NCBI RefSeq assembly: GCF_900167565.1
Contig: NZ_FUZV01000002.1
Location: forward strand, 1,054,001-1,118,000
DNA length: 64,000 bases
From: Pseudoxanthomonas indica
GTDB lineage: Bacteria > Pseudomonadota > Gammaproteobacteria > Xanthomonadales > Xanthomonadaceae
Reading direction: 5' to 3'
Both the position numbers and the translations under genes were made by a program. The notes under the pieces were generated by a model. It had not been told where the DNA came from and searched no databases. It was given only the letters and a program-made list of their open reading frames with translations. Below are positions 1 to 64,000 of the stretch, in pieces; position 1 is the stretch's first letter; every line of letters begins with the position of its first letter.

Positions 1-779
1 CGCCGCTGGAAGGCTTCGGCAAGCGTTACGCACAGGCACCCGAAGCCGCGCTGGAACTGGCGCGCGAACACGCCTGGCTGATGGCCAGCGAGATCAAGGC
101 CAGTGGCATCGACCTGAGCTTCGCGCCGGTGGTGGATCTGGCGCGCGGCAACCGCGCCATCGGCGATCGCGCGTTCCACGCCGATCCGCAGGTGGTGGCG
201 GCGTTCACCCGCGCCTATGTGGCCGGCATGCACAGCGTGGGCATGCCTGCCACGCTCAAGCACTTCCCCGGCCATGGCACGGTGCTGGAAGACACCCATT
301 TCGATGACGCGGTGGATCCGCGCACGCTGGAAGAACTGCAGCAGCACGATCTGCTGCCGTTCGTGGCCGGCATCGATGCCGGCGCCGATGCGGTGATGAT
401 GGCGCACGTGGCCTATCCGGCGGTCGCGCCGGAACCGGCCGGCTATTCGCCGCGCTGGATCCAGCAGATCCTGCGCCAGGCCATGGGCTTCAAGGGTGTG
501 GTGTTTTCCGATGACATCGGCATGGCCGCGGCGTTCTCCGCCGGCGGGGTCAAGGCGCGCATCGATCTGCATCTGGATGCCGGTTGTGACGTGGTGCTGG
601 TGTGCTCGCCCAAGCTGGTCGAGGAATCGCTGAAGGCGGTGCAAGGGCGTCCGCTCAATACCGCGGCGCTGCTGGGCCTGATTGGCCGCGGTGCGCTGGG
701 CTGGGACGGCCTGTTGGCCGATGGACGCTACGGGCAGGCGCAGACGCGCGTGCTCGGTAACGGTGCGGAGGTGGCGTGA
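1..779 (+). CDS. nagZ: Beta-N-acetylhexosaminidase NagZ (5' end outside window)
   Basis: This is the C-terminal 258 or so residues of a glycoside hydrolase family 3 N-acetyl-beta-glucosaminidase. The frame is open from the first base, so the start lies upstream of the window. The family signature KHFPGHG followed by DTHFD is present; its His/Asp pair forms the acid/base dyad typical of NagZ. The SDDIGMAAA segment carries the family's nucleophile Asp. NagZ removes GlcNAc from 1,6-anhydro-muropeptides in the cytoplasm during cell-wall recycling. The stop overlaps the start of the next gene (TGATG), so it is probably co-translated with the purine-salvage genes. The identification is firm. Confidence 0.95.
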   Translation, partial: PLEGFGKRYAQAPEAALELAREHAWLMASEIKASGIDLSFAPVVDLARGNRAIGDRAFHADPQVVAAFTRAYVAGMHSVGMPATLKHFPGHGTVLEDTHFDDAVDPRTLEELQQHDLLPFVAGIDAGADAVMMAHVAYPAVAPEPAGYSPRWIQQILRQAMGFKGVVFSDDIGMAAAFSAGGVKARIDLHLDAGCDVVLVCSPKLVEESLKAVQGRPLNTAALLGLIGRGALGWDGLLADGRYGQAQTRVLGNGAEVA

Positions 780-1351
780 TGACTGTACAGAGCCAACGTC
801 CTTCACTGGCCGATGCGCTGGCCAATTCGGATCTGCTGGTGGATCGCGCCACCCTGGATCGCGCCATCGCGCAGATGGCCGAGCCCATCGCCCGCGACTA
901 TGCCGGCGAGGTGCCGGTCTACCTGACCATCATGCACGGCGCGCTGCCCTTCGCCGGCCAGCTGTCGCTCGAACTGGGCGCGCGCGGGCTGGATCTGGAA
1001 TTCGATTATTTGCACGCCACCCGTTATCGCGGCGCCACCTCTGGTGGCGAGCTGGTGTGGAAGCATCGCCCGGCCACCTCGTTGTATGGCCGTCGCGTGC
1101 TGCTGGTCGATGACATCCTCGACGAGGGCCACACGCTGTTGGCGGTCAAGCAGTGGTGCCTGGAGCAGGGCGCAACCGACGTGCGCATCGCGGCGATGAC
1201 GGTCAAGCAGCACGACCGCTGCGTGGCCGGCATCTGCGCCGAGTACGTGGGCCTGGAAGTGGCGGATCGCTACGTGTTCGGCTTCGGCATGGACTACCAC
1301 GAGCAGGGCCGCAACCTGCCGGGCATCTACGCTTTGAAGGAAATCCCATGA
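779..1351 (+). CDS. hpt: Hypoxanthine-guanine phosphoribosyltransferase
   Basis: A 190-residue type I phosphoribosyltransferase. The PRPP-binding motif is visible as LLVDDILDEGHT near residues 104-115, and the hood region carries YLHATRYRG. It should convert hypoxanthine or guanine plus PRPP to IMP or GMP. I chose the ATG at 779, which shares its A with the nagZ stop; a GTG three bases upstream is the alternative. The 3' end overlaps the mtnP start by ATGA. Its place beside a methylthioinosine phosphorylase makes sense, because that enzyme releases hypoxanthine. The family allows hypoxanthine, guanine or xanthine preference, which I cannot settle from sequence. Confidence 0.92.
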   Translation: MTVQSQRPSLADALANSDLLVDRATLDRAIAQMAEPIARDYAGEVPVYLTIMHGALPFAGQLSLELGARGLDLEFDYLHATRYRGATSGGELVWKHRPATSLYGRRVLLVDDILDEGHTLLAVKQWCLEQGATDVRIAAMTVKQHDRCVAGICAEYVGLEVADRYVFGFGMDYHEQGRNLPGIYALKEIP

Positions 1352-2094
1352 GCCATATCGCGCTGGGCGTGATCGGCGGCACCGGCGTGTACAAGCTGGC
1401 GCAGCTGGCCGACGTGGAGACCCGCGAGGTCGACACGCGCTATGGCAAGCCTTCGGGCCCGGTGCGCATCGGCCATCTGCTGGGACAGCGGGTGGCATTC
1501 CTGGCGCGGCATGGTGAAGGTCACTCGGTGCCGCCGCATCAAGTGAACTACCGCGCCAACCTGGCCGCCTTGCAGGCGGTGGGCGTGCAGCGCGTATTGG
1601 CGCTCAATACGGTGGGCGGCATAACCGAACGGTTTGGTCCGCGCGTGCTGGCCTGCCCGGATCAGATCATCGACTACACCTGGGGCCGTATCTCGACGAT
1701 CTGCGAAGAGCCGGGCACCGATGTGCTGCATGTGGACTTCGGTGATCCCTACACGCCGCTGCTGCGACACAAGATCCTGGCGGCTGCGCGCGTGACCGGC
1801 GTCAAGCTTGTCGATGGCGGCTGCTATGGCGCCACCCAGGGCCCGCGCCTGGAAACCAAGGCGGAAATCGCGCGCATGCGCCGTGATGGCTGCGATCTGG
1901 TGGGCATGACCGGCATGCCCGAAGCCGCGCTCGCGCGCGAGCTGGGGCTGGACTACGCCTGCCTGGCGATCATCGCCAACTGGGCCGCTGGCTGCGGCAC
2001 GGGCGAGGAGATCACCATGGCCGAAGTGCTGGCCAACGTCGATGCCGCCTCGAGCGGCTTGCCGGAATTGATAGGCGAACTGGCAAGAGGGTGA
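1348..2094 (+). CDS. mtnP: S-methyl-5'-thioinosine phosphorylase
   Basis: A 248-residue member of the PNP/MTAP phosphorylase family. It starts with the phosphate-loop sequence GVIGGTGVYKL and contains the family segments ARHGEGHSVPPHQVNYRANL and GPRLETKAEI. The enzyme cleaves the nucleoside left over from polyamine and homoserine-lactone synthesis, giving methylthioribose-1-phosphate and a purine base. In pseudomonads the orthologue beside nagZ prefers methylthioinosine over methylthioadenosine, and the same gene neighbourhood here supports that reading (established for PA3004; inferred here). The ATG overlaps the hpt stop. The next gene, hpt's product partner, would salvage the released hypoxanthine. 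Confidence 0.88.
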   Translation: MSHIALGVIGGTGVYKLAQLADVETREVDTRYGKPSGPVRIGHLLGQRVAFLARHGEGHSVPPHQVNYRANLAALQAVGVQRVLALNTVGGITERFGPRVLACPDQIIDYTWGRISTICEEPGTDVLHVDFGDPYTPLLRHKILAAARVTGVKLVDGGCYGATQGPRLETKAEIARMRRDGCDLVGMTGMPEAALARELGLDYACLAIIANWAAGCGTGEEITMAEVLANVDAASSGLPELIGELARG

Positions 2095-2123
2095 TTGTCA
2101 ACGGGCCTCAGGCTTTGCATACT
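2095..2123 (+). promoter_or_regulatory. Sigma70-like promoter of the cold-shock gene
   Basis: TTGTCA at 2095-2100 (5 of 6 matches to the -35 consensus) is followed after 17 bases by CATACT at 2118-2123 (4 of 6 to the -10). It lies immediately after the mtnP stop, so transcription would start near 2130 and leave a leader of about 64 bases before the cold-shock ORF. Confidence 0.5.
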
Positions 2124-2193
2124 CCGCGGGTGCGGCAACGTTCAGATATAGCCGCACGCCTCCACCCGCTCTCAATAAGGAAGTGCAAGCGTC

Positions 2194-2400
2194 ATGCCGA
2201 ACGGTACCGTCAAATGGTTCAACGATGCCAAGGGCTTCGGATTCATCGCGCCGGAAGATGGCAGCGCCGATGTCTTTGTCCATCACACCGCGATCAACTC
2301 CAATGGTTTTCGCAGCCTCAAGGAAGGCCAGGCCGTCACCTATGAAGTGACCCAGGGCCCCAAGGGCGCGCAGGCGGGCAACGTCACGCCTTCCGCCTGA
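2194..2400 (+). CDS. Cold-shock protein, CspA family
   Basis: A 68-residue single cold-shock domain. Both RNA-binding motifs are present: RNP1 as KGFGFI and RNP2 as VFVHH. Such proteins bind single-stranded RNA or DNA and act as RNA chaperones in the cytoplasm. A ribosome site AAGGAAG lies 10 bases upstream of the ATG. The gene has its own promoter and a strong terminator directly after it, so it is monocistronic. Temperature dependence cannot be read from the sequence; many family members in this group are constitutive. Confidence 0.95.
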
Positions 2401-2423
2401 TTCGATACCCACGAATTTTGCGA

Positions 2424-2445
2424 CCCCGCTTCGGCGGGGTTTTTT
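2424..2445 (+). terminator. Rho-independent terminator of the cold-shock gene
   Basis: CCCCGC-TTCG-GCGGGG followed by six T. It has a stable UUCG-type tetraloop and sits 23 bases after the stop codon. Confidence 0.93.
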
Positions 2446-2469
2446 ATGCGCGCAAGGGGAGCGCTACCA

Positions 2470-3705
2470 GTGAAGGACAAGCGCAAGGACGTTGCCGTCA
2501 TCGGCTATGGCACGGCGGGACAGGCGTTGGCGTTGCTGCTCGCGCGCGATGGGCATCGCGTGCAGGTGTTCGAACAGGCTGCGCAACTGGGTCCGGTGGG
2601 AGCCGGGTTCCTGCTGCAGCCCACCGGCCTGCAGGTGCTGTGGGAACTGGGCCTGCTGGAGCCTGCCCTCAAGCACGGCCGGCGCATCCAGCGCCTGTAT
2701 GGCGAAACCCCGCACGGACGCGCGGTGATGGACATGCGCTATGCCGGACTCGGCGGTGGTCTGTTCGGCCTGGGCATGCAGCGTGGCGCACTGTTCCAGT
2801 TGCTGGCGCAGGCGCGCCCGGCGCAGGTGACGGTGCATGAGGGACGACGCATCGTCCAGGTCGACAGCGAACAAGGCCGCCTGCGCGATGCGCAGGGGCG
2901 CGAAGAGGGGCCGTTTGATCTGGTGATCGCTGCCGACGGTGCGGCCTCGCAGCTGCGCGGCGGCCTGGGCTCGGTGCGGCGCGACCAACCGTATCCCTGG
3001 GGCGCGCTATGGTGCCTGGTGGCGCAGGGGGAATGGGCGTGGCCGGATGAGTTGCGCCAGCGCTACGTGGCCGCGCGCAAGATGATTGGCATGCTGCCGG
3101 TGGGCACGCGACCGGATGATCCGGTGCCGCGGCTGAGTTTCTTCTGGAGCCTGCCCGCCGACGGCTACGAGCGCTTCCGCAGCGGCGGTATGGGTGCATG
3201 GCAAGCCGAAGTGGCGCAGATCTGGCCGGCCGCTTCGGAGCGGGTCGCCCATCTGGACGATGCTCATGCGCTGGCGCGAGCGGCCTATCGCGATGCCACC
3301 GTGCAGCGTTGGGCATGCGGAAAGCTCGTGCTGGCCGGCGATGCCGCGCATGCGATGAGCCCGCAGCTGGGGCAGGGCGTGAACATGGCGCTGATGGATG
3401 CGCTGGCCCTGCGCGATGCCCTGCGTCTGCACCTGCCGCTGGAGGCTGCCTTGGATCAGTACCAGCGCGGACGCGCCGCGCACGTGGCCATCTACCAGTT
3501 CTGGAGCCGCTGGTTGACTCCGGTGTTCCAGTCCGAACGGGATCTGCTGGCGCGCGTCCGCGACCTGGCCTTTCTTCCGTTGGGCCAGTTACCGGGTGGG
3601 CGGGGCCATATGCTGCGCGTGCTCAGTGGAACCCAGCATGGCGCGCTCGGCAGGCTGGCGTTGGCGCCGCGTTTCCTGCAGGCGCTGCGCTCGGCGGCAC
3701 CCTGA
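2470..3705 (+). CDS. FAD-dependent monooxygenase (UbiH/salicylate hydroxylase-like)
   Basis: A 411-residue class A flavoprotein monooxygenase. The N-terminal GYGTAG dinucleotide fold binds the FAD ADP moiety, VIAADGAASQLR is the DG motif, and LAGDAAHAMSPQLGQGVN is the GD motif contacting the flavin ribityl chain. I chose the GTG at 2470, which has AGGGGAG eight bases upstream. An ATG at 2446 in the same frame lies inside the T-run of the preceding terminator and is unlikely. The substrate is unknown. Ubiquinone hydroxylases share the motifs, but the genomic context gives no quinone gene, so an aromatic or polyketide substrate is equally possible. Confidence 0.85.
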   Translation: MKDKRKDVAVIGYGTAGQALALLLARDGHRVQVFEQAAQLGPVGAGFLLQPTGLQVLWELGLLEPALKHGRRIQRLYGETPHGRAVMDMRYAGLGGGLFGLGMQRGALFQLLAQARPAQVTVHEGRRIVQVDSEQGRLRDAQGREEGPFDLVIAADGAASQLRGGLGSVRRDQPYPWGALWCLVAQGEWAWPDELRQRYVAARKMIGMLPVGTRPDDPVPRLSFFWSLPADGYERFRSGGMGAWQAEVAQIWPAASERVAHLDDAHALARAAYRDATVQRWACGKLVLAGDAAHAMSPQLGQGVNMALMDALALRDALRLHLPLEAALDQYQRGRAAHVAIYQFWSRWLTPVFQSERDLLARVRDLAFLPLGQLPGGRGHMLRVLSGTQHGALGRLALAPRFLQALRSAAP

Positions 3706-3753
3706 CCACGGCGATTCGCGCCAGAATCACCGACGCGCCACCGGGAGTTCGCG

Positions 3754-5379
3754 ATGACACCCACACCGCCCTACGAAACGCACGAGGTCGACAACCAGCC
3801 GCCGCCGTTCGAGCCGCGCGACCTGTGGGCCGACGATGTGGTGCTGCGCGAGTCGGTGGCGCACGAGGGCGGCGCCGGTTTCGTCGACCGGCTGGCGGTG
3901 TACGGCGCGATGGCCGGCGATGAGTTGTATCGACTCGGCTTTGACGCGAACCGCGATCGCCCGCGCCTGCGCACCCACGATCGCTTTGGCCATCGCATCG
4001 ACAGCGTGGAATTCCATCCCGCCTATCACCGGCTGATGGAAGCGGCCAAGACCCATGGCGTGGCCGGCCTGTCCTGGCACGAACCGCACGCGGGCGCGCA
4101 TGTCGCCCGTGCGGCCTTGAGTTATCTGCATCACCAGGCCGATGCAGGTACCAGTTGCCCGCTGACGATGACGCACGCGGCGGTGCCGGTGCTGCGGCAG
4201 GAGCCGGCATTGCGGCACTGGGCCGAGCGCGCGTTTGCCCCGCATTACGACCCGCGTGATCTGCCGATGGAGCAGAAAGCCGGCGTGACCCTGGGCATGG
4301 GCATGACCGAGAAGCAGGGCGGTTCGGACGTGCGCAGCAATCGCACGGCGGCCAGTTCCAACGATGACGGCACCTACAGCGTGGTCGGGCACAAGTGGTT
4401 CTTCTCCGCGCCGATGTGCGATGCGTTCCTGGTGCTGGCGCAGGCCGCCGGTGGCCTGACCTGTTTCCTGTTGCCGCGCCATCTGCCGGATGGGCGCAAG
4501 AACGATTTCCGCCTGATCCGCCTGAAGGACAAGCTGGGCGACTGGTCCAACGCCTCCAGCGAAGTGGAGTTCTGCGAGGCGCGCGCCTGGAGCGTGGGCC
4601 AGGAAGGTCGCGGCATAGCGACCATCATCGAGATGGTGATGCTGACCCGGCTGGATTGCATGATTGGCTCGGCCGCGGAAATGCGCATGGCGCTGGCGCA
4701 GGCGCTGCACCATTGCCGGCATCGCCAGGCCTTCGGTCATCGGCTGGTCGAGCACGCGCTGATGGCCAACGTGCTGGCCGACCTGGCGCTTGAGTCCGAA
4801 GCCGCGACCGCATTCGCCATGCGGGTGGCGCGTGCGGTCGATCACGCGCCGCACAGCGCGAACGAAGCTGCCTTCGCGCGCATCGCCACCGCCCTGGGCA
4901 AGTACTGGATCTGCAAGCGCGCGCCGGCCTTCGTCAACGAAGCGCAGGAATGCCTGGGCGGCGCCGGCTATGTGGAAGAGTCGATTCTGCCGCGCCTGTA
5001 TCGGCAGGCGCCACTCAATTCGATCTGGGAAGGCAGCGGCAACATCCAGTGCCTGGATGTGCTGCGCTCACTCTCGCGCGAATCGCAATGCGATGTGGCC
5101 TTGCTGGCGGAACTGGACAGCGCGGGCGGGCGCGATGCGCGCTATGACACTTACGTGGAGCGCCTGCTGACCGATCTGCCCAATGGCAACGAAGCCAGCG
5201 CTCGCCATCTGGTCGAACGCCTGGCGTTGGCGCTGCAGGCTTCGGTATTGCTGCGCGCGCACAGTCCGGCGGCGGACGCGTTCATCGCCAGCCGCCTGCT
5301 CGGCCAGCATGGCTTGGCCTTCGGCACCCTGGCGCGGGACGTGGACTTCAGCGGCTTGATGGCCCGCGCGTTACCGTAA
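3754..5379 (+). CDS. aidB: AidB-type acyl-CoA dehydrogenase fold protein
   Basis: A 541-residue protein, the same length as E. coli AidB, which it resembles along its whole length. Shared stretches include GMGMTEKQGGSDV, GHKWFFSAP, LKDKLG and NSIWEGSGNIQCLDVLR. It has the acyl-CoA dehydrogenase fold with FAD. In E. coli the protein is part of the Ada adaptive response to alkylating agents, binds DNA through a basic C-terminal domain, and has only trace isovaleryl-CoA dehydrogenase activity. Start choice rests on GGGAG eight bases upstream of the ATG. No ada or alk gene is nearby and I see no Ada box. The molecular role in DNA protection remains debated for the family. Confidence 0.9.
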   Translation: MTPTPPYETHEVDNQPPPFEPRDLWADDVVLRESVAHEGGAGFVDRLAVYGAMAGDELYRLGFDANRDRPRLRTHDRFGHRIDSVEFHPAYHRLMEAAKTHGVAGLSWHEPHAGAHVARAALSYLHHQADAGTSCPLTMTHAAVPVLRQEPALRHWAERAFAPHYDPRDLPMEQKAGVTLGMGMTEKQGGSDVRSNRTAASSNDDGTYSVVGHKWFFSAPMCDAFLVLAQAAGGLTCFLLPRHLPDGRKNDFRLIRLKDKLGDWSNASSEVEFCEARAWSVGQEGRGIATIIEMVMLTRLDCMIGSAAEMRMALAQALHHCRHRQAFGHRLVEHALMANVLADLALESEAATAFAMRVARAVDHAPHSANEAAFARIATALGKYWICKRAPAFVNEAQECLGGAGYVEESILPRLYRQAPLNSIWEGSGNIQCLDVLRSLSRESQCDVALLAELDSAGGRDARYDTYVERLLTDLPNGNEASARHLVERLALALQASVLLRAHSPAADAFIASRLLGQHGLAFGTLARDVDFSGLMARALP

Positions 5380-5386
5380 GACGGCG

Positions 5387-6049
5387 TTACTTTTCGGCGG
5401 GATAGCGACCAGCGGCAATCGCCCGTGAGCCGGTGATGATCATCCGCACCATCTGCGAGAGTTGATTGATCAACTCGGCATCTTTTTCCGGTGGCAGATC
5501 CAGGCCGGTGGCGCCCACCGCAAACACCAGGCGGGTGATCGCCTTGGACACCAGCGCCGGTTCGTGCAGGGGCGCGTTGTCGCGGGTGGCCAGGCGGATC
5601 AGGTCGATGCGCAGTTCTTCTTCGAAGAAATACAGTTCACGATCCACCGCCTGCTTGAACGCATCCGAGCCTACGGTGCCTTCGCGCAACAGCACGTGCA
5701 GCAGTTTGTCGTCGGCGCGCAGCTGTTCGATGAAGGCTTCCACCGAACTGCGCACCACGCTGCGCTCGCCGCCGGTAGCGCGCTGGCGCGCTTCACCGAT
5801 TATCTTGCGCAGCGAACGGCCGGCCACGTCGATCAGGGCCACGGCCAGTTCGTCCATGTCGCGGAACTGGCGGTAAAAACTGTTGGGTGCGATACCGGCT
5901 TCGCGTGCGACTTCGCGCAGGCTCAACGTCGACAGGCTGCGGTGCGGACCAATCAGGCTCAGCGCCGCCGCGAGCAGATCCTCGCGGGAAATGCTCGCCT
6001 TGCGGCCAGGACCGTGTTCTTCGGCGGTGGGCAGGGCGGTTTGCGACAT
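5387..6049 (-). CDS. fabR: TetR-family repressor of unsaturated fatty acid synthesis (FabR/DesT type)
   Basis: A 220-residue TetR regulator whose N-terminal helix-turn-helix contains LREVAREAGIAPNSFYRQF, a near-signature of FabR and DesT. These proteins sense the ratio of saturated to unsaturated acyl-CoA and repress fatty-acid desaturase or fabAB genes. Transcribed divergently from a reductase-desaturase pair, exactly as desT is in Pseudomonas aeruginosa, so those genes are the likely targets. I used the ATG at 6049; ATGs at 6094 and 6091 in frame would add 15 residues and would place the start almost at the operator. Neither has a strong ribosome site. Identification as FabR rather than DesT is not decidable here. 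Confidence 0.85.
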   Translation of the reverse strand: MSQTALPTAEEHGPGRKASISREDLLAAALSLIGPHRSLSTLSLREVAREAGIAPNSFYRQFRDMDELAVALIDVAGRSLRKIIGEARQRATGGERSVVRSSVEAFIEQLRADDKLLHVLLREGTVGSDAFKQAVDRELYFFEEELRIDLIRLATRDNAPLHEPALVSKAITRLVFAVGATGLDLPPEKDAELINQLSQMVRMIITGSRAIAAGRYPAEK

Positions 6050-6109
6050 GGCGTCCGTACGGGCAGGGATGGCGGGCAGGCTGGACGGCATCATAGCCCC
6101 ATCCGTTAA

Positions 6110-6126
6110 TGTACAAGTGTATACAC
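6110..6126. promoter_or_regulatory. Operator-like palindrome between fabR and the desaturase pair
   Basis: TGTACA (6110-6115) is followed one base later by the perfect 10-bp palindrome GTGTATACAC (6117-6126). It lies in the short divergent gap and would cover the -35 region of the desaturase promoter. A FabR/DesT site is the natural reading; this is inference from position and symmetry. Confidence 0.55.
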
Positions 6127-6143
6127 ACCTGTGAGGACGACGG

Positions 6144-6149
6144 TATAGT
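6144..6149 (+). promoter_or_regulatory. Minus-10 box (TATAGT) placing transcription start at the reductase ATG
   Basis: TATAGT matches the -10 consensus at 5 of 6 positions and ends seven bases before the ATG at 6157. The position 17 bases upstream falls in the operator palindrome. There is no close ribosome site at the ATG, so a leaderless mRNA is likely. Confidence 0.5.
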
Positions 6150-6156
6150 GCCCCCC

Positions 6157-7251
6157 ATGAAATCTCAGCTTCGTCCGTCACCCCGCCCCGGTCACCTGCG
6201 CCGTCTGGTCAGCCCGTTCGTGGCCCCGGATGTTTTCGACTTCTGGGCGGGCCGCGTCAACCGCAGCTGGACCTGGGAACGGCCGCGCGCACGGCTGCTG
6301 TCGCGCGAAACCGCCGCCCGCGATGCCGTGACCCTGGTGCTCAAGCCCAACCGCCATTGGCAGGGCTATCGGGCCGGCCAGCACATCACCCTGGGCGTGG
6401 ACATCGAGGGCGTCCGCTATCAGCGCAGCTACAGCCTGGTGGAGAGTCCGCGTGCGGATCGCCGCCTCGTCATCACCGTCAAGGCAGTCGATGGCGGCAA
6501 GGTCAGCCGCTATCTGCTCGAGCAGGCGCGTGCCGGCGAAGTCTTTGAATTGAGCCAGGCCTATGGCGATCTCGCTGCCGCACCTGCGCAGGCGGCCAGC
6601 CTGCTGCTGGCCGCCGGTAGCGGCATCACGCCCTTGATCGCGCTTTTGCGTGAACAGGCTGCCGAGGGCTTACAGGCGCCGATGGATCTGATCTATTGGG
6701 TGCGCGAACGCGAGCAGGCCTGTTTCCTCGACGAGCTGCGCGCCCTGGCCGCACGCCAGCCGCTGTTCCGCCTGCATCTGGCGCTGACCGGCGATGCCGC
6801 CGTGGCTTCCGATGAAGTGGCCGGTCGCATCGGCACGTTCGACGTGAATGCGTACGTGGCCGGCTTCGAACAACGCCATGTGATCGCCTGCGGTCCGGGT
6901 GGCTTCGTCGAGACGGCGCGCGCGCTGGCTGCACACGTCGCGTCGTTCCAGGCCGAAGCCTTCAGCCCGGCGCCGGCCGCCGTCACCGACGAAGGCGAAG
7001 TTGACGTCATCCTGCAACGCAGCGGCCGTAGCCTGCGCGTAGCGCGCGGAACCTCCTTGCTGGTGGCGCTGGAAGCGGCCGGCCTCAAGCCCAGGCACGG
7101 CTGCCGCATGGGCATCTGCAATACCTGCTCCTGCGGCAAGTCCGCCGGCAGCACCCGTCACCTGCCCAGCGGAGACCTGGCGCACGAACCCACCCAGGCC
7201 CTGAAGCTGTGCATCCACAGCGCCGCCACCGATCTCGAACTGGATCTCTGA
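6157..7251 (+). CDS. Ferredoxin reductase partner of fatty-acid desaturase (DesC-like)
   Basis: A 364-residue electron-transfer protein with three modules. A flavin-binding barrel carries RYQRSYSLVES (Arg-x-Tyr-Ser FAD motif). An NAD(P)-binding domain begins at LLAAGSGITPLIALL. A C-terminal plant-type 2Fe-2S ferredoxin domain has cysteines C316, C321, C324 and C352 (CX4CX2CX27C). It should pass electrons from NAD(P)H to the membrane desaturase encoded next, whose start overlaps its stop (TGATG). The pair matches DesC-DesB of Pseudomonas, which desaturates exogenous saturated acyl-CoA. A GTG at 6148 with GAGGA upstream is an alternative start if the transcript has a leader. Confidence 0.88.
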   Translation: MKSQLRPSPRPGHLRRLVSPFVAPDVFDFWAGRVNRSWTWERPRARLLSRETAARDAVTLVLKPNRHWQGYRAGQHITLGVDIEGVRYQRSYSLVESPRADRRLVITVKAVDGGKVSRYLLEQARAGEVFELSQAYGDLAAAPAQAASLLLAAGSGITPLIALLREQAAEGLQAPMDLIYWVREREQACFLDELRALAARQPLFRLHLALTGDAAVASDEVAGRIGTFDVNAYVAGFEQRHVIACGPGGFVETARALAAHVASFQAEAFSPAPAAVTDEGEVDVILQRSGRSLRVARGTSLLVALEAAGLKPRHGCRMGICNTCSCGKSAGSTRHLPSGDLAHEPTQALKLCIHSAATDLELDL

Positions 7252-8414
7252 TGACCGCTCCCCGCAACCGCGCCCTCACGCCTGCCGAACTCAACGCCTT
7301 CGGCGAAGAACTCGACGCGCTGCGTGCCCGCACCGTCGCCAGCCTGGGTGAGCGCGATGCGCGCTACATCCGCACCATCATCAAGACCGTGCGCTACAGC
7401 CAGGTCGCCGGGCGGGTGCTGCTGATGGCCGCAGCGCTGCTGGGCGGTCTGCTGGTCGCCGGCCAGCCGTGGGCGTGGCTGTTCTGGCCCGTGTGGATTG
7501 TCGGCACGCTGACCCTGGCCTTCGCCAAGATCCTGGAGAACATGGAGCTGGGCCACAACGTGATCCACGGCCAGTACGACTGGCTGGGCGATCCGCAGAT
7601 CAACGGACAGACCTACGATTGGGACATCGTCGGCACCGCCGACAACTGGCGGCATACGCACAACTTCCGCCACCACACCTACACCAACATCCGCGGTCTG
7701 GATGACGACGTCGGCTATGGCCTGCTGCGGATCTTTCCGGAGCAGAAGTGGCGGCCGTTCTACCTGCTGCAGCCGCCGATCGCGGTGATCTTCGCACTGC
7801 TGTTCCAGTGGGGCATCGCCATCCAGGATCTCAAGCTGGGCCGCTGGTGGGCCGGCAAGATGACCAGCGCGCAGCTGCGCCGCAAGTCCGCGCCGGTGCT
7901 GCGCAAGGTGGGTCGCCAGCTGGCCAAGGATTACCTGATCTTCCCGGCGCTGGCTGGTCCGTTCTTCCTGAGCGTGCTGCTCGGCAACCTGGTCGCCAAT
8001 GGCATCCGCAATGTGTGGACCTACGTGATCATCTTCTGCGGCCACTTCACCGCCAATGCCGAAACCTTTTCCAAGGACTGCCTGAAGAACGAGTCACGCG
8101 GCCACTGGTACCTGCGCCAGCTGCGCGGATCGTCCAACCTCACTGGCGGCGGCTGGATGAATCTGCTCTCGGGCAACCTGAGCCACCAGATCGAACATCA
8201 CTTCTATCCGGACATCCCGGCCAACCGCTACGCCGCGATTGCCGTGGAAGTGCGCGAGATCTGCGTGCGCTACGGCCAGCACTACAACACCGGCTCGCTG
8301 CCGCGCCAGTTCGGCCAGGTGATGTGGCGCATCCTGCGCCATGCCTTCCCCAGCCGCGTGCGCAAGACCGTGCCATTGATCGCCGAAGCCGAACCGGCAC
8401 CGGAAGCAGCGTAA
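7251..8414 (+). CDS. Membrane fatty-acid desaturase (DesB-like, acyl-CoA delta-9 type)
   Basis: A 387-residue integral-membrane di-iron desaturase. All three histidine boxes are present: HNVIH at 102-106, H135 with HNFRHH at 137-142, and HQIEHH at 312-317. Two hydrophobic hairpins flank the boxes (about residues 55-95 and 165-260). It should introduce a cis double bond into saturated acyl chains using electrons from the reductase encoded just upstream, maintaining membrane fluidity. Segments such as GQYDWLGDP and LLRIFPEQKW closely resemble the P. aeruginosa DesB group as I remember it. Regulation is probably by the divergent FabR/DesT protein. Positional specificity is inferred from the family. 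Confidence 0.9.
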   Translation: MTAPRNRALTPAELNAFGEELDALRARTVASLGERDARYIRTIIKTVRYSQVAGRVLLMAAALLGGLLVAGQPWAWLFWPVWIVGTLTLAFAKILENMELGHNVIHGQYDWLGDPQINGQTYDWDIVGTADNWRHTHNFRHHTYTNIRGLDDDVGYGLLRIFPEQKWRPFYLLQPPIAVIFALLFQWGIAIQDLKLGRWWAGKMTSAQLRRKSAPVLRKVGRQLAKDYLIFPALAGPFFLSVLLGNLVANGIRNVWTYVIIFCGHFTANAETFSKDCLKNESRGHWYLRQLRGSSNLTGGGWMNLLSGNLSHQIEHHFYPDIPANRYAAIAVEVREICVRYGQHYNTGSLPRQFGQVMWRILRHAFPSRVRKTVPLIAEAEPAPEAA

Positions 8415-8423
8415 GCCAAAGGT

Positions 8424-8462
8424 TCCTTCCCCCGCTTGCGGGGGAAGCGCCCCGAAGGGGCG
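8424..8462. repeat. Tandem inverted repeats (REP-like) after the desaturase gene
   Basis: CTTCCCCCGC-TT-GCGGGGGAAG is followed at once by CGCCCC-GAA-GGGGCG, and then by ATGGGGGC. There is no T-run, so this is more like an extragenic palindromic element than a classical terminator, though the first hairpin could end the desaturase transcript. It lies between convergent genes. Confidence 0.6.
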
Positions 8463-8494
8463 ATGGGGGCAAAGCTAACAGTGCTTCAGCGGAG

Positions 8495-8848
8495 TCAGCC
8501 CCGCGGCACTCCTTCCTCCACAACACTCGCGCGCCGGACTTCCACACGCCGCAATCGCGACTCGACAAAGAACGAGCCCGCAATCAATCCCGTGCCCAGC
8601 AGGCTCAGCCACTGGAACCACGGATTCTCGAACACCTCATCGGCCAGCGCGTCCTGCTCCACGTGCAGGTGCAAGCGCTGCAGTTGTTCCAGCAGAACTT
8701 CGCGTTCGGCCGGCGCCATCGCCGCCAACGCCACCTGCACATCCCCCCGCATGTCCTGGCGCTCGTACCACACCGTCAGCGCCGCAGAGAGCAGGATCAG
8801 GCTGGTGCCGAGCCCGCGCAGCAGCGGGGGCAGGGAAGGGCTGGGCAT
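8495..8848 (-). CDS. Small two-helix membrane protein of unknown function
   Basis: A 117-residue protein with two hydrophobic segments (about residues 8-26 and 76-95) on either side of a charged stretch rich in Glu, Gln and Leu that could form a short helix. I do not recognise a family. The ATG has GAGG about seven bases upstream. It is convergent with the desaturase gene and lies 53 bases downstream of the ABC exporter on the same strand, so it may be the last gene of that operon. Coding status is supported by the ribosome site and the clean hydrophobic pattern. Confidence 0.7.
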   Translation of the reverse strand: MPSPSLPPLLRGLGTSLILLSAALTVWYERQDMRGDVQVALAAMAPAEREVLLEQLQRLHLHVEQDALADEVFENPWFQWLSLLGTGLIAGSFFVESRLRRVEVRRASVVEEGVPRG

Positions 8849-8901
8849 GATCGACCTCGCACGCGGGTGGATGGCCGGAGTATGCCGCAGCCCGCGCGGC
8901 T

Positions 8902-10692
8902 TCAGCCCAGGAACTGCAACCGCGCCAGCTCCGCATACAGGCCGCCCTGCGCGAGCAACTGCTCATGCGTGCCCTGGGCGACGATGCGGCCGCGGTCCAT
9001 CACCACGATGCGGTCGGCCTTGAGCACAGTGGCCAGGCGATGCGCGATGACCAGGGTGGTGCGGCCCTGCATCAGCCGTTCCAGTGCGTGCTGTACGGCG
9101 CGTTCGCTGTGCGCATCGAGCGCGCTGGTGGCTTCATCCAGCAGCAGCAGCGGCGCGTCCTTGAGCAGGGCGCGGGCAATGGCGATGCGTTGCTGCTGGC
9201 CGCCGGACAGGCGCGCTCCGCGCTCGCCCACCTGGCTGTCGTAGCCTTCGGGCAAGTCGCGCAGGAAGTCATCGGCCTCGGCCGCTTCGGCCGCGGCCTG
9301 CACCTGCGCGTCGCTGGCTTCGAGCTTGCCGTAGCGGATGTTGTCGCGCGCGCTGGCGGCAAACAGGGTGGGCTGCTGCGGCACCAGCGCGATGTGTTCG
9401 CGCAGCGCGGCCGGATCCAGCTGGCGCAGATCCACGCCGTCCACGGTGATCCGGCCCGACTGCGGATCATGAAAGCGCAGCAGCATCGAAAAGACCGTGC
9501 TCTTGCCGGCACCGGACGGGCCCACCAGCGCCACCGTCTCGCCCGGCTTGACCTGCAGGTCGAAGCCGTCGAGCGCCGGAAGATCCGGGCGTCCCGGGTA
9601 GTGGAAGACCACGTTGTCGAAACGCACGTCGCCGCGCAGCGGCAGCGGCAACGCCTGTGCCTGCGCCGGGGCAGTGATCACCTGCGCCTCGTCGAACAGT
9701 TCACTGATGCGACCCATGCCGCCGGCCGCGCGCTGGATTTCATTCCAGGTTTCAGCCAGCGCACCGACCGAGCCGCCGCCAATCACCGCGTACAGCAGGA
9801 ACTGCACGAGCGTGCCGGCGCTCATTTCGCCACCGGCCACGTCACGCGCGCCGGTCCACAGCACCAGCACGATGGCGCCGAAGATCAGCGCAATCGCCAC
9901 GGCCGTCACCGCTGCTTGCGCACGCACGCGCTTGCGCGAGGTTTCGACCGCCACGGCCAGCGCGGCATCGAAGCGCTTGCGCTCGTAAGGTTCGCGCGCG
10001 TGCGCCTGCACGGTGCGCACCGCGCCCAGCACCTCGGCAGCCAGCGTGTTGGCGTCCGCCACGCGGTCCTGGCTGGCGCGCGAGGCTTTGCCCAGTCGGC
10101 GCGAGCCGATGATGATCGGCAAAACCGCCAAAGGAATGCCCAGCACCGCAAACGCCGCCAGGCGCGGACTGGTCACGAACATCATCACCAGGCTGCCGAT
10201 CACGGTGACACTGCTGCGCAAGGCCACCGACATGCTGGTGGCCACCACGCCGCGCAGCAGTTCGCTGTCGGCGGTCAGGCGCGAGATCAGTTCGCCGCTG
10301 CGGGTGCGGTCATGGAACTCGGCGTCCAGTCCAATCAGATGCGCGTACAGCCGCTGGCGCAGATCGGCCACCACCTTCTCGCCGAGCAGCGACACGAAGT
10401 AGAAACGCGCCGCGCTGGCCACGGCCAGCACGATCACCACCACGAACATGCCGCCAAACGCCTGGTTGATGCCGGCACCACCGCTCTGGAAGCCATCGTC
10501 GATGACATGGCGCAAGGCGGCCGGCAGGCTCAGGGTGGCGGCCGAAGCCACGGCCAGGGCCAGCATCCAGGCGAAGAACAAGCCGCGATGGCGGCGGATG
10601 AAGGGCCACAGGCCGCGCAGGGAACCCAGCCTGGCGCGCGCGGGCTTGCTGGTCTGGGCGTCCTGATCGGCGCCTTCGGATTCGTTGCTCAT
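8902..10692 (-). CDS. ABC exporter, MsbA/LmrA-like half-transporter
   Basis: A 596-residue protein with an N-terminal six-helix transmembrane domain (about 35-310) fused to an ATPase. The ATPase shows Walker A (GPSGAGKST), the signature LSGGQQQR, Walker B with LLLLDEATSALD, and the H-loop VIAHRLATV. It should act as a homodimer at the inner membrane. Family members export lipids, lipid A precursors or hydrophobic drugs; the substrate here is unknown. The ATG at 10692 is preferred. In the plus-one frame an ATGA overlap with the upstream YigZ-type gene would exist, so the two are normally coupled. Upstream genes on this strand encode a sigma factor and an anti-sigma-like protein. Confidence 0.88.
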   Translation of the reverse strand: MSNESEGADQDAQTSKPARARLGSLRGLWPFIRRHRGLFFAWMLALAVASAATLSLPAALRHVIDDGFQSGGAGINQAFGGMFVVVIVLAVASAARFYFVSLLGEKVVADLRQRLYAHLIGLDAEFHDRTRSGELISRLTADSELLRGVVATSMSVALRSSVTVIGSLVMMFVTSPRLAAFAVLGIPLAVLPIIIGSRRLGKASRASQDRVADANTLAAEVLGAVRTVQAHAREPYERKRFDAALAVAVETSRKRVRAQAAVTAVAIALIFGAIVLVLWTGARDVAGGEMSAGTLVQFLLYAVIGGGSVGALAETWNEIQRAAGGMGRISELFDEAQVITAPAQAQALPLPLRGDVRFDNVVFHYPGRPDLPALDGFDLQVKPGETVALVGPSGAGKSTVFSMLLRFHDPQSGRITVDGVDLRQLDPAALREHIALVPQQPTLFAASARDNIRYGKLEASDAQVQAAAEAAEADDFLRDLPEGYDSQVGERGARLSGGQQQRIAIARALLKDAPLLLLDEATSALDAHSERAVQHALERLMQGRTTLVIAHRLATVLKADRIVVMDRGRIVAQGTHEQLLAQGGLYAELARLQFLG

Positions 10693-11287
10693 GCTCGGGG
10701 GGGTCCTCATCGTGCCAGCGCACCCGATCACGGGTGGCGTCCCGCAGGTGGGTTTTCAAGGCGGCGACGCGATCCAGAGGCAGCCGCAGGCGCAGCAGGG
10801 CGCCGGTTTCCAGGAAGCTCTCTTCCAGCTTCTCCGCGCCATGCATGGCCAGGGCTGCATGCAGCGCGCCCAGATCGTCAAAGCCCACCTGCGCCTGCAG
10901 CTCCGCATGGGCCACCAGTTCCCGGCGTTCGGCCAGGCGCAGGCATTCGGCCGCGGCGCCGCCATAGGCACGCACCAGCCCGCCGGCGCCCAGCTTGATG
11001 CCGCCGTACCAGCGGGTCACCACCACCATCACCCGGTCATAGCCCTGACCATCGATGGCGGCCAGGATCGGCCGACCTGCGGTGCCGGCGGGTTCGCCGT
11101 CGTCGCTGGAGCGGTACTCCGCGCCCACCCGATAGGCCCAGCAGTTGTGGGTGGCGGCGGCATCGCCGACCTGGGCCAGGTACGCCAGCGCCTGGCTGGC
11201 GCTCTCGATGGGTGCGGCCTGCGCCAGGAAACGGCTGTGCTTGACCTCGATGACATGCGAGGCCAGCGCGGTCAGCGTGTGGCTCAT
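10689..11287 (-). CDS. IMPACT/YigZ family protein with apparent 3' frameshift
   Basis: The first 195 or so residues match the IMPACT (YigZ) family: SRFLAQAAPIESASQALAYL, the conserved SSDDGEPAGTAGRPIL core, and VVVTRWYGGIKLGAGGLVRAY. Bacterial YigZ is about 200 residues and has no established enzymatic role; eukaryotic IMPACT regulates Gcn2. As sequenced, the frame fails to stop and runs on to 10310, through the first 130 codons of the ABC exporter. Adding one base in the C7 tract (G7 on the plus strand, 10697-10703) would bring in a TGA at 10691-10689 overlapping the exporter ATG. I give the coordinates of the repaired gene. The start overlaps the anti-sigma-like stop by ATGA. Confidence 0.8.
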
Positions 11288-12495
11288 TCGGCCAGCAGTT
11301 CCTGCAGGTCTTCGGGAGTTTTCTGGAACGGATGGGCCTGGCGGAAACGCAGCAGGCTCTCCACCGCGCTGGCGCGATCACCCAGGTCACGACGCAGGCG
11401 GATCCGCTCCAACCAGTCATCGGCATCGAGTTTGGTGTCTTCGGCCACCGGCAATTGCAGATCGGTGCGCTTGAGGCTGTTGCGGGTGACGCCGGGAGAG
11501 AACAGGCCCGCGCCGCCATTGACGGCCTTGGCCGCAGTGCCACCCGTGTTGCGTCCGTATTCCGGGCCGTACGCGTTGCCAGGCGCGTCAGCGGCCGATG
11601 CGTCGGCGGGCGTTGCCGCAATGGCGCGCTGCATCTGGCTGGACGCCTCGCTGGCGCGACGCGCGCGCGCGTCCACCCGCTCGGCGCTGGCGGCGGCGTT
11701 GCGCGCATGTTCGGCGCGCGCCTGCTCGCGCTGGGCGGCGATTTCGGCGTAAGTCTCGGGGTCAGCCACCACGCCGCCCAACGTGCGCGCATTGCGATCC
11801 GCGCTGGCGACCGAGGCGGCGGGCGCAGGGGGCGGCGGCGGCGGCGCGGACGCTGGCGCGGCATAGCGCAATGATGGCGCGCTGACGGTGTCCAGCGTGC
11901 TGGCATCCGACTCCGCCGCACTCGCCAGCGGCGGCGCCTCGGCGATGCGGGCGTCGGCAGCCGCGGCCGTGCTCCGCCGGGACACGGCCGGCGACCGCCG
12001 CTGCAGTTCCTGGGCGGGCTGGCGCAGCGCCGGCTTGGCCAGGGGCGGGTTGTAGACGGCCGACGGCGCGGCGTTAGCGGGCAACTCCGGCTCCTGCAAC
12101 ACCATCGACGCCGGCGCCGGCGGCGCCACGGCGACCGCGGCGGTGTCGGCGGCTTCAGCACTGGCGTTGGCGGCGGCCGCGTCTGAATCAGCGGCAGCTG
12201 CGCCGGACGCAGCCACGTCAGCCGCGGCAAATTCGCGATCCAGCGGAGATTCGTGCACGGGCCGCAGTTGCCAGGCGATACCCACCGCCAGCAGCGCGCT
12301 CGCGGCCACGCCCAGGCCCAGAGGCCAGCGCGAGCGGCGGCGCGGGCGCGCCTGCTCGCTGACCGCGTCGTGCGCCGCCGCCAGGATGCGTGCGTCCAGC
12401 CGCGGCGACGGCTCGCCATGCGGACCCAGCCGCGCCAACTGCTCGGCCAGCGCGGCTTCTTCGGCATCCAGCGGTTGCAGGGGACGGCGGTTCAT
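11284..12495 (-). CDS. Anti-sigma-factor-like membrane protein, Ala/Pro-rich
   Basis: A 403-residue protein encoded directly after an ECF sigma factor with ATGA overlap. The cytoplasmic N-terminus (1-55) is followed by a single membrane segment (about 58-78, GLGVAASALLAVGIAW), then a low-complexity Ala/Pro/Ser-rich linker and a folded C-terminal region with LDADDWLERIRLRRDLGD. No zinc-binding HXXXCXXC anti-sigma motif is visible, so it is not a classical ZAS protein. The role as an antagonist of the sigma factor is inferred from position and topology only. Similar sigma-linked membrane proteins occur in other xanthomonads. Its stop overlaps the YigZ-type start. Confidence 0.72.
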   Translation of the reverse strand: MNRRPLQPLDAEEAALAEQLARLGPHGEPSPRLDARILAAAHDAVSEQARPRRRSRWPLGLGVAASALLAVGIAWQLRPVHESPLDREFAAADVAASGAAAADSDAAAANASAEAADTAAVAVAPPAPASMVLQEPELPANAAPSAVYNPPLAKPALRQPAQELQRRSPAVSRRSTAAAADARIAEAPPLASAAESDASTLDTVSAPSLRYAAPASAPPPPPPAPAASVASADRNARTLGGVVADPETYAEIAAQREQARAEHARNAAASAERVDARARRASEASSQMQRAIAATPADASAADAPGNAYGPEYGRNTGGTAAKAVNGGAGLFSPGVTRNSLKRTDLQLPVAEDTKLDADDWLERIRLRRDLGDRASAVESLLRFRQAHPFQKTPEDLQELLAE

Positions 12496-13046
12496 TCGGT
12501 CAGTCTCGCGCGCAACTTGTCCATCGCGTAGCGCAGCCGCGATTTGACGGTTTCCCGGCCCACGCCGGTGATGTCGCCGATTTCCTCAAGACTCAGTTCC
12601 TGCTCCAGGCGCAGTTGCACCACCTGGCGCTGCTCCTCGGGGAGCTCGGCCAGCGCCAGCTGCAGGCGTCGGCGTTGCTCGAATTCGCTGAGTTGGCGAT
12701 CCGGCGTGTCCGGGTCGGGCACCCGCGCGGCGCGTTCATCGGCGTCCGCAGGCGCGGGTGGCCGGTGCTTGAGGGCGCGCCAGTGGTCGTTGAGGCGATT
12801 GTGGGCGATCCGGTAGAGCCAGGTGGTGAAGGCGGCATCCGGCTTCCAGGCTGTGCGCGCGGAGATCACCCGCTGCCAGGTGTCCTGGAAGACCTCGTCG
12901 GCCAGCGCACCGTCACGCAGATTACGCAACAGAAAGCGGTACAAAGGGGTGCGGTGACGCGCATACAGACGCTCGAACGCCGACGCATCGCCCGCCGCAT
13001 AGGCAAGCATCAGCGTTTCGTCGGCGGGTTCGGCGGCGTCGTTCAC
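12492..13046 (-). CDS. ECF-type RNA polymerase sigma factor
   Basis: A 184-residue extracytoplasmic-function sigma factor. Region 2 reads YRFLLRNLRDGALADEVFQDTW with the -10 recognition stretch FTTWLYRIAHNRLNDHWR, and region 4 carries LEEIGDITGVGRETVKSRL for -35 binding. The N-terminus is uncertain. GTG at 13046 gives a typical length and has TACGCT seven bases upstream, which would make the mRNA leaderless; a CTG nine bases further upstream sits eight bases after a good AAGGAG. It heads a tightly overlapping operon with an anti-sigma-like protein, a YigZ-type protein and an ABC exporter, so the exporter may answer to this sigma factor. Confidence 0.88.
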   Translation of the reverse strand: MNDAAEPADETLMLAYAAGDASAFERLYARHRTPLYRFLLRNLRDGALADEVFQDTWQRVISARTAWKPDAAFTTWLYRIAHNRLNDHWRALKHRPPAPADADERAARVPDPDTPDRQLSEFEQRRRLQLALAELPEEQRQVVQLRLEQELSLEEIGDITGVGRETVKSRLRYAMDKLRARLTE

Positions 13047-13053
13047 TGCGATC

Positions 13054-13059
13054 AGCGTA
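13054..13059 (-). promoter_or_regulatory. TANNNT box (TACGCT) seven bases before the sigma-factor GTG
   Basis: On the minus strand TACGCT is followed by seven bases and the GTG. This is the arrangement seen at several other starts in this window that lack ribosome sites. Confidence 0.35.
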
Positions 13060-13267
13060 AGGTCTCCTTGCGTCGCCGGGAAGCGGGCAAAGCCACGATT
13101 GCTGAACGGATGCGTGCGCCGCGCAGTCGCGACACACGGTAAGTGGGGGGTCAAAAGCAATTGCATACTGCCGATAACGTCCGGGAGCGGGTGACGGGGT
13201 CGGCGGGCCTGTCGCCGACGCCACATCGCGCTATGCTCGCTCCGGGGAATTTCTTGACTTACACCCA

Positions 13268-16192
13268 ATGCTCTCTGGAACCGGGATGTCCAGCCAATCC
13301 GCGAGCGCCGGCATGATGCCCGGCGACCCTGCCACCACGCCCACCGAACGGGTGCTCCAGGTATTGCTGGAGATGCTGCCGGCCGGCAGCGCGCTGGCGG
13401 TGAGCTGGCGCGACTGGGCCCTGGGTACCGGCGGGCTGGCCACGGACCAGGCGAGTACGGCCCTGCGCCGACGCGCCGAACAGATCCTGGCCGATGGCGA
13501 CGCGGTGCTGCGGCCGATGCCCGGCGAAATCGCCCTGACCTGGGAAAACAACGACGGCAACGCCCGCATGGCGCTGGCCGCGGTTCCCGGCGAGCCGCTG
13601 GATGCCGCGGCCAGCGCCTCGTTCTCGCTGCTGGCGCGGACCCTGGTGGGCGCCACCCTCGACACCGCGCGTGCGCATGCACGCATCGTCTCGCTGGAAA
13701 AATCCAAGCGCCTGCAGCAGGCGCTGTACGAAATCGCCGACCTGGCCGGTACCGATCTGGAAATGAGCGAAATGCTCCGCCGCATCCATGCGGTGGTGAA
13801 CTCGCTGATGTACGCCGAGAACTGCTACATCGTGCTGTACGACGATCAGCGCCGCAGCGTGCGCTTCCTGTACTTCGCCGACCAGAAGGATCCGTACATC
13901 GCCGAGCCGGACCGGGACTTCTCCGAAGAGGAGATGGCCAACAGCATGACCTTCGCCCTGCTCCGGCATGGCCAACCGCTGCGCGGGCCTTCCACGGTCA
14001 TCCGGCAGAAGCTGGGCGTGATCCGCGATCCCAGCCACGGCCCGGACAGCCAGGACTGGCTGGGCGTACCGATGCGCCGCGATGACCGGGTCTGCGGTGC
14101 GATCGTGGTGCAGAGCTACGACACCCCCGCCAGCTACGCCGATGAAGACCGCGCTCTGCTCGGTTACGTGGCCCAGCACATCCTGACCGCGCTGGACCGC
14201 AAGCACGCGCATGTGGACCTGGAACGGCGGGTCGAGGACCGCACCCACGAACTGCAGCGCGCCAACCGCGAACTGCAGGCCGAAATCATCGAACGCAAGC
14301 GCGCCGAGAAATTACAGAGCGCGCTGTTCCGCATCACCGACCTGGCCATCACCTCCGAGTCGCTGGAGCGCTTCTACGCCGATGTGCATGCGGTGGTGGA
14401 CGAACTGATTGACGCGCGCAATTTCTACATCGCGCTGCTTGGTGAGAACAAGCAGACCCTGCAATTTCCCTACACCATCGACGAGCGCGATCCGATGCGC
14501 AAGTCGCGCCGGATCGGCAACGGCCTGACCGAGTTCGTGATCGAAACCGGCAAGGCGCTGCTGGCCGACCGCACGGTCATCAGTGGCTTGGCCGAAGGCG
14601 GCAAGGTCATCCAGCACGGACCGCCGGCCTACAGCTGGCTGGGCGTGCCCTTGTTCCAGGGCGATGAAGTGCTGGGCGCGGTGGTGGTGCAGAGCTACTC
14701 ACCGGAAGTGAAGTTCACCGCGCACGATCAGAGCCTGCTGAACTTCGTCGCCCACAACATCGGCAACGGCCTGGCCCGCCAGCGCGCCCAGGAAAGCCTG
14801 CGCGTGGCCCATGCCGAACTGGAACGACGGGTCGATGAACGCACGCGCGAACTGGCCGAAGCCAATACCCAGCTGCGTGCGCAGATCAGCGAGCGCCTGC
14901 GCGCCGAGCAACGCCTGACCCACCAGGCCACGCACGATGCGCTGACCGGCCTGCCGAATCGTCCGCACCTGCTGGACCGGCTGTCGGCGGCCATCGAGCG
15001 CGCCCGCCATGGCGATGGCCAGGCCTTTGCCGTGCTGTTCCTGGATCTGGATCGCTTCAAGCTGGTCAATGACAGCATCGGCCACGCCGCGGGTGATGAG
15101 CTGCTGATCGAAGTCGCGCGCCGCATCACCATGACGGTGCGCGGCAACGACGTGGTCTCGCGTCTGGGCGGCGATGAATTCGCCGTGCTGATGGAATACG
15201 CCGACGACGAAGAGAACATCCGCGAACTCTGCCAGCGCCTGCTCAGCGTGCTGGCGCGACCGATGTGGGTGGCCGGGCGCGAACTGTATCCTTCGGCCAG
15301 CCTGGGCATTGCGGTCTGGCATCCGCGCTATCGCAACGGCGAAGAACTGCTGCGCGACGCCGACGCCGCCATGTACCGCGCCAAGGAGCAGGGCCGCGAT
15401 CGCTGCGCCATGTTCGACGAGGCCATGCGCGAAGCCGCCATGCACAGCCTGGACCTGCAGGCGGATCTGCGTCGGGCCATCAACAACCGCGACTTCCTGC
15501 CGTTCTACCAACCCATCCTGCGGCTGGATGACGGCGAGGTGGTGGGCTACGAAGCGCTGCTGCGCTGGCAGCACGAGCGCCGCGGCCTGCTGACCCCGCC
15601 GGACTTCATCGATCTGGGCGAAGACAGCGGTTTGATCGAACAGGTCGACTGGCTGATCTACGAACAGGTGGTCAGGCAGATTGCCCGCGGCGGCGATGGC
15701 TATGTGTCGGTGAACGTGTCACCGCGACACTTCCGATCGCCCGACTTCGCGGATCGTCTGCTGGCCATGTTCGAGGCCCAGGGAGCGGATCCCTCGCGTC
15801 TGCGGGTGGAAATCACCGAGGTGGCGCTGCTCGATGACGCGCCGCGCACCTTGCGCACGCTGAGCACCTTGCGCGAGCACGGCATCCTGGCGCAGCTGGA
15901 CGACTTCGGCACCGGCTTCTCGGCCTTGTCGTACCTGCACCGGTTCCCGATTTCGGTGCTCAAGATTGATCGCAGCTTCATCGCCGGCATCGGCGATGAA
16001 GGGCGACCCGAAAGCCTGGGCCTGGTCCGCGCCATTCTGGCCCTGGCCCGCACCCTGGGCATCGACACCATCGCCGAAGGCATTGAAACCGACGAGCAGC
16101 GCCAGGCGCTGCTGGAGCTGGGTTGCAGTTTCGGCCAGGGCTATCTGCTGGGCAGGCCGACGGCGGAAATGGGTGGCGTGGCGTTGGTGTGA
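13268..16192 (+). CDS. GAF-GAF-GGDEF-EAL cyclic-di-GMP signalling protein
   Basis: A 974-residue soluble protein. An N-terminal region of about 150 residues is followed by two GAF sensor domains (about 155-310 and 350-505), each trailed by a charged coiled coil (LERRVEDRTHELQ and LERRVDERTRELA). A GGDEF domain has the intact motif at 634-638, preceded by RGND, the RxxD inhibitory site, at the canonical five-residue spacing. The EAL domain keeps E762 of EALLRW, NVSPRHF, KIDRSFI and DDFGTGF. Both cyclase and phosphodiesterase residues look functional. The two related GAF domains may bind a nucleotide or redox ligand. An internal ATG at 13286 has a better ribosome site (GGAA) than the first ATG. 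Confidence 0.92.
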   Translation: MLSGTGMSSQSASAGMMPGDPATTPTERVLQVLLEMLPAGSALAVSWRDWALGTGGLATDQASTALRRRAEQILADGDAVLRPMPGEIALTWENNDGNARMALAAVPGEPLDAAASASFSLLARTLVGATLDTARAHARIVSLEKSKRLQQALYEIADLAGTDLEMSEMLRRIHAVVNSLMYAENCYIVLYDDQRRSVRFLYFADQKDPYIAEPDRDFSEEEMANSMTFALLRHGQPLRGPSTVIRQKLGVIRDPSHGPDSQDWLGVPMRRDDRVCGAIVVQSYDTPASYADEDRALLGYVAQHILTALDRKHAHVDLERRVEDRTHELQRANRELQAEIIERKRAEKLQSALFRITDLAITSESLERFYADVHAVVDELIDARNFYIALLGENKQTLQFPYTIDERDPMRKSRRIGNGLTEFVIETGKALLADRTVISGLAEGGKVIQHGPPAYSWLGVPLFQGDEVLGAVVVQSYSPEVKFTAHDQSLLNFVAHNIGNGLARQRAQESLRVAHAELERRVDERTRELAEANTQLRAQISERLRAEQRLTHQATHDALTGLPNRPHLLDRLSAAIERARHGDGQAFAVLFLDLDRFKLVNDSIGHAAGDELLIEVARRITMTVRGNDVVSRLGGDEFAVLMEYADDEENIRELCQRLLSVLARPMWVAGRELYPSASLGIAVWHPRYRNGEELLRDADAAMYRAKEQGRDRCAMFDEAMREAAMHSLDLQADLRRAINNRDFLPFYQPILRLDDGEVVGYEALLRWQHERRGLLTPPDFIDLGEDSGLIEQVDWLIYEQVVRQIARGGDGYVSVNVSPRHFRSPDFADRLLAMFEAQGADPSRLRVEITEVALLDDAPRTLRTLSTLREHGILAQLDDFGTGFSALSYLHRFPISVLKIDRSFIAGIGDEGRPESLGLVRAILALARTLGIDTIAEGIETDEQRQALLELGCSFGQGYLLGRPTAEMGGVALV

Positions 16193-16261
16193 TGGCGGCG
16201 CCTGCCTGAAAGTCTGCTGAGGGCGCTGGAACCGGGTGATTGAGTCCGGCCGCCGGCTGTA

Positions 16262-16276
16262 TGTACACTGTGCACA
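16262..16276. promoter_or_regulatory. Palindromic operator candidate before the toxin-antitoxin pair
   Basis: TGTACA (16262-16267) and TGTGCACA (16269-16276) are two adjacent palindromes 53 bases upstream of the antitoxin start. DUF1778 antitoxins are ribbon-helix-helix repressors that bind such symmetric sites with their toxin, so autoregulation is likely but inferred. Confidence 0.5.
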
Positions 16277-16328
16277 CAGGGCCCGCCCGCAGCTACCCGC
16301 GCACGGCCCACCCACTCAGGAGGACGCC

Positions 16329-16601
16329 ATGTGTCCTGTCGCCAGCAAAGTCATCAATCTGCGCGTGCCCGAGGCCAAACAGGTGCTGATCGATCGCGCC
16401 GTGGCGGTCACCGGCAAGAACCGCACAGAGTTTATTCTCGATGCCGTTACCGAGAAGGCGCGCGAAGTCTTGGCCGATCAAACCCAATTTGCCCTGGGCA
16501 AGCAGGCGATGCAGCGATTCAATGCGCTGATCGAAGCCCCGCTTGAAAATCCGGACGCACTCAAGCGCCTGCTGGCCAAACCGTCGCCCTGGGAGCGTTG
16601 A
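16329..16601 (+). CDS. TacA-type antitoxin (DUF1778, ribbon-helix-helix)
   Basis: A 90-residue protein. The N-terminal VINLRVPEAKQVLIDRAV is the ribbon-helix-helix DNA-binding fold of DUF1778 antitoxins, and GKNRTEFILDAV follows as in the family. The C-terminal tail (PLENPDALKRLLAKPSPW) is the part that normally wraps and neutralises the toxin. AGGAGGA lies five bases upstream of the ATG. The stop abuts the toxin start with no gap. Together they form a type II toxin-antitoxin operon. Such modules are often accessory and mobile, but I see no flanking repeats or integrase. Confidence 0.93.
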   Translation: MCPVASKVINLRVPEAKQVLIDRAVAVTGKNRTEFILDAVTEKAREVLADQTQFALGKQAMQRFNALIEAPLENPDALKRLLAKPSPWER

Positions 16602-17105
16602 TTGTTGCAACTGGATGCACCCAGCCCGCTCACGGACGCGCACTGGCTGGAAGACTTTGAATGTTCCGTACCCGATTTGACCTATTGGCTGCAGGAGCGG
16701 GCACGCCAAAACCAGGCAGGTGGCGCTTGCCGGTGCTTCGTGGTGTGCGGCAAGGACAACAAGGTCATTGCTTACTACGCCCTGGCGGCAGGCGCGGTCA
16801 GCCACGAGATTGCACCGGGCCGGCTGCGTCGGAACATGCCCGATCCCATTCCGGTAGTCGTGCTGGCGCGCCTGGCGGTTCATCGTGACTGGGTGCGCAA
16901 GGGGATTGGGCAGGCCTTGTTGAAAGATGCCGTGTTGCGCTCACTGCGCGCCGCCGAACACCTGGGTGTCCGCGCGATGCTCTGCCATGCGGTGGACGAG
17001 CGGGCCAAGGCCTTCTATCTCCAGCATGGCTTTGTTTCGTCGAACATCCATCCGATGACCGTCATGTTGAGCATGGATCGGGTCAAGGCGTTGCTGGTCG
17101 CTTGA
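16602..17105 (+). CDS. TacT-type GNAT acetyltransferase toxin
   Basis: A 167-residue GNAT-fold protein. The acetyl-CoA pyrophosphate loop reads VRKGIGQALL (R/QxxGxG/A), and the catalytic Tyr region AKAFYLQHGF is present near the C-terminus. TacT toxins acetylate the amino group of charged aminoacyl-tRNA, blocking translation. The start is a TTG immediately after the antitoxin TGA, with GGGAG six bases upstream; the weak start may keep toxin below antitoxin. An alternative is a housekeeping N-acetyltransferase, but pairing with a DUF1778 gene makes the toxin reading strong. Confidence 0.9.
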   Translation: MLQLDAPSPLTDAHWLEDFECSVPDLTYWLQERARQNQAGGACRCFVVCGKDNKVIAYYALAAGAVSHEIAPGRLRRNMPDPIPVVVLARLAVHRDWVRKGIGQALLKDAVLRSLRAAEHLGVRAMLCHAVDERAKAFYLQHGFVSSNIHPMTVMLSMDRVKALLVA

Positions 17106-17120
17106 ATCCATGTGGGCGTG

Positions 17121-17146
17121 CACCCTCTCCCGTGCGGAAGAGGGTG
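17121..17146. terminator. Bidirectional hairpin between toxin gene and vWA gene
   Basis: CACCCTCT and AGAGGGTG flank an inner CCG-TG-CGG stem, giving a 26-base hairpin with one mismatch. It lies between convergent genes without a strong T-run, so termination activity is probable but not certain. Confidence 0.5.
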
Positions 17147-17187
17147 GCCCGATGCGTAGTCGCCATCTGGCACGGCGGGCAGGAGTC

Positions 17188-18912
17188 TCAGCGGACTTCC
17201 GCGATCTGGGGATCCGATGATGCTGCCGCGGTGATCTGCCGGGCGCTATCCACCAACTGCACGAACTCGCGACGCAGGCCGAAACGATCCTCGCCCATGC
17301 TGCCTTCGGCGGCGCGACGCACGTCGTCCCATTGCCAGCTGTCAATGTTCTTTCCGCCACGCAACAGGTCGGCGTACGCGGCTACGGCGCTGGCAAACCG
17401 GAAGCGCGCACTGGGATGGCGGGCGATGTCAGCGGCGGCGATCGGCGCTTCGATCAACTGGCTGCGATCCTGAGCCGGCAGCTTGTAGCGCAAGCGCAGA
17501 TGGGCCAGTTCGTTGCGGTCGACACCTGCCTTGTTGGAAATAGCTGCGGGCTCCCCGTAACGCAGGGCTGGCAAACGGGGGGCGTGGCTGCCCACGGGCG
17601 TGATCTCGTACAGCGCGGTCACTTCATGTCCGGCGCCGATATCGCCTGCATCCACCTTGTCGTTGGCGAAGTCCTGGTCCTTCAGCACGCGGTTCTCGTA
17701 GCCGATCAAGCGATACTCGGCCACCATCGCCGGATTGAACTCGATCTGGATTTTCACATCGCGGGCAATGGTGAGCAGAGTGGACTGCATTTCGTCCACC
17801 AGCACCTTGCGTGCTTCCTGCAGCGTATCGATATAGGCGTGATTGCCATCGCCGACATCGGCCAGCTCTTCGGCCATCGCATCGTTGTAGTTACCCGCGC
17901 CAAAGCCCAGCGTGCTCAGGGCGATACCGCTCTTGCGCTGATCCGCCACCAGCGTCTTGAGCGCTTCGCGATCGATGATGCCGACATTGAAGTCGCCATC
18001 GGTGGCCAGGATGACGCGATTGACGCCCTCCTTGGCGAACGCTTGCCTGGCCATCGAATAGGCCAGGCGGATGCCATCGCCGCCGTTGGTGCTGCCGCCG
18101 GCCTGCAGGCGATCCAGTGCGGCGAGAATCGTGTCCTGGCGATCCCCCGGCGTGGGCGGCAAGACCAGACCCGCCGAGCCGGCATAGACCACGATGGACA
18201 CGCGATCCTGTGCGCGCAGTTGCCGGGTCAGTTGGGCGAAGGCCTGCTTGAGCAGGGGCAGCTTGTCTTCGGACTCCATCGAGCCGGAGGTGTCGATCAG
18301 GAACACCAGGTTGGCCGGTGGCAGCGTCGCTTTCGGCACGTCATAGCCCTTGATGCCGATCATCAGCAATTGGCGTTGCGCATTCCACGGCGCTGGCGCG
18401 AGTTCCGTGCTCACCCGGAATGGCTGCTCGCGGTTGCCCGGGCCGGGATGGCCGTAGTCGAAGTAGTTGATCAGTTCCTCGGCGCGCACCGAGTCCGCCG
18501 GCGGACGAACGCCTTGGCGCAGCATGCGCCGCACATTGCTGTAGCTGCCGGTGTCCACGTCCACCGAGAACGTGGACACGGCTTGTTCGCGGGTGCGGTG
18601 GACCGGGTTGTCGTCATGGCCGGCGTAGTTCTCGGTATTGGCGATGCCGGGCGCGGGCGGTGCGGGTGGCGGCGGCGCATAGGCCAACAGGGTGCGGCTC
18701 TCGTTCTGGCTGCGCGCACGCCTGGCGGCCATGTCGGCGCTGGAGCGGGCGTAAGCCTCTGCGCGGGCATCGACGGATTCCAGCGTGGTCGCAGCTTGGC
18801 TGGCGGCGGCGGCGGCGTCGGCGGATGGTGCATCGGCCGGCCGCGGTTGCGACTGGCAAGCGACCAGCAAGGCGCAGGCAAGCAGGGCAAGGCAGGGTTG
18901 AGTCAGGCGCAT
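17188..18912 (-). CDS. vWA-domain lipoprotein, YfbK family
   Basis: A 574-residue protein. The N-terminus is a lipoprotein signal with lipobox LVAC and Cys19. A low-complexity Ala/Asp region follows, then a von Willebrand factor A domain with an intact metal-ion-dependent adhesion site (DTSGSM, later ATDGDF). The C-terminal part resembles the DUF3520 region of YfbK proteins. GGGAG lies seven bases upstream of the ATG. These proteins are thought to act at the cell envelope in protein-protein contacts; no enzymatic role is established. It stands alone, convergent with the toxin gene and followed on its upstream side by xseA on the same strand. Confidence 0.85.
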   Translation of the reverse strand: MRLTQPCLALLACALLVACQSQPRPADAPSADAAAAASQAATTLESVDARAEAYARSSADMAARRARSQNESRTLLAYAPPPPAPPAPGIANTENYAGHDDNPVHRTREQAVSTFSVDVDTGSYSNVRRMLRQGVRPPADSVRAEELINYFDYGHPGPGNREQPFRVSTELAPAPWNAQRQLLMIGIKGYDVPKATLPPANLVFLIDTSGSMESEDKLPLLKQAFAQLTRQLRAQDRVSIVVYAGSAGLVLPPTPGDRQDTILAALDRLQAGGSTNGGDGIRLAYSMARQAFAKEGVNRVILATDGDFNVGIIDREALKTLVADQRKSGIALSTLGFGAGNYNDAMAEELADVGDGNHAYIDTLQEARKVLVDEMQSTLLTIARDVKIQIEFNPAMVAEYRLIGYENRVLKDQDFANDKVDAGDIGAGHEVTALYEITPVGSHAPRLPALRYGEPAAISNKAGVDRNELAHLRLRYKLPAQDRSQLIEAPIAAADIARHPSARFRFASAVAAYADLLRGGKNIDSWQWDDVRRAAEGSMGEDRFGLRREFVQLVDSARQITAAASSDPQIAEVR

Positions 18913-18988
18913 GGCGGTTCTCCCGTTGGGTCGGGAGGATGAACGTGCCTGCGGTCGGGGTGGGGTTAAGCGATGCCGCGCGGCTTGC

Positions 18989-20320
18989 TCAACGCTCCAC
19001 GCGCAACTTCAAATGGCCGTCGCTGAGCTGCGCGCTGACGGCATCGCCGGCCTGTACCTGCTCGACCGACCGCACCAGCTGGCCATTTTCGCGGGTGACG
19101 ATGGCATAACCACGCGCCACCGTGGCCAGCGGGCTGACCGCGGTCAGCGAACGCGCCAGGCCGCGCAGTTTGAGTGAGTCGCGCTGGAGCTGGCGGGCGA
19201 TGCTGGCCTGCGGTCGCAAACTCAGCGCCTGCAGGCGATCGCGCAGCTGCGCCAGGCGACGGCTGGGCTGGGTGGCACGCAGCACGGCGTCGGCATGGCG
19301 CAGGCGGGCCTGTCGCGATTGCAACTGCTCCCGCCACAGCGCCTGCAATCGGCGCAGGGCTTCGTCCTGGCGCCGCCGGATAAACTCGAGGCGCGCTTGT
19401 GGACGCAGCGCATTCAAACGCAGGGCGGCGCGATCACTGCGTTGTATCGCATCGCGCAGGTGCCGGCGCTGGATCTCGGTGGCGTGGCGTTGCAGCGCGC
19501 GCAGGTGGCTGGCCAGGTCGCGATGATCCGGCACCAGCAGCTCGGCGGCCACGGACGGCGTGGGCGCGCGCAGATCCGCGGCAAAGTCGGCCAGAGTGAA
19601 GTCGGTTTCGTGGCCGACGGCCGATACCACCGGCACCGGCGAAGCGGCAATCGTGCGCGCCAGTTGTTCGTCGTTGAAGGCCCACAGGTCCTCCAGCGAA
19701 CCGCCGCCGCGGGTGAGCAGCAGCACGTCGTAGCGCTCGCTCCGTGCCGCGCGTTGCAGCATCGAGACGATCTGGGCGGGGGCGGCTTCGCCCTGCACCT
19801 GCACGGGCAGCACATCCACTTCCAGCAAGGGGTAGCGTCGCGCCAGCACGCTGAGCACATCACGCACCGCCGCGCCGCTGGGCGAGGTGATCACGCCCAG
19901 TCGCTGCACGTGCGCGGGCAGGGCGCGCTTGCGGCCTTCATCGAACAGGCCCTCGGCAGCCAGCTTGGCGCGCAGTTGTTCGAACGCGCGGCGCAACGCG
20001 CCTTCACCGGCTTCTTCCATGTGGTCGATGACCAGCTGGTAGTCGCCGCGCGCTTCATACAGCGTGAGCCGGCCGCGCACCAGCACGCGCAGGCCTTCGC
20101 GCGGGACGAATTTCAGCCACTGGCTCTTGGGCTTGAACATCGCGCTGCGTATCTGCGCGCGCGCGTCCTTGAGGGTGAAGTACAGATGGCCCGAGGCGGG
20201 GCGGGTCACGTTGCCCAGTTCGCCTTCCACCCAGATCAATGGGAACGCGCCTTCCAGCAGATCGCGCGCCAGCGTGTTGAGCTGGGTGGGAGTGAGGATG
20301 TCGCGGGCCGGAGATTCCAT
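18989..20320 (-). CDS. xseA: Exodeoxyribonuclease VII large subunit
   Basis: A 443-residue protein matching XseA from end to end. The N-terminal OB-fold begins [26 protein letters not shown]. The catalytic domain carries [32 protein letters not shown] and [25 protein letters not shown] long Arg-rich coiled-coil region precedes the C-terminus. With XseB it degrades single-stranded DNA in either direction, in repair and recombination. xseB is not in the window. No ribosome site is apparent; TAACTT lies six bases upstream of the ATG, so the mRNA may be leaderless. Confidence 0.96.
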
Positions 20321-20326
20321 CCGACT

Positions 20327-20332
20327 AAGTTA
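20327..20332 (-). promoter_or_regulatory. TANNNT box (TAACTT) six bases before xseA ATG
   Basis: Minus-strand TAACTT is followed by six bases and the ATG, with no Shine-Dalgarno sequence. It would set transcription start at or beside the start codon. Confidence 0.4.
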
Positions 20333-20359
20333 ACCGATCCGCGCGCCCGGCCTGGTGGT

Positions 20360-20896
20360 TCAGTCGATGTTCCTGCGCTCGGGCCCCGGCCGCTTGAGCA
20401 ACTTGCGTTGCAGCGAGCGCCGGTGCATGCCCAGCAGGCGCGCTGCCGCGGAAATGTTGCCGTCGGTTTCGGCCAATGCCTGCTGGATGTGTTCCCACTC
20501 CAGGCGATGCAGCGGCGTCATGGTGTCTTCGGGCTCGGCCGCTTCGGATTTCTCCACGCCCAGTGCACGCAGGATCGAGGTCAGCGAGGCCGGTTTGGGC
20601 AGGTAGTCGTCGGCGCCACGCTTGATCGACTCCACCGCGGTGGCCACGCTGGCGTAACCGGTGACCAGCAGGATGCGCATGTCCTCGCGCAGCTCGCGCA
20701 GCGGTTCAATCAGCTGCAGGCCGGAGGATTCGCCCAGCTTCAGATCCACCAGTGCGAAATCCGGCGGCTGCTGGCGCGCCAGCTCCAGCGCCTCGCTGGC
20801 GTTCAAGGCGATGCGGGTGTCGATGCCGCGCCGCGCCAGGCTGCGCTGGAGGGTGCGGGCGTACAGCTCATCGTCGTCAATCAACAGGCCATTCAT
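20360..20896 (-). CDS. RegA/PrrA-type response regulator
   Basis: A 178-residue two-domain regulator. The receiver domain has the acidic pair DDD near the start, phospho-acceptor D51 in LVDLKL, and the conserved Lys of YLPKPAS. A short linker leads to a Fis-type helix-turn-helix (NISAAARLLGMHRRSLQRKL). This matches RegA/PrrA/ActR proteins, which control respiratory and redox genes. The ATG overlaps the stop of the histidine kinase gene (ATGA), so the two form a coupled pair. Target genes cannot be named from this sequence. Confidence 0.9.
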   Translation of the reverse strand: MNGLLIDDDELYARTLQRSLARRGIDTRIALNASEALELARQQPPDFALVDLKLGESSGLQLIEPLRELREDMRILLVTGYASVATAVESIKRGADDYLPKPASLTSILRALGVEKSEAAEPEDTMTPLHRLEWEHIQQALAETDGNISAAARLLGMHRRSLQRKLLKRPGPERRNID

Positions 20897-22113
20897 GGAA
20901 ACTCCTTGCGACCAAAACGCACCGGCAAGCGGAAGGTGACGCACACGCCTCGCGGCTGCACGGTGTGGATGCTCAACGAACCGCCCAGGCGCTCGACGGT
21001 GGCATGTGACAGGGCCAGGCCCACGCCCATGCCTTCGGGTTTGCTGCTGCGGAACAGGCCTTCGGAGCTGAAGGGCAGGTTTTCATGGAAACCCTTGCCC
21101 TCGTCACGCACGTCGCCGATCAGTTCGTCCTGTTCGCAGCGCAGACGCAGGAACACGCGCTGCGAGCCAGCCTGGGTGCTGGCATCGGCGGCGTTGTTGA
21201 GCAGCGCCTGCAGCAGGTGGCCAATCGAAGGTTCCACCCGCAGGTTGGGCGGCAGCACGCCTTCGCGCCGCAAATCGATGGTGGGCCGCACCAGTTGCCA
21301 GCGATCAATCACGCGGTCCAGATCGACGCTGGCGCGGAATCCCATCTCCGCCGACGCCGCCAGTTCGCGCACGCGATCGCGGCACAGGTCGACCAGCTGG
21401 CGCAGGGTGTGGGCGTCCTCGCGGATGCCGTCATCGTCGGTCTGCTCGCTGATTTCTTCACTGAGCAGGGTCATTGTGGCCAGCGGGGTATTCAGTTCAT
21501 GTGCCACGGCGGCGGCATGCGTGGCCAGGGCCACGATGCCTTCATTGCGGGCGAAGCGCTCGCGCAACGTGGACACCTCGCGCTCGCGCAGGCGCAAGGC
21601 GGAGACCAGGCGGGTGGAGAAGTACAGCACCACACCGACCGACAGCAGGAAGTTCACCGCCATGCCCCACAGATGCAGGCGGGTGCTGTGCAGCTCCGGC
21701 AATGGCTGGCCGAACACCGACATCAGCCCGTAACCGAGCAACGAGGCCGCCGCGGTGGCCAGCACCCAGCGCAATGGCAGGGCCAGCGCCGCCACCACGT
21801 TGAGCAGCAGGAACATCGGGCTGAAGGGATTGGTGATGCCGCCGCTGCAGGCCAGCAGCCAGGACAGCACGGCCACGTCCACCAACATGTGCAGGAAGGC
21901 CGTGCGCGAGGAGTCCGGCCCCGGGTGGCGGCTGCGCCAGGTGGCGTAGATGTTGAAAGCCGCCAGCACCGCGATTCCGCCCCACAACGGCCCGCGTGGC
22001 AGCGGGATGTCCATCCATTCGGTGGCGACCAGGACCGTCACGGCCTGGCCGGTGATGGCGACCCAGCGCAGGTTGCACAGGGTGCGCAGGAAACTCGGAG
22101 ACGACATGGGCAT
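20893..22113 (-). CDS. RegB/PrrB-type redox-sensing histidine kinase
   Basis: A 406-residue kinase with six predicted membrane helices in the first 165 residues. Between helices 3 and 4 lies GGITNPF (91-97), which fits the GGxxNPF quinone-binding motif of RegB. The H-box is HELNTPLATM with H205, close to the HELGTPL of RegB. The ATPase domain shows NNAADAS, DEGKGF and GMGVGLAL. In RegB, ubiquinone binding and a redox Cys tune kinase activity; no cysteine is visible near the H-box, so quinone sensing is the likelier input. Starts at GTG 22119 and ATG 22107 are alternatives to 22113. Confidence 0.9.
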   Translation of the reverse strand: MPMSSPSFLRTLCNLRWVAITGQAVTVLVATEWMDIPLPRGPLWGGIAVLAAFNIYATWRSRHPGPDSSRTAFLHMLVDVAVLSWLLACSGGITNPFSPMFLLLNVVAALALPLRWVLATAAASLLGYGLMSVFGQPLPELHSTRLHLWGMAVNFLLSVGVVLYFSTRLVSALRLREREVSTLRERFARNEGIVALATHAAAVAHELNTPLATMTLLSEEISEQTDDDGIREDAHTLRQLVDLCRDRVRELAASAEMGFRASVDLDRVIDRWQLVRPTIDLRREGVLPPNLRVEPSIGHLLQALLNNAADASTQAGSQRVFLRLRCEQDELIGDVRDEGKGFHENLPFSSEGLFRSSKPEGMGVGLALSHATVERLGGSLSIHTVQPRGVCVTFRLPVRFGRKEFP

Positions 22114-22119
22114 GCGCAC

Positions 22120-22125
22120 ATGCTA
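22120..22125 (-). promoter_or_regulatory. TANNNT box (TAGCAT) six bases before the kinase ATG
   Basis: Minus-strand TAGCAT is followed by six bases and the ATG at 22113. No ribosome site is seen. The box supports the 22113 start over the neighbouring GTG and ATG. Confidence 0.4.
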
Positions 22126-22218
22126 GTCGAAGCGGCCGGACCTCACCCGTGACGGGCGGTCGCAGCGGCCCTGCCGGGCGCTCAGGCCACGGTAGGCCGG
22201 GGGATGCGGTACACGATC

Positions 22219-22224
22219 TAGAAT
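22219..22224 (+). promoter_or_regulatory. Minus-10 box (TAGAAT) six bases before ispG ATG
   Basis: TAGAAT matches the -10 consensus at 5 of 6 positions and is followed by AGGCGC and the ATG. A -35 hexamer is not evident 17 bases upstream. Confidence 0.45.
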
Positions 22225-22230
22225 AGGCGC

Positions 22231-23496
22231 ATGCACGACGCCGTCACCCGCCCCACGCCCCCCGCCGACGCCACCGCCTGGCCCCGCCGCATCACCCATG
22301 CTGTCGATATCGGCGGGGTCAAAGTGGGCGGCGGCCAGCCCGTGGTGGTGCAGTCAATGACCAACACCGACACTGCCGATGTCGCCAGCAGCGTCAAGCA
22401 GGTCGCCGACCTGTGGCGGGCTGGTTCGGAACTGGTACGGCTGACCGTCAACAATCCCGAGTCCGCAGCCGCCATCCCGCGCATCCGCGAGAAGCTGGAC
22501 ATGATGGGCGTGCCGGTGCCGCTGATTGGCGACTTCCACTACAACGGTCACACCTTGCTGAGCGGCGAGCCGGCCTGCGCCGAGGCGCTGGCCAAGTACC
22601 GCATCAACCCGGGCAATGTGGGCTTCGGCAAGAAGAAGGACACCCAGTTCGCCCAGCTCATCGAGTTCGCCATCCGCTACAACAAGCCGGTGCGCATCGG
22701 CGCCAACTGGGGCTCGCTGGACCAGTCGCTGGCGGCGCAGCTGATGGACGAGAACCATGCCCGCGAACAACCCTGGGACGCCGGCCGCGTGCTGCGCGAG
22801 GCGTTGATCCGCTCGGCGGTGGATTCGGCCGAGCGCGCGGTGGAGCTGGGCCTGGCGCGCGATCGCATCGTGCTGTCGGCCAAGGTCAGTGGCGTGCAGG
22901 AATTGATCGCGGTCTATCGCGACATGGCCCAGCGTTCGGAGTTCGCCCTGCACCTGGGCCTGACCGAAGCGGGTATCGGCAGCAAAGGCATCGTCGCCTC
23001 GGCGGCCGCGCTGTCGGTGCTGCTGCAGGAAGGCATCGGCGACACCATCCGCATCTCGCTGACGCCCGAGCCGGGCCAGTCGCGCACGCAGGAAGTGATT
23101 GTCGCGCAGGAACTGCTGCAGACCACCGGCCAGCGCGCCTTCACCCCGATGGTCACCGCCTGTCCCGGTTGCGGCCGCACGACCTCCGAGTTCTTCCAGG
23201 AACTGGCCAAGGTGGTGCAGAACCACGTGCGCGGGCAGATGCCGGTGTGGAAGATCAGTCACCCCGGTGCGGAGAACATGACCCTGGCGGTGATGGGCTG
23301 CATCGTCAACGGCCCGGGCGAGTCACGCCACGCCAACATCGGCATCTCTCTGCCGGGCACCGGCGAGGCGCCGGCGGCGCCGGTCTTCATCGATGGCGAG
23401 AAGAAGCTGACCCTGCGCGGCGAGAACATCGCACAGGAGTTCGTGGCGGTGATCGACGAATATGTCGAGCAGAAATACCGCCGTGTCGCCGGTTGA
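22231..23496 (+). CDS. ispG: 4-hydroxy-3-methylbut-2-en-1-yl diphosphate synthase (IspG/GcpE)
   Basis: A 421-residue iron-sulfur enzyme of the MEP isoprenoid pathway. The TIM-barrel N-terminus contains [11 protein letters not shown]. The C-terminal 4Fe-4S domain uses C311 and C314 (CPGC) and C357, with E364 of NGPGE as the fourth ligand. It reduces the cyclodiphosphate intermediate to HMBPP. The GSLDQSL segment (about 165-172) and following insertion are typical of proteobacterial IspG. Its last 35 bases overlap the start of the next gene. A -10-like box just before the ATG suggests a leaderless or nearly leaderless message. Confidence 0.97.
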
Positions 23497-24187
23497 GGCG
23501 GTCCGGCAGGGCCTGACTTACCTGTTTGACCTGCTGCGCCAGCGCGCGTGGCGGTTGGCGTTGCTGTTCGTGGGCCTGCTGCTGCCGTTGTGGGTATTCG
23601 CGGAGCTCGCCGAGGAAGTGCACGAGCTGGAAGAGTTCGTGTTCGACGCCCCCTTGCTGATGCATCTGCATGCGGTCGCCACGCCGGCGCTGGATCGCTT
23701 CTTCATCCATGTATCGGCGGCTGGCTACCACTACGGCGTGGTGCCGATCGATATTGCGCTGGTCTTGCTGCTGCTGGTGATCCGGCGCTGGCGCGAGGCC
23801 TTGTTCACCGGTTGCGCGTTTGCCGGCTCGGCCCTGCTCAACCTGGCCACCAAGCACGCGTTCCAGCGCGATCGGCCCAGCCTGTGGGAATCGGTGTCGC
23901 CGGAATCCACCTTCAGTTTTCCCAGCGGTCACGCCATGGGCTCGATGACCCTGGCAATGACGGTGTTCCTGCTGGCGTGGCACACACGCTGGCGCTGGCC
24001 GGTGGCGGTCGCCGCGCTGGTGTTCGTCCTGTTGGTGGGCCTGTCGCGCATTTACCTGGGCGTGCATTACCCCTCGGACATCATCGGCGGCTGGGCCGCC
24101 GGCATGGCCTGGGTGGTGGGCGTGTACCTGGTGATCTATCGCGGTGGGCGGCCGTGGCGGCGCGAGCCAGCTCAGTCCAGTTCGTAG
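23462..24187 (+). CDS. PAP2-family phosphatase, membrane
   Basis: A 241-residue integral-membrane phosphatase. All three signature motifs are present: KHAFQRDRP (KX6RP), FPSGHAM (PSGH), and [12 protein letters not shown] (SRX5HX3D). Five to six hydrophobic helices surround them. Family members dephosphorylate undecaprenyl diphosphate, phosphatidate or lipid A precursors on the periplasmic side. Since ispG makes isoprenoid precursors, an undecaprenyl-diphosphate phosphatase role is attractive but not proven. The ATG lies within the ispG 3' end. The 3' end overlaps the convergent VOC gene by 16 bases. Confidence 0.88.
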
Positions 24188-24522
24188 AACTGGAAACACA
24201 CGCCCGAAGGTGCGATGAGGTGGAACTCGCGCCGGCCCCAGGATTTCATTTCCAGCGGCCCGACCTGGGCGGGCAGGGTCGCGTATTCGACATACAACGC
24301 GTCCAGTCCCGTCACGCCGATGCTGAAGCTGGCGTTGTCGGCCCAGAGACGTTCGCCATTCCGGACCAGGTGGAAGGCCACGCCATCGCGCTCGATGCCG
24401 GCCATGTCGCCTTCCTGCCAGATGGCGCGGAAGCCCATGCCGTCGATGTAGAAGTCCAATGCCTCAAGCAAGCATGGCCCCGCCGGCAGCATCGGCGTGA
24501 CCATCCCGAATCGTGTTGCCAT
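24172..24522 (-). CDS. VOC-superfamily (glyoxalase/bleomycin-resistance-like) protein
   Basis: A 116-residue single-module protein of the vicinal oxygen chelate fold. Visible features are the LEALDFYIDGMGFRAIW strand-helix, the GVAFHLV segment, and the C-terminal [18 protein letters not shown] typical of the fold. GGGGAG lies eight bases upstream of the ATG. Members include glyoxalases, dioxygenases and antibiotic-binding proteins, so the activity cannot be named. It overlaps the PAP2 gene tail to tail and stands alone on this strand. Confidence 0.8.
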   Translation of the reverse strand: MATRFGMVTPMLPAGPCLLEALDFYIDGMGFRAIWQEGDMAGIERDGVAFHLVRNGERLWADNASFSIGVTGLDALYVEYATLPAQVGPLEMKSWGRREFHLIAPSGVCFQFYELD

Positions 24523-24702
24523 GTGGTGATCTCCCCCCGGAGACGTACAGCGTAGGAGAGCGTCTGGCGTGCCGCAACGGCGTTGCGTGCGAGCGTAAGC
24601 AAAGTAACGCAATGTTTCCTGGATGGCGCTTGTGGCGATGCGTGCGTGGCCCGAACATACGCCCACAGCGTCGTCGTCGGCGCGAAGCAGCGGAAGCACG
24701 AC

Positions 24703-25689
24703 ATGCAGCAACTGGTCGAAGTCTTTGGCGTGTGGCTGGTCTTCGTCAATGTCCTGGCGTTGTCGCTGGGTCTGCCGGTGCCGGCGCTGCCCACGTTGAT
24801 CCTGGTCGGCGCGGGCATCCAGCTGCATGCCGATCCGGCCTGGCCGGCACTGCTCGGCGTATTGGCCGTGTCGATCAGCGCCAGCCTGCTGGGCGATGCC
24901 GCCTGGTATTACGCCGGTCGCCGTTACGGCATGCGCACGCTGCAATCGCTGTGCCGGTTGTCGCTCTCGCGCGACAGCTGCATGAAGCAGACCGAGCGCT
25001 TCTACAGCCGCTTCGGCGTGCGCGTGCTGACCGTGGCCAAATTCGTGCCGGGCCTGTCGATGGTGTCGGTGCCGCTGGCCGGCGCCATGCAGGCCAGCCT
25101 GCCGCGTTTCCTGCGCTATGACGGCATCGGCGCCGCATTGTGGGCCAGCCTGGGCCTGGCGTTGGGGGCGATCTTTGCGCGCCAGGTGGAGCAGGTGATC
25201 GACATCCTCTCGCAGTTGGGCGGTGGCACCGTCGCCGTGCTGCTGATCGGTCTGACCGCCTACATCGGCTATCGCTGGTGGCGGCGCCGCAGCCTGTTCA
25301 AGATGCTGGAAACGCAGCGGGTGGAGGTGGCGGAACTGCAGTCGCATCTGCAGACGTCGCCACTGCCGCTGCTGCTGGATATCCGCGCGCCCGGCCTGCG
25401 CGATGTCGATCCTTTCATTATCCCCGGCGCCGAGTTTGCCGATGAGCGCAAGCTGGAACCGATCCTGGCCGCGCATCCGCGCGATACCCGGATCGTGATC
25501 TACTGCGCCTGCCCGAACGAGGTCTCTGCCGCCTGGATGGCGGCGCAGTTGCGTCGGCATGGCTTCACCAACGTCCTGCCTTTGCGGGGTGGTATCGATG
25601 CCTGGCGTGCCGCCGGCTTTCCCGTGGTCGCCATCCCGCCCGGCAATGCCTCGTTGCCAGCCAACGCCGAGGCCAGCGCCGACGCCTGA
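24703..25689 (+). CDS. DedA-family membrane protein fused to rhodanese domain
   Basis: A 328-residue two-domain protein. Residues 1-200 are a DedA (VTT/SNARE-associated) membrane domain with GLPVPALPTL, GDAAWYYAGRRYG and the conserved FVPGLSMVSVPLAGAM. After a final helix and RWWRRR, residues 215-320 form a rhodanese domain with the catalytic-loop Cys in YCACPNEVSA. DedA proteins are lipid scramblases or undecaprenyl-phosphate recyclers; rhodaneses carry persulfide sulfur. The fused role is unknown. I chose the ATG at 24703, which has GGAAG upstream and begins the membrane domain. The fusion is known in related bacteria to my recollection. Confidence 0.87.
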   Translation: MQQLVEVFGVWLVFVNVLALSLGLPVPALPTLILVGAGIQLHADPAWPALLGVLAVSISASLLGDAAWYYAGRRYGMRTLQSLCRLSLSRDSCMKQTERFYSRFGVRVLTVAKFVPGLSMVSVPLAGAMQASLPRFLRYDGIGAALWASLGLALGAIFARQVEQVIDILSQLGGGTVAVLLIGLTAYIGYRWWRRRSLFKMLETQRVEVAELQSHLQTSPLPLLLDIRAPGLRDVDPFIIPGAEFADERKLEPILAAHPRDTRIVIYCACPNEVSAAWMAAQLRRHGFTNVLPLRGGIDAWRAAGFPVVAIPPGNASLPANAEASADA

Positions 25690-25692
25690 GCC

Positions 25693-26580
25693 TCAGGGCT
25701 GGATGCAGACCCGGTTGCGACCTTCGCTCTTGGCGCGATACAGGCCGGCGTCGGCCGCCGCCATCATCCGGCTGCAGGTATCGCGATGCGGATTGAGCGC
25801 AGCGATTCCGATGCTCACGGTGATGTGTTGATCTTCTCCGCCCGGCTTGAACACCGAATCGGCGATGGCCTGGCGCAGGCGCTCGGCGAAACCGAACGCC
25901 GCTTCGCTGTCGCACTCCGGCAGCAACACCGCGAACTCCTCGCCGCCGATGCGCGCGGCGGCATCGTCATTGCGCACGTGGCGACGCAGGATTGCCGCAA
26001 TCTGGCGCAGCACATGGTCGCCGGAAATGTGGCCGTAGCGATCATTGATCGGCTTGAACAGATCCACGTCGATGATGCACATCGCCAACGGCCGCTGGTG
26101 CCGCATGGCGCGGGCGATTTCGCGATCGACCGTGTCGATGAAGTGACGGCGGTTGTACAGCTCGGTCAGCGCGTCATGCGTGGCGAGCTGGTAGATCTCT
26201 TCGTGGTAGTGCGCTTCCAGGCTGGCATGGCTGATGAACTTCAGGATGCTTTCGCCCAGGGTCAGGTGATCACCGTCCTGCAGTTCGGCCTCGCTGATCG
26301 GCGCTTCGTTCAGGCGGGTGGGATTGGTGGCCTGCAGATCGCGCACGCGGTAACGGTCGCCTTCGCGCCAGATTTCGCAGTGTCGGCGCGAGACGCTGGC
26401 ATGCGGGATGTGCAGGTCTGCCTCGCGTGAGCGACCCACCACCACCGGCTGCTCATCGATGTCGGCGCGCCGGCCCAGGCCTTCGCCCTGGATGACCACC
26501 ACGCACGCCGAACGCGTGCCGCGCGGCGTCGGGCCGTCGCTGCAGATCGTGCGCTGGGTGGTGTCGTGGTCGGGGGCCAT
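25693..26580 (-). CDS. FHA-GGDEF diguanylate cyclase
   Basis: A 295-residue soluble protein. An N-terminal forkhead-associated domain (about 25-115) has the phosphothreonine-binding core GRSREADLHIPHASVSRRH and the later NPTRLN. A short helix links it to a GGDEF domain with the active motif GGEEF, the inhibitory-site RNDD five residues before it, and DVDLFKPINDRYGH for metal and nucleotide binding. It should make cyclic-di-GMP, gated by binding of a phosphothreonine partner. The start lies 101 bases from the divergent Ser/Thr kinase gene, a likely partner. Four bases separate its stop from the DedA gene. Confidence 0.92.
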   Translation of the reverse strand: MAPDHDTTQRTICSDGPTPRGTRSACVVVIQGEGLGRRADIDEQPVVVGRSREADLHIPHASVSRRHCEIWREGDRYRVRDLQATNPTRLNEAPISEAELQDGDHLTLGESILKFISHASLEAHYHEEIYQLATHDALTELYNRRHFIDTVDREIARAMRHQRPLAMCIIDVDLFKPINDRYGHISGDHVLRQIAAILRRHVRNDDAAARIGGEEFAVLLPECDSEAAFGFAERLRQAIADSVFKPGGEDQHITVSIGIAALNPHRDTCSRMMAAADAGLYRAKSEGRNRVCIQP

Positions 26581-26681
26581 GCGCCGTGGGAGGTCAGTGC
26601 GGCAGGGCGTCGAGTGTAGCCGGTCCGGGCGGACACTGCCGCCGCATCTGGGTACCATGCAGGCCTCCAGGGGGATTGACC

Positions 26682-29372
26682 ATGTCTGCAGCGCCGCCGC
26701 CGGCGGAAGATCCGGAAGCCACCGAGCTTCTGGTGACCCAGTTGTCCGATGCCGCGCCGGAAGGCGCGTCCGGCTTCGCGCCGGGCATGCGGCTGGGCGC
26801 CTATCGGCTGGATGCGTTGCTGGGGCAGGGTGGCATGGGTGAGGTCTACCGGGCCGAACAACTGGAGCCGGTGCGGCGCACAGTGGCGCTCAAGCTGTTG
26901 CGTGGTCGCCGGCTGGACGCGCGCCATCTGGCTTATTTCGAGATCGAGCGGCAATTGCTGGCACAGATGCGCCACCCCGCCATCGCCCAGATCTACGACG
27001 CCGGCACCACCGCCGATGGCGTGCCGTACTTCGCCATGGAATTCAGCGAAGGTGTCACGGTCACCCGTTTCTGCGCCGAGCAGGCGTTGTCGCTGCGCGA
27101 GCGTCTGGCGCTGTTCCTGCGTATCTGCGAAGGCGTGCAGCACGCGCATCACAAAGGTGTCATCCACCGTGATCTGAAGCCGGGGAACCTGCTGGTGGAT
27201 CGCGTCGATGGCCGCCCCATGCCCAAGATCATCGACTTCGGCATCGCCATGGTCGCTTCGCGCTCGTTCGATGGGCCGCAGGAGCGCGCCGGCACGCCGG
27301 TCTACATGAGTCCGGAACAGGCGGCGGGTGACCTGGCTGCCATCGATACCCGCAGCGATGTCTACGCGCTGGGCGTACTGCTGCACGAGTTGCTCGCAGG
27401 TGCGCGGCCCGGCGCCGACAGCGACGGCATGACTGAGCTGGCCTCGCAGACCCTGGAGACGCTGCCGCCGGACAACCCGCGACTGGCCGGCATGGCGCGC
27501 GCGCCGCTGCGCCGCGCGCTGCGCGCTGAACTGGATTGGGTGGTGGCCAAGGCCATGCGCCATGAGCGCGAGGATCGCTACGCTTCGGTCGGCGAACTGG
27601 CTGCCGACGTGCGCCGCTTCCTGCAGGGTGAGCCGCTGCTGGCCGTGCCTTCCAGCCGGCGCTACCGCGCCGGCAAGTTCATCGGCCGTCATCGGACTGC
27701 CATGCTGGCGGCGTCGGTCGTGCTGTGCGCGCTGGTGGCCGGCTTGGGCCTGTCCGTGTACGGCCTGATGCAGGCGCGCGAGCAACGCGCATTGGCGGAA
27801 TTGCGCAGCCGCGAACTGGAGCGCGTCGCCGGTTTCCAGCAAGCCATGCTGCAGGACATCGACATCGAGGCCATGGGCGCCGGGTTGTCGACCGCCTTGC
27901 GTGATCAGTGGCTGCAGCGATCAGTGGAAGAGCGTGCCGCCCTGGATCGCATCCTGGCGCAGGCCAGCAGCGCCGATGTGGCGCGGCGGATGATTGATCG
28001 CAACCTGCTGGTGCATGCCGACGCGGCGATTACCCGCGACTTTGCCGACCAGCCGGCGCTGGCCGCGGACCTGCGCGAATCCATCGCGCGCGTGCACAGC
28101 GCTCTGGGCATGCCCAACGAGGCGGCGGCCGGCTTTGCGCGGGTTGCCGAGTTCCGCACCACCGCGTTCGGCGAAGCCGACCCGCGCACGCTGGCGGCGC
28201 GTCGCGGCCAGGCCGATGCCCTGCTCAGTGCCGGCCATGTCGATGCCGGCGCGGTGATCATCACGCGCGCGCGGCCGCTGGCCGAACGCCTGCCTTTGAA
28301 CGATGCCACCCGCGTCGGTTTTGCGCTGGCGCAGGCCGACGTGCTCTCGGCGCGCGGCGAGCGTGAGCGCGCGCGCCGGCAATTGCAGGCATTGCACGAT
28401 GCGCTGGTCGCCGTGCATGGCGAACGCGATCTCGCCAGCATGGATGTGCTCAATGCGCTGGCCAACCAGCAGCGCGCGGTCGGCGACCTCGCACAGGCGC
28501 GCGCCAACATGGAAAAACTGGTGCCGTTGCGGGTGGCCGTGCAGGGCGCCGAGCACAAGGATAGCCTGGCAGCGCAGGGCAACCTGGCAGTGATGCGCAT
28601 GTTGAGCGGCGAGAAGGAGGGTGCGGTCGCCCTGCAACGCGAACTGGTGGCCATCCAGACTCGCCGCCTGGGCGCCGAGCATCCCATCACCCTGCATGCG
28701 CGCAGCACGCTCGGCAGCATGTTGTCCGATTCCGGGCAGGCGGAAGAAGCGCTGCCGCTCATGACCGCCGTGCTTGCCGCCCGCGAACGCGTGTTGGGCG
28801 CCGAACATCCGCTGACCCTGCGCACTCGACTCAACCTGGCCACCACCTACGCGCGGCTGGAAGACTTCAAGGCGGCATTACCGTTGGAACAGCAGGTGCT
28901 GGAAGCGCGCACGCGCCTGCTGGGCGCCAGTCATCCGGATACCTTGTCGGTGGTCATCAATCATGCCGGCACCTTGCTGCACGATGATCAGCCCCAGGCC
29001 AGCCTGGACTTGCTGGACAAGGCGATTCCACTGGGTCGCGAGGTGATGGGGGTCAAGCATCCGCAATGGCAGCGCGCGTTGTTGATTCGCGCAGACGCCA
29101 ACATGGAAGTGGGCCAGCAGGCGCGCGCCATCGCGGCGTACCGCGAACTGCTGGACGTACGCCAACACCTGTTGGGCGACCAGCATCCGGAGACCGTGCA
29201 CGCCGCCTGGAACCTGGTGGATGCCTACGAGTCACTGAACCAAACGGCGCAAGCGCGCGCCGTGGATGATCGTTATCTGCAGCCGCTGCTGAAATCCGAC
29301 CCCGCCCTACTGAGCGAGCCGTTGGCGGCGCTGGCGACGGCGATGCGCCGCGAAGGCCGCATCACCCATTGA
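26682..29372 (+). CDS. Membrane Ser/Thr protein kinase with TPR-like repeats
   Basis: An 896-residue protein. The kinase domain (about 40-310) has the glycine loop LLGQGGMGEVY, VALKLL lysine, HRDLKPGN with catalytic D164, DFGIAM and SPEQA. One membrane helix follows at about 340-362. The C-terminal 530 residues are a helical-repeat region with repeating units such as LGAEHPITLHARSTLG and LGAEHPLTLRTRLNLA, which fit tetratricopeptide (kinesin-light-chain-like) repeats in the periplasm. The intact motifs predict activity. A ribosome site GGGGGA is eight bases from the ATG. Its target is unknown; the divergent FHA-GGDEF protein is a natural candidate. Confidence 0.92.
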   Translation: MSAAPPPAEDPEATELLVTQLSDAAPEGASGFAPGMRLGAYRLDALLGQGGMGEVYRAEQLEPVRRTVALKLLRGRRLDARHLAYFEIERQLLAQMRHPAIAQIYDAGTTADGVPYFAMEFSEGVTVTRFCAEQALSLRERLALFLRICEGVQHAHHKGVIHRDLKPGNLLVDRVDGRPMPKIIDFGIAMVASRSFDGPQERAGTPVYMSPEQAAGDLAAIDTRSDVYALGVLLHELLAGARPGADSDGMTELASQTLETLPPDNPRLAGMARAPLRRALRAELDWVVAKAMRHEREDRYASVGELAADVRRFLQGEPLLAVPSSRRYRAGKFIGRHRTAMLAASVVLCALVAGLGLSVYGLMQAREQRALAELRSRELERVAGFQQAMLQDIDIEAMGAGLSTALRDQWLQRSVEERAALDRILAQASSADVARRMIDRNLLVHADAAITRDFADQPALAADLRESIARVHSALGMPNEAAAGFARVAEFRTTAFGEADPRTLAARRGQADALLSAGHVDAGAVIITRARPLAERLPLNDATRVGFALAQADVLSARGERERARRQLQALHDALVAVHGERDLASMDVLNALANQQRAVGDLAQARANMEKLVPLRVAVQGAEHKDSLAAQGNLAVMRMLSGEKEGAVALQRELVAIQTRRLGAEHPITLHARSTLGSMLSDSGQAEEALPLMTAVLAARERVLGAEHPLTLRTRLNLATTYARLEDFKAALPLEQQVLEARTRLLGASHPDTLSVVINHAGTLLHDDQPQASLDLLDKAIPLGREVMGVKHPQWQRALLIRADANMEVGQQARAIAAYRELLDVRQHLLGDQHPETVHAAWNLVDAYESLNQTAQARAVDDRYLQPLLKSDPALLSEPLAALATAMRREGRITH

Positions 29373-29381
29373 AGCCATGGC

Positions 29382-30644
29382 TCAGGGCGGGAGCAGTTTG
29401 GCTGCTTGCCGACAGCGTTCCAGGCCCAATGCCTGCTGATCCAGCAGTTGCCGCAAGGCAGTCAGCCGGCGCTGCTGGCGCCCGGTCAGCATGCCGTGGA
29501 GCGCGTGCATCCGGAGCATCGTACGCAACTCGACCAGCCAAAGGCGGTACTTGGTTTCCTTGTAGAACCACAGTGGCGAAGGCACGCCGAGGAAACTCAG
29601 CACAGGGCCGAGGATGGTCAGCGGCAGCACCAGCAGGAACAGCTGGAAGATTCCATTGGCGGCCGCAAATGGCAGGTGGCGATACAGGAAGGGTAGGCCC
29701 GCGCGATGAAAGGACTCGGCAATCGGATGCAGCGGCAACTGGCCACCGACCGAGCGTGGGTAGCTTCCCGCCTCGCGATCCAGGTTGGACACGCCATGGA
29801 CTTGCTGCATCACCTCCAGGAGGTGATGAAGAACGCCCGGATCCATATTCGCTTTGACCACGACGGACACGGCTTCAGTGGGCAAGGTCAGATCGGTGGC
29901 AGGCAAATTGCGGCGCAAGTCGAAGATACCTTGCGGTATCCGCACAACGCCCATGTTGCGGCCGGCACCCAGCACGCGAGAGGTGGCGCGGGCGTCGATG
30001 ACGTCCACCAACTCCAGGCCGGGCGTCGTGGCCAGTTCTGCCACGATGGGCTGCTCCAGCGGCTGCAGGATGAAGGCAACGTCCACCTCGCCCTTGCGCA
30101 GCGCCTCCACTGACTCACCCAACCCGCGGGTGTGGAAGACAGCGTTGTCTTCGGTCACGCCATAGGCGCGCAGCACTTCTGTGGCCAACTGGTAGGAGCC
30201 GCTGTCGCGCGGGCCGAGCGCAATGCGCATGCCCTTGATGTCGGCCAAGCGACTGAAACGGGGCGTCTGCGTGCGGCGAAACACGAACAATGGCTCGTCG
30301 GTGATGACGCCGAGCGAGCGTACGTTGGGATAGGTGTGTGCGTCTGCGCGCTGGGCGACAAAGGCCATATCCACGTGGGAGTCGAGCTTGTTCACTTCCA
30401 CCAGGCCCAGCAGTGTGTTCTCTTCCGGCAGCACGCGCGCCTTGATTCCGCGTTCGGCCAACAGCGCACGGTAGCGAAGGGCGGTGGTGTGGAAATAGCC
30501 ACCCTCCGGTCCAGATGCAATCACCAACTCCTGCGGTGCCATCGAGTGCCAGGCCGCGATGGCGATAATCAACAGGCCGATGCCAATCAGGGGATAGCCC
30601 AGCAAGCGCTGGGCGAAGTGGGCCAAGGTGGCGGTAAAACGCAT
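29382..30644 (-). CDS. TAXI-family TRAP solute-binding protein with membrane anchors
   Basis: A 420-residue protein. An N-terminal membrane helix (about 12-30, LIGIGLLIIAIAAW) leads to a periplasmic TAXI-type binding domain with ASGPEGGYFHTTALRYR and GPRDSGSYQLATEVL, and a second hydrophobic segment near residues 335-355 (IFQLFLLVLPLTIL) precedes a charged C-terminal tail. Family members capture organic acids or amino acids for TRAP transporters. No TRAP permease gene lies next to it, so the substrate and even the transport role are open. The start at 30644 is the ATG before the first hydrophobic segment; it has no clear ribosome site. Confidence 0.8.
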   Translation of the reverse strand: MRFTATLAHFAQRLLGYPLIGIGLLIIAIAAWHSMAPQELVIASGPEGGYFHTTALRYRALLAERGIKARVLPEENTLLGLVEVNKLDSHVDMAFVAQRADAHTYPNVRSLGVITDEPLFVFRRTQTPRFSRLADIKGMRIALGPRDSGSYQLATEVLRAYGVTEDNAVFHTRGLGESVEALRKGEVDVAFILQPLEQPIVAELATTPGLELVDVIDARATSRVLGAGRNMGVVRIPQGIFDLRRNLPATDLTLPTEAVSVVVKANMDPGVLHHLLEVMQQVHGVSNLDREAGSYPRSVGGQLPLHPIAESFHRAGLPFLYRHLPFAAANGIFQLFLLVLPLTILGPVLSFLGVPSPLWFYKETKYRLWLVELRTMLRMHALHGMLTGRQQRRLTALRQLLDQQALGLERCRQAAKLLPP

Positions 30645-30838
30645 GCGGGCAGGAACGACGGAACGAACTCCGACGCCATCAACGATTGGGAAGGCGCAGA
30701 TTCTATTGAGCGCGGGGAGGTGCGGTTTTGCCGTCATCGCGCAAAGCCACGGCTGCGTGACCGCCGGTCGAATGCAGAACAACTAACATTCTGCCCGGCC
30801 CTGATCCCACGGATTGTGCCGGCGCTCGCCTGCCGGGC
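30645..30838. other. Intergenic gap, no feature seen
   Basis: This 194-base stretch separates two minus-strand genes. It should hold the promoter of the TAXI gene. I see no convincing promoter hexamers, small ORF or T-run terminator in it. Confidence 0.4.
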
Positions 30839-31747
30839 TTACTCGCCGGGTTTGGCGGCCGAGGTGACCGCTCCGGAGGCCGCCTTGCGCGACAGGACGG
30901 CTTCGCGGTGGGCGATGTAAGCGTTGGCGGTGAAGATGATGCCGGCGCCCACCAGGGTCCACACATCCAGTTTTTCGCTGAACAACCACCAGCCGAAGAC
31001 CGCCACCACCGGCAACTGCATGAAGCTGATCGGTGTGAGCGCCGACACCTCACCCAGCTTGAGCGCCCGCGTCCACAGCATGTGTCCGCCAGTCCCCATG
31101 AAACCGGCGGCGATTACCCACAGCCAGGTGATGCCTTGCGGCCATTGCCAGACACTGAGCGCGGGCAACAACGACATCGGCACCCACAGCAGGGTGGTGT
31201 AGATGACGATGCGATCGGCGGGTTCCACCGCCGACAGCTGCTTGATCTGGATCGCCACCAGCGCGCTCATCACCGCCGCCAGCACGGCAATCAAGGCATC
31301 GATGCTGAACTCGGAACTGCCCGGACGCACGATGATCAACACGCCGATGAAGCCCAGCACCACCGCGGTCCAGCGACGCGCGCGGACCTTCTCGTTGAGC
31401 ATGGCCGCCGCGGCCAGGGTGACGAACAACGGGGTGGAATAGGACAGCGACACCGCCTGCGCGAGCGGCAGATGGCCAATGGCCCAGAACCCGCACAGCA
31501 TGGAGACGATGCCAATCAGGCAGCGGAACAGGTAACGCGGAAAGTACTGGGTGCGCAGGATGCCCGGGCCATGCTTGATCAGCTGGGGCAGGGTGGCGAT
31601 CAGGCCGAAGAAGTTGCGGAAGAAGGCAATCTCGAACGTGTGCAGGTCCGCCGAGGCCAGCCGGATCGCCACCACCATCAGCGCGAAGAACATCGTGCTG
31701 GCCAGCATCAGCGCGGCGGCGCGGAAATGGACGGGGATGGCTGGCAT
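30839..31747 (-). CDS. EamA-family drug/metabolite transporter
   Basis: A 302-residue permease with ten hydrophobic helices in two EamA repeats, as in DMT exporters. Typical segments are IALRL-like ASADLHTFEIAFFRNFFGL in the first repeat and LGEVSALTPISFMQLPVVAVFGWWLF in the second. Such proteins export amino acids, purines or other metabolites; the substrate is not evident. It lies 27 bases after murB on the same strand, so it is probably the last gene of a pyrD-murB-eamA transcript. The start at 31747 has only a weak AGGG upstream. Confidence 0.87.
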   Translation of the reverse strand: MPAIPVHFRAAALMLASTMFFALMVVAIRLASADLHTFEIAFFRNFFGLIATLPQLIKHGPGILRTQYFPRYLFRCLIGIVSMLCGFWAIGHLPLAQAVSLSYSTPLFVTLAAAAMLNEKVRARRWTAVVLGFIGVLIIVRPGSSEFSIDALIAVLAAVMSALVAIQIKQLSAVEPADRIVIYTTLLWVPMSLLPALSVWQWPQGITWLWVIAAGFMGTGGHMLWTRALKLGEVSALTPISFMQLPVVAVFGWWLFSEKLDVWTLVGAGIIFTANAYIAHREAVLSRKAASGAVTSAAKPGE

Positions 31748-31774
31748 CAGTGGGCGCCCTGCCGTTTCATCGGT

Positions 31775-32815
31775 CTACCAGCGCGCTCCGATGATGCGCG
31801 GCTCGGGCTCAATCGCCACGCCAAAGCGCGCCTGCACGGATTCGGCGATGCGTCGCGCCAACGCCAGCAACTGCGGGCCGGTGGCCTGGCCATGGTTGAC
31901 CAGCACCAATGCATGCGCGGCCGACACGCCGGTATCGCCATCGCGATGGCCTTTCCAGCCGCAGGTCTCGATCAGCCAGGCCGCGGAAATCTTGCGCGTC
32001 TGCGCACTGTCGCCGCGGAACGCGGGCAGGCCGGGATGCGCGGCCTGCAGCGCTTCGACCTGCGCCAGCGGAAGGATGGGATTCTTGAAGAAACTACCGG
32101 CATTGCCGACCACCACCGGGTCAGGCAGCTTGCGCTGGCGGATATGGATGACCGCGCTGGCCACGTCCAGCGCAGTGGGCCTGTCCACGTTCATCGCCTG
32201 CAATTCCTCGCCGATGCCGGCATAGTCCAGACGCAGGGCCGGCTGGCGCAGCAGATCCATCTCCACCGCCGTGACCACGTAGCGGTCGGGCTCGTGCTTG
32301 AACACGCTGTCGCGATAGCCGAACGCACAGTCCTCGCGCGACAGCCGACGCCACTGCTGGCCGCGCCGATCCCAGGCCTCGACGGCATGGACGAATTCGC
32401 CCACTTCCACGCCATAGGCGCCAATGTTCTGGATGGGGGCGGCGCCAGTGGTGCCGGGGATCAGCGCCAGGTTTTCCAGCCCGCACAGACCACGCTCCAG
32501 CGACCACATCACCAATGCATGCCAGGGTGTACCGGCGTCGACACGGATGCGCGCGTGGTCGGCGTCCTGTTCCAGGATCAGTTGCTGGCGGGATACGAAA
32601 GACAGCACCGGGCCTTCGGCATCGCCGGCGAACAACAGGTTGCTGCCGCCGCCCAGCACCATCAACGGACCGGAAGCCATCTCCGGCAGCGCCAGGACCT
32701 CGGGCAGGTAATGGCTGTCGTGCACTTCCGCCAGCCAGTGGGCGTGGGCTTCCACGCCAAAGGTGTTGCGTGTGCGCAGGGAGGCATGCCCGAGCAGGCG
32801 ATAGGGTCGGGTCAT
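31775..32815 (-). CDS. murB: UDP-N-acetylenolpyruvoylglucosamine reductase
   Basis: A 346-residue type I MurB. The FAD-binding domain has [37 protein letters not shown], and the substrate domain keeps [10 protein letters not shown], whose Ser is the proton donor, with [12 protein letters not shown]. It reduces UDP-GlcNAc-enolpyruvate to UDP-MurNAc with NADPH, the second committed step of peptidoglycan synthesis, in the cytoplasm. The ATG overlaps the pyrD stop by ATGA. It is separate from the usual mur cluster, as in many gammaproteobacteria. Confidence 0.96.
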
Positions 32816-33867
32816 TCGGGCGCCACCGCTCCGCGGCTGGGCGCTTCGCGGCGGCGGCGGATGGCATCCACGCATTCACCGATCAGTTCCGGCCCGCGGT
32901 AGACCAGGCCGCTGTAGCACTGCACCAGCGATGCACCCGCGGCCATCTTGGCCACGGCGTCGGCGCCGGAGAGGATGCCACCCACGCCAATCAACGGAAT
33001 CGTGTCCGGCAGGCGCGTGCGCAGTCGACGCAGCACCAAGGTGGATTGACCCATCAAGGGCGCGCCGGACAGGCCACCGGTTTCCCGCGCCAGACGATGA
33101 TCCTGCACGCTGATCCGCGAGACCGTGGTGTTGGTAGCGACCACGCCATCGACCGACAGATCGCCCAGCACACGGGCGACCGCGTCGATGTCTTCATCAG
33201 AGAGATCCGGTGCCACCTTGACCAGCATCGGCACGCGCCTGCCGTGTTGGGCGGCCAGATCTTCCTGGGCCTCACGCAGCGTGCCAATCAGTTGCCGCAG
33301 GGCCTGTTCTTCCTGCAGCTCGCGCAAGCCTGCGGTGTTGGGCGAGGAAATGTTGACGGTGATGTAGTCCGCCAGCGGGTAGACCCGCTCCAGGCAGAAC
33401 AGGTAATCGGATGCGGCACGCTCGTTGGAGGTGTCCTTGTTCTTGCCGATGTTGATGCCCAGGATGCCGGCCCGCTTCTGCACGCGCTCGACGTTGCGCA
33501 CCAGCGCGTCCACCCCTTCGTTGTTGAAGCCGAGCCGGTTGATCACCGCCTGGTGTTGCGGCAGGCGGAACATCCGCGGCTTGGGGTTGCCGGCCTGCGG
33601 GCGCGGCGTGACCGTGCCGACTTCGACAAAGCCGAAGCCCATCGCGAACAGCGCCTCGATGTGCGCGCCGTTCTTGTCCATGCCGGCGGCCAGGCCCACC
33701 GGATTGGGAAAGGTCAGGCCCCAGACCTTGGTCGGCATGGGCGCCACCGGCCGACCGAGCATCGGCAGGCTGCCGCTGCGGTAGGCCAGTTCGAGCGCGC
33801 GCAGGCCCAGGCCGTGCGCGGTCTCGGCATCGAAGCCAAACAGGAGGGGACGGGCAAATTTGTACAT
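32812..33867 (-). CDS. pyrD: Dihydroorotate dehydrogenase (quinone), class 2
   Basis: A 351-residue class 2 enzyme. The amphipathic N-terminal extension ([20 protein letters not shown]) mediates membrane association. [11 protein letters not shown] carries the catalytic Ser of class 2 enzymes, and the C-terminus has [23 protein letters not shown] for FMN phosphate binding. It oxidises dihydroorotate to orotate, passing electrons to ubiquinone, in pyrimidine synthesis. It is the first gene of the pyrD-murB overlap pair. No ribosome site is clear before the ATG. The final residues are followed at once by the murB start. Confidence 0.96.
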
Positions 33868-33896
33868 GGATCAGCGTTGACGACGGGAGCGGGGGA

Positions 33897-34664
33897 TCAT
33901 CGGGACAGGGTGCCGACGAAGGCGCGGGTGAGATAGTCAAACCTGACCCGGCCCTGTTGCGCATTGTCGTCGAAGAGCCGCTGCAATGCTTCCCGCATTT
34001 TGGCGTGGTCCGGATGATCCGGTGGCGGGGCCGAGGAGGAGGAGCGCACGCGCCCGTACAAGCCTGCGAAATCCAACCAGTGCGGATTGGGAAATTCGGC
34101 CATGCCGCGATAGCCGGCGCCAAACCAGGCCTGCATGGCCGGGTCGTCGGGGCGGCGCTCGGCCACCTGGCTGTAGTCGGTGCCGTAGCGATGCAACAGG
34201 TCTTCGTAGCCCTGCAGGAAGGCCGACAACGCCGGCACGCGCGCATTCCAGTACACGCAGGCCAGGCCGCCCGGGCGCAGGATGCGCGCCCATTCCACCC
34301 GGGTCGGTCCCGGTTCCAGCCAATGGAAGGCGGTGGCGCAGGAAATCAGGTCAATGTTGGCATCGGCCAGCCCGGTGGCCTCGCCGCGGCCCGCGGCCAC
34401 CTGCAAGCCGGGCCGGGCCGCCAAATCCCGGCTCAGGGCCTGGCGCATCTCGTCGTTGGGTTCGACCGCGATGACCGGATGGCCATGGTCCAGGAACAGC
34501 CGGGTCGACAAGCCGGTACCGGCGCCGATGTCGGCCACTGTGGCCCGGGCCTCCACGCCCTGGCTGACCTGCAGCCAATCGACCAGGGCGTCGGGGTAAC
34601 CCGGCCGGTAACGCAGGTAATCCTCTACGCGGGGACTGAAGCGTTGGGTCGGGTCGGCCTCCAT
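33897..34664 (-). CDS. Class I SAM-dependent methyltransferase
   Basis: A 255-residue methyltransferase of the type 11 (UbiE/Coq5-like small molecule) group. Motif I reads VADIGAGTGLSTRLFL, motif II includes VEPNDEMRQAL, and the post-motif segment is ATAFHWLEP. The N-terminal DPTQRFSPRVEDYLRYRPGYP is typical of this family. The substrate is not evident. It lies 29 bases upstream of pyrD on the same strand, and 13 bases after the DUF4190 gene, so it may be cotranscribed with both. An upstream in-frame ATG at 34706 would run into the DUF4190 gene and is less likely. Confidence 0.85.
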   Translation of the reverse strand: MEADPTQRFSPRVEDYLRYRPGYPDALVDWLQVSQGVEARATVADIGAGTGLSTRLFLDHGHPVIAVEPNDEMRQALSRDLAARPGLQVAAGRGEATGLADANIDLISCATAFHWLEPGPTRVEWARILRPGGLACVYWNARVPALSAFLQGYEDLLHRYGTDYSQVAERRPDDPAMQAWFGAGYRGMAEFPNPHWLDFAGLYGRVRSSSSAPPPDHPDHAKMREALQRLFDDNAQQGRVRFDYLTRAFVGTLSR

Positions 34665-34677
34665 GACCGCGCGCCGG

Positions 34678-34953
34678 TTACTGGCTGCCCAACCAGAACA
34701 GGCCACCGAAGAAGGCGAACAGCACGATCAGGCCGAGCACCCAGAACGCCACCGCGACCCAACCCAGGATCAGCCCGGCCACGGCCAGGCCATCCCCCTC
34801 CAGCCGATCCGGCATGCGGCGGATTTCGCCGCGTGCCATGTGCCCGCTGATGATCGCCGCAATCGTGCCCAGCAGTGGCAGCAGGGTCCAGCCCAGGATG
34901 CCGCTGACCAGACTGACGATGGCGAGGGTGCTGGTCTGGCGAACAGTGCTCAT
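34678..34953 (-). CDS. DUF4190-type small membrane protein
   Basis: A 91-residue protein with two long hydrophobic segments (about 9-37 and 54-88) around GHMARGEIRR, the hallmark of DUF4190 proteins. The ATG has AGGAG eight bases upstream. The function is unknown. It is followed by the methyltransferase gene after 13 bases and preceded by the aldehyde dehydrogenase gene on the same strand. Confidence 0.82.
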   Translation of the reverse strand: MSTVRQTSTLAIVSLVSGILGWTLLPLLGTIAAIISGHMARGEIRRMPDRLEGDGLAVAGLILGWVAVAFWVLGLIVLFAFFGGLFWLGSQ

Positions 34954-34985
34954 GCGGCGGAACTCCTAGTGGGGCAGGGTGGGGA

Positions 34986-36518
34986 TCAGAAGTCGAACTT
35001 GATGCCCTGGGCCAGCGGCAACGCGTCGGAGTAGTTGATGGTATTGGTCTGGCGGCGCATGTAAACCTTCCAGGCATCCGAGCCGGACTCGCGACCGCCG
35101 CCGGTTTCCTTCTCGCCGCCGAACGCGCCGCCGATTTCCGCACCGCTGGTGCCGATGTTGACGTTGGCGATGCCGCAGTCCGAACCGGCCGCCGACAGGA
35201 ACAACTCGGCTGACTTGAGGTTCTGGGTGAAGATCGACGAGGACAGGCCCTGCGGCACGCCGTTCTGCATGTCGATGGCTTCTTCCAGGGTCTTGAACTT
35301 CATCACGTACAGGATCGGCGCGAAGGTCTCGTGCTGCACCACTTCATCGGAATTCTTCAGGCCGGTGACAATCGCCGGCAGGACGAAGTTGCCAGCGCGA
35401 TCGATCGCGGTGCCGCCGGTTTCCACGGTGCCGCCGCTGGCCTTGGCCTTTTCGATCGAGGCCAGGAACTGCTGCACCGCGCCCTGGCTGTTGAGCGGGC
35501 CCATCAGGTTGGCCGGGTCGGTGGGATCGCCAATCTTGCCTTCCACCTGCTTGTAGGCCTTGACCAGCGTGGCGAGCACGTTGTCGTAGATCGATTCGTG
35601 CACCAGCAGCCGGCGGGTGGTGGTGCAGCGCTGGCCGGCGGTGCCGACCGCACCGAACACGATGCCCGGCACGGCCAGCTTCAGGTCGGCGCTTTCATCC
35701 AGGATGATCGCGTTGTTGCCGCCCAGCTCCAGCAGGCTGCGGCCCATGCGGCGCGCCACGCGCTCGCCGACCGTGCGGCCGACCTGGGTCGAACCGGTGA
35801 AGCTGATCAGCGGGATGCGCTTGTCATCCACGAAATGCTGGGCCAGCTCGACGCCGGCGTCGTTGATCAGGAAGAAGATATCCGGGAAGCCACCCGCCTT
35901 CAGCGCTTCGTTGCAGATCTTCATCGAGGCGATCGCGGTCAGCGGCGTCTTGTTGGACGGCTTCCAGATGCAGATGTCGCCGCAGATGCCGGCCAGGAAC
36001 GAATTCCACGCCCACACCGCGACCGGGAAATTGAACGCGCTGATGATGCCGACCAGGCCCAGCGGCTGGTACTGCTCATACATGCGGTGGCCCGGACGCT
36101 CCGAGTGCATGGTGTAGCCATACAGCATGCGGCTCTGGCCGACCGCGAAGTCGGCGATGTCGATCATCTCCTGCACTTCACCGTCGCCTTCGGGCTTGCT
36201 CTTGCCCATTTCCAGCGCGACCAGCGAACCCAGCGCATCCTTGTGCTTGCGCAGCGCATCGCCACACAGGCGGATGGCTTCGCCGCGGCGCGGGGCCGGG
36301 GTGGTGCGCCAGATCTTGAAGGCTTCCTGCGCGCGGGCGACGATGGTTTCGTAGTCGGCCTGGCTGCTGGCATGGACCTCGGCGATGACTTCGTTGGTGG
36401 TCGGGTTGACCGACTGCAGCAGGCCGGCATCGGTGGTGGTCGACCACTCGCCGCGGCCCAGGTAAGTGCCGGAATTGGTCTGACCAAGGCCGAGCGCCTT
36501 GAGGATGTCGGTGGGCAT
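34986..36518 (-). CDS. ALDH7-type aldehyde dehydrogenase (aminoadipate semialdehyde dehydrogenase-like)
   Basis: A 510-residue aldehyde dehydrogenase. It has [22 protein letters not shown] with the general base Glu, and [12 protein letters not shown] with the catalytic Cys. The overall pattern matches the antiquitin/AmaB group, which oxidises alpha-aminoadipate semialdehyde (in equilibrium with piperideine-6-carboxylate) to aminoadipate in lysine degradation. GGAG lies six bases upstream of the ATG. No other lysine-catabolism gene is in the window. A role as a broad aldehyde detoxifier is possible. Confidence 0.88.
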
Positions 36519-36811
36519 GCGAAGCTCCAGGAAGTCGGATGAAGGCGCGACGCCAAGGCGTGCGCGGGAACGGTGATATTAACAGAGCGGGCCGCCGGCC
36601 GCTGCTTCGATGTTGCCGCAAGTGCCCGTAATTGCTGGATTTTTGCGTAGTGCTGCGAGGCAGCCAACGTATCAATGCGGACAGTTGCTTGCGCGGCTCG
36701 GGCGTGGATTCGACGCATGCGCCCACGCACTTCGACGAAGCTTCGTCGCCGCCTCGACACGGCGGATCTGCAAAGCCGCGATGCAGATGATCATGCGAGA
36801 ATGCCGACACT
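36519..36811. other. Divergent gap between ALDH gene and tRNA-Arg
   Basis: This 293-base gap should hold promoters in both directions. It contains a perfect 16-bp palindrome (36733-36748). GAGAAT at 36797-36802 is a weak -10 candidate for the tRNA, with no matching -35. Confidence 0.4.
36733..36748. repeat. Perfect 16-bp palindrome upstream of tRNA-Arg
   Basis: CGACGAAGCTTCGTCG reads the same on both strands. It lies between the ALDH gene and the tRNA, and could be a regulator site. One perfect 16-bp palindrome is about what chance gives in 64 kb, so its meaning is uncertain. Confidence 0.4.
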
Positions 36812-36888
36812 GGCCCCGTAGCTCAGCTGGATAGAGCGTCCCCCTCCTAAGGGGAAGGTCGTGCGTTCGAATCGCGCCGGGGCCGCCA
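36812..36888 (+). tRNA. tRNA-Arg (anticodon CCU)
   Basis: A complete cloverleaf. Acceptor GGCCCCG pairs with CGGGGCC, the D-stem is GCTC/GAGC, the anticodon stem TCCCC/GGGGA holds loop CTCCTAA with anticodon CCT, and the T-stem is GTGCG/CGCGC around TTCGAAT. The discriminator is G and the CCA is encoded. Six T at 36889-36894 follow directly and may serve in termination. It reads the rare AGG codon. Confidence 0.97.
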
Positions 36889-37006
36889 TTTTTTCCTGCA
36901 TCCGCGCATGCAACGCGATCCCGGCGGACTCGGTTGCCATTGCAACTTTCGTGATGTCGCAGCGCAGCACTTGACAGCCCACCGAGTCATCGTGTCCTCT
37001 ACGGTG

Positions 37007-37084
37007 ATGCGCTCTCCCGCAACCACTATCACGACCACCATTACCACCCCCATTAGCAGGGTGCGGCTGGTTGTGTTCGCGTAA
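37007..37084 (+). CDS. thrL: Threonine operon leader peptide
   Basis: A 25-residue ORF starting at the ATG at 37007 and ending with TAA. Residues 6-16 read TTITTTITTPI: seven Thr and three Ile among eleven, very close in character to E. coli ThrL. It precedes thrA by 88 bases. Translation through these codons would sense charged tRNA-Thr and tRNA-Ile, as in the enteric thr operon. The ORF is too short for routine gene finding. No strong ribosome site is visible before the ATG, so translation is inferred from the codon run and the flanking hairpins. Confidence 0.85.
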   Translation: MRSPATTITTTITTPISRVRLVVFA

Positions 37085-37125
37085 TTCGCAAACCACGGCC
37101 CCGCACCCGAATCAGGATGCGGGGG
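37059..37125 (+). promoter_or_regulatory. Threonine attenuator: competing hairpins
   Basis: GGGTGCGG (37059-37066, just past the Thr/Ile codons) is perfectly complementary to CCGCACCC (37101-37108). The latter overlaps the left arm of a second hairpin, CCCCGCA (37099-37105) with TGCGGGG (37118-37124). The two pairings exclude each other, as antiterminator and terminator do. There is no T-run after the second hairpin, so the final step may be a weak terminator or translational control of thrA. Confidence 0.7.
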
Positions 37126-37172
37126 AACCCAAAGTCCTGATGCGCGTAACGGGTCTCAACGAGGCTCCGTCG

Positions 37173-39677
37173 ATGTCCAGCAATGCCGCCGTTCCACCCG
37201 CGCAGTCCCCCGCAGCACTGTCGCGTACCATCGTCCACAAGTTCGGTGGTACCTCGGTAGCCGACGCCGAACGCTATCGCCATGTCGCCCAGTTGCTGCT
37301 GGCGCGCGAAGAGAGCGAGCAGATCACCGTGGTCTCGGCCATGAAGGGCGTGACCGACGGCTTGATCCAGCTGGCCGAGATGGCTTCCGGCAACCTGGCC
37401 GAATGGCGCGAGCGTTGGCATGACCTGCGCGCACGTCATCGCGGCGCGGCCGTGGCCTTGTTGTCGGAGAACGCCGGCCCGACCCTGGAGTGGATGGATC
37501 AGCGCTTTGAGCAGCTGGCCGAAGTGCTGGCGGCGCTGGCGGTCATCGGCGAGTTGCCGAAAGAAGTGCTGGACCGGGTGCAGGGCATGGGCGAAGTGTT
37601 CTCCGCGCGCCTGCTGGGCGACTACCTGAGCGCCTGCGGCGAAGACTGTGCGGTGCTGGATGCACGCGACATCCTCATCGTGGATCGCGGTGATCTGGGC
37701 GTGGACGTGGACTGGCTGCAGAGCGCGCAGCGCCTGGCCGACTGGCGCAAGGCCCATCAGCAACAGCGCGTGGTGGTCACCGGCTTCGTCGCCCGTGATC
37801 GCAGCGGTCGCATCACCACCTTGGGACGCAACGGCAGCGACTACAGCGGCGCCATTTTCGCCGCGCTGTTCAATGCCGACGAACTGCATATCTGGACCGA
37901 TGTCGATGGCGTGCTGTCCGCCGACCCGCGGGTGGTGCCCGAAGCGGTGCAGCTGAGCGCATTGAGCTATGACGAAGCCTGCGAGCTGGCGTACTTCGGC
38001 GCCAAGGTGGTGCACCCGCAGACCATGTCGCCGGCGATCGAGCGTGGACTGCCGATCATCATCCGCAACACCTTCCATCCCGAACATCCGGGTACCCGCA
38101 TCACTGCCGAGCGTGACGGCAGCGGACCGGTCAAGGGCCTGACCCTGAGCCCGGATCTGGCCATCATCAATCTGGAAGGAACCGGTCTGATTGGCGTGCC
38201 CGGCACGGCCGAGCGCGTGTTCGCCGCGCTGCGCGATGCGCGCGTGTCGGTGGTGATGATCTCGCAGGGCTCGTCGGAGCATTCGATCTGCTGCGTGGTC
38301 AAGAGTGCCGAAGCCCAACGCGCTCAAGCCGCCCTGCTCAATGCCTTTGCGCATGAGTTGACGATTGGCCAGGTGCAGCGCGTGCAACGCACCGATGGCG
38401 TCAGCGTGCTGGCCGCCGTCGGCGATGGCATGGCCGGCCAACCGGGCGTGGCGGCGCGCCTGTTCGAATCATTGGGCCGGGCGCAGGTCAACATCCTGGC
38501 GATTGCGCAGGGTTCTTCCGAACGCAACATTTCGGTGGCCATCGGCGGCGCCGACGCCACCAAGGCGCTGCGCGCGGCGCATGCCGGCTTCTGGCTGTCG
38601 CCGCAGACCTTTTCGGTTGGCGTGATTGGACCGGGCAATGTCGGCGCCACGCTGATTGACCAACTGCGCGCGGCGCAGCCGCAGCTGTTGGGCAAGGCCA
38701 ACCTGGATCTGCGCCTGCGCGCGATCGCGTCCAGCCGCAGCATGTTGCTGGATGAGCGCGGCATCGGCGATGACTGGCGGGAGCGCTTCGCACAGAACGG
38801 CCAGGCCGCCGATTTGGATGCGTTCACCGCACACCTGTTGTCGGCACATTTGCCGCACGCGGTGATCGTCGACTGCAGCGCCAGCGCCGAGGTGGCCGAT
38901 CGCTACGCGGGCTGGCTGGCGGCAGGCATCCACGTGGTGACGCCGAACAAGCAGGCCGGCGCGGGTGGCTGGGATCGCTATCGCGACATCCACGACGCGG
39001 CATCCGGCAGCGGCGCACGCTTCCGCTATGAAGCCACGGTGGGCGCGGGACTGCCGGTCATTTCGACGCTGCGGGATCTGCTGGATACCGGCGATGCGGT
39101 GGTGTCGGTGGAAGGCATCCTGTCCGGCACGCTGGCCTGGCTGTTCAACCGCTACGACGGCAGCGTGCCGTTTTCGCAACTGGTCACCGAAGCGCGTGGC
39201 CTGGGCTACACCGAACCGGATCCGCGCGACGATCTTTCCGGCACGGACGTTGCGCGCAAACTGGTGATCCTGGCGCGTGAAGCCGGACGCACCCTGGCCC
39301 TGGAGGACGTGCAGGTGGAAAGCCTAGTGCCCGAGTCCCTGCGTGGCGCCAGCGTGGAGGATTTCCTCGGCCGGCTGGAGGAAGTCGACGCCGGCTTTGC
39401 CGAACGACTGTCGAGTGCGCGCGCCGCCGGCCAGGTGCTGCGTTACGTGGCGCGCCTGGACGGCGAAGGCCGCGCCAGCGTGGGCCTGGTGGCGTTGCCG
39501 GAAGCGCATGCCTTCGCCAACCTGCGTCTGACCGACAACATCGTGCAGTTCCGCACCCGTCGCTACTGCGACAATCCTTTGATCGTGCAGGGTCCGGGCG
39601 CGGGCCCGGAAGTGACCGCGGCCGGTGTGTTCGCCGACCTGTTGCGGGTGGCCGCTGGCCAGGGAGCCAAGTTGTGA
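37173..39677 (+). CDS. thrA: Bifunctional aspartokinase I / homoserine dehydrogenase I
   Basis: An 834-residue fusion enzyme. The N-terminal aspartokinase domain begins with KFGGTS (K23) and ends near residue 310; two ACT regulatory domains follow (about 335-475), with the NAD-binding [13 protein letters not shown] of homoserine dehydrogenase from about 483. [15 protein letters not shown] is the catalytic segment of the dehydrogenase. It performs the first and third steps from aspartate to threonine and is normally inhibited by threonine. I chose the ATG at 37173, which has GAGG eight bases upstream; the ATG at 37140 is an alternative. thrB overlaps its stop. Confidence 0.96.
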
Positions 39678-40606
39678 CGGAGGCAGGCAGGGTGGAAGCA
39701 CGCGCGTTTTCGCCGGCCTCGGTCGGCAACGTCGGAGTCGGTTTCGACATCCTGGGCCACGTCATCGAAGGCGTCGGCGATACGGTGACGGTGCGCCGCA
39801 TCGACACGCCGGAGGTACGCATCGCCGCCATCCGCGGCACCACCGTCGACTTGCCCTTGGATGCGCCCGGCAACACGGCCGGTGCCGCACTGCTGTCATT
39901 GCGTGAGGCGTTGCAGGCGCCGATTGGTTTCGAGATCGAAATCGAGAAAGGCATTGCCCTGGGTTCCGGCATGGGCGGCTCGGCGGCGTCATGCGTGGCG
40001 GCACTGGTCGCGGCCAATGCGCTGCTGCCGCAGCCACTGACGCCGGCGGAACTGTATCCGCATGCGCTGGTGGGCGAGGCGGTGGCCAGTGGCGGCAAGC
40101 ACGGCGACAACCTCGGGCCGATGTTGTTGGGCGGGCTGGTGCTCTCCACCGCGGACCGGCTGGTGCCGATTCCGGTGCCGGCTGCCTGGCATAGCGTTTT
40201 GGTGCATCCCGAGGCGATCCTGGAGACACGCCGCGCGCGCGCCGCCCTGGCCGGTGATTACGCGCTGTCTGATTTCGTGGCACAGAGCGCCAACCTGGCC
40301 TTGGTGTTGGCCGGCTGCCATGCCGGTGATGCGGAGTTGGTGCGTGCGGGCTTGCGTGACGTGCTGGTGGAGCCGCGGCGGGCGCCGTTGATCGTCGGCT
40401 TTGCCGAGGCCAAGCGAGCGGCAATGGAAGCCGGCGCGATGGGCGCCAGCATCTCCGGCGCAGGGCCGAGTGTGTTCGCGTGGTTCGAATCGCGCGAGCA
40501 GGCGGCGCTGGCGGCACCCGCCATCCAGGCCGCCTTTATCGACGCGGGCTTTGAAAGCCAGGCCTGGGTATCGCCGATTGCCGCGGCCCCGGCGCGCTTG
40601 TTGTAG
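39674..40606 (+). CDS. thrB: Homoserine kinase (GHMP family)
   Basis: A 310-residue GHMP kinase. The N-terminal [16 protein letters not shown] and the ATP loop [20 protein letters not shown] are diagnostic, and [13 protein letters not shown] is the third conserved motif. It phosphorylates homoserine. The start is GTG at 39674, which overlaps the thrA stop by four bases, with AGGGAG eight bases upstream. It sits between thrA and thrC in the classical order. Confidence 0.96.
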
Positions 40607-40685
40607 CGCGATAGCGCCGTTCGCCAATGTTGGCGGCAACGGCGCCGATTCCGCTTTCTCTCACTTCTTGAGTCGAACTTTCCAG

Positions 40686-41981
40686 ATGAACTTCATCTCC
40701 ACCCGACACGCGGCTCCGGCCGCTTCCCTGAGCCAGGCCATCGCGGCGGGCTTGGCGCCTGATGGCGGCCTGTACGTGCCGGAAACCCTGCCCGCAGCGC
40801 AAACACTTGCGGCAGGCGCTGACCTGGCCGGTTCCGCCAGCGCCGCCTTGCAGCCTTTCTTTGCCGGCGATCCATTGGGCAACGAGCTGCCGGCCATTTG
40901 CCGCGAGGCATTCGACTTCGATGTGCCGCTGCTGCCGTTGGCGACGGCCGGCGATTACGTGCTCGAACTCTTCCATGGCCCCACCGCGGCATTCAAGGAT
41001 GTGGGCGCACGCTTCCTCGCGGCCTGCCTGGCGCGCCTGCGTCGCGACAGCGACACCCCGCTGACGATCCTGGTGGCCACCTCCGGCGACACCGGCGCGG
41101 CCGTGGCCGCTGCCTTCCACAAACAGCCGGGATTGCGTGTGGTGGTGCTGTATCCGGATGGCCGCGTTTCGCCGCGACAGGCGCACCAGTTGGGATGCTT
41201 CGGCGACAACATCACCGCCCTGCGCGTGGCCGGCACCTTTGACGACTGCCAGGCCATGGTCAAACAGGCGCTCAACGACGAAGCGCTGCAACAGCAGGTG
41301 CCGATGAGTTCGGCCAACAGCATCAGCCTGGGTCGGCTGCTGCCCCAGATGACCTACTACGTGCATGCCGCCGGCCAACATCATGCGCAGACGGGCAGGG
41401 TGCTGAACTTCGTCATTCCCACCGGCAACCTGGGCAATGCCATGGCGGCGATTCTGGCGCGCGAGCTGGGTGCGCCGATTGGCCGCATCGTGCTGGCCAC
41501 CAATGCCAATCGTGTATTGCCCGATTACTTCGCCGGCGGCGAGTACACGCCGCGCACCAGCGTGGCCACCATCGCCAATGCGATGGACGTGGGCGCGCCG
41601 AGCAACTTCGAACGCCTGCGCTGGCTCTATCGCGGCGATGACAAGGCATTGCGAGCGGCGTTCACCGCGGTCACCGTGGACGACGCCACGATTCGCGCCA
41701 CCATCGCGCAGCGTCATGCCGACTACGGCGAGACGTTCTGCCCGCATACCGCCACCGCCGTGCATGTACTGGCGACATTGCGCGATCAGGGCGAAGGCGG
41801 CGACTGGGCCGTGGCGGCGACGGCGCACCCGGCCAAGTTCGAAAGCATCGTCGAGCCGTTGATTGGCAGCGGCGTGGAGGTGCCGCCGGCGCTGGCGCAC
41901 CTGCTGGGACGGCCCGCGCACGCTGAACCGCTGGCGGCCGACTACCAGGCCTTGCGGGCGCGCCTGCTGGCGTTATCCTGA
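40686..41981 (+). CDS. thrC: Threonine synthase
   Basis: A 431-residue PLP enzyme. The N-terminus MNFISTRHAAPAASLSQA is typical of the fungal/bacterial long form. The PLP Lys is K104 within PTAAFKDVGARF, and SSANSISLGRLLPQ and PTGNLGNAMA form the substrate and phosphate sites. It converts phosphohomoserine to threonine. Seventy-nine bases separate it from thrB, with no terminator seen. No strong ribosome site precedes the ATG. Four bases after its stop the next gene begins. Confidence 0.96.
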   Translation: MNFISTRHAAPAASLSQAIAAGLAPDGGLYVPETLPAAQTLAAGADLAGSASAALQPFFAGDPLGNELPAICREAFDFDVPLLPLATAGDYVLELFHGPTAAFKDVGARFLAACLARLRRDSDTPLTILVATSGDTGAAVAAAFHKQPGLRVVVLYPDGRVSPRQAHQLGCFGDNITALRVAGTFDDCQAMVKQALNDEALQQQVPMSSANSISLGRLLPQMTYYVHAAGQHHAQTGRVLNFVIPTGNLGNAMAAILARELGAPIGRIVLATNANRVLPDYFAGGEYTPRTSVATIANAMDVGAPSNFERLRWLYRGDDKALRAAFTAVTVDDATIRATIAQRHADYGETFCPHTATAVHVLATLRDQGEGGDWAVAATAHPAKFESIVEPLIGSGVEVPPALAHLLGRPAHAEPLAADYQALRARLLALS

Positions 41982-41985
41982 GCCG

Positions 41986-43011
41986 ATGAACCTTGCTACT
42001 GCGCTCGCGTGTCTGTTGATCCCGGCCGGACTTGTTCCGGCCGGGATCGTCATGGCGCAGGCGCAGGTGTCCAGTGGCCTGAACGCGCTCGATGTCCGCG
42101 ATCTGAAGCCGGGGCAGTTCATCTGGGCGCCGCAGGTGGCGCCCGAGGGTCCGGTGGTGCTGGTGGTCAGCCTGGACGAACAACGGGCCTACGCGTACCG
42201 CAACGGCATGGCGATTGGCGTGAGCACCATCAGTTCCGGCAAGCCGGGCAAGGACACGCCCACCGGCGTGTTCACGATTCTGCAGAAGAACAAGGACCAC
42301 CGCTCCAACCTCTACAACAATGCGCCGATGCCCTACATGCAGCGGCTCACCTGGGACGGTATCGCACTGCACGGTGGCAGCCTGCCGGGTTATCCGGCCT
42401 CGCATGGCTGCGTGCGTCTGCCGCAGGCGTTTGCCGAAAAGCTGTTCGCCATCACCCGCCATGGCGACACCGTGGTGGTGGCCAACGCCAAGGCCGCGCC
42501 GGCCAGCGTCGTGCACCCGGCGGTGCTGGCCCCGGTCACCCAGACCGGCCAGGTGCACGGCCGGACGTTCGATGAGTACGAAGTGTTCTGGGACGAGGCG
42601 GCGCCTGCCACGGGCCCATTGAGCATTCTGGTGAGCCTGTACGACAACCGTGTCTCGGTGTTGCGCAATGGCGTGCTGATTGGCTCGGCGCCGCTGCAGA
42701 AGGTCAATGACGTGGCGCTGCATGGCAGCGTGCTGCTGGTGATGACCACCGAGATGGAAGACATCCCGAGCTTCCTGGACAAGGGCCAGCGCCAGCATCG
42801 CTGGGTGGCCCATCGGGTGTTGGGCGAGGAAGGCGTGGAGATGCCGTCGCTGGCGCAATTGAGCAGCGCCTACTGGGTCCCCGACGCGTTTTCGCGCAAG
42901 CTGTATGCCATACTGCAACCCGGCACGACCGTATTGATTTCGGATTTGCCCGGGGTTCGCGGAACCACAGCCGAACGCGCGACCGAACCGGTCTTGGAAT
43001 CCGCGCCGTAA
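41986..43011 (+). CDS. L,D-transpeptidase (YkuD domain), exported
   Basis: A 341-residue protein with a signal peptide (cleavage after about residue 25). The YkuD catalytic motif HGGSLPGYPASHGCVRL carries nucleophile C142. A second half (about 190-330) appears to repeat a partial YkuD-like fold (SILVSLYDNRVSVLRNGVLIG), but lacks a SHGC motif. Such enzymes form 3-3 crosslinks in peptidoglycan or attach lipoproteins. It starts four bases after thrC, so it may be transcribed with the threonine operon by proximity; a functional link is not obvious. Confidence 0.88.
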   Translation: MNLATALACLLIPAGLVPAGIVMAQAQVSSGLNALDVRDLKPGQFIWAPQVAPEGPVVLVVSLDEQRAYAYRNGMAIGVSTISSGKPGKDTPTGVFTILQKNKDHRSNLYNNAPMPYMQRLTWDGIALHGGSLPGYPASHGCVRLPQAFAEKLFAITRHGDTVVVANAKAAPASVVHPAVLAPVTQTGQVHGRTFDEYEVFWDEAAPATGPLSILVSLYDNRVSVLRNGVLIGSAPLQKVNDVALHGSVLLVMTTEMEDIPSFLDKGQRQHRWVAHRVLGEEGVEMPSLAQLSSAYWVPDAFSRKLYAILQPGTTVLISDLPGVRGTTAERATEPVLESAP

Positions 43012-43081
43012 GGCCCCATCCTCGTCTTCGCGACCGCCAGCGGAATGGCACCCGCAGCCCCTGTCACTGCCGTTCCGACTC

Positions 43082-43813
43082 ATGTCTCTAGTACGCGTCC
43101 TGCTGATTCCAGCCACCCTGGCGTTGACCGCCACCCTGATTCCCTCGCTTCGCGCTCAGTCGCTGGTCGACACGCCGCTGGTCGATCGACTGGCGCGCAC
43201 GGCGCCCAAACTGGATCGCAAGGTGCTTGGCCTGGCCACGCAGGCGCTGTCGTGCAGCCTGCGCCGTGGTGATCGCCTGCCACCGACCTTGAGCGTGATT
43301 GATTACTCGCGTCCTTCCACCCAGCCGCGGCTGTGGGTCTTCGATCTGGCGCAGTCACGCCTGCTGTTTGAAGAATGGGTGGCGCATGGCCGCAATACCG
43401 GCGAAAACCTCGCCAGCAAGTTTTCCAATCGCAACGGCAGTTTCATGTCCAGCCTGGGCGCATTCCGCACCCAGGAATCCTATGTGGGCAACAACGGTTA
43501 CTCGCTACGCCTGGAAGGTCTGGAGCCGGGGTACAACGACCAGGCGCGTTCGCGCGCCATCGTCATGCACGGCGCGCCCTATGTGAGCGAAGTGCTGATC
43601 CGCCAGCAAGGACGCCTCGGCCGCAGCCTGGGCTGTCCGGCCGTGCGCCAGTCCGTGGCCAAGCCGCTGATTGACACCATCCGGGGCGGCTCGTTCGTGT
43701 TCGCCTACTATCCGGATCAGGACTGGCTGCGCCATTCACGCCTGCTGACCACCGATTGCGGTGGCGCCGGAGTGACCGCGGCCAGCACCGCCAGCGTTCA
43801 TTCCAGCCCCTAG
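43082..43813 (+). CDS. Murein L,D-transpeptidase catalytic domain family protein (YkuD-like)
   Basis: A 243-residue exported protein with a signal peptide (cleavage near residue 24). It matches the family with VMHGAPYV and GRSLGCPAVRQ, where C185 is the expected nucleophile. The domain differs from the SHGC form of the upstream gene. The start is the ATG at 43082. It is probably envelope-associated. Two related genes in a row suggest a wall-crosslinking pair. Substrate details are not known. Confidence 0.85.
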   Translation: MSLVRVLLIPATLALTATLIPSLRAQSLVDTPLVDRLARTAPKLDRKVLGLATQALSCSLRRGDRLPPTLSVIDYSRPSTQPRLWVFDLAQSRLLFEEWVAHGRNTGENLASKFSNRNGSFMSSLGAFRTQESYVGNNGYSLRLEGLEPGYNDQARSRAIVMHGAPYVSEVLIRQQGRLGRSLGCPAVRQSVAKPLIDTIRGGSFVFAYYPDQDWLRHSRLLTTDCGGAGVTAASTASVHSSP

Positions 43814-43826
43814 AAGGCCCGCAGCC

Positions 43827-44318
43827 ATGTCCGAGAATCCGCGCCTGACCGTCACCTTGCAGCAGGAACAGGATTTCCAGTTCCGCGTCCACTTCGACGG
43901 CACGGCGATCACGGATTTGCTGACCGACGAAAGCGAGCCGCTGGGGCAGGGCCTGGGCCCCAGTCCCAGCCTGATGTTGACCACGGCGATCGCCAATTGC
44001 CTGTCGGCCAGCCTGTTGTTCGCCCTGCGCAAGTTCAAGAACCAGCCCGGGCCGCTGGTCACCACGGCCACCACGGAACTGGTCCGCAACGAGCAGGGAC
44101 GCCTGCGGATCGGGCATGTCCAGGTCGACATCCAGTTGGCGGAAGCCGCTGCCGCACACGCATCGCTGGAGCGCATCCTGGCCCAGTTCGAGAACTTCTG
44201 TACGGTCACCGAAAGCGTTCGCCATGGCGTGGATGTCGCGGTCAGCATCCGCGATGCCGAAGGCGTGCAGCTGCATGGCGTGGCCCGCCTGGGTGAGGCC
44301 GCGGGCGCCGCGGGCTGA
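43827..44318 (+). CDS. OsmC-family protein
   Basis: A 163-residue protein. The N-terminal half is beta-rich, and a long helix follows with the pattern seen in OsmC/Ohr-like proteins (SLMLTTAIANCLSASLLFALRKF), including Cys51-region residues. OsmC proteins reduce organic peroxides through paired cysteines, but the second catalytic Cys is hard to place: FENFCTVTESV may hold it. Peroxidase activity is possible, not assured. It follows the L,D-transpeptidase genes at 13 bases. Confidence 0.8.
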   Translation: MSENPRLTVTLQQEQDFQFRVHFDGTAITDLLTDESEPLGQGLGPSPSLMLTTAIANCLSASLLFALRKFKNQPGPLVTTATTELVRNEQGRLRIGHVQVDIQLAEAAAAHASLERILAQFENFCTVTESVRHGVDVAVSIRDAEGVQLHGVARLGEAAGAAG

Positions 44319-44366
44319 AAACGCTTCCGCCAGCGTAATGCAGAGCCATGCGCCTTGCCGCATGGC

Positions 44367-45440
44367 ATGATCGGCCCTTCCTTCTTCCACGCCACGGTTG
44401 CCGTGACAGCACCGATCAAAGGCAAGGCCACTTCGCTGGATATCGCCCACCTGGCGGGCGTCTCCCAGCCGACGGTATCGCGCGCGTTGCGTGGCAGCCC
44501 GATGGTCAACGAAGAGACGCGTCGACGCATCCAGGCCATTGCGGCGCAGCTGAATTACAAGGTCGACAAGAACGCCTCCAATCTGCGGCGCCAGCATTCG
44601 GGCACGATCGCGCTGCTGTTCTTCGAAGATCCGACCCCGGATGACTCGCAGATCAATCCGTTCTTCCTGTCGATGCTGGGCTCGATCACCCGCGCCTGCG
44701 CCATGCAGTCCTACGACCTGCTGATCTCGTTCCAACAGCTGTCGACCAACTGGCAGGCTGACTATGAAGACAGCAACAAAGCCGACGGCCTGATCCTGCT
44801 GGGCTATGGCGATTACCTGGAAGCGCAGTCGCGGCTGGAGCAACTGGTGCAGCAGGGCACGCATTTCGTGCGCTGGGGCGCCGTGCTGCCGGGGCAGCCC
44901 GGCATCTCCATTGGTTGCGACAATTTCCAGGGCGGCCACGACATCACCACGCATCTGATTGGGCAGGGGCGTTGCGACATCGCTTTCCTCGGACACGCCT
45001 CGAACCACTATCCCGAGTTCTTCGAACGCTATCGCGGCTACGCGCAGGCCTTGCAGCAGGCCGGCAGTCCGGCGCAGCCATCTTTGCAGGTGGACGCGGT
45101 GACCAGCGAGCAATCCGGATACGAGGCGGTGCAGGAACTACTGCGGCGCAAAGTGCGTTTCAACGCCATCTTCGCTGCCAGTGACCTGATCGCCATTGGC
45201 GCGATGAAGGCCTTGCACGAGCAGGGCAGGCGCGTCCCGGAGGACGTGGCCGTCGCCGGATTCGATGACATCCCGCTGGCGGCGTTCGTCAATCCCGGCC
45301 TGTCCACGGTCCAGCAGGACACCAAGCTGGCCGGCCAGATCCTGGTCCAGAGCCTGCTGCAGCTGATCGATGGCGAGCCGGTGGAAAGCCGCACCATCCC
45401 GGTCAAGCTGACCTTGCGCGGGTCTACGGGCGCGAGCTGA
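44367..45440 (+). CDS. LacI-family transcriptional regulator
   Basis: A 357-residue repressor. The helix-turn-helix reads SLDIAHLAGVSQPTVSRALRG, followed by the hinge and a periplasmic-binding-like effector domain with FDDIPLAAFVNPGLSTV. GTG at 44403 would begin eight residues before the DNA-binding segment and fits LacI proteins well; TTG 44355 is also open. Upstream at about 44319 is GAAAACGCTTCC, a LacI-like operator that may be its own site. The effector is unknown. The maltodextrin locus 6-14 kb downstream is a candidate regulon because its promoter region holds CG-centred palindromes, but the LacI protein could instead respond to another sugar. Confidence 0.88.
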   Translation: MIGPSFFHATVAVTAPIKGKATSLDIAHLAGVSQPTVSRALRGSPMVNEETRRRIQAIAAQLNYKVDKNASNLRRQHSGTIALLFFEDPTPDDSQINPFFLSMLGSITRACAMQSYDLLISFQQLSTNWQADYEDSNKADGLILLGYGDYLEAQSRLEQLVQQGTHFVRWGAVLPGQPGISIGCDNFQGGHDITTHLIGQGRCDIAFLGHASNHYPEFFERYRGYAQALQQAGSPAQPSLQVDAVTSEQSGYEAVQELLRRKVRFNAIFAASDLIAIGAMKALHEQGRRVPEDVAVAGFDDIPLAAFVNPGLSTVQQDTKLAGQILVQSLLQLIDGEPVESRTIPVKLTLRGSTGAS

Positions 45441-45560
45441 GCCGCGTCACTTGGGACGTGGCCGACTGACGCCGTGCAAGCCGGCGGCGCGCTGGCGGGA
45501 GCCCTGCCAGGCGACGTCGTGGCAGCGCTGCCTGCGACGCAACGTCACATCAAAGTGCAT

Positions 45561-45574
45561 TGCCTGAACAGGCA
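45561..45574. repeat. Inverted repeat TGCCTG-AA-CAGGCA upstream of the siderophore receptor
   Basis: A six-base perfect inverted repeat with a two-base centre. It lies between the LacI gene and the Fur-like box. It could be a regulator site or a weak hairpin; no T-run follows. Confidence 0.35.
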
Positions 45575-45584
45575 TGCACGTCTA

Positions 45585-45604
45585 AGATAGGAATCGTTCT
45601 TATT
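45585..45604 (+). promoter_or_regulatory. Fur-box-like site
   Basis: AGATAGGAATCGTTCTTATT is centred on a symmetric ATAGGAAT-C-GTTCTTAT core and resembles the GAATNATTC type of Fur site. It lies about 81 bases before the siderophore receptor start. Confidence 0.5.
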
Positions 45605-45684
45605 TGAGAGCCGGCCGCATTGGCCGGTTCCCGCGGCCAAACCCCTGGGTGCGCCGTCAACTTTTCCATCTCAAGGCCCATGCC

Positions 45685-47820
45685 ATGTCGCTGATTGCTT
45701 CCGGACGTCGCCCCGCTGCCCGTCCGCTGTTCCTTGCCGTGCACGCCGCCCTCGCGGCTTCGCTTTTCGTCTCCAGCGTGCAGGCGGCGGAAGGGCCGGT
45801 CGATGACGCCAAGAACCTGGACGCGGTGCAGGTGCTGGCGCCGATCGCGCGCAGCACCGGTACCGCGACCAAGACCGATACGCCGATTCGCGAGATTCCG
45901 CAGTCGGTGTCGGTCATCACCAGCCGGCAGATGAGCGACCGTGGCATCAGCGGCGTCGAGCAGGCGGTGTGGTACACGGCCGGCGCGCAGGGGGGCGGCT
46001 ACGGTTTCGATACCCGCAGCGACTGGATGCTGGTGCGCGGCTTTGCCCCGGCGCGCTATCTGGACGGCCTGGCGCTGTCGGAAGGCTCCGGCACCAGCAT
46101 TACCCGCACCGAACCCTATGGTCTGGAGCAGGTCGAAGTGCTGAAGGGGCCTGCCTCGGTCAACTACGGCGCGATGCCCCCGGGCGGCATGGTCAATTAC
46201 GTCAGCAAGCGTCCGACCGAGGACACCCTGCGCGAAATCGAAGCCACCGTCGGCAGCGACGATCTGCGCCAGCTGGCGTTCGACTTCGGCGGCAAGCTCA
46301 ATGACAGCGGCACGCTGCTGTATCGCCTCACCGGCCTGGCACGCAATAGCGACAGCCCGGTCGAGTTCATCCATGACGATCGCTACTACTTCGCACCGGC
46401 GCTGACCTGGAAGCCGGATGACGCCAACGAGCTGACCGTGCTGGCGCGCTACCAGAAGGCCGATACCAAGGCCGGCGCCGGCTTCCTGCCCATCGATGGC
46501 ACGCTGCGCCCCAATCCCAACGGCAAGATCCGCGCCGACCTGTATACCGGCGAGCCCAACGCCAATGACTACGTCAAGACGATGAAGTCGATCGGCTACG
46601 ACTTCCGCCACGACTTTGGTGGCGGCACCGCGTTCAACCAGAACGTGCGGGTGGGGCAGAGCGAGATTGATCCGAACGTGGTGGTGGGCGCCTTCGGCCT
46701 GCTCGCGGATCAGCGTTCGCTCTATCGCTACCTGTGGTCGACCAGCGAAGAAGAAAAGAACATCGGCATCGACAACAACCTGCAGTGGAACTTCAGCAGT
46801 GGTCGCCTGACCCACAGCGTGTTGGCCGGCATCGATTTCCGCCGTTACGAGAACACCTACTTCACCAACTTCGATTTTGGTGGCGGCACCACGCTGGATG
46901 TGTTCAATCCGGTTTACGGCAGCCTGCCCAACCTGCGTCCGACCCTGCGTCCGCAGGACGGCACCACCCAGACCCAGCGCCTGGTGGGCCTGTACGCGCA
47001 GGATCAGATCAAGATCGACAAGTGGGTGGTCACCTTCGGCGCGCGCCAGGACTTCGTCGGCACCGACACGCGCAACGCCGCCGGCCGTCGCCACCAGAGC
47101 GATGAAGAGTTGTCCGGCCGCGTCGGCGTGAACTATCTGTTGGACAACGGCCTGGCGCCGTACATCGGTTATTCGCAGTCGTTCCAGCCCACCGTGGGTA
47201 CCGACGCGCAGGGTCGCGCCTTCGTTCCCACCACCGGTGATCAGATCGAAGCAGGTCTGAAGTTCCAGCCCGCCAACGGCAAGGTGCTGGCGACCATCGC
47301 CGTGTACGAGTTGACCCAGCAGAACAATCCGGTGGTTGATCCCAACAACACGCTGTTCACCTTCCAGGTCGGCGAGACCAAAGTGCGCGGCGCCGAACTG
47401 GAAGGGCGCTGGAATGTCGGCCAGGGCCTGAGCGTGTATGGCGCCTATGCCTACCTCGATTCGGAAGTGACCGAGACGCTGGATCCGCAGGCGCTCGGCA
47501 AGCAGGTGCCGTTGCAGCCCAAGCATTCGGCCTCGCTGGGCGGCGATTACACGCTGACCACCGGTGCGCTGGCCGGCCTGGGCTTCGCTGCGGGCGTGCG
47601 CTACACCGGCGACCACTACGGTGATGCCTACAACCTGTGGCAGACGCCTTCCTACACCTTGTTCGACGCCTCGGTGCATTACGACTTCGGCAACTGGCGC
47701 CTGCAGGTGAATGCGCAGAATCTGGGTGACAAGGAGTACATCAGCGCCTGCAACAGCGCCGCCTGGTGCTATTACGGCTATCCGCGCACGGTGACCGCGA
47801 CGGCGCGCTTCGCCTGGTAA
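45685..47820 (+). CDS. TonB-dependent siderophore receptor
   Basis: A 711-residue outer-membrane receptor with a signal peptide (cleavage after VQA, about residue 34). The plug region includes IREIPQSVSVITSRQM and GPASVNYGAMPPGGMVNYVSKRP, typical of ferric-siderophore receptors. The barrel ends in ARFAW with a terminal aromatic residue. It should bind and import a ferric siderophore with TonB energy. A Fur-like box lies upstream, and three genes downstream on the same strand look like an iron-uptake set. The siderophore cannot be named. Confidence 0.92.
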   Translation: MSLIASGRRPAARPLFLAVHAALAASLFVSSVQAAEGPVDDAKNLDAVQVLAPIARSTGTATKTDTPIREIPQSVSVITSRQMSDRGISGVEQAVWYTAGAQGGGYGFDTRSDWMLVRGFAPARYLDGLALSEGSGTSITRTEPYGLEQVEVLKGPASVNYGAMPPGGMVNYVSKRPTEDTLREIEATVGSDDLRQLAFDFGGKLNDSGTLLYRLTGLARNSDSPVEFIHDDRYYFAPALTWKPDDANELTVLARYQKADTKAGAGFLPIDGTLRPNPNGKIRADLYTGEPNANDYVKTMKSIGYDFRHDFGGGTAFNQNVRVGQSEIDPNVVVGAFGLLADQRSLYRYLWSTSEEEKNIGIDNNLQWNFSSGRLTHSVLAGIDFRRYENTYFTNFDFGGGTTLDVFNPVYGSLPNLRPTLRPQDGTTQTQRLVGLYAQDQIKIDKWVVTFGARQDFVGTDTRNAAGRRHQSDEELSGRVGVNYLLDNGLAPYIGYSQSFQPTVGTDAQGRAFVPTTGDQIEAGLKFQPANGKVLATIAVYELTQQNNPVVDPNNTLFTFQVGETKVRGAELEGRWNVGQGLSVYGAYAYLDSEVTETLDPQALGKQVPLQPKHSASLGGDYTLTTGALAGLGFAAGVRYTGDHYGDAYNLWQTPSYTLFDASVHYDFGNWRLQVNAQNLGDKEYISACNSAAWCYYGYPRTVTATARFAW

Positions 47821-47848
47821 GTCCATTCGCCAGGAGCTAGCTGACGCC

Positions 47849-48127
47849 ATGCCCCCCTTGTTGATCTGGTTCGCGATTGCGACAGCGTGGCTGTCCGCCT
47901 TCGCCCTGTATCGTGCTTCGCCGCATTACCGCGGCGAAGCACGTCGCTGGCGCGCCGGGAATCCCGTCGGGCTGGCCTTGGCGGTGCTGTCGTTGGCGGC
48001 ATGGATCGTCGGATTGGGAACCGGCGCCGGCATCAGCGTGATGCTGGCGACCTGGATGCTGGGCCTGGTCGGCTTGCCCTATCTGGATTACTGGCGCAGT
48101 CCATCTAAGTCCGAGGCGAATCGTTGA
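47849..48127 (+). CDS. Small membrane protein (DUF3325-like) in iron-uptake operon
   Basis: A 92-residue protein with three hydrophobic segments (about 5-22, 41-57 and 63-80). Small DUF3325 proteins often lie between a siderophore receptor and DUF3649/PepSY genes, and the order here fits. AGGAG precedes the ATG. The stop overlaps the next start. Family assignment is from context and topology rather than a clear motif. Confidence 0.72.
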   Translation: MPPLLIWFAIATAWLSAFALYRASPHYRGEARRWRAGNPVGLALAVLSLAAWIVGLGTGAGISVMLATWMLGLVGLPYLDYWRSPSKSEANR

Positions 48128-48390
48128 TGTGGGCGCGCGCATCGGCAGGCATCGTGGCGGGCTTTTTTCTGGCAGCGGGCGTGGTCGGACTGATTGCCTG
48201 GTCGTGGCCGGGCCCGTGGCAATCCACCCTGGTCGCCAGCGCGCTGGCGTTCTTTCCGGCGTGGATGCTGGCGGCCACCAGCAGTTTCCTGTTTGCCGAT
48301 GGCAAGCGCGCGTGGCTGTGGCTGGGCGCCAGCGCGGCCGCATCGTTCGCCCTGCTGTGGCTGCTGCGCAGCCTGCAGTGGGTGGCGTGA
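48127..48390 (+). CDS. Small membrane protein (DUF3649-like) in iron-uptake operon
   Basis: An 87-residue protein with three hydrophobic segments (8-26, 33-53 and 63-81). It resembles DUF3649 proteins annotated as iron transporters near siderophore receptors. The ATG is shared with the previous stop (TGATG). The function is unknown. The PepSY gene begins nine bases after its stop. Confidence 0.72.
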   Translation: MWARASAGIVAGFFLAAGVVGLIAWSWPGPWQSTLVASALAFFPAWMLAATSSFLFADGKRAWLWLGASAAASFALLWLLRSLQWVA

Positions 48391-48399
48391 GGAGCCGCG

Positions 48400-49983
48400 A
48401 TGAAGATTGAATCCACCACGCTGCGCACGTTCACCACCGTGCATACCTGGGTCGGCCTGGTGGCCGGGTTCGCCTTGTTTGTGGCGTTCTATGCCGGCGC
48501 CATCACCGTCTTCCACCACGAGTTGATGCTCTGGCAAGCGCCGCACGCAGCCAGCAAGCCGGCGGGCACGCTCGATGATGCGCAACGCCTGCTCGATGAA
48601 ACCCTGGAGCGACATCCGGCCTCGCGGCAGTGGGTCGGCATGCTGTTCCCCGGCGCGGAATCACCGCAACCCGTGATCTACTGGCCTGACGAGAAGGCCG
48701 TCTGGCATTACGCCACCCTGGACAACCTGCAGGGTAGCGACAAGCCGCCGCAAGCCGGCCTGTCAGAGCTGGTCAATGCATTGCACTTCTCGTTGGGTAT
48801 CCCGGTGGCCGGCACCTACCTGATGGGTGTCGTGAGCCTGTTGTACGGCGTGGCGTTGTTGTCAGGCTTGCTGATCCATTTGCCCAGCCTGCTCAAGGAT
48901 CTGTTTGCACTGCGTCCGGGCCGCAACCTGAAGCGCTTCTGGCAGGACGCGCACAATGTCATCGGCGTACTGAGTCTGCCGATGCATCTGATGTTCGCCA
49001 TTACCGGGGCGATGCTGTGCCTGGTGATGGTGGCGGCAGTGGCGCTCAATCCGCTGATCTACGACGGCAAGGTGATGGAGGCCATCGGCCCTGCCATGGA
49101 TACCGCGCCCGTCATCGCGCCTGCTGGCGAACCTGCGCCCCAGGGCACGCTGGCCTTCTGGCAGCAACGCGCACAGTCCGCTGCGCAGGCACAGGGCATC
49201 AGCGAGTTCGAACCGGCCTACCTGAAACTGCTGCACGCCGGCGACCGCAATGCGACGGTGGAAATCACCGGCGAGTCACCGCGATCACTCGGTCCGCTGG
49301 GGTCGGTGGCCTTGAATGCCGGCACCGGCGAGATTCTCGCCACCCAGTTGCCGGGCCATCGTGATGCCAACCACGCCACGCTGGCATCGGCCTACGCGCT
49401 GCACTTCGGTGAGTACGCCAATGTGTGGGTGCGCTGGCTGTACTTCGTGCTGGGAGTGGGCGGCGCTTTCCTGTTCTATTCGGGCAACCTGCTGTGGATC
49501 GAGTCGCGTCGCAAGCGTCGCCAGGTGCAGCAGGGTCGCGCCCAGATCGGCATGGCCAAGGCGACGGTGGGCGTCTGCCTGGGCGTGTGCGTGGCGATCT
49601 CGTTGGCCTTCGTCGCCGCCACGCTGCTGGAAGCGCGGGCGCTCAGCCAGGTTGGTTTGAATGTGGACGCCGGCATCCAGTGGGTGTGCTTCCTGTCCTG
49701 GACGCTATGCGCGTTGTGGGCGGTGATTCGACCGGTTGCAAAAGCCACGCGCGAATTGCTCTGGGCGGCGGCGCTGGCCACGGCGGCTGTGCCGATTGCG
49801 CACGGTGCGGCCACCGGCTGGTGGTGGTGGACGAGTGCGATGAACGGGCAGTGGGTGCTATTCGGTATCGACGCCACCGCGTTGGCGATGGCTTTCGGCT
49901 TTGCCTTGCTGGCCAGGGCGAGCCGGCGGCGCGCGCTGCATGGCGATCCACACAGCGTCTGGGCCGAACCCGCGCGGGCCTGA
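48400..49983 (+). CDS. PepSY-domain membrane protein (siderophore/iron reductase-like)
   Basis: A 527-residue PepSY-TM protein. The first helix (VHTWVGLVAGFALFVAFYAGA) has the His-rich signature of the family, and further helices occur at about 145-165, 190-215, 345-365, 390-412 and later. Conserved PepSY_TM pattern (LHFSLGIPVAGTYLMGVVSLLYG) is visible. Such proteins lie with siderophore receptors and may reduce or release iron from siderophores at the inner membrane, as proposed for FoxB/PepSY proteins. It ends the operon. Confidence 0.85.
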   Translation: MKIESTTLRTFTTVHTWVGLVAGFALFVAFYAGAITVFHHELMLWQAPHAASKPAGTLDDAQRLLDETLERHPASRQWVGMLFPGAESPQPVIYWPDEKAVWHYATLDNLQGSDKPPQAGLSELVNALHFSLGIPVAGTYLMGVVSLLYGVALLSGLLIHLPSLLKDLFALRPGRNLKRFWQDAHNVIGVLSLPMHLMFAITGAMLCLVMVAAVALNPLIYDGKVMEAIGPAMDTAPVIAPAGEPAPQGTLAFWQQRAQSAAQAQGISEFEPAYLKLLHAGDRNATVEITGESPRSLGPLGSVALNAGTGEILATQLPGHRDANHATLASAYALHFGEYANVWVRWLYFVLGVGGAFLFYSGNLLWIESRRKRRQVQQGRAQIGMAKATVGVCLGVCVAISLAFVAATLLEARALSQVGLNVDAGIQWVCFLSWTLCALWAVIRPVAKATRELLWAAALATAAVPIAHGAATGWWWWTSAMNGQWVLFGIDATALAMAFGFALLARASRRRALHGDPHSVWAEPARA

Positions 49984-49988
49984 CAACT

Positions 49989-50010
49989 CGACGCGCGCTG
50001 CGCGCCGTCG
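49989..50010. terminator. Possible hairpin between convergent PepSY and amylase genes
   Basis: CGACG and CGTCG flank CGCG/CGCG pairs with one bulged base. It sits just after the PepSY stop, without a T-run, so termination is tentative. Confidence 0.3.
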
Positions 50011-50068
50011 CACAGTCAGAGTCTCGGCGAGGGTCGCCGGTTCGATTGATCAGCGCAGCCGCCGGGGA

Positions 50069-51745
50069 TCACTCGTTGAAAGGCGACTTGCGCTGCATCA
50101 ACGATTGCAGACGTTGCAGCGTGTCCTTGCGGCGCAGCTCGCCATCGAAGAAGTACACCCGCACGCCGTGCGCGGGCACGTCCGCCTGCATCTGCCGGCG
50201 CACGCGCTGGGTCTTGCCGGTGAATGCATCGCGCCAGATCCCGGACTCCAGGTAATCGCTCACGCGCATCCGGGTGGGGTGGTCGCCCTTGTTGAGCAGC
50301 ACCAGCGCGGTCTGGCGCTGGCCATCGTGATCGTAGACGCGGTAGAACGCCGCCTCGTTGCCCTTGAGTTCCACATTGAGCTGCAGGCCGCGTTGCAGCG
50401 CGACCGAATCGCGTCGTAGCCGGGCGATCGCCTGCAACGGCGCAAAGATGGGGCTGCGCGGCGCCTGTGCGATGCGTTCCTGGCCGAAGTAATTGCGGTT
50501 GCCGGCATGCTCGGCGGTGCCGCGCATGAAGCCGGTTTCCGAACCGTAGTAGATCACCGGAATGCCGCGCGCGGTGAACAACCAGTTGTGCGCGTCGATG
50601 AAGCCGTTGTCGCTGGCCTTCATCCGCGCCATGTCGTGATTGTCGTAGAAGGTCATCAGTTCGTACGGATTGGCGTACGGACCATCCTCCAGATACAGCG
50701 CAGGCGCCAGCTGGCCAAAGTCGCTGTCGGGTTTCTCGAACACTTCGACCAGCCTGGCCTTGAGCGGGAAATCGAGCAGGCTGTAGCCGCCGTTGCGCGG
50801 CCAGGTGTGCGCGGCAATGCTGGCGGCGTCGTAGTTGAAGTTCTCGCCGAACATGAAGAAGCCCGGGCGCTTGGCGCGGATGCGATCGGCAAAGGCCTTC
50901 CAGAAATCGTGCGGCATCCAGGCAATGGTGTCGACGCGGAACGCGCTGGCGCCCTGGTCGATCCATTGCTCGTACGCGCCCACCAGGTAATCGAGCACCT
51001 GCGGATTGCGTTCGTTGAAATCCGACAGCTGGGCCAGGCCGCCGTTGCGGTTGTAGAAGGCGTGCAGCGGCTTGTGCTCGGGATCCAGCTGGGCCGGCGG
51101 CAGATTCTGGTGGTCGGCCACCAGCTTGCCCTGTGCATCCCACAGCTTGCCGTACTGCGCCTGCGCGGCCGGCATGGTGTAGGCGGGTGAGCCGTGGTTG
51201 GCGACGATGTCCAGCACCACGTCCAGCTGCTGCTGCTTCATGCCGGCGGTGAAACCGGCAAAGTCCAGGCCCGCGCTGGGCAGGTGCTCGTCGAGCTTGT
51301 AGAAGTTGATGCCCCAGTATCCGTGGTAACCGGTCTTGCCGCGGTCGGTGAACGCGCCGTTCCAGGCCACGGGCTCGCCGCCGGTGAAGGCCTCATCCGG
51401 ATTGTCGACGATCGGCGTGACCCAGACCGAAGTGAAGCCCATATCGCGGATGTAGCGGGCATTGTCCAGCACGCCTTTGAAGTCGCCCCCGAGGTAGCCG
51501 ACGTTGTCGGACTGGCCGGCGGGCGCGCCGGGCGTGGGGCGATCAAAGCTGTGCTGCGCGCCACCTTGATCGCGATGATCATTGCCGGGGTCGCCATTGA
51601 CGAAGCGATCCGTCAGCAGGAAGTAGACGGACTCGCGCGCGAAAGGCTCGGTGGTGCCATACCAGTCGCCGGCGTGGGCTTTGCAGGTCGCGCCACCGGC
51701 CAACACCAGCGTGACGGCGACAGCGAGCAGCGAAGACTGTCTCAT
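50069..51745 (-). CDS. Secreted GH13 alpha-amylase-family enzyme
   Basis: A 558-residue glycoside hydrolase family 13 enzyme. A signal peptide (about 25 residues) precedes the (beta/alpha)8 domain. The four GH13 regions are present: VVLDIVANHG, AFRVDTIAW (nucleophile D272), FMFGENFN (acid/base E301) and FYDNHDMARM. The order and length resemble cyclomaltodextrin glucanotransferase-like amylases of xanthomonads. It should cut starch or maltodextrin outside the cytoplasm. The ATG overlaps the MFS stop by ATGA, so the two are coupled. Whether it makes cyclodextrins cannot be decided. Confidence 0.88.
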   Translation of the reverse strand: MRQSSLLAVAVTLVLAGGATCKAHAGDWYGTTEPFARESVYFLLTDRFVNGDPGNDHRDQGGAQHSFDRPTPGAPAGQSDNVGYLGGDFKGVLDNARYIRDMGFTSVWVTPIVDNPDEAFTGGEPVAWNGAFTDRGKTGYHGYWGINFYKLDEHLPSAGLDFAGFTAGMKQQQLDVVLDIVANHGSPAYTMPAAQAQYGKLWDAQGKLVADHQNLPPAQLDPEHKPLHAFYNRNGGLAQLSDFNERNPQVLDYLVGAYEQWIDQGASAFRVDTIAWMPHDFWKAFADRIRAKRPGFFMFGENFNYDAASIAAHTWPRNGGYSLLDFPLKARLVEVFEKPDSDFGQLAPALYLEDGPYANPYELMTFYDNHDMARMKASDNGFIDAHNWLFTARGIPVIYYGSETGFMRGTAEHAGNRNYFGQERIAQAPRSPIFAPLQAIARLRRDSVALQRGLQLNVELKGNEAAFYRVYDHDGQRQTALVLLNKGDHPTRMRVSDYLESGIWRDAFTGKTQRVRRQMQADVPAHGVRVYFFDGELRRKDTLQRLQSLMQRKSPFNE

Positions 51746-53115
51746 GCCGGAACCTCGTCGGTGGCGACCTGGTTGCTCACGCGCAGCACCGCGACCGCCG
51801 CCAGCAGCAGGCTGACGCCGCTCAACACCAGCGCATGAATGGACTGGTTGTCGAACAGGCCGCGCATCAACGGGCCGAGCAGGGTGGCGGCCACGATCTG
51901 CGGGATCACGATGAACATGTTGAAGATGCCCATGTAGATGCCCATGCGATCGGCCGGCACATGGCTGGACAGCAGCGCATACGGCATCGACAGGATGCTG
52001 GCCCAGGCCACGCCCACCAAGGCGAAGGACAGGATCAACCACGCCGGCTGTGGCACGAAGTACATCGAGATGAAGCCCAGCCCGCCCAGGGTGAGCGATG
52101 CCAGGTGCACCGCCTTGCGATTCAGCCCGCGCCGCGCGGCGTACAGCGTCAGCAACAAGGCCACCAGCATCGAGGACAAGCCATACCAGCCCATGTACGA
52201 GCCGACCAGGTCGGCCGCGTTCTGGTACGCCGCATTGGCCGCGCGGAACGCCTCGGCCTGTGCGGGGATGCTCATGTCGTAGGCGCCTGCCAGCGGTGCG
52301 GGCGCGTGGAAGACGTGCTCGGTCAGTCCGGGCGTGGCCAGACTCCACATGGCGAAGAAAGCGAACCAGCTGAAGAACTGCACCCAGCCGAGGCGGCGCA
52401 TTTGCGCCGGCATGTGCGCCACGTGATGGAGGATTTCGCCGAGGAAGTTGCCTTCGCGTTGGTGTTGTTGGCGGAACGCCTGCAGATCATCGGGCGGATA
52501 TTCGCGGGTGGTGAACACGGTCACCAGGATGCTGGCCATGAACACGAACGCGCCAATCGCAAAGGCAATCTGCACCGAGGGCGGCACCACCCCGGGACCA
52601 GCTTCGTTCGGCACGCCCAGGCGGGTGATGAACCACGGCAGGTTGCTCGCCACCCAGGTACCGATACCGATGATCAGCGTCTGCAGGACAAAGCCGTAGG
52701 AACGTTGGCTCTCCGGCAACTTGTCGGCGACCAGCGCACGGAACGGTTCCATGCTGATGTTGATCGAGGCGTCCAGCACCCACAGCAGGCCAGCGGCCAT
52801 CCACAGCGTGGGCGAGTGCGGCATGAAGATCAGCGCGATGGAACTGAGAACCGCGCCGGCAAGGAAGAACGGGCGGCGTCGACCCAGCCAGGGATGCCAG
52901 GTGCGATCACTGAAGTAGCCGACGATGGGTTGAACCAGCAGGCCGGTCAGTGGCGCGGCGATCCAGAGGAACGGCAGTGAATCCTTCTCCGCGCCCAGGG
53001 TCTGGAAGATGCGCGAGACGAAGCCGCCTTGCAGGGCGAAGCCGAACTGGATGCCCAGGAAGCCAAACGACATGTTCCAGATCTGCCAGAAGGACAGGCG
53101 CGGTTTGACGGGCAT
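51742..53115 (-). CDS. MFS sugar transporter (SLC45/maltose type)
   Basis: A 457-residue MFS permease with twelve predicted helices. IWNMSFGFLGIQFGFALQGG at the N-terminus and QPIVGYFSDRTWHPWLGRRRP in the first loop mark the group that includes bacterial maltose and sucrose carriers. It is the likely inner-membrane uptake step for maltose or short dextrins. Its gene overlaps the amylase gene and is divergent from the alpha-glucosidase gene, sharing a 367-base promoter region. Sugar specificity rests on this context. Confidence 0.88.
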   Translation of the reverse strand: MPVKPRLSFWQIWNMSFGFLGIQFGFALQGGFVSRIFQTLGAEKDSLPFLWIAAPLTGLLVQPIVGYFSDRTWHPWLGRRRPFFLAGAVLSSIALIFMPHSPTLWMAAGLLWVLDASINISMEPFRALVADKLPESQRSYGFVLQTLIIGIGTWVASNLPWFITRLGVPNEAGPGVVPPSVQIAFAIGAFVFMASILVTVFTTREYPPDDLQAFRQQHQREGNFLGEILHHVAHMPAQMRRLGWVQFFSWFAFFAMWSLATPGLTEHVFHAPAPLAGAYDMSIPAQAEAFRAANAAYQNAADLVGSYMGWYGLSSMLVALLLTLYAARRGLNRKAVHLASLTLGGLGFISMYFVPQPAWLILSFALVGVAWASILSMPYALLSSHVPADRMGIYMGIFNMFIVIPQIVAATLLGPLMRGLFDNQSIHALVLSGVSLLLAAVAVLRVSNQVATDEVPA

Positions 53116-53482
53116 TCAAGGGTTCCGGCAGGAAGGACGGCGCAGCCATGCTGCGGGCGGTGACGCATCTTGCAGGCTATCCGCGCCGATTCCATGCTGC
53201 ACCGCAAACAGGAATGCCACCCTCGGCATGCAGTCGACGGCCTGATCCCGGCCTGCGCCGAACTCGCGAAAAGCGCTTGTTTTGCGGGCCCGCAGCGTAA
53301 ACCCTTGCGCCAATTCCGAGCGCTCGGGCGCGCGCTCGATGGGGCCGCGCGGCCACATCCTGCATACGTATTCATGCCATGCAGGGCAGGGCGGACGCCA
53401 CGACACGATGGCGGCGTGGCAAGGTGGCGCCCGTTGCGCGACCACCATGGGCGCGCGCGGTGGTCCGGCATTCGGGGAAGCG
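53116..53482. other. Divergent promoter region between MFS and alpha-glucosidase genes
   Basis: A 367-base gap. It holds an 8-bp palindrome AAGCGCTT (53271-53278) within an A/T-rich flank, and the 16-bp element at 53360-53375 that is repeated before the TonB receptor. I see no credible gene in it. Confidence 0.6.
53360..53375 (+). promoter_or_regulatory. Maltodextrin-locus operator, copy 1
   Basis: CTGCATACGTATTCAT contains the palindrome ATACGTAT with a central CG, as LacI-family operators do. The same 16 bases occur in reverse orientation at 55223-55238. It lies 107 bases before the glucosidase ATG. Confidence 0.65.
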
Positions 53483-55099
53483 ATGAACGACAAGCATTGG
53501 TGGCGCGGCGCGGTGATCTACCAGATCTACCCGCGCAGCTTCCTCGACAGCGATGGCGATGGCGTCGGCGATCTGCCGGGCATCGTGGACAAACTGGATT
53601 ACATCGCCAGCCTGGGCGTGGACGCGATCTGGATCTCGCCGTTCTTCAAGTCGCCGATGGCCGACTTTGGCTACGACATCGCCGACTACCGCGATGTCGA
53701 TCCGCTGTTCGGCAGCTTGTCCGATTTCGATCGCCTGCTGGCCAAGGCGCACGCGCTCGGCATCAAGGTGATGATCGATCAGGTGCTGAGCCATTGTTCG
53801 GTGGAGCACGCCTGGTTCAAGGAAAGCCGCGAGAGCCGCGACAATCCCAAGGCCGACTGGTACGTCTGGGCCGACCCGAAAGAGGACGGCACCGCGCCGA
53901 ACAACTGGATGTCGCTGTTCGGTGGCGTCGCCTGGCGCTGGGAGCCGCGCCGCGAGCAGTACTATCTGCACAACTTCCTGTCCTCGCAACCGGATCTGAA
54001 CTTCCACAATCCGGAAGTACAGGCCGCCACGCTGGACAACGTCAAGTTCTGGCTGGACAAGGGCGTGGACGGCTTGCGCCTGGATGCGATCAACTTCTGC
54101 TTCCATGACGCGCAGCTGCGTGACAATCCGCCCAAGCCGAAGGACAAGCGGGTCGGGCGTGGATTCAGTCCCGACAATCCCTACGCCTATCAGTACCACT
54201 GGTACAACAACACCCAGCCCGAGAACCTGCCGTTCCTGGAGCGGTTGCGCGCACTGCTGGACCGCTATCCCGATGCGGCCGCTTTGGGCGAAATCTCCTC
54301 GGAGGATTCGCTGGCCACGACCGCCGAATACGTCAGCGACAAACGCCTGCACATGGGCTACAGCTTCGAGCTGCTGACGGACGACAGCAGTGCCGCCTAC
54401 ATCCGTGGCACGGTCGAACGTCTGGAAACGACCATGACCGAAGGCTGGCCCTGCTGGGCGGTCTCCAATCACGACGTACAGCGCGCAGTGAGCCGGTGGG
54501 GTGGAGACGCCTCTTCGCCAGAACTCGCCGCGCAGCTGGTCGCTCTGGTGTGTTCGTTGCGCGGCTCGGTGTGCCTTTACCAGGGCGAGGAGCTTGGCCT
54601 GCCGGAAGCCGACGTGCCCTATGCGGATCTGCAGGATCCTTATGGCAAAGCGTTCTGGCCGAACTTCAAGGGGCGCGACGGTTGCCGTACGCCGATGCCG
54701 TGGAATGACGATACCCAGGCGGGATTCAGCGCCGGCAAGCCGTGGCTGCCGATTCCGCAGACGCATCGCGCCATCAATGTGGCCGCGCAGGAACGCGATC
54801 CGCAGTCGGTGCTGCAGCAGGTCCGTCGCTTCCTGGCCTGGCGCCGGCAGCAGCCGGCGCTGCAGCGCGGCAGCATTGCCTTCCATGACGCGCCCGAACC
54901 AATCCTGGCGTTCCAGCGCGATGCCGACGCGCAGAGCCTGCTCGCGGTGTTCAATCTTTCGCCACAGGCGCAACGCTGGCCGCTGCCGGAAGCACTGCGC
55001 CAGCGTGTGCAGGACGCGCCCGAATTCGGCGCCGGTGTCCTGCGCGACGGCGAACTGGAGCTGCCAGCACGCGGCGTCTGGATCGCACGACTGCGCTGA
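53483..55099 (+). CDS. GH13 alpha-glucosidase, XgtA-like
   Basis: A 538-residue cytoplasmic GH13 enzyme with no signal peptide. The start MNDKHWWRGAVIYQIYPRSF, the length and the catalytic residues D201 (GLRLDAINF) and E270 (ALGEISSED) all match Xanthomonas XgtA, an alpha-glucosyl-transfer enzyme that hydrolyses maltose and transglycosylates. SNHDVQRA carries the transition-state Asp. GGGGAAG lies five bases from the ATG. It should release glucose from maltose and maltodextrin taken in by the MFS carrier. Its neighbours and operator support this role. Terminator sequence is not evident at its end. Confidence 0.94.
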   Translation: MNDKHWWRGAVIYQIYPRSFLDSDGDGVGDLPGIVDKLDYIASLGVDAIWISPFFKSPMADFGYDIADYRDVDPLFGSLSDFDRLLAKAHALGIKVMIDQVLSHCSVEHAWFKESRESRDNPKADWYVWADPKEDGTAPNNWMSLFGGVAWRWEPRREQYYLHNFLSSQPDLNFHNPEVQAATLDNVKFWLDKGVDGLRLDAINFCFHDAQLRDNPPKPKDKRVGRGFSPDNPYAYQYHWYNNTQPENLPFLERLRALLDRYPDAAALGEISSEDSLATTAEYVSDKRLHMGYSFELLTDDSSAAYIRGTVERLETTMTEGWPCWAVSNHDVQRAVSRWGGDASSPELAAQLVALVCSLRGSVCLYQGEELGLPEADVPYADLQDPYGKAFWPNFKGRDGCRTPMPWNDDTQAGFSAGKPWLPIPQTHRAINVAAQERDPQSVLQQVRRFLAWRRQQPALQRGSIAFHDAPEPILAFQRDADAQSLLAVFNLSPQAQRWPLPEALRQRVQDAPEFGAGVLRDGELELPARGVWIARLR

Positions 55100-55174
55100 C
55101 CGACCCGCGCTGACGATACTGCTCGACCACGCTCGCCGACACGGCGAAGCGTGGCGGGCGCCGTTGTCGCCAGC

Positions 55175-55190
55175 GCAAATCGTGATTTGC
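55175..55190. promoter_or_regulatory. Inverted repeat GCAAAT-CGTG-ATTTGC before the receptor gene
   Basis: Six-base arms around a four-base centre, 33 bases upstream of the shared operator. A second regulator site is possible; the protein is unknown. Confidence 0.4.
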
Positions 55191-55222
55191 GGAACCCGCG
55201 TTACAGGCGTCAAAAAGCCCTG

Positions 55223-55238
55223 ATGAATACGTATGCAG
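55223..55238 (-). promoter_or_regulatory. Maltodextrin-locus operator, copy 2
   Basis: ATGAATACGTATGCAG is the exact reverse complement of the element at 53360-53375. It lies about 135 bases before the receptor ATG. Confidence 0.65.
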
Positions 55239-55372
55239 CGGCCATTGTGCGACTGCGCTCGCTACTACCATGGCCGCACGTTCCAGGGAGAGGGTCCCTG
55301 GCGTCGAAGGCCCGGGCGATCGCATGCGACGCACCCGGGTCACTGCATACAACACTCCTGGGAGAGGGGAAA

Positions 55373-58135
55373 ATGCTGCAACACAAGCGCAACCTGCTGA
55401 GTGCGGCGCTGGCATCCGCCATCGCGCTGACCGCAACGGGCGTCCATGCCCAAACGGCCACGCCGGCCGCGGGCACGCAGGCGCCGACCGAACAGAACGC
55501 CACCGAACTGGAAACCGTCACGGTGACCGGCATCCGCGCCGGTATCGAGAGCGCCATCTCGACCAAGCGCGAATCCACCTCCATCGTCGAAGCGATCTCG
55601 GCCGAGGACATCGGCAAGCTCCCGGACGTCAGCATCGCTGAATCGATTGCACGCCTGCCTGGCGTCACCGCGCAACGCGTGGGTGGCCGTGCCCAGGTGA
55701 TCAGCGTGCGTGGCCTGTCGCCTGACTTCGCCACGACCTTGCTCAACGGGCGTGAAGTCGTCAGCACCGGTGACAACCGCAGCGTCGAGTTCGATCAGTA
55801 TCCGTCGGAACTGATGAGCGGCGTGACCCTGTACAAGACGCCGGACGCCGGCCTGATTGGCCAGGGCCTGTCTGGCACCATCGACATGCAGACCGTGCGT
55901 CCGCTCAGCTACGACGAACCCGTGGTCGCCTTCAGCGGTCGCTACCAGCGCAATTCGCTGGGTTCGGCGGCGGAAATCGACGCGCACGGCAATCGCTTCA
56001 ATGCCGCCTTCATCACCCAGTTCGCCGACAACACCGTCGGCCTGTCGGTGGGCTACTCGCATTCCGACACGCCCATCCAGGAAAACCAGGTGGGCCTGTA
56101 CGAGCCGTGGCGATTCCTGGAAGAGGACAGCTGGCGTCCCGGCGTGCCGGGCGGCACCTACTACTCTGATGGCATCAAGGCGCTGCGCCGCACCGGCAAC
56201 CTGGAACGCGACGGCGTGATGGCCACCTTGCAGTATCGCCCGTCCAACAACTGGACCAGCATCCTGGACGTGTTCCACTCCGAGGCGACGCAGATCACCA
56301 CCGCCAACCAGTTCGAAGTGAATCTGGGTGGTTACAACGGCAATTACCAGCCCGGCCTGAGCATCACCGGCGCGCAGGTCAACGGCAACCACAGCTTTAC
56401 CGGCGGCGTGGCCAGCGGCGTGTATCCGCTGGTGCGCGGCATGTACAACAAGCGCCTGGACAAGATCGACGCGTTCGGCTGGAGCAACGAATTCAACGCC
56501 GGTACCGCCCGCATCTACACCGACCTGAGCTACTCCAAGGCCAAGCGCGATGAGCTGAGCCTGGAGAACAACACCCAGCTCACGCCGATGCCGCAGCTGG
56601 ACACCGTTACCCTGAGCTATCGCCAGAACGGGTTCTCGCAGTTGTCGCCGGGCATGGACTACTCCAATCCCAATGCGCTGTTCCTGACCAACACCATCTA
56701 CGGCTCCGGCTACGGCAAGGTGCCGCAGGTGGAAGACGAACTGAAGAGCGTCAAGATCGGCGCCACGCTGCAACTGCCGGAATCGTGGAGCTGGTTCTCC
56801 GGTCTTGATGTGGGTGTCAACTACGCGGATCGCCAGAAGTCCAAGATCCAGCCGGAAGGCAACATCCTGCTCGGGCCGCAAGGCGACACCGCCATTGCCT
56901 CGGATCTGCAGCGTGGCCTGGTCAACCTCAACTTCGCGGGCGTGGGCTACATTCCCGCCTGGAACGTGGAAGACGCGGTCAGCCGCTACATGATCTTCGC
57001 GCCGGTCACGAACCTGGACTACCTGGTGCCCAAGACCTGGCGTGTGGACGAAGACATCACCACTGCGTTCGCGCGCTTCAACATCGACACCGAATGGGGC
57101 TCGGTGGGCGTGCGCGGCAATGTCGGCGTGCAGTTCATGCGCACCGAGCAGTCGTCCAACTCGTTCTACTGGGATGACATCGCGCCGGCCGGCGAGCAGG
57201 TCAAGCCGATTGAGGAAGGCAAGAGCTACAACGACGTGCTGCCGAGCATGAACCTGGCCTTCCAGTTTGCCGATGACCAGACCGTGCGCGTCGCCCTGGC
57301 GAAGCAAGTGGCGCGCCCGCGCGTGGACCAGCTGCGTTCCTCGCTGGATTTCGGCATCGACACCAGCACCGGTATCCCCGGCGCCAGCGGTGGCAACCCG
57401 CTGCTGGATCCGTGGGAGGCCTACGCCTTCGATCTGTCGTACGAAAAGTACTTCGGCAACAAGGCCTACGTGGCGGCCGCGGTGTTCTACAAGGATCTGC
57501 GCACGTACATCTTCACCCAGACCCGCGATGGCTATGACTTCTCCAGCTACGTGGCCAGCTACGTTCCGGGCCCGAACCAGCCGGAAGCGCAGACCACCGG
57601 CAACTTCACCGCGCCGTACAACGGCAGGGGCGGCAAGCTCAAGGGTCTGGAACTGACCGCGTCGCTGCCGCTGGATCTGCTGTGGCAGCCGCTGGAAGGT
57701 TTCGGCATCGTCGCCACGGCCAGCTTCAACGACAGCGACATCACCATCGTCGATCCGGACAGCGCCAACAGCGTGGGCGATGGTCCGATCTCGCTGCCGG
57801 GCCTGTCCGACGAGGTGTACAACCTCACCGCCTACTACGAACGCTCGGGTTTCGAGGCGCGCATCAGCCAGCGCAAGCGTTCGGACTTCATTGGTGAGAT
57901 CGGCAACTTCGACGGCAACCGGACGCTGCGTTACGTGGTAGGCGAGGACCAGGTGGATGCACAGCTGGGCTACACCTTCGGCGCCGGCAGCAGCCTCGAC
58001 GGCCTGAGCCTGTTGCTGCAGGTCACCAACATGACCAACTCGCCGTACAAGACCTACGCCGGCAGCAAGGATCGTCCGCTGGAGTACATCGAGTGGGGCC
58101 GTACCTACCTGGTGGGTTTCAACTACCGTTTCTAA
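55373..58135 (+). CDS. TonB-dependent receptor of maltodextrin type
   Basis: A 920-residue outer-membrane receptor with a signal peptide ending near VHAQ (about residue 26). A TonB box-like [10 protein letters not shown] precedes the plug ([27 protein letters not shown]), the hallmark of carbohydrate-type receptors such as Caulobacter MalA. The C-terminus is FNYRF with terminal Phe. It should bring maltodextrins across the outer membrane. GGGAGAGGGGAAA precedes the ATG. The shared operator and the adjacent amylase, carrier and glucosidase support the substrate; the assignment is by context. Confidence 0.92.
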
Positions 58136-58177
58136 GGTCGAGCCTGCTGCAAACTTCATTGCTTCACTTGCACAACC

Positions 58178-58208
58178 AGCCCGCCGAAATACGGCGGGCT
58201 TTTTTTTT
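58178..58208 (+). terminator. Strong Rho-independent terminator after the receptor gene
   Basis: AGCCCGCCG-AAATA-CGGCGGGCT followed by nine T. The gene's last codon is 42 bases upstream. Confidence 0.95.
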
Positions 58209-58310
58209 GCGTGCGTGCTGCACGCATCGCGGGAGTTTCCTGAACAGGAACATCAAGCGATCGGGATAGCGGCCGATACCTGTGGGGCACTCCTCTCGCA
58301 GTACCTCTCA

Positions 58311-60449
58311 ATGTCCCCCGTAGCTTCGAAAAAATTCCTCAGCCTGCAGTTCAAACTGTTGGGCGCACTGACTGTTGGCCTGTCTTTCATCCTGATCTGC
58401 GCGTTGGCTGGGCTTGCCTCGGCCTGGCTCAGTCTCTCCACCCAGGTGCCCGAGCAGGTCCAGCAGGCCACCGACAGCGAATTGATGAGTCGCGAATTCC
58501 GCCTGCAGGTGCAGGAATGGAAGAACGTGCTGATTCGCGGCAATGATGCCGAACAGCTCAGCAAGCACCTGTCCGCTTTCAACGAGGGAGCGGCCACCGT
58601 GAGCCGGCTCGCCGGGCAACTGGCCAGCAGCATGGATGATGCTCAAGCCGCCGCATTTGCGGCGCAGTTCCGCAAGGAACACCAGACCTTGACCGACAAC
58701 TACCGCGCGGCGCTCACCGGTTTCGAGGCGGCGCAGTTCGACCCGCACGCAGGCGACGCGCTGGTCCGCGGCATGGATCGTGAGCCGACGCAGACGCTGG
58801 AGAAGTTGAACCAGCGGGCCAAGGCGGTGGCCGACGCTGCCGTCGTCAAGAAGTCCGAAGACGCGCGTCGCACCTTGATGTGGTCCGGGGTGGTTTCGCT
58901 GCTGGCTGCCGTCGTGTTGGTGGTAGCGCTGGCCTGGTGGATCCGCCGCTCGGTGATCGCGCCGGTGGTGAGTGCAGGGCAGGCCGCCCGCGCAGTGGCC
59001 TCGGGCAACCTGGATCATGTGATCAAGGTGCAGAGCCGCGATGAAGTGGGTCAGCTGGCTACCGCCATGCAGTCCATGACCACGACCTTGAAAGCGGTCA
59101 TCGCCGCGCAACTGGACATGGCGCATCGCCATGACCTGGGCCAGATCAGTCACCGCATCGACGATGCGCAGTTTCCGGGCGAATACGGACGCATGGTGCG
59201 CGAATCCAATGCGCTGGTGGCCCAGCATATCGGCGTCAAATTGAAGGTGGTGGAAGTCATGCGCCGCTACTCGGTCGGCGATCTGTCGGTGGACATGGAT
59301 CGCCTGCCCGGCGAGAAGGCCGTGATCACCGAAGCGATGGACGCCACCAAGGCCAGCCTGGCGGCCATCAACAACGAGATCAAACAACTGGCCGCAGCGG
59401 CTGCCGCAGGCGATTTCAGCCATCGCGGCGATGAGGAACGCTACCAGCATGACTTCCGCGCGATGGTTGCCGGCCTCAATGGCTTGATGACCACCACCGA
59501 CGCCAACCTGTCGGAAGTCTCGGCGCTGCTGCAGGCCATCGCACGCGGCGATCTGACCGCGCGCATGCACGGAGACTTCCGCGGCGTGTTTGCACGGATG
59601 CGCGATGACGCCAATGCCACGGTGTCGCAGCTCACCGACATCGTGTCCCGTATCCAGGAAGCCTCGGGCACGATCAACCTGGCGGCCGGCGAAATCGCCA
59701 CCGGCAATGACGACCTGGCCCATCGCACCGAGCAGCAGGCAGCCAACCTGGAAGAAACCGCCGCGTCGATGGAGGAGCTGACCTCCACCGTGCGCCAGAA
59801 CGCCGACTCGGCGCGCCAGGCCAACCAGCTGGCGATCAGCGCGGCCGCGGTGGCCTCCAGCGGCGGTGAAGTGGTGGGGCAGGTGGTGGACACCATGCGC
59901 GATATCGAAACCTCGTCGCGCAAGATCTCCGACATCATCTCGGTCATCGATGGCATCGCCTTCCAGACCAACATCCTGGCGCTGAATGCGGCGGTGGAAG
60001 CCGCACGTGCCGGCGAGCAGGGTCGTGGCTTTGCCGTGGTGGCCTCGGAAGTGCGCACGTTGGCCCAGCGCTCGGCGCAGGCGGCCAAGGAGATCAAGGG
60101 GCTGATCGAAGCGTCGGTGGATCGCGTGGCCGATGGCTCGATGCTCGTGCATCAAGCCGGCGCCACCATGGGCGACATCGTCGCCTCGGTGCAGCGCGTG
60201 ACCGACATCATGGCCGAGATCTCCGCGGCTTCGCAGGAGCAGTCGGCGGGCATCGAGCAGGTCAACCTGACCATCACCCAGATGGATGAAGCCACCCAGC
60301 AGAATGCAGCGCTGGTGGAAGAAGCCACCGCGGCGGCACGCAGCATGGAAGAACAGGCGCAGACCCTGGCGGCGTCGGTGGGGGCGTTCAAGCTCCAGCG
60401 TGCCGGCGTGGCTGCGGTGGAGCGCCGGCCTGTCGCCCTGATGCATTGA
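58311..60449 (+). CDS. Methyl-accepting chemotaxis protein with tandem HAMP units
   Basis: A 712-residue chemoreceptor. The first membrane helix is at about 12-38, a periplasmic helical domain runs to about 198, and a second helix ([18 protein letters not shown]) follows. A HAMP domain leads to several HAMP-like units marked by [16 protein letters not shown] and GDLTARMH. The signalling hairpin [18 protein letters not shown] and the methylation regions are intact. The periplasmic ligand is unknown. It is separated from the maltodextrin receptor by a strong terminator, so a sugar role is not implied. Confidence 0.92.
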
Positions 60450-60465
60450 TACGTCGGCCAACAAA

Positions 60466-60495
60466 AAAGCCGGAGTCCTTGCGGATTCCGGCTTT
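60466..60495. terminator. Bidirectional terminator between MCP gene and tRNA-Ala
   Basis: AAAGCCGGA...TCCGGCTTT with a TTGC loop, A-run before and T-rich end after. It can serve both the plus-strand MCP and the minus-strand tRNA. Confidence 0.85.
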
Positions 60496-60520
60496 CTGCG
60501 ACTCTCGAGAGTCTTTGTAG

Positions 60521-60596
<76 letters not shown>

Positions 60597-60635
60597 ACGA
60601 GGGTGACCTAGTTTAGCGCCGGTGCTCCGGTGGCG

Positions 60636-61736
60636 CTAGTCCGCGCCCACCAGCAGCGGCGCGAGGCTGGATTCCAGTGCATTACGCCGCCAGCCGGCCA
60701 GTCCGGCGGGCCAGCCACCGGGTGCGTCGCGCTGGAATTCCAGCAAGGCTTCCAGCGCCCGGCGCGAGGCCAGCACGCCTTCCGGCAGGCCGAGTTCACG
60801 CGTGCGCACGGCCACGGCGTCCTGCAGTTTTTTCAGCTGGCTCTTGTCGCGATCGGTGGCGCTGCGCGCCAGCGGCGCCTGGTCTTCGTCTTCAAGCGGG
60901 GTGTCCAGTGCGGTCCACAAGGCATCGGCCAGTTTGCGCGGCGACTTGGGCTGGCCGTCCAGCCAGCGCAGCAGGGCGGCGCGATCCAGCGGCGGAGTGC
61001 GCGCCAGCGCCACCGCCATCTCGTTGTCGAGGATCCAGCTGCGCGGCCGGTCGCTGCGACGCGCCTGCGTTTCGCGCCAGCGCAGCAGGCGCAACAAGCG
61101 GCGTTGCGCCGGTGGTTCCAGGAACTGTGCGCTGCGCAAGGCCAGATGAGGCCAGCGCTCGCCTTCGTCCTGCTGCGAGTTTTCGATCAGGCGCTGGCTG
61201 TCTTCGTGCAGCCAGGCCAGGCGATCACCGGCCTGCAAGCGCGCGCTCAGATCATCGTGGAGTACGAACAAATACTGCACATCGTCGGCCGCGTAGGTCA
61301 GTTGCGAATCACTGAGCGGGCGGCGTAGCCAGTCCGAGCGGGTCTCACCCTTGGGCAGGGTGACGCCGGTGATCTGTTCCACCAGCTTCTGATAGCCCAT
61401 TCCGGCGCCCACCCCGGCCAGCGCGGCGGCAATCTGGGTGTCGAACAACGGTTGCGGCGCCACGCCACAGGCATATTTCAGCGCCACCACATCCTCGCTG
61501 GCGCTGTGCATGACCTTGAGGATGTCCGGATCGCCCAACAACCCGGCCAGCGCCCGGGTCATGCCGGGGCGTAGCGGATCCACCAGCAGGATCTCGTCAC
61601 CGATCGCCAGTTGCACCAGCGCCAGTTGCGGCCAGAACGTGCGCTCGCGGACAAATTCGGTGTCCAGGCCGACCCGCGCGGGCTTGCGCGTGAGGAAGGA
61701 GGCCAGGGCGTCGGGCGTTTCAATCCAATGGGGCAC
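60636..61736 (-). CDS. rnd: Ribonuclease D
   Basis: A 366-residue 3'-5' exoribonuclease. The DEDD domain has GLDTEFVRE (motif I), VKVMHSASEDVVAL-type motif II as KVMHSASEDVVALKY, and TYAADDVQYLF (motif III). An HRDC-like domain follows in the C-terminal half. It trims tRNA and other RNA 3' ends. The start is GTG at 61736 with GGAGA six bases upstream. The frame is open much further upstream on this strand, but that part runs antisense to the next gene and has no initiation signal. A tRNA gene is next downstream. Confidence 0.95.
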   Translation of the reverse strand: MPHWIETPDALASFLTRKPARVGLDTEFVRERTFWPQLALVQLAIGDEILLVDPLRPGMTRALAGLLGDPDILKVMHSASEDVVALKYACGVAPQPLFDTQIAAALAGVGAGMGYQKLVEQITGVTLPKGETRSDWLRRPLSDSQLTYAADDVQYLFVLHDDLSARLQAGDRLAWLHEDSQRLIENSQQDEGERWPHLALRSAQFLEPPAQRRLLRLLRWRETQARRSDRPRSWILDNEMAVALARTPPLDRAALLRWLDGQPKSPRKLADALWTALDTPLEDEDQAPLARSATDRDKSQLKKLQDAVAVRTRELGLPEGVLASRRALEALLEFQRDAPGGWPAGLAGWRRNALESSLAPLLVGAD

Positions 61737-61823
61737 GAAATCTCCGCTGAATGCATCGGTTGCCTGTGGGGGAGACAATAGCCTAACGTCGCTCGCGGCA
61801 TACCGCGACCTCGGGAGTAAGGA

Positions 61824-63659
61824 TTGCGTCCAATCGGCTTGCTGCTGCTGACTGCATTGGCACTTTGCGCCTGCTCGCGCGAGCAGGCGGCATCGCGTGA
61901 TGCGCGTGGCGAGGCCGCCGAAGTACGGATGCCGCAGATTACCGTCACCGGCGATGACAGCATCAATGCGGCACTGAACTGGCAGCCGCCGGCGGTGACG
62001 CTCAGCGCCGAACAACTGCCCGAGGCGCGCAAGCGTGCCGCCCAGGCGCTGCAGGAAGAGCGGCTGTACGCCGGCGCCGATGACGCCATCCCCTTGTTCC
62101 TGGCCATACGCCGGCTGGCGCCGGAGGATGCCGGCGCCCGCGCCGGACTGGACCGTGCACTGGACAGCCTGCTGCGACAGGGCGAGCGCGCCCTCAAGCG
62201 CGCCGAGGATCGCGATGACGCCGCGCGCGAGGCCGCGCAGATCGCCGCCGTGGCGCGCGCCATCGATCCCAACGACGATGCGGTGGTGGCCTATCTGGGG
62301 CGGGTCGACGAAGTCGAACAGCTCAGTCGCCTGAACCAGGCCAGCGAACGCGCGCTCCGCGAGGGACGGCTGGGCGAGAACGGCGGCGGCGCGCTGGCCG
62401 GCTTCCGCGAAGTGCTGAAATGGAAACCCGGCCAGCCGCGTGCGCGCCAGGGCGTGGCCGCCGTGGAAAGTGACTTGATACGCCGGGCCGAAGACGCTGC
62501 GCTGGCCGGCGATTTCGATACCGCCCAGATCTGGTTGAACCATGCCGCGCGCGTGCGCGAACAGGCGCCCACGGTGGCTGACGCACGCCAGCGGGTGGAC
62601 GGCATCCGCATTGGTCGCATCGCCGCGCTGCGCGAGAGTGGCGTGCGCGATCTGGCCTCGCCGCTGGGGCTGAAGGGGGCGCGCGAAAAACTCGCCGAAG
62701 TGTTGCGGATTGCCGAGCCCGGAGACCCGGTGGCGGCGGATTTCCGCCTGCGTATCGAACTGGCCACCCACTACGGCCTGTTCCGGCCGGGCCAGGCGTT
62801 CACCGACGCGATGACCGGCGGTGGGCGTGGACCCGAGATGATGGTGGTGCCGCACGGCGCCTTCCAGATGGGCGCGGGCGAAGACGAACTGGGCGCCGGC
62901 GATGCGGAGAAGCCGGCGCATTACGTGCGCTTTGACCGCGGCTTCGCGATGTCGCGCACACCGGTGACGGTGGGCCAGTACCGCCGCTTCGTGCAGGCCA
63001 CCGGCTATCGGCCGCGTGCGACCCGGCGCGGTCATTCCATCGTCTACGACGAGCGCAGCGGCAACTTCGTGCGCCGCAGCGGGGTGGACTGGCAGTCCGA
63101 CTACAGCGGCGCGCCCGCGCGCGCCGACATGCCGGTGCTGCACGTGAGCGTCTACGACGCCGAAGCCTATGCCGAGTGGCTGGCCCAGCAGACCGGCCAC
63201 GGCTATCGCCTGCCCAGCGAAGCCGAGTTCGAGTACAGCGTGCGTGCCGGTACGCAGGGTCGCTATCCCTGGGGCAATGGCCAGCCGCCGGACGATTTCG
63301 GCAACCTCACCGGCGGCAATGATGTCTCGCCCAGCGGACGCCACTGGAACAACGCCTTTGTCGGCTACGGCGACGGTTACTGGGGCGCGGCGCCAGTGGC
63401 CAACTTCCGCGCCAATCGCTGGGGTCTTCACGACCTCGGTGGCAATGTCAGCGAATGGGTGGCCGATTGCTGGCACGCCTCGTACCGGCGGGCGCCGGCC
63501 GATGGTGCGGCCTGGTTCAATCCGGGCTGCCGCGCACGGGTGGTGCGAGGCGCCTCCTGGGCCAGCGCGCCGGTGCAGGCGCGGGCGGCATGGCGCTCGT
63601 CCTCGGATTCGGATATGACTAATGCGCGCGTGGGTTTCCGGGTGGTACGTGGTATCTAG
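61824..63659 (+). CDS. SUMF1/FGE-fold lipoprotein without active cysteines
   Basis: A 611-residue protein. A lipoprotein signal ends with LCAC and Cys17. A helical region (about 60-320) leads to a formylglycine-generating-enzyme-type domain (about 340-611) with FQMGAGEDELGAGDAEKPAH, GYRLPSEAEFEYSVRAG, GLHDLGGNVSEWVADCW and RVGFRVV. In active FGE the segment after RGGS carries two cysteines; here it reads RGASWASAPVQARAAWRSS, so that pair is missing. It is probably a structural or ligand-binding relative. The start is TTG at 61824 with GGGAG six bases upstream. Confidence 0.85.
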   Translation: MRPIGLLLLTALALCACSREQAASRDARGEAAEVRMPQITVTGDDSINAALNWQPPAVTLSAEQLPEARKRAAQALQEERLYAGADDAIPLFLAIRRLAPEDAGARAGLDRALDSLLRQGERALKRAEDRDDAAREAAQIAAVARAIDPNDDAVVAYLGRVDEVEQLSRLNQASERALREGRLGENGGGALAGFREVLKWKPGQPRARQGVAAVESDLIRRAEDAALAGDFDTAQIWLNHAARVREQAPTVADARQRVDGIRIGRIAALRESGVRDLASPLGLKGAREKLAEVLRIAEPGDPVAADFRLRIELATHYGLFRPGQAFTDAMTGGGRGPEMMVVPHGAFQMGAGEDELGAGDAEKPAHYVRFDRGFAMSRTPVTVGQYRRFVQATGYRPRATRRGHSIVYDERSGNFVRRSGVDWQSDYSGAPARADMPVLHVSVYDAEAYAEWLAQQTGHGYRLPSEAEFEYSVRAGTQGRYPWGNGQPPDDFGNLTGGNDVSPSGRHWNNAFVGYGDGYWGAAPVANFRANRWGLHDLGGNVSEWVADCWHASYRRAPADGAAWFNPGCRARVVRGASWASAPVQARAAWRSSSDSDMTNARVGFRVVRGI

Positions 63660-63702
63660 CGCGGCCCGACCGCGTCCTTCGACAGCAGGCAAGGAGTAGG
63701 CG

Positions 63703-64000
63703 ATGCGCAACGATCCCTTCGGCCAGGGCAATTACCAGCAAGGCGGCACGCGTCGACGCGGCGGTGGTTTCAACCTGCGCTGGATCATCCTGCTGGGATT
63801 CGCCGGCTATGCGGCGTTCTACTGGTTTTCCAATCGCGTCGTGGATCCCTACAGCGGTGAAAAGGTGTTGATCGACAACTCGATCAGCGTCGAGGAAGAA
63901 AAGGCCATGGGCCTGCAGGCGTATCAGGAAATCCTGCAGCAGGAACGTCCGGTGGATCCCAACACGCCGTTCGCGCGCGACGTGCGTGAGATCGCCCGTC
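63703..64000 (+). CDS. M48-like metallopeptidase, 5' part (3' end outside window)
   Basis: Ninety-nine residues at the window's edge. A Gly/Arg-rich N-terminus is followed by one membrane helix (about 25-44, WIILLGFAGYAAFYWFSNR) and the stretch VEEEKAMGLQAYQEIL, which resembles the region before the catalytic domain in M48 (HtpX/Ste24-like) proteins of xanthomonads. The HEXXH motif lies beyond the end. AAGGAG is six bases before the ATG. The assignment is moderate because the catalytic part is not visible. Confidence 0.65.
   Translation, partial: MRNDPFGQGNYQQGGTRRRGGGFNLRWIILLGFAGYAAFYWFSNRVVDPYSGEKVLIDNSISVEEEKAMGLQAYQEILQQERPVDPNTPFARDVREIAR

Follow-up and report, generated by a model that had tools for sequence, protein, structure and literature searches.

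A divergent Ser/Thr kinase and FHA-GGDEF diguanylate cyclase in Pseudoxanthomonas indica with conserved threonines in both N-terminal tails

Histidine kinases or directly bound ligands usually govern the synthesis of cyclic-di-GMP, and FHA-GGDEF enzymes are an exception to this control. The window analyzed here, a stretch of 64,000 nucleotides from Pseudoxanthomonas indica (contig NZ_FUZV01000002.1), carries such a diguanylate cyclase (DGC) beside a divergently transcribed Ser/Thr kinase. The locus thereby raises the question of whether the kinase controls the cyclase and, if it does, through which phosphothreonines.

Architecture of the two proteins

Pfam matches confirmed the gene pair that a sequence-only reading of the window had proposed, namely, the DGC (295 amino acids; positions 25693 to 26580, reverse strand) and the kinase (896 amino acids; 26682 to 29372, forward strand). 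Relatives support the DGC start codon, with Met at this position in 120 of 121 sequences among the matches listed. The 101-bp gap separating the divergent start codons (26581 to 26681) had been described as a promoter region; the gap was verified, and a consensus scan of positions 26450 to 26800 identified neither a sigma-70-type promoter nor a terminator (GC-rich organisms may use other sequences), so that the phrase "shared promoter region" describes nothing more than where the gap lies.

The DGC consists of an N-terminal FHA domain (residues 46 to 109; 26254 to 26445, reverse strand; PF00498, E value 6.8e-18) followed by a GGDEF domain (residues 133 to 290; 25711 to 26184, reverse strand; PF00990, E value 1.4e-46). 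The active motif GGEEF (residues 212 to 216) and the RxxD I-site (residues 203 to 206) are both invariant in 23 aligned orthologues. FHA residues R50, S64, R65, and N86 are invariant, and T85 is conserved at a level of at least 90%, in an alignment of 52 sequences that includes 36 of the 120 listed relatives and 15 loci from the named collection (where 80 of 589 loci are listed and 16 of these, L039 to L054, extend into the FHA part). Assignment of the DGC as the type VI secretion FHA protein TagH was rejected (TIGR03354; 39.9 bits versus a curated 120.25).

The Pkinase match of the kinase covers residues 41 to 256 (26802 to 27449, forward strand; PF00069, E value 7.1e-38). Its catalytic motifs K71, H162-R163-D164, and D185-F186-G187, earlier read as intact, are invariant in an alignment of 40 sequences (39 of the 119 listed relatives and the window kinase). 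What had been called a sensor-like repeat tail is a TPR solenoid (residues 395 to 890; 27864 to 29351, forward strand), supported by Pfam TPR_12 and TPR_10 and by the AlphaFold model, in which the N-lobe is poor. The repeats lie behind a likely membrane helix (residues 341 to 359; 27702 to 27758, forward strand; hydropathy peak of 2.37 over 19 residues; model helix at residues 338 to 358), and the Arg and Lys residues ahead of this helix suggest that the TPR domain is probably periplasmic. The match to the PASTA kinases (PknB/Stk1, NF033483) involved the kinase domain only (209.7 bits versus a curated 450), and this assignment was rejected.

Conserved threonines in both N-terminal tails

New here are the conserved threonines in the disordered N-terminal tails of both the DGC and the kinase. 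In the kinase tail (26682 to 26777, forward strand; pLDDT below 50 at residues 1 to 32), T14 and L17 (codons 26721 to 26723 and 26730 to 26732, forward strand) are the sole invariant columns ahead of residue 35 in the 40-sequence alignment. The tail reads T[EQ]xL in 112 of 119 listed relatives and TxxL in the other seven, this count covering 119 of the 120 listed kinases, with one of 688 amino acids left out. TxxL was found within 40 residues ahead of the domain in 25 of the 27 kinases adjoining a DGC and within 60 residues ahead of it in 4 of the 31 other Hanks kinases. A few tails diverge: (i) in G128, the DGC-adjoining kinase lacks TxxL and a second, tandem kinase has it; (ii) in G126, the tail of the DGC-adjoining kinase reads TQSV; and (iii) the tails of the Wenzhouxiangella L045 kinase and of the unlinked G095 kinase are THVE and TLRH, respectively. 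Both tails are altered together in three genomes of one genus, where the DGC has TVVD, TVVE, or TVIE and the kinase has TVLD.

The disordered DGC tail has the consensus TTQRT..S.GP, corresponding in the window to residues 7 to 17 (T7 T8 Q9 R10 T11 ... S14. G16 P17; 26530 to 26562, reverse strand). Among the matches listed (n = 121, resting on 120 of 2562 DGC matches), T11 and G16 are present in 121 sequences, S14 and P17 in 120, T8 in 118, and Q9 in 117, and positions 2 to 6, 15, and 18 to 21 are variable. T11 (codon 26548 to 26550, reverse strand) is also conserved at a level of at least 90% in the 52-sequence alignment, in which 12 of the 15 named-collection loci are distant, and is present in 29 of the 30 family DGC loci whose sequences were read; it is an Ile in G126 (L038 and L194). 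The residue at position +3 after T11 is Ser14, which is not hydrophobic, and that after T8 is T11 itself. Over 27 DGC loci, T11 is encoded by three codons (ACC in 15, ACG in 11, and ACT in 1) and G16 by four, indicating that the constraint acts on the protein; an operator-type DNA constraint was dropped on the same grounds.

The DGC tail is mostly below a pLDDT of 50 in the AlphaFold model and shows no confident docking, which makes the model uninformative as a docking test. The listed segments below 50 include residues 5 to 9 and 16 to 21 and omit residues 10 to 15, a hint that was not counted.

Genomic linkage of kinase and cyclase

The source genome contains two Pkinase (Hanks-kinase), two FHA, and 28 GGDEF matches, and the pair recurs elsewhere, so that a chance adjacency of FHA and kinase genes is unlikely. 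Among 198 family genomes, the DGC was found in 44, the kinase in 33, and both in 32; scoring was confined to the best 12 and best 4 first-look candidates of each genome, and absence means no match at an E value of 1e-40 or 1e-100. A divergent kinase adjoins 27 of 35 close DGC loci, with 8 lacking one, so that the pair is not confined to this strain, a finding that the sequence-only reading had said would refute it. At distant FHA-GGDEF loci, a kinase lies within 3 kb in 8 of 26, in divergent, co-directional, and convergent arrangements, and is not nearby in 18, 10 of the 26 having less than 3 kb available to one or both sides. No kinase was nearby in 64 control GGDEF loci without FHA, which come from other organisms with uncounted kinase totals. 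As the sequences are related, the Fisher values for linkage overstate independence.

Inherited gene order accounts for much of the linkage, with at least one flanking neighbor in common with the window at 18 of 20 loci. It is accordingly conceivable, if rather improbable, that the two genes are kept together by synteny with no direct link, another kinase phosphorylating the DGC tail and the neighboring kinase serving other substrates. Two relatives that have the DGC and no adjoining kinase fit this reading, since they carry 30 and 36 kinase matches and retain TTQRT. However, three genus-mates have the ispG-PAP2-EamA-murB order and lack both the DGC and the kinase, linkage occurs in other arrangements outside the inherited gene order, and the only other Hanks kinase in the source genome has an N-terminal tail without TxxL.

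Proposed relay and its relation to known systems

The nearest solved relative of the DGC is DgcB of Bdellovibrio bacteriovorus (Bd0742; PDB 6hbz; phmmer E value of 9e-43 over residues 26 to 293), which also ranked first in Foldseek (E value, 1.3e-28; TM scores, 0.57/0.61; 32% identity by structure alignment). The sequence-only reading was right in the pairing and the domains and missed two things, the conserved threonine motif of the DGC tail and the precedent of DgcB, a known FHA-GGDEF cyclase in which the enzyme's N-terminal tail serves as the FHA ligand, as described in the available text of PMC6733907. According to the same text, DgcB stayed active with its tail locked in the FHA cleft, removal of the FHA domain did not activate it, and a phosphopeptide supplied in trans left the FHA contacts unchanged, from which the authors infer that binding in cis is needed; the tail-in-cleft step was demonstrated for DgcB with a phosphopeptide and a disulphide-locked tail (PMC6733907).

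The observations behind a relay comprise the domain architecture, the threonines conserved in the two tails, the intact catalytic and phosphothreonine-binding motifs, and the genomic linkage. We rate at about even the proposal that the membrane kinase activates its partner DGC via two phosphothreonine steps, a PknG-like recruitment and a DgcB-like output. The kinase would autophosphorylate its N-terminal tail at T14 of T-x-x-L, and the FHA domain of the cyclase would dock on this phosphothreonine, which is plausible given the Thr-x-x-Leu of the kinase tail. The docked kinase would then phosphorylate the cyclase tail, most likely at T11 and perhaps at T8, and the tail phosphothreonine would enter the FHA cleft within its own dimer, freeing the kinase. 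The GGDEF pair would then meet and produce cyclic-di-GMP until I-site feedback sets in; these last two steps are known for DgcB. The DGC has a conserved threonine motif in the tail corresponding to that of DgcB, so in the likely switch the tail would be phosphorylated and then bound by the FHA domain of the cyclase itself, and docking on the kinase would serve for recruitment.

In the version given by the sequence-only reading, docking would be all: the FHA domain would bind the autophosphorylated kinase (at T14 or in the activation loop), and the kinase would place or dimerise the cyclase at the membrane with the DGC tail not being a substrate. The invariant T14-x-x-L17, with the hydrophobic +3 residue that FHA domains accept among others (PMC4037201, in part), and the likely membrane helix are consistent with this. 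However, it offers no reason for the conservation of the DGC tail motif and sits poorly with the lack of effect of the DgcB phosphopeptide in trans, and we regard it as unlikely. The sign could also be reversed, with docking or tail phosphorylation keeping the DGC inactive, in the way that phosphorylation of the tail closes OdhI/GarA, and a phosphatase freeing it. Self-binding of OdhI/GarA regulates through steric occlusion, as summarized in PMC6733907, and a single PP2C_2 match, unlinked to the pair, is present in the genome, but the activity of DgcB with a locked tail, and not upon FHA removal, makes this reading quite improbable.

Should the two-step relay hold, the pair might constitute a new two-protein module, which we put forward tentatively: a transmembrane TPR kinase would use its phosphorylated tail as bait for the DGC FHA domain and phosphorylate the DGC tail, so that a signal from the envelope would be turned into cyclic-di-GMP with no histidine kinase involved. 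Because bait and cyclase tail would contend for a single FHA pocket and can co-vary by lineage, the tail of a kinase may mark it as the partner of other FHA-GGDEF enzymes, DgcB among them. The two genes mostly occur together in Pseudoxanthomonas relatives, and the kinase would be a candidate for the one that the FHA-GGDEF class has lacked. Since the pair is conserved in free-living bacteria and its tail motifs match, the kinase question becomes testable with two purified proteins. Searches of the open-access literature listed no pairing of a Ser/Thr kinase and an FHA-GGDEF cyclase besides a remark on Sorangium (PMC6733907), which is weak evidence of absence, and a term search of the main text of a comprehensive 2022 cyclic-di-GMP sensor census returned neither "FHA" nor "forkhead" (PMC8846402, in part).

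The DGC and DgcB share the order of an N-terminal FHA domain and then GGDEF with GG[DE]EF and RxxD, the phosphothreonine-binding residues (R50, S64, R65, T85, and N86 align by phmmer with DgcB R61, S75, R76, T96, and N97), and a disordered N-terminal tail with a conserved Thr ahead of the FHA domain. The position of DgcB K72 is Ala61 in the window DGC and Lys in the family consensus. The available text of the 2019 paper identifies no kinase for DgcB (PMC6733907), whereas the DGC has a divergent neighboring one. The tails also differ, T-S-I-V in DgcB versus T-[LVIM]-L-S in the DGC, the +3 residue being Val in DgcB and Ser after T11; as the DGC lacks a hydrophobic +3 residue, we describe it as working like DgcB and do not call it a DgcB orthologue.

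PknG kinases are generally soluble and not known to have a membrane helix, and the window kinase, with its hydrophobic helix at residues 341 to 359, departs from them in this. In the available text of PMC8546545, PknG of corynebacteria and mycobacteria recruits OdhI/GarA via autophosphorylation of its N-terminal tail; PknG and the window kinase both have a Thr in a disordered N-terminal tail and a C-terminal TPR domain, and their FHA partners, OdhI/GarA and the DGC, have an N-terminal tail Thr. Many PknGs, in contrast, bear a rubredoxin, and the PknG structures are described there without a membrane helix. OdhI/GarA regulate 2-oxoglutarate metabolism, whereas the predicted output of the DGC is cyclic-di-GMP.

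In type VI secretion, the PpkA-Fha pathway of threonine phosphorylation resembles the window pair in joining a Ser/Thr kinase with an FHA protein but differs in its output, which is secretion. Finally, Sorangium cellulosum BE21_29150 (UniProt), compared here by its published description (PMC6733907, in part), fuses kinase, tail, FHA, and GGDEF in one polypeptide, whereas the window has the same parts in two divergent genes.

Divergent gene pair and its occurrence in the family

The sequence-only reading had placed an FHA-GGDEF diguanylate cyclase (DGC) back to back with a Ser/Thr kinase, and the analysis recovered this arrangement. The DGC (25693 to 26580, minus strand; 295 residues) contains FHA (residues 46 to 109) and GGDEF (133 to 290) domains, and the kinase (26682 to 29372, plus strand; 896 residues) contains a Ser/Thr kinase domain and TPR repeats. 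The GGEEF and RxxD motifs of the DGC did not vary across 23 aligned orthologues, and the kinase catalytic motifs, predicted to be intact, proved invariant in 40 sequences (K71, HRD, and DFG). On the basis of a hydrophobic stretch (residues 341 to 359) and the AlphaFold model (mean pLDDT, 78.0), the kinase is predicted to be ordered as tail, kinase domain, membrane helix, and TPR solenoid, the last of which is probably periplasmic. Among named relatives, those nearest to the DGC belong to Pseudoxanthomonas (identity up to 88%). The window also encodes a single protein with VTT (DedA-like) and then rhodanese domains (24583 to 25689) and a second GGDEF protein (about 14000 to 16230) followed in frame by an EAL-looking domain, the EAL and GAF-like parts being judged by eye.

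The window genome has 28 GGDEF, 2 Pkinase, and 2 FHA matches in total. In a sample of 198 family genomes, the DGC (E up to 1e-40) was present in 44, the kinase (E up to 1e-100) in 33, and both in 32; the corresponding counts for 54 genera are 16, 14, and 13. The Fisher values for co-occurrence (7.7e-26 for genomes and 6.6e-9 for genera) are overstated because the genomes are related. Genome G018 has a TPR kinase with a long tail of another type at the ispG-murB site (locus L173), with no DGC found at threshold.

Linkage and gene order

At 27 of 35 close DGC loci (E up to 1e-90), spanning 11 genera, a divergent kinase adjoins the DGC, 26 of the 27 being of the window type; none was found next to the DGC at the remaining 8. 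The inherited order is ispG, PAP2, the pair, EamA, murB, and pyrD, and 18 of 20 relatives have one or more of these flanking genes in common with the window, so adjacency within the family is partly vertical. Two observations exceed vertical inheritance. Three same-genus genomes retain the flanking genes and lack both DGC and kinase, and a Hanks kinase lies within 3 kb of 8 of 26 more distant FHA-GGDEF loci (divergent in L042; co-directional in L045, L052, L151, and L167; convergent in L155, L166, and L174). No Hanks kinase was found within 3 kb of 64 GGDEF loci without FHA, where two kinases lay 4.3 and 4.6 kb away. Merging L166 and L174, which belong to one genus, leaves 7 of 25 distant loci (Fisher, 7e-5). 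Tandem FHA-GGDEF genes (L170 and L169) lie about 20 kb from a kinase on the same contig in genome G097, with similar spacing in G194, and the kinase at L030 (G162) matches in two frames, being interrupted by a frameshift that is either natural or introduced by sequencing.

N-terminal tails of the two proteins

About 24 residues N-terminal of the DGC FHA domain are disordered in AlphaFold. Among the matches listed, T11 and G16 are conserved in all 121 sequences, S14 and P17 in 120, T8 in 118, Q9 in 117, T7 in 110, and R10 in 105, and positions 2 to 6, 15, and 18 to 21 vary freely. The T11 and G16 codons vary synonymously, and selection on the tail therefore acts at the protein level. Adding distant relatives leaves T11 conserved in at least 90% of the sequences, although in so short a tail the aligner may pair unrelated threonines. 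At L194 (G126) both tails depart from the family pattern, the DGC reading TTQRI and the kinase TQSV.

In the kinase tail, T14 and L17 are the sole invariant columns before residue 35 (40 kinases). Of 119 kinases among the matches listed, 112 have T[EQ]xL within their first 45 residues, and the tails of the other seven read TxxL. TxxL lies in the 40 residues preceding the kinase domain in 25 of 27 DGC-neighbouring kinases, whereas of 31 other Hanks kinases only 4 have it in the 60 residues preceding theirs; it was not found in the long N-terminal tail of the window genome's other Hanks kinase. Two of those four, DDPTQAL (L226, G183) and DDATHAL (L227, G081), are in unlinked, short-tailed TPR kinases of genomes that have a DGC with no kinase neighbour, and these could be candidate unlinked DGC partners. 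At L188 (G128) two kinases are in tandem, the DGC-side one lacking TxxL and the second reading DDLAPTEGL.

The tails also resemble each other. In four genomes of genus g25 the DGC tails read HTVVDATR, HTVVEATR, HTVVEATR, and HTVIEATR, and the orthologous kinases of three read TVLD, the kinase detected in the fourth reading TLRH. A Wenzhouxiangella DGC tail (QRTELLGTQ) is similar to RTELLATR of many main-group kinases, its own kinase reading RTHVE. These sequence resemblances, noted after the fact, would agree with two tails serving one FHA pocket.

Putative relay and known systems

According to PMC6733907, tail threonine T14 of the Bdellovibrio cyclase DgcB, the counterpart of the DGC tail threonine, binds the FHA cleft, and a disulphide-locked tail turns the enzyme on; the paper also describes a Sorangium protein in which kinase, tail, FHA, and GGDEF are fused, and it names no kinase for DgcB. 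In corynebacteria and mycobacteria, according to PMC8546545, PknG, which has a C-terminal TPR domain, recruits OdhI/GarA through FHA binding to autophosphorylated sites in the kinase N-terminal tail before phosphorylating a threonine of the substrate N-terminal tail. Because the window pair unites a PknG-like set of parts with a DgcB-like cyclase, we propose a relay that builds on the observed parts and their conservation and is putative at every step. A signal would reach the TPR domain, the kinase would autophosphorylate T14, and the DGC FHA domain would dock on it; phosphorylation of DGC T11 would then let the tail bind its own FHA domain and activate the cyclase, with I-site feedback. The chief doubts concern the Ser at +3 from T11, the replacement of T11 by Ile in G126, and the absence of TxxL from two of the DGC-neighbouring kinases. 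PMC4037201 indicates that FHA domains are not strictly selective at +3.

The pair is real, is conserved in genomes other than this strain's, and suggests a specific mechanism. It is made of known types of parts, and its output half has a close precedent. The set of parts is that of PknG and OdhI/GarA; unlike in that system, the putative FHA substrate is a DgcB-like cyclase and the kinase is predicted to be membrane anchored.
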